DNA of 42,706 nucleotides from Verrucomicrobiota bacterium (lineage in GTDB: Bacteria > Verrucomicrobiota > Verrucomicrobiia > Chthoniobacterales > Terrimicrobiaceae): contig VFJO01000034.1 in NCBI GenBank assembly GCA_009886045.1, positions 1-42,706 of the forward strand, in the 5' to 3' direction. This document shows positions 1 through 42,706 of this stretch, in pieces (position 1 is the first letter of the stretch; each line of letters begins with the position of its first letter). Made by a program: the position numbers and the translations under genes. The notes under the pieces are model-generated. The model was not told the DNA's origin and searched no databases. It worked only from the letters and a program-made list of their open reading frames with translations.

Positions 1-219
1 AAAGGTCGAGAAGGCCAAGGCGCTCTTCATATAGAGCGACATGAAGAGCAAGACGCAGGAAATCCCGAGGTTCACCGCGATGAGTGTGTCCAGCACGAAG
101 GCCGGAATCGGCACAATCATCAGAGCAATGACGCAAACGATAATCGTGGCAATGTAGATGTCCCCGTATCGCCGCGAGGCGAAGGCGAAATTCTGCAACC
201 GCATCAAGAAGGCTTCCAT
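1..219 (-). CDS. sctV: Type III secretion export gate protein SctV (FHIPEP family), N-terminal fragment cut by the window edge
   Basis: This is the inner-membrane export gate of a type III secretion injectisome (YscV/LcrD/FlhA family). Only the first 73 codons are in the window. The visible part starts MEAFLMRLQNF, carries a short basic stretch (ASRRYGD), and then two hydrophobic segments; the first contains the family-typical MIVPIPAFVLD and is followed by NLGISCVLLF. The ATG at 219 overlaps the stop of the yscY-like gene by one base (TGATG), so the two are probably translationally coupled. Position after sctW, sycN-, yscX- and yscY-like genes matches lcrD in Yersinia. FlhA of flagella has a similar N-terminus, but these neighbours favour an injectisome. 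Confidence 0.88.
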   Translation of the reverse strand, partial: MEAFLMRLQNFAFASRRYGDIYIATIIVCVIALMIVPIPAFVLDTLIAVNLGISCVLLFMSLYMKSALAFSTF

Positions 220-584
220 CACAGTCCGCCTCCCTCTTCCCGCCGGGATTTGAGAAATTCGAGAGCCTCGGAGTCGCTTTCCGAGGTATTTCCGAGGCGG
301 CGGGCGGATATGGCTTTGACCAGGTGGCAGAGTGGCTCCTCATCCGGCGGAAGGCCGAGTTCCAAGGCCTTGGAGGCACTGGCGGCGGCCTCGGGGTTTT
401 TTTCGAGAGCCAATTGGATCGTGGCCAGCGTGCGCCAGGCGGTGGGATTCATGGCATCCACCACGGTCATCAGTTCGAAGTAGCCAATGGCGCGTTCTGG
501 GCGGCCGTAGCGGGCATTCAGGTAGCCAAGAAGATGGAGTGTCTCCCGCACGGTCTGGATCGGCATGGAATTGGAGTCCGCCAT
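219..584 (-). CDS. yscY: YscY-like TPR chaperone of type III secretion
   Basis: A 121-residue, mostly helical protein. Residues about 13-35 (LHLLGYLNARYGRPERAIGY) and 48-70 resemble tetratricopeptide units, and the spacing recalls the N-terminal half of Yersinia YscY (an LLxxGWLQxxxGxxERA stretch, from memory). In Ysc-type systems YscY is a small cytoplasmic chaperone that binds YscX, and the pair interacts with the export gate SctV. Here the gene sits 5 bp after the yscX-like gene and directly before sctV, which is the same order. The start is the ATG at 584. A generic TPR chaperone of the SycD class is the alternative, but gene order argues for YscY. Confidence 0.78.
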   Translation of the reverse strand: MADSNSMPIQTVRETLHLLGYLNARYGRPERAIGYFELMTVVDAMNPTAWRTLATIQLALEKNPEAAASASKALELGLPPDEEPLCHLVKAISARRLGNTSESDSEALEFLKSRREEGGGL

Positions 585-589
585 TGAAA

Positions 590-988
590 TCAGCCGCCGA
601 TCATGACCCTGCGCAGGGCCTCGAGGAGTTGAAGATTTTCACAGTCCTCCTGAAGCAGGGCGAGGCCCGACTGGAAGGCTTCGTCACGGCGAGGATAGCC
701 CGCCCGCAGATCGCGCAGACGCCCGCTGAGATTGTCCAGATGCTGACTGTAGGAGGCGGCTCCAATGAGGCTGGAGGTCATCTCACGCGGCTTGAGCGAG
801 TCGATGAGAAACAAATCCACCGCCTGATCTTGAAAAAGACTGGCCAACTTGCTTGGCACAGCCTGCTCGCTCATCGAGGGGCGGTTCAAGGGCAGCGTCG
901 GTGAACTCTGGCCGCTGGCGGCGTAGGAGACCTTCTCGATTCCGGTGCGGAAATCGAGGGCGCCAGTGGAGTTGGTGACGGAGGCCAT
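590..988 (-). CDS. yscX: YscX-like type III secretion protein
   Basis: A 132-residue protein with a Ser/Thr-rich, probably flexible N-terminus containing GIEKVS near residue 17, and a helical C-terminus ending ALLQEDCENLQLLEALRRVM. Both features recall Yersinia YscX (GIEKLS near the N-terminus and a Leu-rich amphipathic C-terminal helix, from memory). YscX is an early secreted component that needs YscY as chaperone and is found in the Ysc family of injectisomes. The gene lies between the sycN-like and yscY-like genes, as in Yersinia. Sequence similarity alone is weak for so small a protein, so the call rests heavily on synteny. Confidence 0.7.
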   Translation of the reverse strand: MASVTNSTGALDFRTGIEKVSYAASGQSSPTLPLNRPSMSEQAVPSKLASLFQDQAVDLFLIDSLKPREMTSSLIGAASYSQHLDNLSGRLRDLRAGYPRRDEAFQSGLALLQEDCENLQLLEALRRVMIGG

Positions 989-1000
989 TCGGAGCGCAGA

Positions 1001-1369
1001 CTATACAGCTTCCGCCATATTGTGAAGTTTTGTGAGGCGGTCGAAGGCTTCAAGCACATCGGCACCACGGAGGCCGTCCACGGAGAGCGTTTCCATCAAA
1101 ACATTGGTCCTGCCGAAATCCGTGCGGCGGCAGCGCACGCCCTGACCCTCGTTTTTTTCAAAGTGGAGAAGCTCCAGCAAACGCGCAGCCGAAGGCGTGT
1201 GGGGATACTGGTGCGAGCGCGAGAGGCTCACAAAAAGCTCCTCCCCGCTCGAGACGAGGCAAAGCGTGTCGGAGGGCTCGATTTCCAGCACAAGATCGCC
1301 ACCGGGGGAAAGTTCCAACCCGCCCATTCCCAGAAGCTCGCCAAATTCCCTGATGATGGAGTCAATCAT
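1001..1369 (-). CDS. sycN: SycN-like class I type III secretion chaperone (CesT/Tir fold)
   Basis: A 122-residue acidic protein. It begins MIDSIIREFGELLGM, like the first helix of CesT-type chaperones, followed by alternating strands (DLVLEIEPSDTLCLVSSGEELFVSLSR written here in parts: DLVLEIEPSD, TLCLVSSG, EELFVSLSR) and a C-terminal helix. SycN in Yersinia pairs with YscB and holds the gatekeeper YopN in the cytoplasm. The ATG at 1369 overlaps the sctW stop by 4 bp (ATGA), which ties this chaperone to the gatekeeper just upstream. No YscB partner gene is visible in the window. Confidence 0.72.
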   Translation of the reverse strand: MIDSIIREFGELLGMGGLELSPGGDLVLEIEPSDTLCLVSSGEELFVSLSRSHQYPHTPSAARLLELLHFEKNEGQGVRCRRTDFGRTNVLMETLSVDGLRGADVLEAFDRLTKLHNMAEAV

Positions 1370-2559
1370 CCGAGAGCCGCCTCCTCTTCGTCGATGGAGT
1401 GGTCGATCGCCTTCTGCATGGCATCGAGGACGCGCTCGCGGGTTTCGGGTTTGTCATAGGCGCGCGGGGGAAGATTCCTCGCCACATCGCGGAACTGGGT
1501 GAGGAAATTGATGGTCGGTTCGAGCGGCGGAAGGTTGAAGTCGGATGCCATGCGAAGGAAGTCGGCATCGGAGACGCGACCGCCGTTGGCCGAGTCCAGC
1601 ATGCCGGTCATCAAACGGAAGGGAGCCACCGGCACAGAGTTGTTGGTGGATTTATGGAATTTTGAAAGCAGGTCGCGGCAAGAGGCGTGGGCATTTCCCA
1701 GAAAGCGCACCTGATACAAACCATCGACCACTTCGCCCAACCGCGCAGGCTCGCCCGAGGGACGCGTGGCCGCGAGATCCGCTGCCAGTGCGCTTGAGAG
1801 AAAGTCGATCGTTACCGAGAAGTGCTTCTCAAATTCTGGCCCATCCGCCACGGGACTGGCCCCGGGAGTGTCCGGCCCACCGTTGAATTGGCCGAGGTGC
1901 ATGGCTATGTATCGGTAGGATTCCGAGGGCGACTGGTAACCGAGCACCGCCTGACGGTAGAAATCCCGCACATCGCCGGCATCATCCGGACGGGATTGAA
2001 CGAGATCGTTGAGAACCGGCGCGATGTTGTTGCCGGCGGCGATCGCAGGCCCGTGCTCCTTCTCCAGCTTCGCTCCGTATTCCTGCAAATGCTCGCGCAA
2101 GGCCTCTTCGGAAGTGCCATCCCCTCCCCCGCCACCAAGGTCTGCGGCCATGGCTTGGATGACGCCGAAGCGCACCGAGGGATCGGGAAAGATTTTTTCC
2201 ATCTCCTCGGAGAGTTCGTTGAAATTGTTCTCCCTCTGCATCCGGCGCAGGAGAGCCGCGAAGCGCAGGAGCCCGGCGGAACTCTGCATCTCCGGAAACA
2301 TCTTGGCGATGGCCGCCCGCATCTTCTGGGCCTTGGCATCGGCCCCCTGGCGGCTCTGGGATTTCACGGGAGCCTCGGTTTCAGGCTCGAAAAACTTCGT
2401 CGGATCGTTGATGTCCAATCCCGCCTCCGAGGGGTTTTTTCCTCCAGCGGTGATCCTCCGCCCCTGATAGGTGCCCATGACATCATCCAGCGAGGACTTG
2501 ACGGCATTGGACATCACTTCGGCATTGCTGACTTGGCGTGAAGTAATACTTGGGCCCAT
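1366..2559 (-). CDS. sctW: Type III secretion gatekeeper SctW (YopN-TyeA fusion, HrpJ family)
   Basis: A 397-residue, helix-rich protein without membrane segments. The N-terminal 90 residues are polar and disordered-looking, as expected for a secretion signal and chaperone-binding region. Residues about 95-130 (LLRFAALLRRM, FNELSEEMEKIFPDPSVRFG) fit the first HrpJ/YopN helical repeats, and the C-terminal 100 residues have the length and position of TyeA. Yersinia encodes YopN and TyeA separately; a single long protein like this occurs in several other systems. The gatekeeper holds back effector export until contact or translocator secretion is complete. It is the first gene of the cassette seen here; the start is the ATG at 2559. 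Confidence 0.8.
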   Translation of the reverse strand: MGPSITSRQVSNAEVMSNAVKSSLDDVMGTYQGRRITAGGKNPSEAGLDINDPTKFFEPETEAPVKSQSRQGADAKAQKMRAAIAKMFPEMQSSAGLLRFAALLRRMQRENNFNELSEEMEKIFPDPSVRFGVIQAMAADLGGGGGDGTSEEALREHLQEYGAKLEKEHGPAIAAGNNIAPVLNDLVQSRPDDAGDVRDFYRQAVLGYQSPSESYRYIAMHLGQFNGGPDTPGASPVADGPEFEKHFSVTIDFLSSALAADLAATRPSGEPARLGEVVDGLYQVRFLGNAHASCRDLLSKFHKSTNNSVPVAPFRLMTGMLDSANGGRVSDADFLRMASDFNLPPLEPTINFLTQFRDVARNLPPRAYDKPETRERVLDAMQKAIDHSIDEEEAALG

Positions 2560-2611
2560 GAGGAAGGTTTTAGCTAAACGCGAATACCGGCGGCCGCAAG
2601 CTCGAATCCCA

Positions 2612-3739
2612 TCAATCGAAGATCAGCACCGCATAGGCGGCGAAGAGGACCAGGTGCACCGCGCCTGCGAGCATGTTGGTGCGGTTGCCGGCGAAGACCA
2701 GTATCGATGAAAAAAAAGTGGCAAAAAGAAGAACCAACTCTACAGGCGCGAGTCCCAAGATGATGTGCTGACCCGTGAGGGCGCTGATGCCCAGGGCGGC
2801 CGGCACGGTGAGACCGATGGTGGCCAAGGCAGAGCCAAGAACGATATTGACCGTGCGTTGGAGCGTATTCTGCAGCGCGGCCTTGCAGGCGGCCAGTCCC
2901 TCGGGAGCAAGGACGAGCAAAGCCACCACGAAACCGGCAAGGGCCTGGGGCGCTTGCAAGGCGGAAATGCCATACTCGAGCACAATGGCGATCTTTTTGG
3001 AAAGCAGAACGATCGGCAGCAGTGAAAGGACAAGAAAAATGGCGTGATAAGCCGTGGAATGCGTTTCCGGGTGACCATGTTCAGAGTTTAGTTCCCCCTC
3101 CTCCGCTGGATGCTCGAAAAAATCCCGATGGCGAGTGGATTGGAGGAACAAGAAAATGCCGTAGAGACCAATGGAAGCGATCGCCACAAAGCCGAACACC
3201 AAGGGCGAGGCGGAACCGACACCCCCGGATTTGCTAAAGGTAGGAAGAACAAGAGCCAGAAAAGCCAAGCAAAGGATCACGACGAGGTAACTCCGGGCCC
3301 CCTCGAGGTTGAAAACCTGCCGATGGTGACGCAGACCCCCGAGAAGCAGTGTGATACCAAGCATGCCGTTCAGAACGATCATGAGAACCGAGAACATGGT
3401 ATCCCTCGCCAGCGTGGGATTTCCAGAGCCATTGAGCATGAGGGCACAGATCATAACGACCTCAATGGAAATCACCGCGAGCGTGAGGATGAGTGTTCCA
3501 TAGGGCTCTCCGAGCTTCACTGCCAGGCACTCGGCATGATGCACCACGCCGAAGGAAAGCCAGAGCATAACGGCAAACATCGCCGCAAAAGATCCGGCAG
3601 CCATCGCTGCACTCCCATTGCCGCCCAAGACGGCACTCCCACCAAGAGAAAAGACCACCACCACGAGAATGCCCACCCATAAGGCCATTTCACTTTTGAT
3701 GATGCCGAATAAACTGATCTTCGCGTTTTTCGAGTCCAC
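2612..3739 (-). CDS. chaA: ChaA-type Ca2+(Na+)/H+ antiporter
   Basis: A 375-residue polytopic inner-membrane protein with about ten or eleven hydrophobic segments. Residues about 67-90 contain HHAECLAVKLGEPYGTLILT followed by ISIEVVMI, the first acidic alpha-repeat motif of the calcium/cation exchanger superfamily; a second region near residue 260 (LVLAPEGLAACKAAL) is the matching repeat. An acidic/His-rich cytoplasmic loop (FFEHPAEEGELNSEHGHPE) separates the two halves. Length fits E. coli ChaA. The start is a GTG at 3739; an in-frame stop lies 4 codons upstream, so no longer form is possible. A truncated near-identical copy lies at 5209-5832. Confidence 0.88.
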   Translation of the reverse strand: MDSKNAKISLFGIIKSEMALWVGILVVVVFSLGGSAVLGGNGSAAMAAGSFAAMFAVMLWLSFGVVHHAECLAVKLGEPYGTLILTLAVISIEVVMICALMLNGSGNPTLARDTMFSVLMIVLNGMLGITLLLGGLRHHRQVFNLEGARSYLVVILCLAFLALVLPTFSKSGGVGSASPLVFGFVAIASIGLYGIFLFLQSTRHRDFFEHPAEEGELNSEHGHPETHSTAYHAIFLVLSLLPIVLLSKKIAIVLEYGISALQAPQALAGFVVALLVLAPEGLAACKAALQNTLQRTVNIVLGSALATIGLTVPAALGISALTGQHIILGLAPVELVLLFATFFSSILVFAGNRTNMLAGAVHLVLFAAYAVLIFD

Positions 3740-4235
3740 CTGCTCGGCTTAAGGCAAACCCCCTCTCCGTGGCAATGAGTTTCGGATTTGCAGCGCACAA
3801 TCAATGATTGGGAAAATAAAAGCGCCGCTCGGCACGGATACTGCCGGGCAGCTCTACCTCGCCAATGGCCCGTTGGAGCCAAGGTCTTAGGGACGCGCCC
3901 GCCCTCGGGTGCGCCAGCAGTGGCTCCCGCAAGCTGAGTAGGAAAAAACCGCCTCAAGCTGGTGGAATTTACGACATCTCGGAGGCCAGACGCGCTCGAT
4001 GATTAACGCGCTCTTGGGGACTATTTTGTCCCGCGCTGATGTGCTTTCCACCGCCTCGCCACTGACGCAGCACACGAGCAGTGCACTACCTCCTGCACTG
4101 GTGCGGCATCCCCACACCACTTTTCGCGATAATGCTTGTCCCTATCCAGAAATGGTCAAGGACTCCGCTTCTCCTGATACTAGTTTCTGTGTGTGAAACA
4201 TTGTCTTTGCCAACAAAGACTCGACAAACGCAAAC
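3740..4235. other. Gene-free stretch between chaA and the cupredoxin gene
   Basis: No open frame here has recognisable protein features. The part from about 3840 to 4130 is GC-rich with several short complementary runs (for example gcgcccgccctcgggtgcgc near 3894) and looks like non-coding or decayed DNA. I see no riboswitch or tRNA. The part next to chaA should hold its promoter, but I cannot pick out convincing -35/-10 boxes. Confidence 0.4.
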
Positions 4236-4826
4236 TTAGATTTTGCAGAGTTTACGCAGAGATTTGCGGGAAGTGTAAACCACGCAAAGAAACCCCAGTG
4301 CAAAGAGTGCATATGTCGAAGGCTCTGGAACGACACTGAACTTTCCGGCCATGAGAACATGGTCTGTGACAGTGCAGGTATACCAATAATCGCCGAGTTG
4401 ATTCGGGATCCAAGTAATCGCCGCGCCCGGTGCTCCTGGGTTTGCCGTGAGAAATGTGGCATTAGAAATATCTGTCGAAACGGTGGTGGTTCGTCTGTAA
4501 TTTCCATCTGCCCCGATCATGAAAGCGGCTGCGCTATTATCCATGATAGCAAAGGGGTGTGCAGTGGATGTCCGCTGAAAAGTGTAGGTCTGTCCTAAAG
4601 TGAGAACCAATGTAGGGTCGGCAATGTTTGAGAAACTGGCAGGCGGATTCCCCGTCGGGTCGGTCCAATTAAACAGGAAATCTGATGCCCCACTGTCTCC
4701 GATGGTAAAGCCCACACCCTCCGATACAGAATAAAGGCTTGTGCCAGTGTTCAAGGTGAGGGCGTGGGTTGTTGGAATGGCTGTGAATGCTGTGAGAGCA
4801 AGTGTGAGTAGGAGTAAGGTTTTCAT
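4236..4826 (-). CDS. Secreted cupredoxin-like protein with PEP-CTERM sorting tail
   Basis: A 196-residue exported protein. Residues 1-22 are a signal peptide (hydrophobic core ending THA). The middle is beta-rich and ends in a plastocyanin-like ligand loop: His90 in the AHPF motif, then Cys151, His156 and Met159 in YWYTCTVTDHVLM, a plausible type 1 copper set. Residues 167-196 form a PEP-CTERM tail: PEPSTYALF, a hydrophobic helix and a basic end (SRKSLRK). Such tails are known to direct proteins through an exosortase to the cell surface or exopolysaccharide. The protein could be a small electron carrier or a copper-binding surface protein; no partner gene is adjacent. The exosortase is not in the window. 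Confidence 0.8.
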   Translation of the reverse strand: MKTLLLLTLALTAFTAIPTTHALTLNTGTSLYSVSEGVGFTIGDSGASDFLFNWTDPTGNPPASFSNIADPTLVLTLGQTYTFQRTSTAHPFAIMDNSAAAFMIGADGNYRRTTTVSTDISNATFLTANPGAPGAAITWIPNQLGDYWYTCTVTDHVLMAGKFSVVPEPSTYALFALGFLCVVYTSRKSLRKLCKI

Positions 4827-4866
4827 GGTTTAGAATTATGCGAATCGGGCTGCATTTTTAGTTACA

Positions 4867-4883
4867 ACAAATTTTGAATTTGT
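4867..4883. promoter_or_regulatory. Perfect inverted repeat upstream of the cupredoxin gene, possible operator
   Basis: The sequence reads ACAAATT-ttg-AATTTGT: two 7-bp arms around 3 bases, 40 bp upstream of the start codon at 4826, in AT-rich DNA. Its size and place suit a dimeric repressor site or an upstream promoter element. There is no second copy nearby and no linked regulator gene, so function is a guess. Confidence 0.35.
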
Positions 4884-4929
4884 GCAACATCGTCATCCGC
4901 TCTCTGGTTTTTTGCATTTGTAAAAATCA

Positions 4930-5308
4930 ATCAGTTAACTAACGCGGCGCGTGGTTCACTACCCATCTTCATCGGCACGCTGCCGCGCAAAGAATGGGGC
5001 GCAACGCCCATCGAAAAGCAATGGTAGGGTCGCCGCGCCGTCGGGGACCCATGTTTGCGGCGAAGCCGCCTTTGTTTAGAAGCGTGTTCGAATTTGCAAA
5101 CCGGTTCCCGAACCCATCAACGCCCAGGAGACGGCGCTTCGCACCTGAAGCTTGGGACGACACGGAGGTCATCCCTCCATTGTTTGGATCCGCTGGGGCG
5201 AGCCGACCCTACCCAGATGGAACGATCCACGCGCCGAACGCGCACATCGCCGCGGCAACGCCCATCGATCCTCTGAAGGGCGATGCTCCGTCGGCGCCCA
5301 CGCGTGCG
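4930..5308. repeat. Dispersed-repeat-like, non-coding block joined to the truncated chaA copy
   Basis: This GC-rich block contains the core ggtagggtcg near 5025 and its inverted relative cgaccctacc near 5206, and two copies of caacgcccatcga/t near 5003 and 5257. The look is that of a degenerate dispersed intergenic repeat. It replaces the 3' half of the second chaA copy: similarity to chaA ends at about 5308. Open frames through it lack protein-like composition. Copy number elsewhere in the genome cannot be seen from here. Confidence 0.35.
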
Positions 5309-5832
5309 GCGGAACCGACACCCCCAGTTCGGCTGAAGGTCGGCAGAACCAGGGCAAGGAAGGCCAGACAGGAGAGAACAATGAGATAACTCCGCGCACC
5401 TTCGAGATTGAACACCTGCCGGTGATGACACAAACCACTGAGCAGCAGAGTGATGCCAAGCATGCTATTAAGAACGATCATGAGAACCGAGAACATGGTA
5501 GCCCTCGCTAGGGTTGGATTTCCAGAGCCATTGAGCATCAAGGCACAGATCATGACCACCTCAATGGAAATGACCGAAAGCGTGAGGATAAGCGTTTCGT
5601 ATGGCTCGCCAAGCTTGACTGCCAAGCACTCCGCATGGTGCACCACACCAAAGGAAAGCCAGAGCATGATCGCGAATATCACCGCAAACGATCCCGCAGC
5701 CGCACCTCCTGTGGAGCCCAACAACTCACTCCCGCCAATGTAGAAAACAAGCACCGCAAGGAGGCCCACCCAGAGCGCCAACTCACTTTTCATAACGCCC
5801 GCCAAACCGATCGTGGCGTTTTTGGAATTCAC
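5209..5832 (-). pseudogene. 3'-truncated second copy of chaA
   Basis: The first 178 or so residues match the intact antiporter at 2612-3739 nearly throughout, including the GTG start, the HHAECLAVKLGEPY motif and the LNGSGNPTLAR stretch. Similarity stops abruptly after GGVGSA at about 5308; the rest of the frame (to 5209) runs into repeat-like DNA and encodes an unrelated Arg/Ala-rich tail. The second alpha-repeat needed for transport is missing, so the product should not work as an exchanger. Most differences from the intact copy are conservative, which suggests an old duplicate that was functional before the truncation. Confidence 0.85.
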
Positions 5833-5973
5833 TAACTCATGTTTAGAGCAAATGACAACGACACCGAATGGGGTTTCGGTGTGTTCTGCGAAATCAGGAG
5901 TGGCCCGGGAAGGATCGGCGGAACGAATCTGCTCGCATCAGGCTTTCGGAGTGCCGTTCTTCGGTTTGCTTCA

Positions 5974-6450
5974 TTATGTTTGCGATTTGGTGTGCATGGG
6001 GAAGTTGACCAAGCCGTAATGATCGTGGAGTCGTTCGTTGCTGTAGGCGTCTCCATAATGCGCTTGGGTTTTGGCGTGTTTCTTCCACAGCCATCGCCTC
6101 ATGCGCTCTCTCATCTGCCACTGCATTTTATCGAACACCCGCGAGCTATTGGCGTAATGAAAGTAGCCGATCCATCCCCTCACCCGGCGATTGACGCGGG
6201 CGATGACCTCATCGGGTTCCTTCCACATGGTGCTCCGGGTAGTCTCCTCCCGGATCGCCTCCCGCAGTTTGCCACAGCTTTTCGGGCTGCGCTCACAGTG
6301 AGGATAGTGCCTGCCACTTCGCGCTTTCCTCCACGCCAGCCGGAACCCAAGGAACTCGAGACTCTCTTTCTCGAAGTCCACGGTTCGTGTCTTCTTCTCG
6401 TTGAGCTTGCCCCCCTTTTCTGCAACCAGATTTTTCAGCCGACTGTACAT
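5974..6450 (-). pseudogene. Group II intron reverse transcriptase/maturase, C-terminal fragment
   Basis: About 155 residues match the end of the reverse transcriptase and the maturase (X) domain: LNEKKTRTVDFEKESLEFLGF, cut here to LEFLGFRLAWRK, then CGKLREAIREET, RVNRRVRGWIGYFHYAN and MRRWLWKKHAKTQ, ending near NFPMHTKSQT. The catalytic YADD box and everything before it are absent. The frame is broken off at about 6440-6455, exactly where IS66 sequence begins on the other strand. I could not identify intron domain V downstream of the stop, so the ribozyme may be degraded as well. Confidence 0.83.
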
Positions 6451-7549
6451 CGCCGCTCCCTGCCTGCTTGCAACCGTGGCGGTCTCCAAATACTGCAACT
6501 ACCTTCCGCTCTTCAGGCAGGAGATGATTTTCAAAACCCGCCACGGAGGGTCGTTGCCGCGATCGACGCTGGCAAGATGGATGGAACTCATCGCATTTTG
6601 GTTGCGGCCCATTTACGAAATCATTCGCACCACAGTTATGGACAACAAGTATGTCCAGATTGACGAACGGAGACGCAGGGCAGCGGCGACATAGACTGCC
6701 GCAGGCAGCCCGAAGGGTGCGCAGGCCGGGAGGCCGTAGCATCAAACGCCCGTGTCCTATCTTGCACCCGGGAATGGAAAAACCAAACAAGGCTACTTGT
6801 GGACAGCGCATGCGCCCAGACTCGGTGTGGTCTTCCAATGGAAGACTGGACGGGGCGCAGCCTGCTTGAAAAACATCGTTCCTGTGAACTTTCGTGGCGT
6901 GCTGCAATGCGACGCCTATGCGGCTTATCCTGCTTTCGCCAGCAAACGCGAAGGCGTCGAACTGGAGGGATGCTGGGCCCATACGCGGCGGCACTTCCAC
7001 GAGGCCCGCGAACATGTGCCACTGCGCGCCAACTGGGTCCTGTATCAAATCCAAAATCCCTACCGAATCGAAGCACGCCTGTTCAAAATCAAGGCTGGGC
7101 CTGCATTGAGAGCGGCCGAACGAACCGCTCAAAGCGCGATGGTATTGAACCGCCTCAAGCGAGCACTCGAAAAAATGGAGGCATCCCAAAGGCATCTCCC
7201 ATCGAGCACATTTGGAAAAGCCATCAGCTACACCCTCTCGCACTGGGATCTTCTCACCAAGTATGTCGCCAATGGCCGCATCGAAATTGACAACAATGGT
7301 GTGGAAAATGCGATTCGACCAACGGCCATTGGTAAGAAGAACTGGCTGTTTTTCGGAGATGCCGAGGCCGGACAGCGCAGCGCCGTGATCTACACGATTA
7401 TCGAAAGTTGCCGCAGACGCGGTATCGATCCGCATGAGTATCTACGCGACGTGCTCACCCGCATCACCGAGACCTCAAGCTGGCAAGTCGCCGACCTCAC
7501 CCCAGAAAAATGGGCGGACAAGAAGCTCTCGCTGAAAAAGGCGGCGTAG
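6449..7549 (+). pseudogene. IS66-family transposase (TnpC) remnant, 5'-truncated and interrupted
   Basis: The reading frame carries the C-terminal two thirds of an IS66 DDE transposase: APCLLATVAVSKYCNYLPLF, RSTLARWMELIAFWLRPIYE, YVQIDE (first catalytic Asp), YLAPGNGKTKQGYLW, CDAYAAYPAF (second Asp), CWAHTRRHFHEA, and NNGVENAIRPTAIGKKNWLF (catalytic Glu). The N-terminal region and the partner genes tnpA/tnpB are missing. At 6668-6745 a 78-bp insertion places a TAG stop right after the first catalytic Asp-Glu; removing it restores IDETPVSYLAPG in frame. No terminal inverted repeats could be assigned. The element is dead. Confidence 0.88.
6668..6745. mobile_element. Precise 78-bp hairpin-rich insertion inside the IS66 transposase
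   Basis: The transposase frame reads GACGAA before 6668 and ACGCCC from 6746, and joining these flanks gives the expected family sequence. The inserted segment is GC-rich and contains CTGCC-gca-GGCAG, GGCC-ggga-GGCC and CCC-gaa-GGG type hairpins. A 2-bp target duplication (AA) is possible at the right edge. It looks like a REP-like or other non-autonomous mini-element; no second copy is in the window. Confidence 0.6.
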
Positions 7550-7567
7550 ATGCTGTAAGTGTCGAGT

Positions 7568-8012
7568 CTTCGATGGAGCCCCAGATGCGCTTGCGGCTCT
7601 CACGCAGAGTGGTGCTTGTGCAAAGGACCTTCGTATCAAGCGGGGCCGCGAGCCAATTCACGATGCCCCAGACAGCCGCCGTGTCGGTCTTGGAGCTGCT
7701 CGCGCAGCCGCTCACAGAGCTGAAGTTGTAAATGCACCACTCCTCAATCATCCGCTCCCCCCACGGGTTTCTGAAAAAGGGTTTGCGGCTTGTGGCGGGC
7801 CACAGCATCGCGACGACATTCCAGAAGTGCTCGGCCTTCCCAAGCCCGCCATCAGCGACTGAGAGGCCAGATAAAAAACAGACGAGTTCGATCTGGAGTT
7901 GGTTCATTTCGCCCCAGTCGCGCCCGTATAAAAAATTTCCGGGAATCGGGGGTTGCGTGGCGACTACGGGACTAACGGGTTTTTTCCCGGCTCTGGTTTT
8001 TTTATTTGCCAT
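7568..8012 (-). pseudogene. Phage terminase large subunit-like fragment (prophage remnant)
   Basis: An ATG at 8012 opens a frame of about 148 meaningful residues. After a Lys-rich start comes a helical segment, then FFRNPWGERMIEEWCIYNF, a degenerate P-loop (GCASSSKTD, residues 102-110) and WGIVNWLAAPLDTKVLCTST followed by ESRKRIWGSI, the pattern of a terminase ATPase with its adenine/strand region. The protein then stops being terminase-like at about 7568 and runs into the end of the IS66 remnant. The nuclease domain is lost. Its closeness to the 3' end of a tRNA gene fits an eroded integrated phage. The family assignment is from motif reading only. Confidence 0.6.
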
Positions 8013-8045
8013 AGCCTTTTTGTAAGTCGCTGGTGAGAGGTATCA

Positions 8046-8067
8046 ACTTGTCACTACTTGTCACTAC
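8046..8067. repeat. Tandem 10-bp direct repeat beside tRNA-Glu
   Basis: The unit acttgtcact occurs twice in a row, followed by ac, 27 bp from the 3' end of the tRNA gene and 33 bp before the terminase fragment. Such short repeats often flank integrase core sites, but no integrase gene or matching tRNA-end copy is visible here. Confidence 0.45.
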
Positions 8068-8093
8068 CAGACCTAAGTCGTTGATAATCAAAG

Positions 8094-8165
8094 CGACCCT
8101 AACGGGATTCGAACCCGTGTTACCGCCGTGAAAGGGCAGTGTCCTAACCGCTGGACGATAGGGTC
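8094..8165 (-). tRNA. tRNA-Glu (anticodon UUC)
   Basis: The minus strand folds as a full cloverleaf: acceptor stem GACCCTA/TAGGGTC, D stem GTCC/GGAC, anticodon stem CTGCC/GGCGG with loop CTTTCAC giving anticodon TTC, and T stem ACGGG/CCCGT around TTCGAAT. The discriminator base is G. CCA is not encoded. This is an intact gene; its 3' end faces phage-like DNA and its 5' end faces nadC. Confidence 0.96.
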
Positions 8166-8250
8166 TGCAGAAGAGTCTGGAAATTAGTGTAAGGAGATGT
8201 TGAGAGCAAGAATTATTTGGGATTCGCGATGTTTTTTACCGGAGAGTGTC

Positions 8251-9087
8251 TTAGCAGAAATCCAGCGCGAGGTCGATGGATGGGGCCGAGTGGGTGATGG
8301 CCCCGACAGAAATGAAATGAACACCTGTCTCGGCAATGGAGCGAACGGTTTGAAGATTCACGCCGCCACTTGCTTCGAGTTGGATGTGAGCTGGGCAGAG
8401 ACGCACGGACTCGCGCAGGTCCTCGAGCGACATGTTGTCCAGAAGAATCACATCAACTCCGTGCAAAAGAAAAAAACTTTTGACCTGGGCGAGCGTGTCG
8501 GCTTCGAGTTCCACTCGGAGGCCTGGGTGTGCCGCGCGAGCGGCGGCGATCATTTGTTGAAGGGTGTCGAGATCCAGCCCGGCTGCGAGGTGGTTGTCTT
8601 TTACCATGAACATATCGTGGAGTCCGCGCCTGTGGTTGAGTGCGCCTCCATGAGCGACGGCAGCTTTTTCCAAAAGACGCAGGCCGGGTGTGGTTTTGCG
8701 GGTGTCAAGTATGACGGCGCCCGTGCCACGAACGGCCTCCACAAAGGCGCGCGCCATGGTGGCCACACCGCTGAGACGTTGAATGAAGTTGAGTGCAGTG
8801 CGTTCGCCCGTGAGGATGGATGCGGTACTCCCCTCCACTGATAAAACGAGATCACCAGTCTGAAGCGCGGCACCATCCGGCTTGTGTATTTGCACCTTTA
8901 GCTCGGAATCAATGCGATGAAAGATCTGCTCTGCGACTTGTGTACCGGAGAGGCAAGAGGGCTCTCTCGCCACGATCCTCGCGCGCGACTGCGAACCGGG
9001 CAGTGTGAACGACTTTGACGTAATATCCCCTGCCCCGATATCCTCTGCGAGAGCGAGGTCAATAATGTCTGGAGCCGGTGCAGGCAT
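8251..9087 (-). CDS. nadC: Nicotinate-nucleotide pyrophosphorylase (quinolinate phosphoribosyltransferase)
   Basis: A 278-residue cytoplasmic enzyme that turns quinolinate and PRPP into nicotinate mononucleotide, CO2 and pyrophosphate in NAD synthesis. Family motifs are in order: LAEDIGAGDITS near residue 13, GERTALNFIQRLSGVAT near 93, ILDTRKTTPGLRLLEKAAV near 125, GGALNHRRGLHDMFMVKDNH near 147, and the C-terminal LEASGGVNLQTV and GVHFISVGAITHS. Length is normal. It is the last gene of the nuoB-nuoC-rnd-nadC run, with an 18-bp gap after rnd. nadA and nadB are not nearby. Confidence 0.95.
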   Translation of the reverse strand: MPAPAPDIIDLALAEDIGAGDITSKSFTLPGSQSRARIVAREPSCLSGTQVAEQIFHRIDSELKVQIHKPDGAALQTGDLVLSVEGSTASILTGERTALNFIQRLSGVATMARAFVEAVRGTGAVILDTRKTTPGLRLLEKAAVAHGGALNHRRGLHDMFMVKDNHLAAGLDLDTLQQMIAAARAAHPGLRVELEADTLAQVKSFFLLHGVDVILLDNMSLEDLRESVRLCPAHIQLEASGGVNLQTVRSIAETGVHFISVGAITHSAPSIDLALDFC

Positions 9088-9105
9088 TTGGCGGTAGCGG
9101 GAGAA

Positions 9106-10182
9106 TCAGATGCCGGTAGAATCCAGCGAGGCCAAAACCGAGAGACCAAGAAGCCGGCGTTGCCAATTCATGAGAGCGGACGAGGACAAATCGTTCGCCG
9201 TCGCATCCAATGCAGCCCGGGGGGCAATGATGGATGGGTCGAGTTGAAGCTCGCCAGCCACACGGTCGCGAATTTTTTTGAGGTCTTCAAAGCGATCGAG
9301 TTGCTCGCGGGAGGGACGCTTGCGACGAACTTTCTCGGTCTGCGGCCATTCTTTTTCGGGAATTTGCATGGCGAGGGCGACGACGACTTCAAAGCTTTTG
9401 CGGCGGCGTCCATTCATGCGGGGAGTGGAAAACGCACCCCCGTTTGCAACCTGCTCGGCAACGCGGAGCATGTCTTCGTTGCCGATGACATGAAAGGCCG
9501 GACGGTCCCACGCCCGTGCTTCCGCATCACGCCAGAACCACAAAATGCGAAGCACCGCTTGAGCCCGAGGCGAGAGGACCGAGGATCCCGTGATGCGCCA
9601 GACCGTGTTGTCATCGCGCTCTTTGACTTCGCGCGCAGCAGCGATCATGCGGTCGCGCGACTCGTAAAACCACTCAAGACGCCCCATGCGCTGGAGATCG
9701 CCCTCGAGGATGTCCGCAATTTCGAGAAGGTAGCGGGTATCGTTGATGGCGTATTCAAGCATTTCCTGCGGGAGCGGGCGGATGGCCCAATTGGCCTTCT
9801 GCGAGGCCTTCGAGAGGTCAATGCTGAAGTACTCCTTCACCAGAGCGGCTAGGCCGAAGGCCGTCTTTCCCAAGAGGCGGGAGGCGATCATCGTGTCAAA
9901 AAGATCAACCGGCTCAAATTTACCCGTCCGCCGAAGTAGGCGCAGGTCGTAATCTGCCCCGTGAAAAACGAGCCTTCGGGAGCAGACGAGGTCGTAAAGT
10001 GGCTGGAGGTCGATCTCCGCAAGGGGATCCACGAGCACGTGGTCGGACCCACCGCTTATCTGGATCAGACAAACTTTCTCAAAATAGCAGTGCAGGCTGT
10101 CCGCCTCGGTATCAATAGCAATACGGTCGCACGCTGACAGCTGGGCAACAAAATCCGCAAGGGCTTTCTCTTCAGCAATCAA
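9106..10182 (-). CDS. rnd: Ribonuclease D-like 3'-5' exoribonuclease
   Basis: A 358-residue DEDDy exonuclease; RNase D trims the 3' ends of tRNA precursors and other structured RNAs. The catalytic motifs are visible: Exo I IAIDTEADSLH (Asp and Glu), Exo II VFHGADYDLRLL (Asp), and Exo III YAINDTRYLL (Tyr and Asp). The last 150 residues contain a basic, helical region compatible with an HRDC domain. The first possible start in this frame is a TTG at 10182 that overlaps the nuoC stop by 4 bp (TTGA), suggesting coupled translation; no ATG gives a complete Exo I motif. Confidence 0.9.
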   Translation of the reverse strand: MIAEEKALADFVAQLSACDRIAIDTEADSLHCYFEKVCLIQISGGSDHVLVDPLAEIDLQPLYDLVCSRRLVFHGADYDLRLLRRTGKFEPVDLFDTMIASRLLGKTAFGLAALVKEYFSIDLSKASQKANWAIRPLPQEMLEYAINDTRYLLEIADILEGDLQRMGRLEWFYESRDRMIAAAREVKERDDNTVWRITGSSVLSPRAQAVLRILWFWRDAEARAWDRPAFHVIGNEDMLRVAEQVANGGAFSTPRMNGRRRKSFEVVVALAMQIPEKEWPQTEKVRRKRPSREQLDRFEDLKKIRDRVAGELQLDPSIIAPRAALDATANDLSSSALMNWQRRLLGLSVLASLDSTGI

Positions 10183-10787
10183 GGCTCTGCAATAAATTTT
10201 TCAGGCAGCAGAAGGTCTCCCGCATGGCGCGCCCTGGGTTCACGCACCTGAGTGGTGCCATCGGTGGGCACGGTGACAAATGGTCCGCCAGCGAGTGGCG
10301 CAGGCTCGGTGAAAGCAACGCCAGCCATCTCACTGTGTTTGCCTTGAAGCGGAAAATCTTTCCTGAGTGGATGGTAAGGATAGCCATCCCACATGAGGAT
10401 ACGCCGCAGGTCCGGATGGTTCGTAAAATGAAGACCCATCATGTCGTAAGCCTCGCGCTCGTGCCAATCGGCGGTTGGCCAGATATCGGAGACTGTCGGC
10501 ACGTTGCAATCATCTTCGCTCACAGAAATTTTGAGGCGCAGATGAACGCAATCCTTCATGGAATAGAGCTCATAGACGACTTCATAGCGGGGTTCATCGC
10601 CGAAGTGATCTACGCTCGAAAGGTCGATGAGGTAGTTGAATCCGAGATTATCACGGGAGTAGAGGCAGATATCCCGAAGCGCCGATGCTTTGATACGCAG
10701 AGTCGTCTCATCGCGAAAATGGGATTCTTCAATGATGGCGGCGGGAAAGGCTTCAAGCAGTTTACCGGACATTTCGTCAGATCTCAT
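10179..10787 (-). CDS. nuoC: NADH-quinone oxidoreductase subunit C
   Basis: A 202-residue peripheral-arm subunit of respiratory complex I. It has [12 protein letters not shown], then [20 protein letters not shown] and [17 protein letters not shown] with [11 protein letters not shown], the 30 kDa subunit signature. I place the start at the ATG at 10787, which overlaps the nuoB stop by 4 bp (ATGA); a longer reading to 10835 would add 16 residues inside nuoB and is less likely. nuoD, which normally follows, is replaced by rnd. Confidence 0.95.
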
Positions 10788-11308
10788 AGGGATTCCAATA
10801 GTTCCTTTTTCTGGTCCACCAACGAATGCTCGCACATGATTTTTTTCTGAAGGCGCATCAGACCATCAAGCAAGGCCTCAGGACGCGGAGGACAACCGGA
10901 AATATAGACATCCACAGGGATCAGGTGGTCGATGCCCTGCAGCACGGCATAGCTCCGATACATGCCGCCAGAGGACGCGCAGGCACCCATGGCAATGCAC
11001 CATTTTGGCTCCGGCATTTGATCCCAGATGCGTTTCACGGAGAGAGCCATCTTATAGGTTACAGTGCCGGCGACGATCATCACGTCAGCTTGACGAGGCG
11101 AAAAACGCATCACTTCCGCGCCAAAGCGAGATATGTCAAAGCGGGCAGATGAGGCCGCCATGAGCTCAATCGCACAACATGCGAGCCCCATAGGCATCGG
11201 CCAAAGAGAATTGCTGCGCATCCAGTTAATTGCGGCATCTACCTGAGTGAAGATCACATTCCCTTCAATCTTCGCATCGTAAGCGACTGGGCTAAGTGTT
11301 GGAGTCAT
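10784..11308 (-). CDS. nuoB: NADH-quinone oxidoreductase subunit B
   Basis: A 174-residue complex I subunit that carries iron-sulfur cluster N2 next to the quinone site. The four cysteine ligands are present in [18 protein letters not shown] and [11 protein letters not shown]. Length is typical. It is the first gene of the minus-strand run and faces a divergent plus-strand gene, so its promoter should lie in 11309-11410. nuoA, the usual upstream neighbour, is absent, so complex I genes must be split between loci in this genome. Confidence 0.96.
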
Positions 11309-11410
11309 TCCCTAGAGCCTAATTTCCACATGCAATTCGGCAAGCCAAATCATCAAAATCTTGGCTTGCGCAAGGGGAAGATTGGTTCAAATGATGCATC
11401 TCCAGACAAA

Positions 11411-12391
11411 ATGAAGCCGACATCTCTCCAAGTTCACGTTTTCGCTTTGGTTCTAGCTACGCTGTGCGGGGTCTCATCGTCTTTGAGCGAGGAGCCCCTT
11501 CGCCGCATGGCTGCGGGCTCCTGCAACCGCCAGGATTTGCCGCAACCGCTCTGGAATGCGATAGCGGGCTTCCATCCAGAGCTTTGGATTTGGCTTGGTG
11601 ACAATATCTACGGAGATACGGACGATATGTCCGTCCTCAAAAACAAGTGGGACAAGCAAAAGGAAAATCCAGGCTACAAGCATCTCCTGAGCATGTGCCC
11701 GGTGGAGGGAATCTGGGATGACCATGACTACGGCCGCAATGACGCGGGGGTTGAATACCGATGGAAGCAGGAATCCCAGGACTTGTTTTTGGATTTTCTG
11801 GGCGAGCCGCCCGACAGCCCTCGTCGAAGACAATCCGGCATCTATACCGCGCGCCACTTTGGCCCCGCTGGTCAGCAGGTGTGCTTGATTTTACTCGACG
11901 TGCGTACCTTTCGAGGAGCGCCTCGAAAAGGAGAAGATATCCTCGGAGAAGCCCAGTGGGCTTGGCTCAAACAAACCCTCGAAAGCAGCAAGGCGCAGGT
12001 CCACATCATTTGCTCAGGGAGTCAAATCCTGCCAAGCGAGCATCGGCATGAGAAATGGGCAGACTACCCGGACTCCCGCGATCGCCTGTTCAAACTGCTC
12101 GCCACCATGCAGCCGATCGGCGTCATCTTGCTAAGCGGCGATCGGCATTTCGGAGAGATTTCGCGCTTGGAAAATCCACATGGAGGTTCAGCACTGCATG
12201 AAATGACCACGAGCGGGCTCACCCACTCCTTCAAAAACTTCCAAGGCGAAGCGAATAAATCTCGACTCGGTGAGGCCGTCGTGAATTTGAACTTTGGAAC
12301 TCTCTCCATCGATTGGCCAAATCGCAACGTGGAACTCGCCATTCGCGACGCCGAAGCCCAAGCGGTGTGCAAGGCAGGCGTACAATTCTGA
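11411..12391 (+). CDS. Secreted PhoD-like phosphodiesterase/alkaline phosphatase
   Basis: A 326-residue metallophosphatase. From the ATG at 11411 residues 1-25 form a signal peptide (MKPTSLQVHVFALVLATLCG). The mature part has AAGSCNRQDLPQPLW, ELWIWLGDNIYGD (metal-binding Asp-Asn), GIWDDHDYGRND (Asp-Asp-His) and VILLSGDRHFGE (the GDxHxGE box), all typical of the PhoD branch. Frames upstream of 11411 can be read to 11330 but would bury the signal peptide. These enzymes release phosphate from phosphodiesters outside the cytoplasm. The true substrate cannot be told from sequence. Confidence 0.85.
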   Translation: MKPTSLQVHVFALVLATLCGVSSSLSEEPLRRMAAGSCNRQDLPQPLWNAIAGFHPELWIWLGDNIYGDTDDMSVLKNKWDKQKENPGYKHLLSMCPVEGIWDDHDYGRNDAGVEYRWKQESQDLFLDFLGEPPDSPRRRQSGIYTARHFGPAGQQVCLILLDVRTFRGAPRKGEDILGEAQWAWLKQTLESSKAQVHIICSGSQILPSEHRHEKWADYPDSRDRLFKLLATMQPIGVILLSGDRHFGEISRLENPHGGSALHEMTTSGLTHSFKNFQGEANKSRLGEAVVNLNFGTLSIDWPNRNVELAIRDAEAQAVCKAGVQF

Positions 12392-12448
12392 GCTCGATGC
12401 AAACTTTTCCCTTGCTGGGACATCACAGTTGGTGGATTTAGTGGTTAC

Positions 12449-13825
12449 ATGAAACCCTTAATTGCGATTCTTCCCCTTGTTTTTGTTGTGGCGGCCTCCC
12501 AAGCATCTCTCGCGCAAACCACCGAAAAAACGACCACTACTCAAAACGCAAAAGCGCCAGCAAATCAGACGGGCACAACCGCAAATCTCGGAAATGTGAG
12601 GGTTGTCAAAGTCGAAGGCCGTGGAGCTCAACTCGTCGGGGCCTCGGGAGAGACATCATCTCTCAAGGAGGGCTCGTTCATCCGGCAGGGCACAAAAATC
12701 CTCACTGGCAAGGATTGCAATGTCGTCCTTCTCTTTGACAACGGTACCACAGTAAATGTGCAGCCTGAGTCAGATTTTTCGATCGAAAAATTCTCTCAGG
12801 ATCCATTCGATGCCAGCAATGTGGATTATCAAACACTCAAGTCCGAGCCGTCGAAATCCCTGACGCGCCTGAATATTCCTGAGGGTTCGATCATCGTGGA
12901 TATCGCCAAACTGAAAAAAGATTCGAGCTTCCAGATTGCTACACCGCTAGGATCAGCCGGAATCCGAGGCACGAACGTTGCTATCGAGTCGGACCAAAGC
13001 AATTCAGCCAACCCCGTCTCTCTGGCCGTTGCAACGGGCGTTGTACAATTCAAGACCTCGACCGGCTCGCGGGCTGTAGGTGGAGGTCAGTCCTTTGGAA
13101 TCGGAAACGGCGGAGGATTCACAGCAAACCCGAGCGGCGGCGCAGCCATGCTCAGCTCAGTAACTCAAACCTCAGCCGAAATGCGACAAGCTGTGCCTGC
13201 CCAGCCCTTCCAAGGTGCCCCTCCCCCAGCTCCTGCCCCTCCAGCCGCCGGAAGCAGCTTGACCGCCGCGCAACAGCAGGCCGTGCAGTTGGCATCTGAA
13301 AAAGGCACCGAAGCACTGGTCGCCGCTGTTGAAAAGCTGGCAGCAGAATCACCTCAAGCCGCAGCAGAAATCGCTGCTGCTGCAGCTGATGCCCTGCCCA
13401 CAGCCGCAACGAACGTGGCAGCGGCGGCTGCGACAGTGGCCCCCGGTGCTGCGGCACAGATTGCCGCAAGCGTGGCTCAATCTGCCCCAAGCGCGGCTCC
13501 ACAAATTGCAGCCAGTGTGGCCGCAGCTGTACCTGCAGCAGCAGCTCAAGTCGCTCAGAGCGTCGCAAGCGCAGCCCCGCAAGCGGCAACAGCGATTGCT
13601 GCGGCCGTGATCTCGGCCGTACCTTCAGCCAATGCCGGTGCCATCCAATCGGCCACCCAAACCGGAGCCCAGCAGAGCAACCAACCGGGTACAGGGTCGA
13701 ATCAACCCGCTAACACAGGAGACCAAGGCAGCTCGACAGCGGGCCAGAGCCTCCCTGGACAATCTGGCAGCGCAGCGGGATCTGGCAGCGGAACTCCTCC
13801 CCGCCCGGGAAATTCATCAAACTAA
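12449..13825 (+). CDS. Secreted FecR-domain protein with Ala/Pro repeat tail
   Basis: A 458-residue exported protein. Residues 1-22 are a signal peptide ending SLAQ. Residues about 50-220 form a FecR-like beta domain: VRVVKVEGRGAQLVG, LKEGSFIRQGTKILTG, DGN-type turns (LLFDNGTTVNVQPES), LNIPEGSIIVDIAKLKK and SSFQIATPLGSAGIRGT. Residues 301-405 consist of seven 15-residue Ala-rich repeats. The last 50 residues are Gly/Ser/Gln-rich and disordered. Unlike the FecR anti-sigma regulators it has no cytoplasmic or transmembrane part, so it is probably a periplasmic or surface protein. No sigma factor gene adjoins it. Function unknown. Confidence 0.78.
   Translation: MKPLIAILPLVFVVAASQASLAQTTEKTTTTQNAKAPANQTGTTANLGNVRVVKVEGRGAQLVGASGETSSLKEGSFIRQGTKILTGKDCNVVLLFDNGTTVNVQPESDFSIEKFSQDPFDASNVDYQTLKSEPSKSLTRLNIPEGSIIVDIAKLKKDSSFQIATPLGSAGIRGTNVAIESDQSNSANPVSLAVATGVVQFKTSTGSRAVGGGQSFGIGNGGGFTANPSGGAAMLSSVTQTSAEMRQAVPAQPFQGAPPPAPAPPAAGSSLTAAQQQAVQLASEKGTEALVAAVEKLAAESPQAAAEIAAAAADALPTAATNVAAAAATVAPGAAAQIAASVAQSAPSAAPQIAASVAAAVPAAAAQVAQSVASAAPQAATAIAAAVISAVPSANAGAIQSATQTGAQQSNQPGTGSNQPANTGDQGSSTAGQSLPGQSGSAAGSGSGTPPRPGNSSN
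13349..13663 (+). repeat. Seven in-frame 45-bp (15-residue) Ala/Pro repeats
   Basis: Each unit follows x-P-x-A-A-x-x-I/V-A-x-x-V/A-A-x-x, for example SPQAAAEIAAAAADA, APGAAAQIAASVAQS and APSAAPQIAASVAAA. The period is exactly 15 residues from residue 301 to 405. The DNA copies have diverged, so the protein pattern rather than recent DNA duplication seems to be conserved. Helix pairs broken by Pro are the likely fold. Confidence 0.85.
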
Positions 13826-13844
13826 TCGGCCGGATTTAAATCCC

Positions 13845-13892
13845 CGCTCTTTGCATTTCAGCGAGCATTTTGCTCGCGAAAAGCAAAGGGCG
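13845..13892. terminator. Long hairpin between convergent genes, likely bidirectional terminator
   Basis: The core is GCGAGCA-ttt-TGCTCGC at 13861-13877. Outer arms CTTTGC (13849-13854) and GCAAAG (13883-13888) extend to about C13845-G13892, giving a 48-nt stem with small bulges. It sits between the stops of the FecR-like gene (13825) and the L,D-transpeptidase (13899). There is no long T tract on either side. Confidence 0.6.
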
Positions 13893-13898
13893 CTTAGC

Positions 13899-14558
13899 TT
13901 AATGGGTAACCCGAACAGGAGTTCCCACAGGAAGGTTTTCAAAGAAACACTGAGCCGCGCCTCGAGGCATACGGATGCAACCGTGCGAAGCAGGATAGCC
14001 GGGAAGATACCCTGCATGCATACCAACCCCCCCGCAGATTCTCATGAAATACGGCATGGGAGATCCTCGGAATTTCGTGCCAGCAGGCCGTGGGTCGCTG
14101 TTGGAGGAAACATTGGCCACGACGACATCGCCATTCGCATCGACATAGTCTCCGTAGAGGCTTGAGACGTGATTAACGTTCTTATCCAAAATCCTAAAAC
14201 TCCCAGCGGGAGTCTTGTAGCCTGCGCGCCCGCTCGAGATCGGAGAGCGCCCAACTTCCACACCGTTCTTGAAAAAGACTGCCGCTTGAGTTGTCAAATT
14301 GATCTCGATGGAAGGAGATCCTAAAACCCCATCCCCGTTCCAAACCCATTCCTGACGAGGCTTGGGCTCGGGTTTTTTGCTGGAGTGTGAGGCGTGAGCG
14401 ATCTGGTTGTCATCGGTAAGGTAGGCGGTTGAATACACGCCAATACGCGAATCTTCTCCGTTGCTAGGAGAAGACGAACATCCCACAAAAGCAAAAAACG
14501 CTCCCAGCAACAAAGCAATGACGAACCCAGAAGATGCTACGGAAAAATACAACCTCAC
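13899..14558 (-). CDS. L,D-transpeptidase (YkuD) lipoprotein
   Basis: A 219-residue lipoprotein if read from the GTG at 14558: MRLYFSVASSGFVIALLLGA leads to the lipobox FVGC. A GGGGG-rich purine run lies just before this codon. The frame is open to a GTG at 14735 (278 residues) and has an ATG at 14621, but both would put 20-60 polar residues before the signal. The catalytic YkuD domain fills the C-terminal half: GYKTPAGSFRIL, MPYFMRICGGVGMHAGYL and ASHGCIRMP with the catalytic Cys and His. Such enzymes make 3-3 cross-links in peptidoglycan or attach proteins to it. The neighbour on the other strand is a divergent PEP-CTERM gene. Confidence 0.82.
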   Translation of the reverse strand: MRLYFSVASSGFVIALLLGAFFAFVGCSSSPSNGEDSRIGVYSTAYLTDDNQIAHASHSSKKPEPKPRQEWVWNGDGVLGSPSIEINLTTQAAVFFKNGVEVGRSPISSGRAGYKTPAGSFRILDKNVNHVSSLYGDYVDANGDVVVANVSSNSDPRPAGTKFRGSPMPYFMRICGGVGMHAGYLPGYPASHGCIRMPRGAAQCFFENLPVGTPVRVTH

Positions 14559-14834
14559 CCCCCCTCTGCATTTAACAGAGAGCGAAGACAATGATTTTCG
14601 CCCAGAATGATAGTCCAACATAGCGCGGCAAAACTTACGACCGCCGAATTTTGTGTCAATGCAGTATATCCCCCCACGAACAACATAGTAGCTCGAGGCA
14701 GGAATGATTTCCTCCGGGAATCGTCTCCTTATCACAAAACCTTAGCCACCGGATGTATTAGGTGAGACGGTCAGTCATAACGTCACTTTCATTAGATTTA
14801 CTTGGGCGCATCTGCACTTTGGTTCGTGAAATGC

Positions 14835-14863
14835 TTGACAATGAGCCGCACCACTAGTGTTTT
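14835..14863 (+). promoter_or_regulatory. Possible sigma-70 type promoter of the PEP-CTERM gene
   Basis: TTGACA at 14835-14840 matches the -35 consensus exactly. A TGTTTT box lies 17 bp further on and is a weak -10. The gene start is at 14872, which leaves a very short leader. The call rests on the -35 box only. Confidence 0.3.
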
Positions 14864-14871
14864 AATTCAAT

Positions 14872-16398
14872 ATGAATCCCGAGAATTGCAAGAGATTAAT
14901 TTACAGCGTGAAGACAAGCGCGCAGTGGTGTCTCGGAGCTATCGCCATCGCGCTGTCAATCAATGCTTCCGCACAAACGTTGCCTCCAGCGAATCCCTAC
15001 ATGGGTCCGCCCGGCACCTCCACCATGCACGCCAATGCGGCCTCGTCCGACGCCACCATGAACCCAGGCCCGGGGTCAGGAGCTGTGTCGATTCTCAACC
15101 AGAATTTCGACGCTGTCTTTCCGACCATCCTCATGGGCACCGACGGCATGATCGTTTCGGTTGCAACCAAGTGGTCTGATCAAACTCCTTACGTCTACCT
15201 GCTCAACCCAACCACGCTCGAATCGCTGGCAACCATGAAACTCGTTAAGTCAGCCACGAGCGACCTAGCAGGTGGAATCTATTCCTACCTCGATAACGAA
15301 AATCGGCTCGTGCTGGTCAATGCCGACGGGAACCTGCAACGAATCTCGTACACCCAGCAGTCCGGCAGCACGTGGCAACTCTCCGTCGATTCGTCGGTGC
15401 AGATTGGCTATCCAGATGTCGTCGGCCTAGCGCCCGATTATCAGGGTCGGGTCTGGTTCACAACCGCCCAAGGCACGTCGCCTAGTTCGGGCGCGGTTGT
15501 CGGGTACTACAATCCCGCCACAGGCCAGACATCGGCGATCACGCTGCCAGCAGGCGAGCAGATCGCCAACAGCATCTCGTCATCACCCACTGGCGTAGCC
15601 GTGGCATCAACCTCAGCCCTCTATCTTTTTCAGCCAGGCTCAAGCGGACCAGAGGAAGTCTGGAGGGAGCCCTACGACAATGGTCCCGCCCGTAAACCCG
15701 GCCAGCTGAGCTGGGGCACTGGAGCGACACCAGTGTTCTTTGGACCCGAGACTGGCTATGAATACCTGACGATCACGGACAACGCATCTCCGCAGGAAAA
15801 CATCCTCGTTTACAACGCGACGTCGGGAAGCCTCATCGGCTCGGTGCCATTCCTTACCGCCGGTGTCAACAGCGGCAATGAGGACGCGGCGATCGCCGTC
15901 GGAAACAGCATTTACTACCCAAGTACTTATGGCTACCCATATCCAGCATCCGCGGAGACCGGTCCGAGCATCCCCGAATCAGCTCCATTCGTGGGAGGAA
16001 TGCAGCGGGTTGATGTCCTAGCAGACGGCAGCGGGCTGATAACGGTCTGGCAGAGCGAGACCATTGCATCGGCCGCCGAGCCGAGATTGTCGCTTTTCGA
16101 CAATTTGATCTACACCGTTGGTCTAGACACGGCAACCGGCACTTACAGCCTGATCACGGTGGACCCATCCACTGGTGCCTTGGTGAGCAGCACGCTTTAC
16201 GGCTCTGCGACGGGCGACAACCCACTGCAGATGGTAAGCATGATCAGCCCATCTGGCGTGCTCTACCAAGGTACTGAGCGGGGTCTCCTGCGTGTTGAGG
16301 CGATTCCCGAACCTTCGACGCTGGCACTCGGCGGGATTGCTTTGGCAGCCATAGCCGCCTGGAGCGCTCAAGAACGCTCTCGAACCAAGCGTGGCTAA
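14872..16398 (+). CDS. Secreted PEP-CTERM protein, beta-propeller-like
   Basis: A 508-residue exported protein. Residues 1-34 are a signal peptide (core CLGAIAIALSI, cleavage near ASAQ). The body has repeated short strands with turns of the kind VYLLNPTTLE, GYYNPATGQTSAITLPAG, LVYNATSGSLIGS and LITVDPSTGALVSS, as in six- or seven-bladed propellers that report a value and a label. The C-terminus is IPEPSTLALGGIALAAIAAW followed by a basic end, a clear PEP-CTERM sorting tail. No enzymatic residues stand out. It may bind carbohydrate or protein at the cell surface, but this is only inferred from fold type and sorting signal. Confidence 0.78.
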   Translation: MNPENCKRLIYSVKTSAQWCLGAIAIALSINASAQTLPPANPYMGPPGTSTMHANAASSDATMNPGPGSGAVSILNQNFDAVFPTILMGTDGMIVSVATKWSDQTPYVYLLNPTTLESLATMKLVKSATSDLAGGIYSYLDNENRLVLVNADGNLQRISYTQQSGSTWQLSVDSSVQIGYPDVVGLAPDYQGRVWFTTAQGTSPSSGAVVGYYNPATGQTSAITLPAGEQIANSISSSPTGVAVASTSALYLFQPGSSGPEEVWREPYDNGPARKPGQLSWGTGATPVFFGPETGYEYLTITDNASPQENILVYNATSGSLIGSVPFLTAGVNSGNEDAAIAVGNSIYYPSTYGYPYPASAETGPSIPESAPFVGGMQRVDVLADGSGLITVWQSETIASAAEPRLSLFDNLIYTVGLDTATGTYSLITVDPSTGALVSSTLYGSATGDNPLQMVSMISPSGVLYQGTERGLLRVEAIPEPSTLALGGIALAAIAAWSAQERSRTKRG

Positions 16399-16516
16399 TC
16401 CGCGCGCATCGTTCGCCCCGCCATCAGTTCGAGCAATAAATAAGCTCGATGTTTTTGCCTTGCCCCACCCTTTCGCACGGCGATTGCACCCGTTCCCTCT
16501 TAATTTCCTGTGTGCT

Positions 16517-16531
16517 AGACGCAAAGCGTCT
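16517..16531 (-). terminator. Small hairpin at the end of the Rpn-family gene
   Basis: AGACGC-aaa-GCGTCT forms a perfect 6-bp stem that touches the stop codon of the minus-strand gene at 16531. There is no T run after it, so it is a weak terminator candidate. The convergent PEP-CTERM gene ends 118 bp away. Confidence 0.3.
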
Positions 16532-17541
16532 TACCCGAGAAGTTTGACGCGGGCGTCTTTCTCGCTCAAGCCGCCAGCCACAAGCATCGAAATGGCTTTC
16601 TCAATCACAGCATCTTTTTCTGTAAGAGCTGCATCTTTTTCTGTAAGAGCTGCATCTTTTTCTGTAAGAGCTGCATCTTTTTCTGTGAGAGCTGCATCTT
16701 TTTCTGAGAGGGCTGCGTCTTTTTTTGCAAGGGCCGCGTCTTTCTCCGCAATGGCAGCACTTTTTTCTGCGAGGGCGGCGTTTGTTTCCGCGACTAGGCG
16801 TTCCATGTCCTCGAGGTCTTCGAGGTAGTCGTCCTCGACCTCCATCGTCTCGCGCACATCGGGCTCGCTGATGGCTTTGATCAGGCGGCGGATGACTCCG
16901 TGGAATTTCTCCGGGTAGTCTTCCTCTCGGATGCTGAGCGTGTGGGCGTCAGAGGGATCTTTCTGGCTTTGGTCGAAGATGCCGAGCAAGGATTCCAGGT
17001 CATTTTGGCGGCGCTGCTTGAGGTGCGGAATCTGCACGATGATGCTGTCGTGGGTGAGGCTTTCGATGAAGTCCTCTTGGTGTGCAATTTGTTCACGCCC
17101 AGTGGCGTCAAGATACTGACGGACGACTCGGATCACTGGCGATTCAGTATGCTCGAGCGAATGCCCGAGCAGGTAAATGCTCAGGATCGGCATGGCGCGC
17201 AGCTCGCCATGGACCGTGTAGGAATTCTCCTTCGAGAGGTATTGCCGACCGAGATATTTGCGAAAGCGCATGATGTCGGACGCAAATTTTGCTTTCTGGA
17301 TTTCAATGATGACGAGCTTTTCTCCGCCGTTGGGAAGTGCGATACGGGCCGAGAAATCGATCCGGAACACGGTGACATTGCGCTGCTCGACATCGGTGCG
17401 GTGCTCGGTCGGACGAAATGTGAGCTCGACAATCTCCTCACCGATCATCGTTGAGAGAAAAAGCCGCGCTACCCGGTTGTCGTCCAGTAGGTATTTGAAC
17501 GCTCCGTCGTAAATTGGATTGGCGATGCGCGTGAGACCCAT
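16531..17541 (-). CDS. Rpn-family PD-(D/E)XK nuclease / putative transposase with heptad-repeat tail
   Basis: A 336-residue protein from the ATG at 17541; a TTG at 17577 would add 12 residues. Residues near 4-30 (RIANPIYDGAFKYLLDDNRVA) and the motif VFRIDFSARI...KLVIIEIQKAK match Rpn/TIGR01784-type proteins, with Asp and Glu-x-Gln-Lys as the nuclease core. Known members promote RecA-independent recombination and are often labelled transposases. The last 70 residues are a run of A-A-L-T-E-K-D heptads that should form a coiled coil, encoded by near-identical 21-bp repeats. The short tail (ISMLVAGGLSEKDARVKLLG) is also common in this family. Confidence 0.82.
   Translation of the reverse strand: MGLTRIANPIYDGAFKYLLDDNRVARLFLSTMIGEEIVELTFRPTEHRTDVEQRNVTVFRIDFSARIALPNGGEKLVIIEIQKAKFASDIMRFRKYLGRQYLSKENSYTVHGELRAMPILSIYLLGHSLEHTESPVIRVVRQYLDATGREQIAHQEDFIESLTHDSIIVQIPHLKQRRQNDLESLLGIFDQSQKDPSDAHTLSIREEDYPEKFHGVIRRLIKAISEPDVRETMEVEDDYLEDLEDMERLVAETNAALAEKSAAIAEKDAALAKKDAALSEKDAALTEKDAALTEKDAALTEKDAALTEKDAVIEKAISMLVAGGLSEKDARVKLLG
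16611..16778 (-). repeat. Eight tandem 21-bp units coding a coiled coil
   Basis: Units run 16611-16631, 16632-16652, 16653-16673 and so on. The first three are identical and the fourth differs by one base; the remaining four diverge progressively toward the catalytic domain. Each codes one heptad. The gradient of identity points to recent copying at the 3' end of the gene. Confidence 0.9.
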
Positions 17542-17668
17542 GGGGTTATTCTCGCCTACAAGAGATGGGCAGGTCAAGTCAAAGGACTCTCCAAAGAAGA
17601 GGCGCGCGGCGGATGTCCTGCGCAGCGGATGCGGAGGCGTACGGGATTGTTGCTATCGGACTTTGAGG

Positions 17669-17782
17669 TTAGCAGGCCACGCACCACAATGGCTCGCAGA
17701 TCGAGATGATAGCAGCATTCGCATTTCCAGCGAATGAGGTGAGTTCTGAGGCGAGAGCTAGAGCTAGAATAGTTTTTTTCAT
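17669..17782 (-). pseudogene. Signal-peptide remnant of a secreted protein (37 codons)
   Basis: The frame opens with ATG at 17782 and reads MKKTILALALASELTSFAG then NANAA, a good signal peptide with cleavage site, followed by only 13 residues before TAA. No mature domain follows in any frame. The AT-rich leader before it is like those of secreted-protein genes. It is probably the head of a lost secreted gene; a tiny secreted Cys-containing peptide (three Cys in the last nine residues) cannot be excluded. Confidence 0.45.
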
Positions 17783-17960
17783 GAGTTGGGGTTTTTTGAT
17801 TTTAGTTTTAGGGTTTTTGTTTAGGGGTGAGAGGCTTGTCTCTATGACCTACCGATTTTTGTAAAACCGAAACCAAGAAAAAAATCTCCAAAGCGCCGCT
17901 TCTAGCGTGGCAAGCGAGTGCATTAGGAACCGCAAGAGCATTTGAAAACCCAAAAACCCT

Positions 17961-17978
17961 AAAGACCTCATTGAGGCC
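17961..17978 (-). terminator. Probable Rho-independent terminator of smc
   Basis: On the minus strand GGCCTC-aat-GAGGTC (one G-T pair) is followed by TTTAGGGTTTTT. It lies 29 bp after the smc stop. The stem is short, so strength is uncertain. Confidence 0.45.
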
Positions 17979-18006
17979 AAAAAGGCGGCGTGAAAAAGAC
18001 CCCCAA

Positions 18007-21000
18007 TCAGGTGAGAATCGTCTCTTCTTGGAGTGTCTCAGGCTGCAGGCTCTCTGCGGCTTGGGCGATGGCGGCAGCTTCTTCGCTGGCAAGGTTTTCG
18101 GATTTGCCTAGGGCTTTGGCTACGCTTTCGGAGGACTTGGATTGGTCTTCCGTTTTGCCACTGAATTTGACACTCACGAGTTTGCTGACGCCGTGTTCCT
18201 CCATGGTGACGCCGTAAAGAAGATCGGCGCGGGAGATGGTGCGCTTGTTGTGAGTGATGGTCACGAACTGGCTCTGGCCAACGAAGCGGTCGAGGATTTT
18301 AATGAAACGCGTGATGTTCGATTCGTCGAGCGGGGCGTCCATTTCATCCAGCACGCAGAAAGGACTGGGTTTGACCATGTAGATGGCAAAAAGGAGCGAG
18401 ACGGCTGTCATGGTGCGCTCTCCGCCGGAGAGGAGGGTCACGCTCTGGAGCTGCTTACCGGGAGGCTTGGCGATGATCTCGATACCGCTTTCGAGCGGGT
18501 CGCTGTCATCGGTGAGCGTGAGGTTTGCACGGCCGCCGCCGAACAACTCGCTAAACATGAACTGGAAATTCTCCCGAATTTTTTCGAACGTCTCAGCAAA
18601 GAGGATCTTCGTGGTGTGGTTGATCTTTGAAATCACTTCCAAAAGTTCGGCTTTGGAGGTGACGAGGTCAGTATTTTGCTTTTCTAGGAAAATATATCTC
18701 TGTTCGAGTTCCTCGTATTCTTGGATCGCATCCAAATTCACTGGTCCCATCGAATCGATGCGTTCAGTGAGTTCGGCAACGTGCTCCTCGATGCGGTCCC
18801 ACGGGATGCCCTCGCCTTCGGCCGGGATAGGCTCGGCGGGTTGTTCAAGCTCCTCAGCGGACTCGGAAACGCTCGTATCACCTTCCGCAGATTCAGGTTT
18901 CTGCTTGTTGCGTTCGCGAAGCGCAACGATGAGCGAGTAGGTGTCCGGCTCAAAGGCCTCGAGATCGAGTTGGTAGCGTTGAGAAATGTGACTGCGGATA
19001 TTTTCCTTTCGCATTTCAGTCTGAGCGGCTTTGACCTCGATGCGACTGCGCTGATCCTGAAGATTGGCGAGCTGTTGGCGGGCGGAGCGAAGTGCGGATT
19101 CGATCGCATCGGCGCTTTCGCTCACCTCGGAGCGTTGCGCAAGCAGGGCGCTCAGCCGGGATTCCTCGGATTCCAGCTCGCTGCGCCACTCGCCAATGGA
19201 AATTTCGAGCGAGGCGTTTTCGGCAGCAAGGGATTCGATACGATTTTCGTAATTTGAAATATCGAGCCGGCGGGCGTCGAGGAGCTCGGTGAGCTCGATG
19301 ATGCGGGCCGCCATGGGGCCTCGTTGGCGGTGGAGGCCGTCCTGCTGCTGGCGCTCCGTGGCTACGCGAACTCGGATTTCGTTGAGCGAATCCGAGGCAG
19401 AGCTTTCCTTCTCACGAATCACTTGAATGCGAGTCTCGGATTCGCTGCGAGCGGAACGGAGCGAGTCAATGGCGCACGTGGATTCCGCAATGCGGCTGTC
19501 GAGCTCGCTGAGCTGCGCGAGACTGCCTCGCAGTCCCTCTTCGATGCTCACCACTTCACGCTGAAATGAGGCACGCTTGGCTTCAATATCTGCAAACTGG
19601 CGCTCGGCATGGCGCCGCTCGTTGTCGATGGACGCCGTTTCGATCTGCGCAACCTGCATGGCCTCGCGCGCCTGCTTGAGGCGGTCAGTCGCCTGATCCA
19701 TCGCCGCAGCCGCAGTCGCACGAACCGCAGCGAGGGATTCGATGCGCGAGGTGGCATCGGCAAGCGAGGCATCGAGTTCTGCGATGCGAATCTTTCTTTG
19801 GAGAGTGGACTGACCGGCATTCTCGCCAGACTGACCGCCGTGAATGATGCCCGCATGGCTAATGAATCCTCCATCCAGCGAGGCAAAGGCAAAGGAGGGA
19901 TTTTCCGAACGCAGGCGGAGAGCGACCTCGAGACTCTCCACAATGAGAACGTCGCGCAGCAGTTGGCGCGCGAGATGAGCGCTTTCGTCATCTCCGGTAA
20001 CGCAATCACTCGCACGGCCAAAGACGCCGAAGGGGATTTCTCGGAGAGGCGCAGGTGATGGGGCAATCCAATCGGAAGGAATCACTGCGGCACGGCCGAG
20101 TTTTTTTCCACTGAGGATCGCCATGGCGGATTCCGCCACGCCGGGGTCTTTGAAAATAACAACCTGCAGCGCGGAGCCGAGTGCCGCTTCCACCGCAGGA
20201 ATGAGGCGTTCCTCGACCTGAATGTGCTGAGCGAGGGTCCCTTTGATGGCACTTTGAAAAAACTCGGGATTGTCGAGCCCCTTGAGGATGGCCTGAGTGC
20301 CCTCATCGAGTCCCTCACCTTGCTCCTGAAGCTGACGCAAAACCTCGAGGCGCGATTCGATACCTGCAGCTTCTTTGCCGGCAGTGTTGAGGATCGCCTC
20401 GGTGTTCTGGCGCTCATTTTGGGCATTTTCGTGATCCGTGATGGATGAAGCCGTCTCCGATTGGGCGTATTCCAAAGCGAGATGAGCGGCATCCGAGCGT
20501 CGTTTCAAATCCTCGAGATTTGCGGAAATTTCCCCGCCTGAACGCGTGGCGGTGTCGATTTCGTTTTGGAGAAGATGGAGCCGTGTTTCGCCCGATTCAC
20601 GACGCCCGGTGGCGGCGGAAATCTCCCCACGGAGTGAGTTGAGGCGTGCCTCCGCGTTTGAAAGTTCGGCTCCCTGAGAGGCAAGCTCGCGTTCCGCTGA
20701 GATGCGTTCCTCCCGCACAGAGCTGAGACGGGCTGAGTATTCGTCAAGCGTCTCCTGGTGTGTACGAAGGCTCTCGATCATTTGCTGGAGCAGGCTGTCG
20801 GTCTGCTCGATCTGCTCTTGCTGGGTGCGGATTTTTTCCTCTGCTTGGCTGATATCCAAGCGGTGACGGTCAATGAGGGCGGAGGCTTCGGAACTGCGTT
20901 CGTGATTCGTTCCAATGCGGTTCTCTGCAGAAAAAATCCGGTTACGGAGGGTCTGCATCCCATCACGGATCGTTCCAGCCTCGGCCTCGAGCTCCTGCAA

Positions 21001-21825
21001 ACGCTGGCGGAAGTCGGAGAGCTCGGATTCCTGCTGGGAGATTTCCACCTCGTGGATTTGGCGCGCTTCCTCACCTTGGTTTGATTGGGAGCGAAGCGTC
21101 TCGAGTTCAGTCGAGAGCTGACGGTAATTCTTGTGCGAGATGTGGGTGTCGAAAACCCGGAGGTCGGAGAGAATCGACTGATAGCGGCGAGCTTTGGCCG
21201 CTTGGCGTTGCAGCGAGCCGATCTGGCGCTTCACCTCCTTGATGATGTCCTGCACCCGGACGAGGTTTGATTCCGTGTATTCGAGCTTGCGGAGGGCCTC
21301 TTTTTTCTGAGCCTTGAATTTCGTGATACCTGCAGCCTCCTCAAAAATGGCACGGCGGTCCTCTGGGCGGTTGCTCAGAATCTGATCAATCTTGCCCTGC
21401 TCCATGATCGAATAAGCGCTGCGACCCACGCCAGTATCCATGAAGAGTTGGTGAATATCACGCAGTCGGCAGGCCGTTTTGTTGATGAAATACTCGCTCT
21501 TGCCGTCGCGATAGACTCGGCGCGTGATGCGCACTTCGTTCCACTCGGTGCCGAGTTCTTTTTCGCATTCGGCAAAAGTCATCGAGACCTCGGCCATGCC
21601 CAGCGCCGGGCGACTATCGGTGCCGCTGAAAATGACATCCGACATCTCGCCACCGCGAAGGGCCTTGGCGGATTGTTCGCCGAGCACCCAACGAATCGCA
21701 TCGAGCACATTCGATTTGCCGCATCCATTGGGACCAACCACGGCCGTGACGCCTCGGTGAAAATTTAGGACGGTTTTTGAAGCGAAGGATTTGAAGCCGA
21801 TGATTTCCAGAGATTGCAGATACAT
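18007..21825 (-). CDS. smc: Chromosome partition protein SMC
   Basis: A 1272-residue ATPase of the bacterial condensin that organises and separates chromosomes with ScpA and ScpB. The N-terminal head has MYLQSLEIIGFKSFA and Walker A GPNGCGKSN (residues 32-40). Long coiled-coil arms flank a hinge at about residues 500-660 (GTLAQHIQVEERLIPAVEAA, ISHAGIIHGGQSGE). The C-terminal head has the signature LLSGGERTMTAVSL near residue 1130 and Walker B PFCVLDEMDAPLDE near 1160. About 60 extra Ser/Glu/Ala-rich residues follow the head, making it somewhat longer than most bacterial SMCs. scpA/scpB are not adjacent. Confidence 0.97.
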   Translation of the reverse strand: MYLQSLEIIGFKSFASKTVLNFHRGVTAVVGPNGCGKSNVLDAIRWVLGEQSAKALRGGEMSDVIFSGTDSRPALGMAEVSMTFAECEKELGTEWNEVRITRRVYRDGKSEYFINKTACRLRDIHQLFMDTGVGRSAYSIMEQGKIDQILSNRPEDRRAIFEEAAGITKFKAQKKEALRKLEYTESNLVRVQDIIKEVKRQIGSLQRQAAKARRYQSILSDLRVFDTHISHKNYRQLSTELETLRSQSNQGEEARQIHEVEISQQESELSDFRQRLQELEAEAGTIRDGMQTLRNRIFSAENRIGTNHERSSEASALIDRHRLDISQAEEKIRTQQEQIEQTDSLLQQMIESLRTHQETLDEYSARLSSVREERISAERELASQGAELSNAEARLNSLRGEISAATGRRESGETRLHLLQNEIDTATRSGGEISANLEDLKRRSDAAHLALEYAQSETASSITDHENAQNERQNTEAILNTAGKEAAGIESRLEVLRQLQEQGEGLDEGTQAILKGLDNPEFFQSAIKGTLAQHIQVEERLIPAVEAALGSALQVVIFKDPGVAESAMAILSGKKLGRAAVIPSDWIAPSPAPLREIPFGVFGRASDCVTGDDESAHLARQLLRDVLIVESLEVALRLRSENPSFAFASLDGGFISHAGIIHGGQSGENAGQSTLQRKIRIAELDASLADATSRIESLAAVRATAAAAMDQATDRLKQAREAMQVAQIETASIDNERRHAERQFADIEAKRASFQREVVSIEEGLRGSLAQLSELDSRIAESTCAIDSLRSARSESETRIQVIREKESSASDSLNEIRVRVATERQQQDGLHRQRGPMAARIIELTELLDARRLDISNYENRIESLAAENASLEISIGEWRSELESEESRLSALLAQRSEVSESADAIESALRSARQQLANLQDQRSRIEVKAAQTEMRKENIRSHISQRYQLDLEAFEPDTYSLIVALRERNKQKPESAEGDTSVSESAEELEQPAEPIPAEGEGIPWDRIEEHVAELTERIDSMGPVNLDAIQEYEELEQRYIFLEKQNTDLVTSKAELLEVISKINHTTKILFAETFEKIRENFQFMFSELFGGGRANLTLTDDSDPLESGIEIIAKPPGKQLQSVTLLSGGERTMTAVSLLFAIYMVKPSPFCVLDEMDAPLDESNITRFIKILDRFVGQSQFVTITHNKRTISRADLLYGVTMEEHGVSKLVSVKFSGKTEDQSKSSESVAKALGKSENLASEEAAAIAQAAESLQPETLQEETILT

Positions 21826-21893
21826 GGGAGATCAGTTAAGAATTCCAAGATCCTAAAAATGCCGCGCCGGTTCGCAAGGAAAAAATACTACAT

Positions 21894-21912
21894 CCTGTGC
21901 AGCTTGCGCAGG
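21894..21912. other. Hairpin in the smc / M20 peptidase divergent spacer
   Basis: CCTGTGC-agctt-GCGCAGG forms a 7-bp stem with one G-T pair within the 113-bp gap between two divergent starts. It could be a shared operator or a 5' leader hairpin of the peptidase transcript. A TATATATA run follows it, 20 bp before the peptidase start. Confidence 0.25.
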
Positions 21913-21938
21913 TCCACCACTATATATAGCTTTTTCCC

Positions 21939-23267
21939 ATGAATGATCCCCGAGTTGCCGAGTTACTTGAATTTGTCCGAATCCCCAGCGTTTCAGCCCA
22001 ATCCGAACACGCAGGCGATATGGAACGCTGCGCCGACTGGCTCGTTTCCAAGCTCCTGAGGATGGGCCTAGACGTCCGCAAAGAGAAAACGCCAGGGAAT
22101 CCCGTGGTGTTGGGAAAAACGGCACGCGATCCGGCTAAAAAAACCGTGCTCATTTATGGACACTACGATGTGCAACCACCCGAGCCTCTCGAGCTGTGGA
22201 CAACGCCCCCATTCGACCCCGAGATTCGAGATGGGCGGGTCTATGGTCGGGGAGCCTCGGACAACAAGGGACAGATCCTCGCGCACATCCTCGGAGTTGA
22301 AGAAGCCCTTTCCGAGGGTCCATTGCCAGTCAACGTGATTTTTCTCATTGAGGGTGAGGAAGAAGTCGGCAGCGCCCATCTGGCAGAGTTTATGGAAAAG
22401 CACCGCGCGGAACTTGCCTGCGACGCCATTGCGATTTCAGACACTGGCATGGCAGCCGAGGGCCACCCCACGTTGAGCTACGCCTTAAGGGGCATCGCAG
22501 CCATGGAGGTGCGGGTTTATGGCCCCTCGCATGATTTGCACTCAGGCATCTATGGCGGCGCCGTGGCAAATCCGGCCACAGCAGCGGCGCGCCTCATTGC
22601 AAGCCTGCACGATTCCACAGGCCGCGTAGCGATCGATGGCTTTTATGACGCTGTACAGCCCATGCAAGATTGGGAGCGAATTGCGGCAACCGAGTCTCCC
22701 CTCAGCGACGCAGCCATTGCTGAGCAGGCTGGAGTCACAGAACTTTTCGGCGAATCAGGCTACTCCGCAGTCGAACGCATCGGCGCTCGCCCCACCGCCG
22801 AAATCAATGGAATCGGCAGCGGGTATCAAGGCGAGGGCAGTAAAACCGTCCTGCCAGCGGAGGCCACTTTCAAGATCACGTTCCGCCTCGTGGCGAACCA
22901 AAAGCCCGAGACGATCCTGGCGCTCGCACGTCAACATTTTGAAAAACTCTGCCCGCCGGGAATCCGCCTGGAGATCATGGATGGACATGGCGGAGAGCCG
23001 TTTTTTTTAAACCCCCGTGGCTCCCAAGGCGCAGCAGCCTGCCGTGCCTTGGAATCGGTCTTTGGGAAAAAGCCTGCCCTCACCCGCGAAGGAGGATCCA
23101 TTCCAATCTTGGCCGATTTCGAAAAAATCCTCGGGCATACCGCATTGCTGCTGGCTCTGGCATCCCCCGACTGCCGTGCCCACTCGCCCAATGAGAATTT
23201 CCCGGTGGAAAATTTCCTCACCGGTATCCGGCTAAATAAAGCGCTCCTCCGCGAGTTGGCTGGTTAA
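21939..23267 (+). CDS. M20-family dipeptidase
   Basis: A 442-residue cytoplasmic di-zinc peptidase related to carnosinase-type enzymes. Motifs: LIYGHYDVQPPEPLELW (zinc His and Asp), GRGASDNKGQILAHI (bridging Asp), FLIEGEEEVGSAHL (catalytic and zinc Glu), ISDTGMAAEGHPTLSYALRG (zinc Asp), and the C-terminal AHSPNENFPVENFLTG (zinc His). The lid domain (HDLHSGIYGGAVANP) is complete. It probably hydrolyses dipeptides or N-acyl amino acids. Its stop overlaps the stop of the convergent gene by 3 bases. Confidence 0.92.
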   Translation: MNDPRVAELLEFVRIPSVSAQSEHAGDMERCADWLVSKLLRMGLDVRKEKTPGNPVVLGKTARDPAKKTVLIYGHYDVQPPEPLELWTTPPFDPEIRDGRVYGRGASDNKGQILAHILGVEEALSEGPLPVNVIFLIEGEEEVGSAHLAEFMEKHRAELACDAIAISDTGMAAEGHPTLSYALRGIAAMEVRVYGPSHDLHSGIYGGAVANPATAAARLIASLHDSTGRVAIDGFYDAVQPMQDWERIAATESPLSDAAIAEQAGVTELFGESGYSAVERIGARPTAEINGIGSGYQGEGSKTVLPAEATFKITFRLVANQKPETILALARQHFEKLCPPGIRLEIMDGHGGEPFFLNPRGSQGAAACRALESVFGKKPALTREGGSIPILADFEKILGHTALLLALASPDCRAHSPNENFPVENFLTGIRLNKALLRELAG

Positions 23268-23887
23268 AAGTGCCACATCTTGCCGTTGGCGGCATCGATG
23301 AAAACCTGCGGGCTGTGGAAATAGGATTTGGGGGGATTCGGCAGCGGGCCGTCGTCTAGGACGGGAAGTGTTTTTCCAATGGTAGCATCCCAAGGCTGAC
23401 TCTTGGCGATGTTCACAGGTGTACCCGTTGGCACAATGGCGAAGACCTCCTTGGCCGCAATCAGCGGCATGCGCACGCATCCGCGAGTCGCAGGGTGCGG
23501 CTTCATAAATCCCCAGTGGATGCCGTATGCAGACTTGAATTCCATCCAGTAAGGCATGGGATATCCGGCATCGGGTTGGCTTACCCGCCGGCGCTGGGCT
23601 TGCTTCGAGTAAATGGTAAAATCACCCTGAGGTGTCGGAGTGGACGGCGTGCCTACGGTGACCGGGGTGGCAAGGAGAACGTCATCGCCCTCGACCACGT
23701 AAAGACGCTGGGCGCCAGTACTGATCTTCACCTTAACAGCAGATTTGTTTTTAGGTGCCTTGTCTGGCGGATCAAATTTGAAGGAATGGGAGTGGGTAGC
23801 GATTTTGAGTGTTTCGCATCCGGTCAGCCCGAGAAGTGTCGAGACGGCCACAGCTGCGATCAAAATTTGGAAATTGGATTTACACAT
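23264..23887 (-). CDS. L,D-transpeptidase (YkuD) lipoprotein
   Basis: A 207-residue lipoprotein: signal FQILIAAVAVSTLLG and lipobox LTGC (Cys at residue 24). The YkuD domain spans about residues 50-155: VKVKISTGAQRLYVVEGD, VGTPSTPTPQGDFTIYS, PYWMEFKSAYGIHWGFM and ATRGCVRMP with the catalytic Cys and preceding His. Here Arg stands where many members have His (SHGC), which is an accepted variant. A 50-residue tail without clear fold follows. It is the second YkuD protein in the window and is not closely similar to the one at 13899-14558, so they are separate paralogues. Convergent with the M20 peptidase gene. Confidence 0.88.
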   Translation of the reverse strand: MCKSNFQILIAAVAVSTLLGLTGCETLKIATHSHSFKFDPPDKAPKNKSAVKVKISTGAQRLYVVEGDDVLLATPVTVGTPSTPTPQGDFTIYSKQAQRRRVSQPDAGYPMPYWMEFKSAYGIHWGFMKPHPATRGCVRMPLIAAKEVFAIVPTGTPVNIAKSQPWDATIGKTLPVLDDGPLPNPPKSYFHSPQVFIDAANGKMWHF

Positions 23888-23924
23888 GGTTGAAAGGTGT
23901 ATGAAACGATAAAGCCCGCTGCCG

Positions 23925-24395
23925 TCAAGCCCTTGGAAAGTCCCGAGGGATACTCAACCGAGGCCCCGCGCCGGGAGACCATGGATTGATGCGAAACTCC
24001 GAAGCCTCGATTTTATGTCGCCACTCGGTGCAAACGTCAGAGACATCGTCGACTTGGAGCCCCATGTGGAAAGGAGCAAAGGGCGAGATATTTTTGATGC
24101 CCAGTGCAAGGAGCCTCGAGGCGGGATGCAGTCTGCGCCCATCGGTCGGGTGGTTCGGGCGGGCATGTTGTTTTTTTAAATGAACGAACGCCCCGGAGAT
24201 TTGGATGAGGCCTTTAAAATAAAAATAGTTTGTGTCGCGGCACTGCAGCCAGAGGGACTCCAGAACATCGTGCGCTTCATAGTAGTCTTCCCGGTTGAAG
24301 CACTCGAAGAAGCCTGCATAGCAAGGGTGGTAGGTGCCTTCGGGGGGAACTTCGAGCGATTCGAGCAGAGTGGATATGCGTTCGTGTTTCGGCAT
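23925..24395 (-). CDS. DUF309 family protein
   Basis: A 156-residue soluble protein. It carries the DUF309 signature at residues 27-60: FFECFNREDYYEAHDVLESL then WLQCRD, FYFKGLIQISGAFVHLKK. Members are small helical proteins of unknown function with conserved Glu, His and Trp that may bind metal. The start codon is the ATG at 24395, 5 bp after the stop of the peptidoglycan-binding gene, so these two are co-transcribed. Confidence 0.82.
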   Translation of the reverse strand: MPKHERISTLLESLEVPPEGTYHPCYAGFFECFNREDYYEAHDVLESLWLQCRDTNYFYFKGLIQISGAFVHLKKQHARPNHPTDGRRLHPASRLLALGIKNISPFAPFHMGLQVDDVSDVCTEWRHKIEASEFRINPWSPGAGPRLSIPRDFPRA

Positions 24396-24399
24396 GGAG

Positions 24400-24911
24400 T
24401 CAATTCGTGGTCAGGCCTAAACTGGCTAATGTGCGAGCATCGAGTTTTCCGGTTTGAGAGAGTTCGTTGGCAAGCTGCCATTCCATAATCGCACTGGTCA
24501 GCGCCAAGCTCGGCATGCCGTTATGCGGCCCGGCATAAAACCCCGATCCAGCAAGCACACGCTGAATGCTGCGTATCGCTGCAACCTGAGTGGCGGCATC
24601 ATTGCCTTCAAGCGCCCCACCCTCAAAAAGAGCACTGATTTTTTTGTAATCCTGCACGGGCGGCGGGGCCTTTACTTCGAGGGCCTCCAAAGTTTGCTGA
24701 TTGAGGGAGCCCGTGACCTTGAGTTTTTGAGAAATCTGAAACCTGCGGATCGCTGCACTCGTCATGCTTCCAAGCGAGCCTCCACATTGGCATGATAATA
24801 TCCCAGCGCGGCGAGCTTCGACTGCGCGGCACGGGTCGTCTCATCGGCCTGCAACACAGTAGAAAAGACCAAGGAAAACCAAAAAAGATTTTTGAGCGCG
24901 GCAAAAGGCAT
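24400..24911 (-). pseudogene. Secreted peptidoglycan-binding-like protein split by a frameshift
   Basis: From the ATG at 24911 a frame codes a signal peptide (MPFAALKNLFWFSLVFSTVL, then QA) and RAAQSKLAALGYYHANVEAR before a TGA at 24762-24764. From 24765 a second frame, overlapping by 4 bp (ATGA), continues MTSAAIRRFQISQKLKVTGS and LNQQTLEALE. Together these two pieces make one peptidoglycan-binding type 1 domain (LxxLGYY ... TxxAIxxFQ ... GxLxxxTL), so the gene needs a -1 shift at the junction. A second, weaker copy of the fold (IQRVLAGSGFYAGPHNGM, LTSAIMEWQLANELSQTGKL) follows. The alternatives are an inactivating indel, a sequencing error or a recoding site; no classical slippery heptamer is present. 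Confidence 0.65.
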
Positions 24912-25136
24912 GACTTCAATCATAGTTCACCCAAAGCGACGCAAACATGAAGCACGAAGATTTTCCGGGGAACGATGGAGGCCGCCTACCGCGTCATTGC
25001 AGATAATTGGGGGACATTTTCTATTCTCATAAAATTTCTTTGATCGAGGTGACTCAGAATAAAATTTGCGGTTTTTCAAAAATGCGGTGGACGCGACCTC
25101 TTGCCTTCGTCACGTTGCTGAGCTTTTCAAAATCGG

Positions 25137-26993
25137 ATGCTCACTCTTTCACAGGTAACAAAATCTTTCGGCGGACGGATTCTTTTCGAAGACGCCGCGC
25201 TTCAAGTCAACACGGGGGACCGCATTGGTCTCATCGGCCCAAACGGTGCCGGCAAATCGACCCTCTTCTCGCTGCTGCTTCGGCATGACGAACCCGATGA
25301 GGGGCAGGTCACCCTCCAGAGAGGAACCCGAGTGGGATTTTTGCCGCAGGAGACAGCAACCGTGAGCGACGACACCGTTATGGAACTGGCCGCCGGCAGC
25401 GAGGCCGATGGACGCGCAGAGGCCATGGCCAAACGGATTCTTGCAGGGTTGGCATTTCGAGAGAGCGACTTTCACCGTCCCCTGCGCGAGCTCAGCGGCG
25501 GATGGATCATGCGTGCGCACTTGGCGCGCTTGCTGGTTGAGGAGCCCGATTTACTGCTCCTCGACGAACCGACCAACCACCTTGATCTGGAAACACTCGG
25601 CTGGTTTCAAAACCACCTCGCAGGATATCCGGGTGCCATCCTCACGATTTCGCACGACCGGGAATTCCTCAACCTCATTTGTCGCGGCATTGTGGAAATC
25701 CGGCACCGCAAACTCATACGTTACCAAGGAAACTACGACGCCTGCCTCGATCAAAAGAAAGCCCGCGAAGAACAACAACTGGCCGCCTACCGCAACCAAC
25801 AAAAAGAAATCGCCCACCTCGAAGATTTCATCAATCGCTTCCGCGCCAAGGCCAGTAAAGCCGCTCAGGCCCAGGACCGCATCAAACAACTCGGCCGCAT
25901 GGTGCGCATCGAGGCTCCAGAATCCGACGAGCCGACCGTGAGTTTCCGATTCCCCCAGCCTCCACGCGGCGGACAAAAAGTCATCACCCTCGGTGGAGTG
26001 CGACAGGCCTATGGGGAAAAGGTGATCTACGAAGACCTGAATCTTGCGGTCGAAAAAGGCCAGCGCACCGTGCTTGTTGGTCCGAACGGCGCAGGCAAGT
26101 CCACCTTGCTCAAAATCCTCGGCGCCCAACTTGAACTCCAAGCGGGCACCCGCACACCCGGCCACAACTGCGGCATTGGCTACTTTGCCCAGCACCGCAC
26201 CGAAGGGCTGAACGCCAAAAGCTCGGTACTCGACGAGGTGCAATCCATCGCCCGCCCAGTGCCCGAGCAAGCGGCCCGTACTGTGCTTGGCGCATTTCTC
26301 TTTCGCGGTGACGACGTCTTCAAACCGATCCGGGTCCTGAGTGGTGGGGAGAAAAGCCGCGTTGCGCTGGTGAAACTTCTCCTCGACCCTCCCAACTTTC
26401 TCCTCCTCGATGAGCCAACGACCCACCTCGATATGCCGAGCATCGATGCCCTCATCCGAGCACTCAAACCCTATGAGGGTACGATTTTTTTCGTAAGTCA
26501 CGATGTGCATTTCATCCGCGCCATTGCAACGTCGGTAATTCACGTCCAAGCTGGGAAGCTCACTCCCTACGCGGGCGATTACGATTACTTCCGCGAAAAA
26601 TCCCGTGCGGGCGGAAGCGTGCGCTCCGGGACAGTCGTCTCGCTGGGCAATTTTCAGCCTGAAGCAAACCCGTCACTGGCCCCCTCACAGCCAAAGATCG
26701 GCCTCAAGGAAATCAAGGCCCAACGTCGCGCCGAGGCCGAGGCCCGCAAAGCCGAAGCCGCCGAGCGCCGTACACGCGAACGCCGCGTGGCAGAGCTAGA
26801 GTCGCAAATTCAGACACTCGAAACCCGGCAGCGCGAACTGAGCTCGAAAATGGAAGAACAGGCCACCCACGACAATCCCGCCTCAGCGATGCAGGTCAAC
26901 CGCGAACTGGCGAGTGTGGGAGACGCCTTGGAGAAAGCGAACAGCGAGTGGCTTTCCCTCGCCGGGGAATGCGTGTCGGAGCCCGCTCTGTAG
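25137..26993 (+). CDS. ABC-F family ATPase (Uup/EttA-type)
   Basis: A 618-residue soluble protein with two ABC cassettes and no membrane domain. First cassette: GLIGPNGAGKSTL, signature LRELSGGWIMRAHLA, Walker B LLLLDEPTNHLD. Second: VLVGPNGAGKSTLLK, VLSGGEKSRVALVK, FLLLDEPTTHLD and FFVSHD. The inter-cassette linker (residues about 220-285, rich in Lys, Arg and Gln) is the P-site tRNA interaction motif of ribosome-acting members. A C-terminal Arg/Glu-rich coiled coil of about 75 residues follows. ABC-F proteins relieve stalled ribosomes; some give antibiotic resistance. Housekeeping is more likely here since there is no resistance context. Confidence 0.92.
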   Translation: MLTLSQVTKSFGGRILFEDAALQVNTGDRIGLIGPNGAGKSTLFSLLLRHDEPDEGQVTLQRGTRVGFLPQETATVSDDTVMELAAGSEADGRAEAMAKRILAGLAFRESDFHRPLRELSGGWIMRAHLARLLVEEPDLLLLDEPTNHLDLETLGWFQNHLAGYPGAILTISHDREFLNLICRGIVEIRHRKLIRYQGNYDACLDQKKAREEQQLAAYRNQQKEIAHLEDFINRFRAKASKAAQAQDRIKQLGRMVRIEAPESDEPTVSFRFPQPPRGGQKVITLGGVRQAYGEKVIYEDLNLAVEKGQRTVLVGPNGAGKSTLLKILGAQLELQAGTRTPGHNCGIGYFAQHRTEGLNAKSSVLDEVQSIARPVPEQAARTVLGAFLFRGDDVFKPIRVLSGGEKSRVALVKLLLDPPNFLLLDEPTTHLDMPSIDALIRALKPYEGTIFFVSHDVHFIRAIATSVIHVQAGKLTPYAGDYDYFREKSRAGGSVRSGTVVSLGNFQPEANPSLAPSQPKIGLKEIKAQRRAEAEARKAEAAERRTRERRVAELESQIQTLETRQRELSSKMEEQATHDNPASAMQVNRELASVGDALEKANSEWLSLAGECVSEPAL

Positions 26994-27060
26994 CAATTTC
27001 GACACAGTTTTCACGGATGTCTTGTCGGCGCATCTGTGCTGGTATAGGCAATGCGTTGAT

Positions 27061-28590
27061 ATGTCTACCAAACCATTGACCGGCCATGAATGTCCGGGCG
27101 ACCCTTGCACGATCGTCATCTTCGGAGCTTCAGGAGACCTCACAAAACGGAAACTCCTACCTGCTCTTTACAATCTGAAGGCTCTGAAACTTCTCCCCCC
27201 AAATTTTGCGGTCATCGGGGTGGCTGTCAGTGAGACCAACGAGGAGCTTTTCCGCGCGCAGATTACAGCAGATATCAAGCAATTTGCGACTCGACCAGTC
27301 GATCAAAACGAATGGGACGAGTTTGCCAGCCGGAGCTACTACATCTCGGGCGACTTCAATAATCCTGACACCTTTCAGCATCTCGGAGCCAAAATAAAGG
27401 ACGTTCAAAAAACATGGGACCTCCCCGGCAATGTGCTTTTCTACTTGGCCATCTCCCCGAGCTTCTTCGGCAAAGTGGTGGAGCAGTTAGGAATTGCGGG
27501 CCTCACCGAAGAGAAGCCAGAGGCTTGGCGCCGCGTCATCATCGAAAAACCCTTCGGCCACGACTTGGAAAGCGCGAGAGAGTTAAACGCAGATCTTGTA
27601 AAGCATGTCGCTGAATCACAAATTTACCGCATCGACCATTACCTCGGCAAAGAGACCGTGCAGAACATCATGGTCTTCCGATTCGGCAATAGTGTCTTTG
27701 AGCCAATTTGGAACCGCCGATATATTGATTACGTCCAGATCACCGTGGCTGAGGAACTAGGCGTCGAACTTCGCGGTGGATACTACGACCACTCCGGCGT
27801 GACCCGCGACATGGTTCAAAACCACATCCTCTCGGTTTTATCGCTCATCGCGATGGAGCCTCCGACCTCGATTTCGGGTGACAGCGTTCGCAACGAAAAA
27901 GTGAAAGTCCTCGAGGCCATACGCCCCATGGACCCAGAGGAAATCCTGTCCAGCACAGTTCGCGGGCAGTATGGAGCGGGAGCCATCAATGGCAAAAATG
28001 TGCCTGCCTACCGCAGCGAACCGGATGTGAATCCCCACTCGAACACCGAAACCTTCGTGGCAATGAGACTAGAGGTGGATAACTGGCGCTGGGCGGATGT
28101 TCCGTTTTTTATTCGCAGCGGGAAGCGTCTGGCCACACGCACCACGCAAATCGTCATCGGCTTCAAACGCACGCCACTCCTTCTCTTCGGAAAAGGCGTG
28201 GAAGATGATATCATGCCGAACCGCCTCGTCATCCACGTGCAACCCGACGAGGGCATTACGATGGATATCCATGCCAAGCGCCCAGGACCCGGCATTTCCA
28301 TCGCCAACGTGCCACTGGATTTCAGCTACCAGGAATTTGGTGAGTCGACAGCAGCCACTGGCTACGAGACGCTTCTCTACGATTGCATGATCGGCGATAT
28401 GACACTCTTCCACCGCTACGACAGCGTGGACGCTTCATGGCGCATCGTGAACCCGATTCTTGATATTTGGAATGCCCTACCTCCGCGTGATTTTCCAAAC
28501 TACGCCGCTGGCACTTGGGGGCCAGAGGCCTCGGATCACCTCATCGAAAAATCCGGCCACACTTGGCATCACTACCTTCTCAAGAAGTAA
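27061..28590 (+). CDS. zwf: Glucose-6-phosphate 1-dehydrogenase
   Basis: A 509-residue enzyme that oxidises glucose 6-phosphate to 6-phosphogluconolactone and makes NADPH, the entry step of the oxidative pentose phosphate pathway. It has the NADP-binding IVIFGASGDLTKRKLLPALY near residue 20, IIEKPFGHDL near 162 and the active-site peptide RIDHYLGKETVQN near 190. The ATG at 27061 is chosen because the family N-terminus starts here; the open frame reaches back to 26914, inside the ABC-F gene, without homology. glk follows after 5 bp, so glucose phosphorylation and oxidation are co-expressed. Confidence 0.96.
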   Translation: MSTKPLTGHECPGDPCTIVIFGASGDLTKRKLLPALYNLKALKLLPPNFAVIGVAVSETNEELFRAQITADIKQFATRPVDQNEWDEFASRSYYISGDFNNPDTFQHLGAKIKDVQKTWDLPGNVLFYLAISPSFFGKVVEQLGIAGLTEEKPEAWRRVIIEKPFGHDLESARELNADLVKHVAESQIYRIDHYLGKETVQNIMVFRFGNSVFEPIWNRRYIDYVQITVAEELGVELRGGYYDHSGVTRDMVQNHILSVLSLIAMEPPTSISGDSVRNEKVKVLEAIRPMDPEEILSSTVRGQYGAGAINGKNVPAYRSEPDVNPHSNTETFVAMRLEVDNWRWADVPFFIRSGKRLATRTTQIVIGFKRTPLLLFGKGVEDDIMPNRLVIHVQPDEGITMDIHAKRPGPGISIANVPLDFSYQEFGESTAATGYETLLYDCMIGDMTLFHRYDSVDASWRIVNPILDIWNALPPRDFPNYAAGTWGPEASDHLIEKSGHTWHHYLLKK

Positions 28591-28595
28591 GCACA

Positions 28596-29600
28596 GTGCA
28601 GCAACATCTCATACTCGCCGGCGATATCGGAGGCACAAAAGCCAACGTCGCCCTCTTTGGTGTCGTGGGAGGTAAACTGGCCATGCTTCGGGAGCAGCGC
28701 TACGCGAGCACTAACTATCCAGGTTTAAATGCCATCCTGCGCGAATTTCTGGGAAAGGATACGCCCCCGATTCTCGCCGCTGGCTTTGGGATTCCAGGGG
28801 TCGTTCATGACGGCAGGGCCAAGCCTACAAACCTGACGTGGGGAGTTGATGAAAATGAAATCGCTCAGGAATTTGGCATTCCTCAAGTTTCGCTCTTGAA
28901 CGACTTGGCAGCCAATGCCCATGGCATTGCCCATCTCCAAGCCAGCGATTTTGCCCCGATCCAGCAAGGAAGTCCTCTTGCAAAAGGCAACCGCTGTGTC
29001 GTATCGCCTGGCACTGGTCTCGGGCAGGCAGGTCTTTTTTGGGACGGTCACAAGCACCAGGTTTGGGCCTGCGAGGGAGGCCACGCGGACTTTGCACCAC
29101 GAAACGACCTCGAAATTGCGCTCCTGGAATACCTCATCAAACAATTCGTCCACGTGAGTGCCGAGCGCGTGGCGTCAGGCATGGGGATGGAAAATATTTA
29201 CAAATTTCTCCGCGACACAGGCCGTGGCACCGAACTCCCCGCTGTGCAGGAGGAAATGACAACAAGCAAACCCGGTGCCGTCATTACAAAATACGCAGAC
29301 TCCGGAGAGTGCCCGATGTGCGCAAAGACGCTCGATGTTTTCGTGAGTTGTCTGGGAGCTGAAGCCGCCAACATGGCACTCAAAACCATGGCCACCGGCG
29401 GAGTCTTCCTCGGCGGAGGAGTGCCAGTCAAGCTGCTCCACCGCATCCAAAGCATCGCATTCATGCACGCCTTTACCGATAAAGGCCGCCTCTCCTCGCT
29501 CATGGAAAGCATCCCGGTACTTGTCATTCTCAACGACCAAGCTGCGCTCCTTGGCGCAGCCCATTACGCACTCGACAAGGCGACCGCAAATCCCAAGTAG
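28596..29600 (+). CDS. glk: Glucokinase
   Basis: A 334-residue sugar kinase of the ROK/Glk group that phosphorylates glucose with ATP. Motifs: LAGDIGGTKANVALFG at the N-terminus (phosphate 1), GFGIPGVVHDGR, LNDLAANAHG (catalytic Asp), VSPGTGLGQAGLFWDGH, CEGGHADFAPRND and GGVFLGGGVPVKLL. The start is the GTG at 28596, preceded by AGAAG and only 5 bp after the zwf stop; a longer frame inside zwf is not homologous. Length is typical of bacterial Glk. Confidence 0.94.
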   Translation: MQQHLILAGDIGGTKANVALFGVVGGKLAMLREQRYASTNYPGLNAILREFLGKDTPPILAAGFGIPGVVHDGRAKPTNLTWGVDENEIAQEFGIPQVSLLNDLAANAHGIAHLQASDFAPIQQGSPLAKGNRCVVSPGTGLGQAGLFWDGHKHQVWACEGGHADFAPRNDLEIALLEYLIKQFVHVSAERVASGMGMENIYKFLRDTGRGTELPAVQEEMTTSKPGAVITKYADSGECPMCAKTLDVFVSCLGAEAANMALKTMATGGVFLGGGVPVKLLHRIQSIAFMHAFTDKGRLSSLMESIPVLVILNDQAALLGAAHYALDKATANPK

Positions 29601-29604
29601 AATA

Positions 29605-29628
29605 CATACGGCCGCGCATACGGCCGCG
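29605..29628. repeat. Tandem 12-bp repeat upstream of the metal-resistance operon
   Basis: catacggccgcg occurs twice in direct tandem. Each copy contains the palindrome CGGCCG. It lies 5 bp after the glk stop and 92 bp before the anti-sigma gene. It may be a terminator-like structure of glk or a binding site for the operon downstream. Confidence 0.5.
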
Positions 29629-29719
29629 ATCCCCGCGACAGCCCGACATTCCGACATAAAAACGCTGAATATGAAGAAAATTTGAGGGGATCGAGTCCGC
29701 TGCTACGTTAAGTGAGAAT

Positions 29720-30073
29720 ATGAAACACTCGGATTCACTGGATCGGCAATTGTCAAAATTGGCCGCGACAGCCCTGCACAGAACAGAATTTGAAAGCTTC
29801 CGCTCCGACGTTTGGCGGGAGATTCGTCACCGACAGGCCATAAAACCCGTTACAAAAAACGATTCCTTATGGCCGTCGCTTTTTTTTGACTTCGGCACCG
29901 CCCGCCTTGCTTTTTCGGGAGCCTGTGTGGCTCTTGCTGTGGGTGTGATTTTGACCATGCTTGCAATGCCCGAGGTTTTGAACTCGCGACTTGCAGCCCA
30001 GACCTTGGACCTCGGAGTTTTCTCCCAATCTGCCACCGGCCTACCCAGCAATTTTGTGGCATTAAGAAAATGA
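29720..30073 (+). CDS. CnrY-like membrane anti-sigma factor
   Basis: A 117-residue protein with about 60 cytoplasmic residues (MKHSDSLDRQLSKLAATALH and onward), one transmembrane helix near residues 63-85 (AFSGACVALAVGVILTMLAM) and a short periplasmic tail. This is the layout of CnrY of Cupriavidus metallidurans, which holds the sigma factor CnrH at the membrane by a short N-terminal helix. Sequence similarity is not strong enough on its own; the call rests on position before a CnrX-like sensor and an ECF sigma gene and on membrane topology. Its stop overlaps the start of the sensor gene by 4 bp. Confidence 0.65.
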   Translation: MKHSDSLDRQLSKLAATALHRTEFESFRSDVWREIRHRQAIKPVTKNDSLWPSLFFDFGTARLAFSGACVALAVGVILTMLAMPEVLNSRLAAQTLDLGVFSQSATGLPSNFVALRK

Positions 30074-30522
30074 AACCTGGCCCCCTACCCCTTGTTGTCG
30101 GGCTCGCGCTGATTGTTTTCATTTCTGCAGCAAGTTCATTTCTTACGCTCCGAATTGTCAGCAACTCCCCCAACCTCAAGGCTGAGGACTACCACGACTG
30201 GATTCATAAAAAGCTTAAAATGAGTCCCAAGCAGGAGCAACTCAGCCAGATTTCTGAGCGGCGTTATGAAGAGACGAAGCGCCACTTGGAGGAAGTGATC
30301 CAATTAGCGAACCGGGAATTGGCTGAGAAAATTTTGAAAGATAAATCCTATTCCCCTTCCGTCGAAAAATCCGTCGCTGAAATTCACAATGCGATGGGCC
30401 AACTTCAGGAAGCAACCCTCGAGCACATCTTCGAATTGCGGGGCGTCCTAGATCCCCCGCAATACGAGCGCCTCATCGAACTGACCGTTCAAGGTCTCTC
30501 CGAAAACTCAGGCCAGAACTAG
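30070..30522 (+). CDS. CnrX-like periplasmic metal sensor
   Basis: A 150-residue protein anchored by an N-terminal helix (residues 7-30) with a four-helix periplasmic domain. The residues His42, His46, Glu63 and His119 occupy the same numbers as the metal ligands I remember for CnrX of C. metallidurans (His42, His46, Glu63, His119, Met123). The fifth, Met123, is Leu here. CnrX binds Ni2+ or Co2+ and then lets CnrY release CnrH. LTxxQ-type Spy/CpxP relatives share the helical layout (LKMSPKQEQL). The gene sits between anti-sigma and sigma genes, which fits the sensor role. Metal preference cannot be read safely, but the missing Met suggests it may differ from CnrX. Confidence 0.8.
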   Translation: MKPGPLPLVVGLALIVFISAASSFLTLRIVSNSPNLKAEDYHDWIHKKLKMSPKQEQLSQISERRYEETKRHLEEVIQLANRELAEKILKDKSYSPSVEKSVAEIHNAMGQLQEATLEHIFELRGVLDPPQYERLIELTVQGLSENSGQN

Positions 30523-30528
30523 CAAGGC

Positions 30529-31116
30529 ATGCCGAAAGCCACTTCTCATGATCCGGATTGGCCGGACGTCGCCGCATTGCAAGCAGGCGATACGTCGGCA
30601 CTCGACAGGATTATGAGGAGGCATCGCGACGAGATCACTGGCTTTATCTGGCGTATGGTCGGTCACCGGAGCGATGCCGAGGAACTCGCCCAGGAAACCT
30701 TTGTACGTGTCTATTTCCAGATTCAGCAATTCCAACCCCGTTCCGCTTTTGCTGCGTGGCTCTACCGGATAGCTCGCAACTTATGCTTGGATTACTTTCG
30801 GAGCCGTGCCCAAAAGCAAAACAGCCGAAACCTCGAGCTGAGCGAAGCCTGGGACACCGCCGATTTGCGCTCGAGTCCTCTCCGAGATGAATCCACCGAG
30901 TTGCTTCAGGAGGCCATTGCCAACCTTCCCGTTCACTTGAGCGAACCCCTGGTGCTGACTGCACTGGAGGGAATGTCCCACGAAGAAGCCGGGCAACGAT
31001 TGGGGATTTCTGCAAAGGCGGTTGAAGTGAAGTGCTACCGAGCCCGAGAGAAACTTCGGAAACTTCTTAAAAAATACAAAACGCCTGAGGGATTTCCCCA
31101 TCCCGTCTCGTTGTAG
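30529..31116 (+). CDS. ECF RNA polymerase sigma factor (CnrH-like)
   Basis: A 195-residue sigma-70 family ECF factor. Region 2 is DEITGFIWRMVGHRSDAEEL and QETFVRVYFQIQQF with AAWLYRIARNLCLDYFRSR; region 4 is LPVHLSEPLVLTALEGMSHE and QRLGISAKAVEVKCYRAREK, the helix-turn-helix that reads the -35 box. No region 3 or other domain is present. It is encoded 6 bp after the sensor gene and 5 bp before the efflux genes, so it should activate its own operon when released. A recognisable autoregulated promoter upstream of 29720 could not be defined by eye. Confidence 0.9.
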   Translation: MPKATSHDPDWPDVAALQAGDTSALDRIMRRHRDEITGFIWRMVGHRSDAEELAQETFVRVYFQIQQFQPRSAFAAWLYRIARNLCLDYFRSRAQKQNSRNLELSEAWDTADLRSSPLRDESTELLQEAIANLPVHLSEPLVLTALEGMSHEEAGQRLGISAKAVEVKCYRAREKLRKLLKKYKTPEGFPHPVSL

Positions 31117-31121
31117 TTTCC

Positions 31122-32375
31122 GTGAGACCTTTTCCTTCGGCCTCGGCTTTGACAAGCGTAGTTGCCATTTGCTTCCTCGTTCTGGGTTGTGCGAGCCGCA
31201 TCGTGCTCGCTGGGGAACTCAGCGTCGAATCTGCCGTTGACATAGCAATCCGCGAAAACAGAGAACTCGCAACCGCTCGACTTCTCGTAAACGAAGCCAT
31301 GGGCCGAGCTCGGAGGGTGGGTGTCCTTTCGAATCCCGAGTTGGAAATGGAGGTTGCGGGAGGCCAAGATTTTGAAGGCCGAGTGATGGCTGGAATCACC
31401 CAGCGATTCCCCCTCACGGCACGCCTACGCTTGGAACGCCAGCTCTCCGACTTGGATGTGAAGATGGCAGATTTGGAAGTACGCGTTGCAGAATGGAAAC
31501 TGGTACTGGCCGTGCGCAGAGCTTTTTACATAGCCGCCGCAGCTCATGAGGCGCATGCCATTTCTCTTCGCCAAGTCAACTTGGCCGATGCTCTGGCAAA
31601 ATCCGTCGCAGAGGGGGTCAATACCGGTTTTCGTTCGGAACTCGATTTGCTCGAGGCGAATCTTTCGGCATCCGCCATGCGGGCCAAGTCAGAAACTTTG
31701 AAGGGAGCGGAAATCGAGGCCGCTGGGCGATTGAACGAGTTGCTCGCACTCCCCGCCGACGCGCCGCTGATCATCAACACTCCTCTTAACTTGCCGAAAT
31801 CCGTGCCTGCAGCAAAAATCGCCGGGAAGCGGGCGGATGCGGATTTGGCAGAGCTTGCTCTTAGGTCGGGGGAAACCGATGTCGCTTTATCCAAAGCCTC
31901 ACAATGGGAGGACGTCGGGGTTGGAATCTTTATCGAAGGGGAACGGTTTCGAGACGACCCGACCGGCATCGAGCCAGAAACGCTTGCTGGTTTGAAAGTG
32001 AGTGTGCCGCTCCCATTCTGGCAAACCGGCACTGGCAAAGCCGCCGAAAAAGAAGCTGTTCGAGTGCGACTTTCCGCTCAATGCGAAGCCCTTCGCTTCA
32101 GCATCAAAAATCAAATCCTGCTGGCGTATCGCTTGGTCTGTTTCCATTTCGAATCCGCCTCCCAATTCAGGGAAAAGGTTGTTTCCAGTGCCCGCGAGTC
32201 CGTTCGCCAGAGCGAGGCAGCCTATGGGCGATCCGAAATCGAAATCTATGCCGTCTTTAGGGCCTATGATCGCCTCAGCGAAGTCGAGATGTCTGCACTC
32301 GATGCAAAGAAAAGCTATTTCCTTGCCTGCGCCGAGTGGCTCAGCTCGCTCGGCACATCCCCAACCCAACCATGA
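31122..32375 (+). CDS. Outer-membrane efflux factor (TolC/CzcC-like)
   Basis: A 417-residue member of the TolC family, the outer-membrane channel of the metal pump. Residues 1-23 are an export signal that ends in a VLGC lipobox, so it is probably lipidated. The typical alpha-barrel helices recur as two halves: SVESAVDIAIRENRELATAR ... NPELEMEVAGG and the mirrored second half (LKVSVPLPFWQTGTGK, VSSARESVRQSEAAY). Its length fits CzcC/CnrC. The start is a GTG at 31122, 5 bp after the sigma gene; the stop overlaps the next start by 4 bp (ATGA). Confidence 0.86.
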   Translation: MRPFPSASALTSVVAICFLVLGCASRIVLAGELSVESAVDIAIRENRELATARLLVNEAMGRARRVGVLSNPELEMEVAGGQDFEGRVMAGITQRFPLTARLRLERQLSDLDVKMADLEVRVAEWKLVLAVRRAFYIAAAAHEAHAISLRQVNLADALAKSVAEGVNTGFRSELDLLEANLSASAMRAKSETLKGAEIEAAGRLNELLALPADAPLIINTPLNLPKSVPAAKIAGKRADADLAELALRSGETDVALSKASQWEDVGVGIFIEGERFRDDPTGIEPETLAGLKVSVPLPFWQTGTGKAAEKEAVRVRLSAQCEALRFSIKNQILLAYRLVCFHFESASQFREKVVSSARESVRQSEAAYGRSEIEIYAVFRAYDRLSEVEMSALDAKKSYFLACAEWLSSLGTSPTQP

Positions 32376-33484
32376 ATCAGGCACTCATCATCCTCGCACT
32401 CCTAGGCCTTTTCGCCTCCCACCTTCAAACAGCCCAAGGATCCTCACGTCCCAATACCATTATCCTTGATGAAAATGGCGTGAAAAATTTGCGCATCGAA
32501 ACCCATCTCGTCGAAGAAACAACCTTTGAAGAAACCGTCTTCGCGCTAGGCCAAATCAAAGCCTATCCGGGTCGGCGTGCCGTTATCAGCAGTCGTATCC
32601 CAGGGCGGGCACTCGAGGTCTTCATTAAAAATGATCACTCCATAAAAATGGGAGAGACAGCCATTTTGGTAGAGAGTCGGCAACCGGGAAATCCTCCCCC
32701 AACGATCGCCCTCACCTCGCCAATTTCGGGTCTAGTCAGCGAAACACACGTCGTGCCGGGGGAGCCGATTGATCCCAATAAAGTCTTGGCCGAGGTTTTG
32801 GACCTTACGGAAGTCTATGCGATCGCAAGCGTGCCGCAGCATCTGGCCGGTCGACTGAAGGTTGGACAAACCGCACGAATTTCTGTTCCAGCCGTGCCAG
32901 GCCGAACATTCGACGCAAATCTGGAGCATCTTGGCGTCATGGCGGATGCCTCGAACGATACGGTGGAGGGCGCATTCCATGTCAACAATCCCGATCTCTT
33001 GCTCCGCCCCGGAATGCGCGCAGAGTTCTCCATCGTCGTCGAAAAAAAAGAAGGCGTGTATTCGATTCCCCGCACCGCCTTGCAGGGCGATGCCGCGAAG
33101 CGCTTTGTCTATGTGAGGGATTTCGATATCCCAAATGCCTTTGTGAAGACACCGGTTCTCGTGGGGCGCATCAGCGAGCGAAGCGCAGAGATTGTGAGCG
33201 GCTTACTTCCCGCCGACGAGGTTGTGACTCGCGGGGCTTACTCCCTCGCCTTCGCCGGAGGGGGCACTGTGTCCCTCAAAGAGGCCCTTGACGCAGCGCA
33301 CGGGCACGAACACGCAGAAGACGGCTCCGAGTTGACTTCACAAAGCAAAGCTCCGGCTGAATCCGCTAAGAATGGCCAACAAGGCCAACAAGGCCAAAGC
33401 CCATTCTGGATGATTGTGAGCGGAGTCTTGCTTGCGCTGCTGGTGGTCGTAGGGACCCGTAGGAAAACCCACCATGCTGAATAG
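32372..33484 (+). CDS. Membrane-fusion protein of the metal efflux pump (CzcB/CnrB-like)
   Basis: A 370-residue periplasmic adaptor that links pump and channel. Residues 1-22 are a signal peptide (MNQALIILALLGLFA). The RND-MFP core is visible: a barrel-lipoyl stretch (AVISSRIPGRALEVF, LTSPISGLVSETHVVPGEPI), then VYAIASVPQHLAGRLKVGQ and MRAEFSIVVEKKEGVYSIPR. After it come a His-rich segment (HGHEHAEDG) and, unusually, a C-terminal transmembrane helix (FWMIVSGVLLALLVVVGT) with a basic end. The central coiled-coil hairpin is short, as in many heavy-metal adaptors. The stop overlaps the RND start by 11 bp. Confidence 0.88.
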   Translation: MNQALIILALLGLFASHLQTAQGSSRPNTIILDENGVKNLRIETHLVEETTFEETVFALGQIKAYPGRRAVISSRIPGRALEVFIKNDHSIKMGETAILVESRQPGNPPPTIALTSPISGLVSETHVVPGEPIDPNKVLAEVLDLTEVYAIASVPQHLAGRLKVGQTARISVPAVPGRTFDANLEHLGVMADASNDTVEGAFHVNNPDLLLRPGMRAEFSIVVEKKEGVYSIPRTALQGDAAKRFVYVRDFDIPNAFVKTPVLVGRISERSAEIVSGLLPADEVVTRGAYSLAFAGGGTVSLKEALDAAHGHEHAEDGSELTSQSKAPAESAKNGQQGQQGQSPFWMIVSGVLLALLVVVGTRRKTHHAE

Positions 33485-36400
33485 ACTCATCACGTGGTCT
33501 CTGGCGCACCGTGGCCTTGTCATAGGATGTTCTGCCATCATACTTGCACTAGGGATTTTCACGGCACTCCACCTGCCCGTCGAAGTACTTCCCGATCTCA
33601 CAAAACCAACGGTGGTGATTCTCACAGAGGCACCGGGTTTGGCCCCAGAGGAGGTGGAAATACAGGTGACCCAACCCCTCGAAAGCGCCCTCATGGGGGT
33701 CGCCGGATTGACCCGCTTGCGCTCGAACTCCGATGTCTCGCTCTCGCTTGTCTACGCCGAGTTTGATTGGAATTCCGATCTCCAAAAAAACCGCCTTCTC
33801 GTGCAAGAGCGCCTGCAGGGAGCCCGGGAACAGTTGCCCGAGGGGATTCAGCCGTTCATGACCCCTGCAGCATCCCTCATGGGTGAAATCCTTCTCGTTG
33901 GCGTGAGATCGACGATCCCCAAGGGCGAGCCAGGCCATCTGACTCCAAGCGAAGTGCGATCGATCGCGGATTGGACCATCAAGCGCCGCCTCCAAAACAT
34001 CTCCGGTGTAGCAGAAGTCCTCAACATGGGCGGGGGCATCCGCCAAGTGGAGATTCAGCCGGATCCCTACCGCATGCAGGCTTACGAGGTCACGCTTGCA
34101 GAACTTGAGGACGCGGCAACCAAAGCGGCAAACACCAGCACTGGCGGCTTTTTGAGCACCGGTGCCACGGAGATCATGATTCGCAATCTGGCCATGACAA
34201 CTGATCTCGACGCCATCGGACAGACGGCGATCAAACGCATCGGCGACCGCCCCGTTCGCATTGCCGATGTGGCGCAGGTCGTATGGGGCATCGAGCCGAT
34301 GCGCGGCGATGCGACGATAAGCCAGGCCCCGGAAAAAACTCCGACCTACGGAGTGATCATGTCCCTGACAAAGGCGCAGGGATTCGACACGCGAGTACTC
34401 ACCGGGAAAGTGAAATCAGCCCTCGCCGAACTCGAACCAAGCCTTCCAAGGGGCGTCGAGACCATCGTGCTTTTTCAGCAAAAGGACTTCATCGACAATG
34501 CGATTGGAAATCTTAAAAACGCCATCATCGAAGCCGCTATTATGGTCACCTTGGTGTTGGTTTTGTTCCTCCTGAATTTCCGAACAACATTCATCACCCT
34601 CACAGCGATTCCGATGAGTTTCGGGATTACGATGCTTGCTTTCCAGTGGTTTGGGATTTCTGTGAATTCCATGACACTCGGCGGCTTAGCCGTGGCCATC
34701 GGGATGGTGGTGGACGACGCCATCGTGGATGTGGAAAATGTCTTTCGGCGTCTACGAGAGAACGCGGCCCGACCCGAGCCTGCACCTCGAGTTCAAGTCA
34801 TCGCCCGCGCTTCGCGCGAAGTGCGGAGTTCCATCTTGTACGCGACACTCCTCATCGTCTTGGTCTTCGTTCCATTACTAGGTCTGACAGGCGTTGAGGG
34901 GAAATTATTCACCCCGATTGCCGTGGCGACCATCGTAAGCATGCTGGCATCGTTTCTGGTATCCCTCACTTTGATTCCAGTTCTTTGCTCGTTGCTGCTG
35001 AATCCCAAGCCAACTGTCGCGCATCAGGAGGCCTGGATTGTGCGAATTATGAAACGCAGTTTACAGGCCACCGCCCTGCGGATCGGGCTCGAGCATCCCT
35101 GGCCGGTTTTGACCGTCCTTGGAATAGCCGTGTTCGCGGCATTCTCGCTCTACCCCAAAATGGGAAAGGATTTTCTCCCCTCATTCAAAGAGGAAACGGC
35201 ACTTATTGCGGCAACATCAGCACCCGGAACCTCCCTCGATGAAATGAACCGCATCTCGGATGTCATCGAAGAGCAAATACTCTCCGTGCCCGAAGTGCAG
35301 AAAGTCGGCCGCCGCCTTGGGAGGGCTGAACGCGGCGACCATGTGGTTCCCGTCTCAACCGCCGAATTCGATGTGGACTTCCGCAGATCGGGGAGTGAGA
35401 AAAAAGAACGTTCCCGAAAAGAAATTCTTGATGACATCCGCTCCCGAGTGAAGTCGGTTCCTGGCGTTTTTGCTGTTGTCGGAGGCCCGCTGGCAGACCG
35501 CATCGGGCATATGATGAGCGGCGTCTCCGCACCCGTGGCCATCAAGGTCTTCGGCCCCGATCTCGACACCCTTCGGGATATCGGCACGCAGATTCAAACC
35601 CTCGCGAAAAAAATTCCCGGCTTTGAGGATGCCAAACTCGACCAGCAATCCTTGATCCCGCAGCTCAGGATCGAGCCAGACCGAGAGCGCTGTGCAAGCT
35701 ACGGAATCGCACCCGGAGATCTCAACACGCGCCTGAGCACACTGATCGGAGGCAAGGAAATCACCGGACTGCGAGAGGACCAGCGTGCCATCAACCTTGT
35801 GCTCCGCCTCCCTCTGGCTTGGCGGGACTCGCCGGAACGCATCGCGCAACTCCCCATCCAAGCCGACAGTAGTCGTTACTTTCCCCTGAGCGCCGTGGCA
35901 GATGTGCGCGAGGCCAATGGCCCAAATGTGATCTTCCGCGAAAATGGCCAGCGCCGATTCACTATTGCCATTAAACCAACCGTGCGCGATGTCGGCGCGC
36001 TTGTGAACAATCTCCAAAGTGAGGTCTCCGCCAAAGTGCAACTCCCCGAGGGCTACTTCATCACCTACGAGGGGGAATTTCAGGCGCAGCGAGACGCGAC
36101 TTGGCGTATCGCCCTCATGAGCGCGGGCGTCTTACTGGTGATCATTTTCCTGCTCTACGGGTATTTCCAAAGTCTTTCCCTCACCTTCCAAGTCCTGCTC
36201 AATATCCCGCTAGCCCTTGTGGGAGCCCTCGTGCTGACTTGGCTGCTCATCGATAATATCAGCGTAGCCACGTTGGTCGGATTCATCGCCGTAGGTGGCA
36301 TTGCCGCCCGCAATGGCATTATGATGCTCTCCCACTACCTGCACCTCATGCGCCACGAGGGGGAAGGATTCACCCGAGCGATGGTCGAGCGCGGCACACT

Positions 36401-36638
36401 CGAGCGGATGGTGCCCGTCCTCATGACCGCACTTTCCGCAGGCATAGCGCTGATTCCATTCGTCCTGGCCGCGAATGAGCCCGGCAAGGAAATCCTTCAC
36501 CCCGTCGCAGTGGTGATTGTCGGTGGTCTCATCTCCTCGACTGCCCTAGATTTCTTGATCACGCCGCTGGTCTTTTTTAAATTCGCCAAAAAGGCTGCCA
36601 TGAGAGCTCTGGAGCGCCACGCGACGGCTTCACAATAA
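33474..36638 (+). CDS. Heavy-metal efflux RND transporter (CzcA/CnrA family)
   Basis: A 1054-residue inner-membrane proton-driven pump of the HME-RND family. N-terminus MLNRLITWSLAHRGLVIG is typical. It has twelve predicted transmembrane helices and two large periplasmic loops. The helix 4 segment at about residues 403-422 reads GGLAVAIGMVVDDAIVDVEN, with the acidic residues used for proton relay. This differs from the DFG-x-x-VDGA pattern of CzcA/CnrA and from the copper-type CusA pattern; from memory it resembles the less defined HME3 group. The metal exported is therefore uncertain, and Zn, Co, Ni or Cd are all possible. Overlaps the adaptor gene and ends 20 bp before a small secreted protein. 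Confidence 0.93.
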   Translation: MLNRLITWSLAHRGLVIGCSAIILALGIFTALHLPVEVLPDLTKPTVVILTEAPGLAPEEVEIQVTQPLESALMGVAGLTRLRSNSDVSLSLVYAEFDWNSDLQKNRLLVQERLQGAREQLPEGIQPFMTPAASLMGEILLVGVRSTIPKGEPGHLTPSEVRSIADWTIKRRLQNISGVAEVLNMGGGIRQVEIQPDPYRMQAYEVTLAELEDAATKAANTSTGGFLSTGATEIMIRNLAMTTDLDAIGQTAIKRIGDRPVRIADVAQVVWGIEPMRGDATISQAPEKTPTYGVIMSLTKAQGFDTRVLTGKVKSALAELEPSLPRGVETIVLFQQKDFIDNAIGNLKNAIIEAAIMVTLVLVLFLLNFRTTFITLTAIPMSFGITMLAFQWFGISVNSMTLGGLAVAIGMVVDDAIVDVENVFRRLRENAARPEPAPRVQVIARASREVRSSILYATLLIVLVFVPLLGLTGVEGKLFTPIAVATIVSMLASFLVSLTLIPVLCSLLLNPKPTVAHQEAWIVRIMKRSLQATALRIGLEHPWPVLTVLGIAVFAAFSLYPKMGKDFLPSFKEETALIAATSAPGTSLDEMNRISDVIEEQILSVPEVQKVGRRLGRAERGDHVVPVSTAEFDVDFRRSGSEKKERSRKEILDDIRSRVKSVPGVFAVVGGPLADRIGHMMSGVSAPVAIKVFGPDLDTLRDIGTQIQTLAKKIPGFEDAKLDQQSLIPQLRIEPDRERCASYGIAPGDLNTRLSTLIGGKEITGLREDQRAINLVLRLPLAWRDSPERIAQLPIQADSSRYFPLSAVADVREANGPNVIFRENGQRRFTIAIKPTVRDVGALVNNLQSEVSAKVQLPEGYFITYEGEFQAQRDATWRIALMSAGVLLVIIFLLYGYFQSLSLTFQVLLNIPLALVGALVLTWLLIDNISVATLVGFIAVGGIAARNGIMMLSHYLHLMRHEGEGFTRAMVERGTLERMVPVLMTALSAGIALIPFVLAANEPGKEILHPVAVVIVGGLISSTALDFLITPLVFFKFAKKAAMRALERHATASQ

Positions 36639-36658
36639 GAATCACCCAATACCCAAAC

Positions 36659-37117
36659 ATGACAACAAAACACATACTACCCATCGCCATTGCACTACTC
36701 AGCACCCTCGGCCTTCAAGCTGGAGGAAACCACACCCACGAAAAGAAAGTGGCTGGCCCGAACGGGGGAAGGCTCCTCACCTCCATCGAACCGCATGCCG
36801 AATTTCTTCTCCTCCCAGACCGAAAAATCCAGATCACGTTTGTGGATGATCATGCCAAGCCCATCCCACCCGCCGAGCAAGTCGTCATAGTGACCACTGG
36901 AGAACGCTCCGCTCCGCTCAAACTAGTCTTCGTAAAAACTGCCTCAGCGCTTGTCTCCGAACAAAGTGTTCCTGCGGGCAAAAACTTCCCCGTGGTCGTT
37001 CAGATCAAAGCCAACCCTGAATCCAAAACACTCGTTGAGAAATTCACACTCGATCTCTCGACCTGCTCAGGTTGCGGGCTCGCAGAGTACGCCTGCACTT
37101 GCGCTGAAGGCCATTGA
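36659..37117 (+). CDS. Small secreted Cys/His protein linked to the metal efflux operon
   Basis: A 152-residue protein with a signal peptide (residues 1-20, ending LQAGG). The mature part begins NHTHEKKVAGPNGGRLL and includes PHAEFLLLPDRKIQITFVDD, a beta-rich pattern, and ends in CSGCGLAEYACTCAEGH, with four cysteines and a final His that could bind metal. I do not recognise a named family. Its place at the end of the efflux operon suggests a periplasmic metal chaperone, buffer or sensor accessory. It is similar in position, not in sequence, to the periplasmic accessory proteins of cnr/cus operons. Confidence 0.65.
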   Translation: MTTKHILPIAIALLSTLGLQAGGNHTHEKKVAGPNGGRLLTSIEPHAEFLLLPDRKIQITFVDDHAKPIPPAEQVVIVTTGERSAPLKLVFVKTASALVSEQSVPAGKNFPVVVQIKANPESKTLVEKFTLDLSTCSGCGLAEYACTCAEGH

Positions 37118-37399
37118 AGCCAAAGACGGATTTTCAGGCAGGATGATCCGCCTGAGGAATTGGAGCTCCAGCGGGACAAAGACGCACTAACTCGACGCCC
37201 ATCCTGTGCTGGCTCCGCCTCAGAATCCCTCCACCCCGGAGACAAACAGCGCCTCGACACCCTGCTCAGGTCAAAACTCGCCCTCTTTGGCTACCTCATC
37301 CCCAAGGCATCAGCGAGCGAATGCGAGTCAGCCGAAAACAGCTAAACCCTACGCCTGCGGACCAGACCGCCCTCCGCAACTCGCATATCTCAAATCTGC
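37118..37399. other. Spacer between the metal operon and the cas operon
   Basis: No credible gene. A weak plus-strand frame at 37160-37345 has no domain-like pattern. The cas promoter should lie near 37340-37399, but no clear boxes stand out. Confidence 0.4.
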
Positions 37400-39982
37400 A
37401 TGGAAATTGAACTCACCGATTGTTGGGCAAAAACAGATGAGCACGGGAATCCCACTGTGTCGGTTCGTTCCCATTGCCTTTATGTCGGCGCGGTTGCCGA
37501 GGCATTGAGAAAAGTTCTACCTCCGTCAACGGAGCATTTATTTCCTAATGGAGGAGCCGCGCTCATAGCTGCTCATGATGTAGGAAAGATCACGCCGGGA
37601 TTTTTGATGAAATGTGCAGCATGGCGTGCGCACTGGCAGTCGATTCTTGGACTCGATGCCCCTGATGTTTACGAGGGGAACCACGCCAAGGCCGGGCAAA
37701 AATACTTGGCCGATTTTTTGGCACCGCACGGGCCATTGCCCAAGTGGCTTCTGTCTGTGGGAGGGCACCATGGGAAATACATAACCAGCAGTCCCAACCC
37801 GGGTAGAATTTATGAGGGCGAGCATGATTGGGTAAATGAATTCCGTGAAAAACTTCTCGCTGAAATTTGCAGCGAGTTTGGAGGCCTGCCAACAGAAGAG
37901 GTTTTAAAATCCGCGCGACTTCATTGGTTCACGGGTTGCATGGTTTTTTCCGACTGGATTGGGTCAGGCTTCTCTTTTACAGCGGCTGAGGAAGGCAAAA
38001 ATTTTCTACAAGATGCCCGCAATGCCGCACACGAAGCGGTTTTCTCGATTGGTTGGGCGCGTGGCACAGCCAGAGGAGCTCAATCTTTCGAAAGTCTTTT
38101 TTCCGATTCCGCTGGCGCCTCGTTTCCAGCACGGCCTATGCAGTCCGCTTTCGTGCAGGCGGTGGACTCGCCGGGGCTGTATATCTTGGAGGCCGCCATG
38201 GGCCTCGGTAAAACTGAAGCGGCGCTGGCAGCCGCTTACAGGCGCTGGTGCGAAGGTGGCGAAAGAGGCCTTTATTTTGCTCTACCCACCCAACTCACCA
38301 GCAACCGCATCCATGAGAGAGTGGAGAGCTTTCTCAGAAATGCGCTCCAAGAGGATGCAACACTCGCTTTGGTTCATGGAAACGCCTGGCTTTCGGATCA
38401 CCGTTTTGTCGCGATCAAGCCCACCACAAACGCAGGAGACGAAGGTGCAGAGGAAGCGAACCTCTGGTTTACGGATAATCGCAAAGCCCTTCTTGCCCCG
38501 TTTGGCACAGGCACAATTGATCAGGCCCTCATGTCTGTCATGCCGGTCAAGCATTCCGCAATTCGCCTTTTTGCTCTCAGCGGCAAGGTCATCGTCATCG
38601 ACGAAGTGCATTCCTACGATCCTTACACCTCCGCGCTTTTGGATCGTGCCGTCGAGTGGCTTCTCAAGACGGGAGCCACAGTCATCGTGCTGTCTGCAAC
38701 GCTCACCAAGGCTCGCCGCGCCGCATTGGTGACCGCTGCTGGTGCAGTCGAAGAAAAAATATCTGATGGCTATCCGCTCATCACAAAAGTCGCCTCAGGC
38801 TCTTCGAAAGCGGAAACGATTGAAGTTTCACAGACCGGTCTGGAGGCCCGAGAGGTTCATATCTCCCACACTGCTCCTGATTGCGAGGACTGGATTGGCA
38901 AGGCCTCTTCGGCAGCTCAGAGCGGAGCGTGTGTGCTGGTGGCGCGCAATACGATTGCATCCGCGCAGGAAACCTTTCGACAGCTCAAATCCGCTCTCAA
39001 CGACTGCGGGGCTCCTGTTGGTCTTTTGCACAGCCGATTCCCCCAATTCCAGCGAGAGGAGAATGAACGACATTGGACCACATTACTTGGGAAGGGATTC
39101 GAGCAACGCCCCGAAGGGTGTATCCTTGTCGGAACCCAAGTCGTGGAGCAGTCCATCGATATCGATGCCGACCTGTTGTTCACTGATATCGCTCCGACAG
39201 ATCTCATCCTCCAGCGCATAGGCCGCCTTCACCGTCACGAAAGAATTCGTCCTGCCGGATTTGAGCGAGCCGAGTGCATCATTCTCAATCCTGTCGTGAA
39301 TTGGAAAGATTCGATCGATGAGATTAAAAAAGCATTGGGATCATCTGCATATATCTATCCTCCATTTACGCTTTTCCAGACGCAGCAAGTGTGGCAGGGT
39401 ATAAGTGTTTTGAATTTACCCAACGACATTCGGTGCGTTCTCGAGGGTTCATCGAGCATCCCTTTGTCCCTTCCCGCTGGCGCAGCGGCATTGTTGGCTG
39501 AAATGAATGTGAAAATTCAACAGATGACCGGAACGGCTTGGATGAATCAGGTTTTTGGAACTGTAGGCGTCCAAGACTCTGAGGAGGGGCAAACCCGCTG
39601 GAAATCCAAACCCACAGCCTCGGTTGTTTTGTTAAAATCCCAGCCGCAGGAAAATCGCGAGGGGATGACGATCGAGTTTTTGAATGGAGCGACCCTGTCC
39701 TTCAAACCTGGCTTCTTTAACTTTGAGTTGGCCCGCAATCTTCACCTCAACGCCTGCAAAGTCCCTCGATACCTTGTCGCTTCAATGCCTGCTCCAGCTT
39801 GGTTGAAGCAGCATTTCCCGAATTCCGTTCTCGCTGTGAAATCAAGCGACTCGCACGCGTGCATTCCATGTGAGGGGGAATCCGACTACGATCTTTTTTA
39901 TCACCAAGAACGCGGACTTTGGCATGAGCGCAAGACTCCTCAGCCCAGCTTCGAAATCTCCGAAAACGAGTCCTGGTTCTAA
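37400..39982 (+). CDS. cas3: CRISPR-associated helicase-nuclease Cas3 (type I-E)
   Basis: An 860-residue fusion of HD nuclease and superfamily 2 helicase that degrades target DNA after Cascade has bound it. HD part: His25 (SHCLYVG), His59-Asp60 (AAHDVGK), GHHGKY near residue 125. Helicase part: Walker A MGLGKT at 267-272, LYFALPTQLTSNRI, DEVH at 401-404 (VIVIDEVHSYDP), LSATLTKA, CILVGTQVVEQSIDIDADLL and QRIGRLHRHER, then a C-terminal domain. Domain order and length match type I-E Cas3. casA follows after 18 bp. All catalytic residues looked for are present, so the enzyme appears intact. Confidence 0.95.
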   Translation: MEIELTDCWAKTDEHGNPTVSVRSHCLYVGAVAEALRKVLPPSTEHLFPNGGAALIAAHDVGKITPGFLMKCAAWRAHWQSILGLDAPDVYEGNHAKAGQKYLADFLAPHGPLPKWLLSVGGHHGKYITSSPNPGRIYEGEHDWVNEFREKLLAEICSEFGGLPTEEVLKSARLHWFTGCMVFSDWIGSGFSFTAAEEGKNFLQDARNAAHEAVFSIGWARGTARGAQSFESLFSDSAGASFPARPMQSAFVQAVDSPGLYILEAAMGLGKTEAALAAAYRRWCEGGERGLYFALPTQLTSNRIHERVESFLRNALQEDATLALVHGNAWLSDHRFVAIKPTTNAGDEGAEEANLWFTDNRKALLAPFGTGTIDQALMSVMPVKHSAIRLFALSGKVIVIDEVHSYDPYTSALLDRAVEWLLKTGATVIVLSATLTKARRAALVTAAGAVEEKISDGYPLITKVASGSSKAETIEVSQTGLEAREVHISHTAPDCEDWIGKASSAAQSGACVLVARNTIASAQETFRQLKSALNDCGAPVGLLHSRFPQFQREENERHWTTLLGKGFEQRPEGCILVGTQVVEQSIDIDADLLFTDIAPTDLILQRIGRLHRHERIRPAGFERAECIILNPVVNWKDSIDEIKKALGSSAYIYPPFTLFQTQQVWQGISVLNLPNDIRCVLEGSSSIPLSLPAGAAALLAEMNVKIQQMTGTAWMNQVFGTVGVQDSEEGQTRWKSKPTASVVLLKSQPQENREGMTIEFLNGATLSFKPGFFNFELARNLHLNACKVPRYLVASMPAPAWLKQHFPNSVLAVKSSDSHACIPCEGESDYDLFYHQERGLWHERKTPQPSFEISENESWF

Positions 39983-40000
39983 AACCCAACTGCACACCGA

Positions 40001-41428
40001 ATGACACATTTCAACCTTGTTATAGATCCGTGGATTCCCGTCCGCTATGAGGATACTTCCAGCAAACTCGTCAGCCTTGAGAAGCTCTTTAAAGATTCCG
40101 CATCCATTGCCGATCTCGACTGCCAAGCCCACGAACGCATCTCGCTCATGCGCCTTCTGGTCTGCATCGCCCAAGCGGAATTGGGAGCGCCCGATTCTCC
40201 CGAAGATTGGGGCGACTTTGGAAGCGATTTGGAAAGCCGAGCGGTGGCTTATTTGAAGCGCCCTGATATTCAGCCGCATTTCAATTTGTTTGGAGATGGA
40301 TCGCGGTTTCTCCAAGGAATCGTGAATGAAAATGAAAAGAGCTATTTGGCAACACAGATGGTCTTTTATTTTGCAACGGGCAATTCTCCCACATTGCTCG
40401 ACCACTCAGGTGGAACAGACCGCGTTTTAACCTGCGACTTCCTTGCACGGACCTTGCTCGCCTACCAGAATTTCTTCGTCGGCGGGTCTATGGCCTCAAA
40501 AGTAAAGGGCAATGGGCCAAGTCTCAAGTTTCTGCATGCTTTTGTATTTGGTAAGAACCTAAAGAAAAGCATCATATTAAATTGCCTCGATGCAGAGACC
40601 TTGGCCGATTTGGGTATAAACATGGGGCGACCAATTTGGGAAAGCAACGCCCAAGCATCCACCTCTACCTATCTGGGAAGGCTTGTCCCTTTTTCATGTA
40701 AAGTGAGGCTCCATACCGATCGAATACATGTGTGGATTGAAGATGGTCTGGCCTATCCAGAATTCCCCGAATCGAGGGAGACAACAGCGACCATCGGCAC
40801 AAAAGGTGATCAGCGATTTCTCCTCAGGGCAGACTTGGGAAAGGGAATTTGGAAGGATCTGCATGTTGTCTTGAATGTCCAACAGTCAGGCGCAAACACT
40901 CTTGCTGCGCCATTGTCTTTGAGGAGCCACATGAGTGAATTGGAAGGAGGGGAACTTCACCTCTGGTTGGCCGAACTTTGCAAAGCGAAGGATGCAAAAA
41001 TAATTGATTTGCTGGAATCCCGTCTCAGTGTCCCTGTTTCACTTCTGAATGATCGTGGGCGCGCCCACTACGAAAGCGGGATCACCTTCGCCGATATCCA
41101 ATCGAACCAACTCTACGGCGCGGTGAAACAAAATGGTGCCGCACTTAAAAACGAAAACCCGCCGACCGATGAGGCCAAGAAGCAATTCTGGCATGCGCTG
41201 GAAGCTCAATGCTCCGTGCTCCTACAAATCGCCGGGACTCCCGATATCCTCAACGGACTCTCCTTCGGCGAAGGCCATGACGCTTGGAGCATTGCCGTCC
41301 GACGGGCAGCCAAGGAGGCCTACGACCATGTTTGTCCACGACAGACACCGCGCCAGATGCAGGCCTATGCCGCTGGATTAAAAGTTCTGTTTCCCAAACC
41401 AAAGAAAAAGAAAGCCGCCACCACTTGA
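40001..41428 (+). CDS. casA: Cascade large subunit CasA/Cse1 (Cas8e)
   Basis: A 475-residue large subunit of the type I-E interference complex; it recognises the PAM and recruits Cas3. The N-terminus HFNLVIDPWIPVRYED is the family hallmark, followed by SLEKLFKDS and RISLMRLLVCIAQAEL. A zinc or structural loop is not obvious. The C-terminal four-helix part is visible (LEAQCSVLLQIAG ... QMQAYAAGLKVLF), and the protein ends in a Lys-rich tail (PKPKKKKAATT). Length is near that of E. coli Cse1. The stop overlaps the casB start by 4 bp. Confidence 0.93.
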   Translation: MTHFNLVIDPWIPVRYEDTSSKLVSLEKLFKDSASIADLDCQAHERISLMRLLVCIAQAELGAPDSPEDWGDFGSDLESRAVAYLKRPDIQPHFNLFGDGSRFLQGIVNENEKSYLATQMVFYFATGNSPTLLDHSGGTDRVLTCDFLARTLLAYQNFFVGGSMASKVKGNGPSLKFLHAFVFGKNLKKSIILNCLDAETLADLGINMGRPIWESNAQASTSTYLGRLVPFSCKVRLHTDRIHVWIEDGLAYPEFPESRETTATIGTKGDQRFLLRADLGKGIWKDLHVVLNVQQSGANTLAAPLSLRSHMSELEGGELHLWLAELCKAKDAKIIDLLESRLSVPVSLLNDRGRAHYESGITFADIQSNQLYGAVKQNGAALKNENPPTDEAKKQFWHALEAQCSVLLQIAGTPDILNGLSFGEGHDAWSIAVRRAAKEAYDHVCPRQTPRQMQAYAAGLKVLFPKPKKKKAATT

Positions 41429-41934
41429 AAACTGAAACTCCCAAAAACGAACTGCTCATTGAACAACTCCTCGGCACCTGCCGCGACCGAGGGAATCTGG
41501 CCGCGCTGCGCCGCTACTGGAGCCCAGCCACGCGCCATTACGCCTATCCCATTCTCGGCCGCCTCGGAGCACTGGAGGCCCACCGCTTGGGCGATGCACT
41601 TACGGCTGCGCTCTATGCCAAGAATCCCAGCCATCAGTTGGGTGGAGCAACACTTGGCAAAGCCTGCTTAAGCCTTGGGAAAGGAGATGCCTTGGAATCG
41701 ATGGAGCGGCATTTCCGGCGCTTGCTCGCCTTCGACGCCTCCGAGCTGGATGCACTTGGTGACCAGTTGCACCGCCTCTTCATCCGCTTCGCAGGCGATG
41801 GAATCGCGCTGGATTACAACCGCCTTCTCTGGGATCTCCGCAAATGGAACAAATCCGCCGAGGACATCAAAGCGAGGTGGGCCTGCGACTTTTGGCAGGC
41901 TCCTCTCGAGGCTGCACAAGGAGCTACACAATGA
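41425..41934 (+). CDS. casB: Cascade small subunit CasB/Cse2
   Basis: A 169-residue, helical protein that bridges the crRNA and target strands in Cascade. Motifs: LGTCRDRGNLAALRRYWSPA near the N-terminus and ESMERHFRRLLAFDASELDA, typical of Cse2. The start is the TTG at 41425, which overlaps the casA stop (TTGA) and gives the usual length; an upstream frame to 41284 lies inside casA and is not homologous. In E. coli casC follows casB, but here casE does. Confidence 0.9.
   Translation: MKTETPKNELLIEQLLGTCRDRGNLAALRRYWSPATRHYAYPILGRLGALEAHRLGDALTAALYAKNPSHQLGGATLGKACLSLGKGDALESMERHFRRLLAFDASELDALGDQLHRLFIRFAGDGIALDYNRLLWDLRKWNKSAEDIKARWACDFWQAPLEAAQGATQ
41918..41923 (+). promoter_or_regulatory. 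Strong ribosome-binding site of casE
   Basis: AAGGAG lies 7 bases before the ATG at 41931, inside the end of casB. It fixes the casE start and shows that casE is translated on its own from the cas transcript. Most other genes in the window have weaker or no such site. Confidence 0.7.
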
Positions 41935-42548
41935 GCTATCTGGCAAAAATCGAAATCGACCACGAGACCGCTTACAAGGCCGGTCTTCGCGATAGCTACG
42001 CATGGCACCAAAAGAGCTGGCAGGCTTTTCCTGGACGCGATGGCGAAGAGCGGGACTTTTTAACACGGCTTAATGAGATCGATGAGGGCTTCCGCCTCCT
42101 TCTCCTCTCCGCAACTTCTCCCACCAGGCCCGCTTGGTGTCCGGAATCGTCGTGGGAGTGCAAGGAAATCGCCCCAGCGTTTTTTACCCACGCCACTTAC
42201 CGATTCTCCCTCATGGCGAACCCCACCAAAAAAGTGCGCTCTGCAGCAGATGGCACGCTGCTTAAAAACAGCCGCCGTGTGGCGCTATCCAAACGCGAGG
42301 ACCTGCTCGACTGGCTTCGCCGCAAGGGCGAGGCCGGAGGCTTTACCTTTGAAGCCGAAAAAACACGCACCATTCCGCGACCACGACAAGTCTTTCTCAA
42401 AAAAGGCCAAGCCGGACTCCATACGGCAACGGAATTTGTCGGTCTGCTCACTGTCACGGATACCGCCGCCTTTCAAATAGCCGCTGCGCAAGGGATCGGC
42501 CCCGCTAAGGCCTTTGGCTTTGGAATGCTGTGCTTAAGCCCCGTTTAA
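41931..42548 (+). CDS. casE: crRNA-processing endonuclease CasE/Cse3 (Cas6e)
   Basis: A 205-residue double ferredoxin-fold RNase that cuts the CRISPR transcript in the repeat and stays in Cascade. Catalytic-type residues are seen at Tyr23 and His26 in SYAWHQKSW, the same numbers as in the Thermus enzyme as I remember it. The RDFLTRLNEIDEGFRLLLLS, HATYRFSLMANPTKKVRS and the C-terminal Gly-rich loop GIGPAKAFGFGMLCL match the family. The gene overlaps the casB stop by 4 bp. casC (cas7) and casD (cas5), which usually lie between, are missing here. Confidence 0.93.
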   Translation: MSYLAKIEIDHETAYKAGLRDSYAWHQKSWQAFPGRDGEERDFLTRLNEIDEGFRLLLLSATSPTRPAWCPESSWECKEIAPAFFTHATYRFSLMANPTKKVRSAADGTLLKNSRRVALSKREDLLDWLRRKGEAGGFTFEAEKTRTIPRPRQVFLKKGQAGLHTATEFVGLLTVTDTAAFQIAAAQGIGPAKAFGFGMLCLSPV

Positions 42549-42706
42549 ATCCGACCCTCGTAGTTATCATGCACACCGATGAGCTTTTTGCAAAACCTAA
42601 AAAACTAACTCGATCAAAATGGCCCCGATTTTAAAAAATCCTAAAAACAGCATGGATTTCGATTTGAAATCCAAAATCTTGTCTTAAATCAAACAATGGA
42701 CCTGAA
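42549..42706. other. Spacer after casE up to the window end, with hairpin
   Basis: AT-rich spacer. TGGATTTC-gattt-GAAATCCA at 42653-42673 makes an 8-bp hairpin. An ATG at 42696 starts M-D-L and may open the next gene, possibly one of the missing cas genes, but only about 11 bases are visible. No CRISPR repeat can be called from a single hairpin. Confidence 0.4.

Follow-up and report, generated by a model that had tools for sequence, protein, structure and literature searches.

The Sensor Gene Lies in a YXH-CBA Operon

The gene under study, X, belongs to a YXH-CBA operon located in the window, that is the whole stretch of 42,706 nucleotides analyzed here (contig VFJO01000034.1, from a Verrucomicrobiota MAG), where the sensor is accompanied by an anti-sigma factor (Y), an ECF sigma factor (H), a tripartite pump (C, B and A) and a seventh gene, orf7 (Table 1). 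The operon genes are all on one strand and overlap or are separated by very short gaps, Y and X sharing 4 bases; the true start of B may lie downstream of its overlap with C. As in a CnrYXH module, Y, X and H stand together ahead of the efflux genes. The order Y-X-H-C-B-A-orf7 is kept in a genus-mate (G204), with identities of 72-76% for X, H and B and of 92% for A, and recurs in three more members of the genus as far as their contigs reach. On the strand opposite to the X ORF, stop codons are scattered throughout in the frame read.

Table 1. Features of the operon, with positions in the window.
Feature	Position	Strand	Basis
Candidate ECF-type promoter TGAGGGG-N16-CGTT, before Y	29683..29709	+	Conserved in genus-mates L002 and L034; sequence only
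Y, CnrY-like anti-sigma factor (predicted), 117 aa, one TM (about 63-81)	29720..30073	+	Position, hydropathy
X, CnrX-family membrane-anchored periplasmic metal sensor, 150 aa	30070..30522	+	phmmer CnrX/NccX, PF13801, AlphaFold, Foldseek, VIA-align
Codons 42-46 of X, ligands His42 and His46	30193..30207	+	Alignment to CnrX
Codon of Ser59, lineage-specific; L/I/M/V in 113/113 Met-type	30244..30246	+	Sequence comparison
Codon of Glu63 (ligand)	30256..30258	+	Alignment to CnrX
Codon of His119 (ligand)	30424..30426	+	Alignment to CnrX
Codon TTG of Leu123, replacing Met123	30436..30438	+	TTG in 5/5 genus members
H, ECF sigma factor, 195 aa	30529..31116	+	PF04542, PF08281, TIGR02937; adjoins X throughout sampled loci
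C, outer-membrane factor of tripartite pump	31122..32375	+	PF02321
B, periplasmic adaptor	32336..33484	+	PF16576; TIGR01730 above cut-off
A, heavy-metal RND pump	33474..36638	+	TIGR00914 above cut-off; motif comparison
orf7, small exported His/Cys-containing protein	36659..37117	+	Accompanies this pump type

Y had no Pfam match above threshold and is predicted to be the anti-sigma factor from its position, its size and its one membrane helix, homology to CnrY not being the basis of the assignment; its identity in the genus-mates is 55-56%. The TGAGGGG-N16-CGTT element upstream of Y could be the promoter of sigma factor H. For orf7 we found no Pfam family; each of the 20 window-type pump loci examined has a homolog after A, as do L043 and L057. 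The succession of pump and orf7 (window 33474-37117, L158-L177) was seen in every locus read for this pump subfamily, and in many genomes with a window-type pump a small exported Cys/His protein precedes the pump.

X Is a CnrX Homolog With Leucine in Place of Met123

The earlier note had described this ORF as a CnrX-like sensor with His42, His46, Glu63 and His119 at the CnrX numbers and Leu, not Met, at residue 123, and had named alignment to the CnrX/NccX structures as one check. Searching X against the PDB sequences with phmmer returned CnrX as the best match (2y39, E = 2.8e-15), the matches comprising CnrX (2y39, 3epv, 3zg1, 4wwb, 4wwf) and NccX (4clv) with E values from 3e-15 to 1.2e-14, and the Pfam family Metal_resist (PF13801) was found above its gathering score. 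The alignment of X with CnrX (2y39, 3epv) is ungapped over residues 40-125 and therefore the site residues keep the CnrX numbering: numbered from the ATG they superpose as H42, H46, E63, H119 and L123, which bears out the description at each of these points.

The AlphaFold model of X, built on a three-sequence alignment (mean pLDDT 69, with blocks of residues 41-140 at 73-91), has helices at residues 6-29, 38-49, 53-91, 96-124 and 129-148. The top 15 Foldseek matches of this model were all CnrX/NccX entries (prob 1.00, TMt 0.81), and its VIA alignment to CnrX gave Z values of 9.3-10.5 with rmsd 2.2-3.0, followed by the STV family (Z 8.5-8.9) and generic bundles (Z ≤8.1). By both comparisons the model has the hooked all-helical fold of CnrX, and NccX of Cupriavidus metallidurans 31A (4clv) matches X in sequence and in full-length fold, membrane helix included. 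The E value, the Pfam hit and the Foldseek result place the match to CnrX far beyond chance. X is thus a CnrX homolog by sequence and by its four ligands, yet it is not CnrX proper, as Leu123 stands where CnrX has its sixth ligand and trigger, Met123; unlike X, the nccX product of Cupriavidus sp. EM10 (L064) carries the full H-H-E-H-M set. A search of the same genome for a second CnrX-family copy found none.

Met123 ligates Ni and Co in CnrX, where signaling depends on it; Zn is bound without Met123 and gives no signal, and the M123C substitution abolishes the nickel response (PMC7689651), in agreement with the role that the earlier note had given for this residue (Ni/Co as opposed to Zn). From this role it follows that X needs a different trigger, as had been suggested, or else signals more weakly.

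Leu123 Is Confined to One Lineage That Keeps the Other Four Ligands

Homologs were gathered at three ranks around the window's genome (its family, class and phylum), in Pseudomonadota and plasmids, in the order to which one match with a copper-linked sensor belongs and in Burkholderiales-type relatives of a Cupriavidus-like match; after removal of duplicates 117 sensors had His42, His46, Glu63 and His119 intact. Residue 123 is Met in 113 of them and Leu in 4; a fifth Leu123 sequence is partial, and of the four ligands it covers E63 and H119 only. All five Leu123 sensors belong to the window's genus or to the public records closest to it, no Leu123 being present among the 117 outside this genus, and in the tree they form one clade with full support and a long stem. 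Met123 is thus nearly invariant elsewhere and replaced in one Verrucomicrobiota genus with the four other ligands intact.

The nearest relative of the window's X is 97% identical to it and the other Leu-type relatives 70-75%, so that Leu123 has persisted despite real divergence; the four ligands are likewise retained across the genus, with the restriction stated for the partial sequence. Codon 123 is TTG, one step from ATG, in all five Leu-type genomes, which rules out a sequencing or annotation error as the source of Leu123. The constancy of the codon is in itself unremarkable, 19 of 64 conserved positions carrying one codon in all five.

Other departures from the canonical site were also observed. 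In a Verrucomicrobiota clade of CnrX-like proteins (L014, L016, L019, L020, L022) all five site residues are gone (x-F-R-S-A) and an ECF sigma gene is still adjacent; these proteins must sense something else, or nothing. Their joint loss of all site residues contrasts with the selective loss of Met123 in the Leu123 lineage. In Proteobacteria, the sensor at L117/L190 (G715) reads D-H-E-H-I, yet it lies before copA/copB, and represents a second departure at position 123, separate from the Leu clade.

We considered whether Leu123 makes X insensitive, leaving the operon permanently off or leaking at basal level. Inactivation of cnrX or cnrY in C. metallidurans results in constitutive cnr expression (PMC4803752), and therefore changes in the sensor could be selected for pump output; the effect of M123C on CnrX would also fit an insensitive protein. 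The Leu-type X proteins, however, have kept the other four ligands though they differ at about a quarter of their positions, while the x-F-R-S-A clade lost its site residues all together, and we regard a locked sensor as unlikely.

Serine 59 Accompanies Leu123

A column-by-column comparison of Leu-type with Met-type sensors gave several lineage-specific residues, of which residue 59 is the most suggestive at the level of sequence, being Ser in five of five Leu-type sensors and Leu, Ile, Met or Val in 113 of 113 Met-type ones. Helices 53-91 and 96-124 of the model pair as an antiparallel hairpin that brings Glu63 and His119 together at the metal and, since 59 + 123 equals 63 + 119, residues 59 and 123 are expected to lie opposite each other, one turn further. 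This geometry makes them probably neighbors on the hairpin, although the Leu lineage differs elsewhere at many positions, so that Ser59 and Leu123 need not be a functional pair. Met51 is also unique to the Leu lineage (mostly Leu or Ile in the others); we judged it unlikely to be a relocated sulfur ligand, as it sits just before helix 2 and, from helix geometry, at an estimated distance of at least 10 Å from the site.

Most Met123 Sensors Adjoin Copper Genes

Judged by local gene order, at least 68 of the 113 Met-type sensors are encoded directly upstream of copA/copB and only 4 of the 113 before cnr-like genes. Because of this distribution Met123 is no marker of Ni/Co sensing family-wide: the distinction between Ni/Co and Zn that the earlier note attached to this residue stands for CnrX itself and does not extend to the family. 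Sensors of the copper-linked kind were present in 74 of 248 genomes from the order to which G817, itself proteobacterial and with such a sensor, belongs; the order of G831, a genome with a cnr operon, gave one match in 250 genomes. Judging from plasmid relatives, we take the two orders to be Sphingomonadales and Burkholderiales, respectively, so that cnr-type copies would be scarce among the Burkholderiales genomes sampled. The counts suggest that the copper-linked branch is far larger than the cnr/ncc branch, and the Ni/Co picture obtained in Cupriavidus may fit a minority branch of a family tied mainly to copper genes. Pairs of a CnrX-family sensor and an ECF sigma factor were seen mostly before copA/copB at L065-L070, L183-L194 and L195-L258. 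No experimental tests of the metal bound by copper-linked sensors were found in the literature searched. In Acinetobacter, SigAb is a copper-responsive ECF factor whose anti-sigma factor is predicted to bind it as CnrY binds CnrH (PMC12153292).

These data bear on the possibility that X senses copper, as most of the family seems to do, minus the thioether ligand. The copper-linked sensors of sphingomonads and other Proteobacteria, named "periplasmic heavy metal sensor", share the X-H pair and H42/H46/E63/H119 with the window; besides the linkage to copA/copB, the annotation of sphingomonad plasmid copies includes cop genes, and a copper-bound structure of CnrX exists (3epv). On the other hand, these sensors keep Met123 almost without exception and have copper genes downstream, and X has neither, no copper genes being found by Pfam within the operon. 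In addition, A aligns without methionines where a SilA-like pump has them. Copper sensing by X therefore seems decidedly unlikely.

The Pump Belongs to a Verrucomicrobiota Subfamily With Altered Histidine Motifs

A is 29.5% identical to CnrA and differs from it in TMH4 (GMVVDDAIVDVEN versus GLIIDGAVIIVEN), and so falls outside HME2, the pumps closely related to CnrA; its identity to relatives on plasmids is 44-46%. The TMH4 motif of A, VDDAIVDVEN (34710-34739), is shared with NieA-like pumps, VDDA(I/V)VDVEN being common to A, NieA of C. neocaledonicus and HME5 of cyanobacteria. The NieA-like HAEGVH and HRLDH are replaced in A by HVVPVS and DRIGH (motifs GRAERGDHVVPVSTAEFD at 35319-35372 and ADRIGHMMSGV at 35493-35525), and the subfamily of A, present in many Verrucomicrobiota, has GRAERGDHVVPVST(A/V)EFD and DRIGHM(M/L)SG fixed. 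By identity and motifs, A is thus not a CnrA; it belongs with the HME5/NieA-like pumps, as a Verrucomicrobiota type whose histidine motifs are altered. Substrates reported or proposed in the HME5-like group are nickel (NrsA, NieA) and copper (CopA of Synechocystis; PMC7060636); the altered motifs of A point weakly to another metal.

The cnr determinant of C. metallidurans CH34 (pMOL28 cnrYXHCBAT) shares with the window the Y-X-H-C-B-A order, the fold of the sensor and the four ligands with their numbering, whereas the window has Leu123 for Met123 and Ser59 for Leu59, orf7 and no cnrT, a pump of another TMH4 class, and H and C so close together that a separate C promoter would have no room.

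Pumps 65-77% identical to A occur with orf7, mostly with recognizable C and B, and without any YXH. The exceptions with a sensor beside a window-type pump are the window's genus and one G136 copy, in which the sensor reads H-Y-E-H-M and the pump is 69% identical to A. A tree joining the G136 sensor with the Leu clade was not rejected (p-AU 0.36); the two may or may not have one origin in common, and we therefore do not count G136 as a second loss of the canonical site that arose independently. Within the same family as the window's genome, a Met-type YXH adjoins a pump with histidine motifs in G290, a genus-mate, G294, shows this arrangement too with the pump read only in part, and in G059 a Met-type sensor is divergent from a histidine-motif pump. 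In these few loci, the sensors next to a window-type pump have a non-canonical site and those next to a histidine-motif pump a canonical one, which is only a hint, with a possible single origin of the pattern, of a joint shift of sensor and pump to another metal.

We also weighed a sensor still devoted to Ni/Co, in which the metal is bound without sulfur as in the Ni-bound M123A structure of CnrX (3zg1), and whose response is lowered or whose threshold has shifted. Nickel is proposed for the HME5/NieA-like pumps with which VDDAIVDVEN groups A; but the histidine motifs behind that proposal for NieA are partly gone, CnrA is a distant relative of A, and signal transduction in CnrX requires Met123. 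Taken together, we find retained Ni/Co sensing rather doubtful.

A Met-Free Metal Site Is the Favored Reading

We favor, with moderate confidence, a working sensor in a CnrYXH-type switch that has a Met-free three-His/Glu site and a different, thioether-free trigger. The locus would accordingly join a metal-responsive sigma-factor switch to a heavy-metal RND pump of the Verrucomicrobiota type within a single operon. A periplasmic divalent metal would bind X via His42, His46, His119 and Glu63, the resulting change in X would be passed to the anti-sigma factor Y, Y would release H, and H would transcribe the operon from the promoter before Y, so that the pump is made and the metal removed. In this lineage Leu123 takes the place of the thioether trigger, along with Ser59 on the facing helix; because Met123 is replaced by Leu, the metal would be held by the Met-free set, as CnrX holds Zn, and the response would come from a Met-independent movement. 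Up to the trigger, X probably works as CnrX does, and it probably switches on the adjoining metal-efflux pump.

A change of metal away from Ni/Co is plausible; with low confidence, the most likely class is a divalent ion without need of a thioether, for example Zn or Cd. The silence of Zn-bound CnrX and of M123C towards nickel argues that a Met-free protein may be a poor sensor, and, with nickel and copper reported or proposed for the HME5-like group, the metal may still be nickel. More tentatively, the exchange of Met123/Leu59 for Leu123/Ser59 may have made a thioether-triggered sensor signal from its Met-free three-His/Glu site and respond to Zn, Cd or some other metal to which CnrX binds silently, this change accompanying the coupling to the Verrucomicrobiota pump subfamily.

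CnrX is a main structural model of how periplasmic sensors choose a metal, and the "trigger" role of Met123 rests on mutants of one protein. A lineage with Leu123 and the other ligands kept offers a natural test of this role and of how such sensors choose and report their metal, with residue 59 as a second candidate.

Outside the operon, the window carries CRISPR genes of a type I-E-like system after orf7 (37400-42706: cas3, cse1 and a Cas6e family protein, PF08798), and no CRISPR array was seen in the segment 36000-42706. On the minus strand, at 1366-2559, this Verrucomicrobiota genome encodes a protein of the type III secretion gatekeeper family, with HrpJ-like and TyeA domains.
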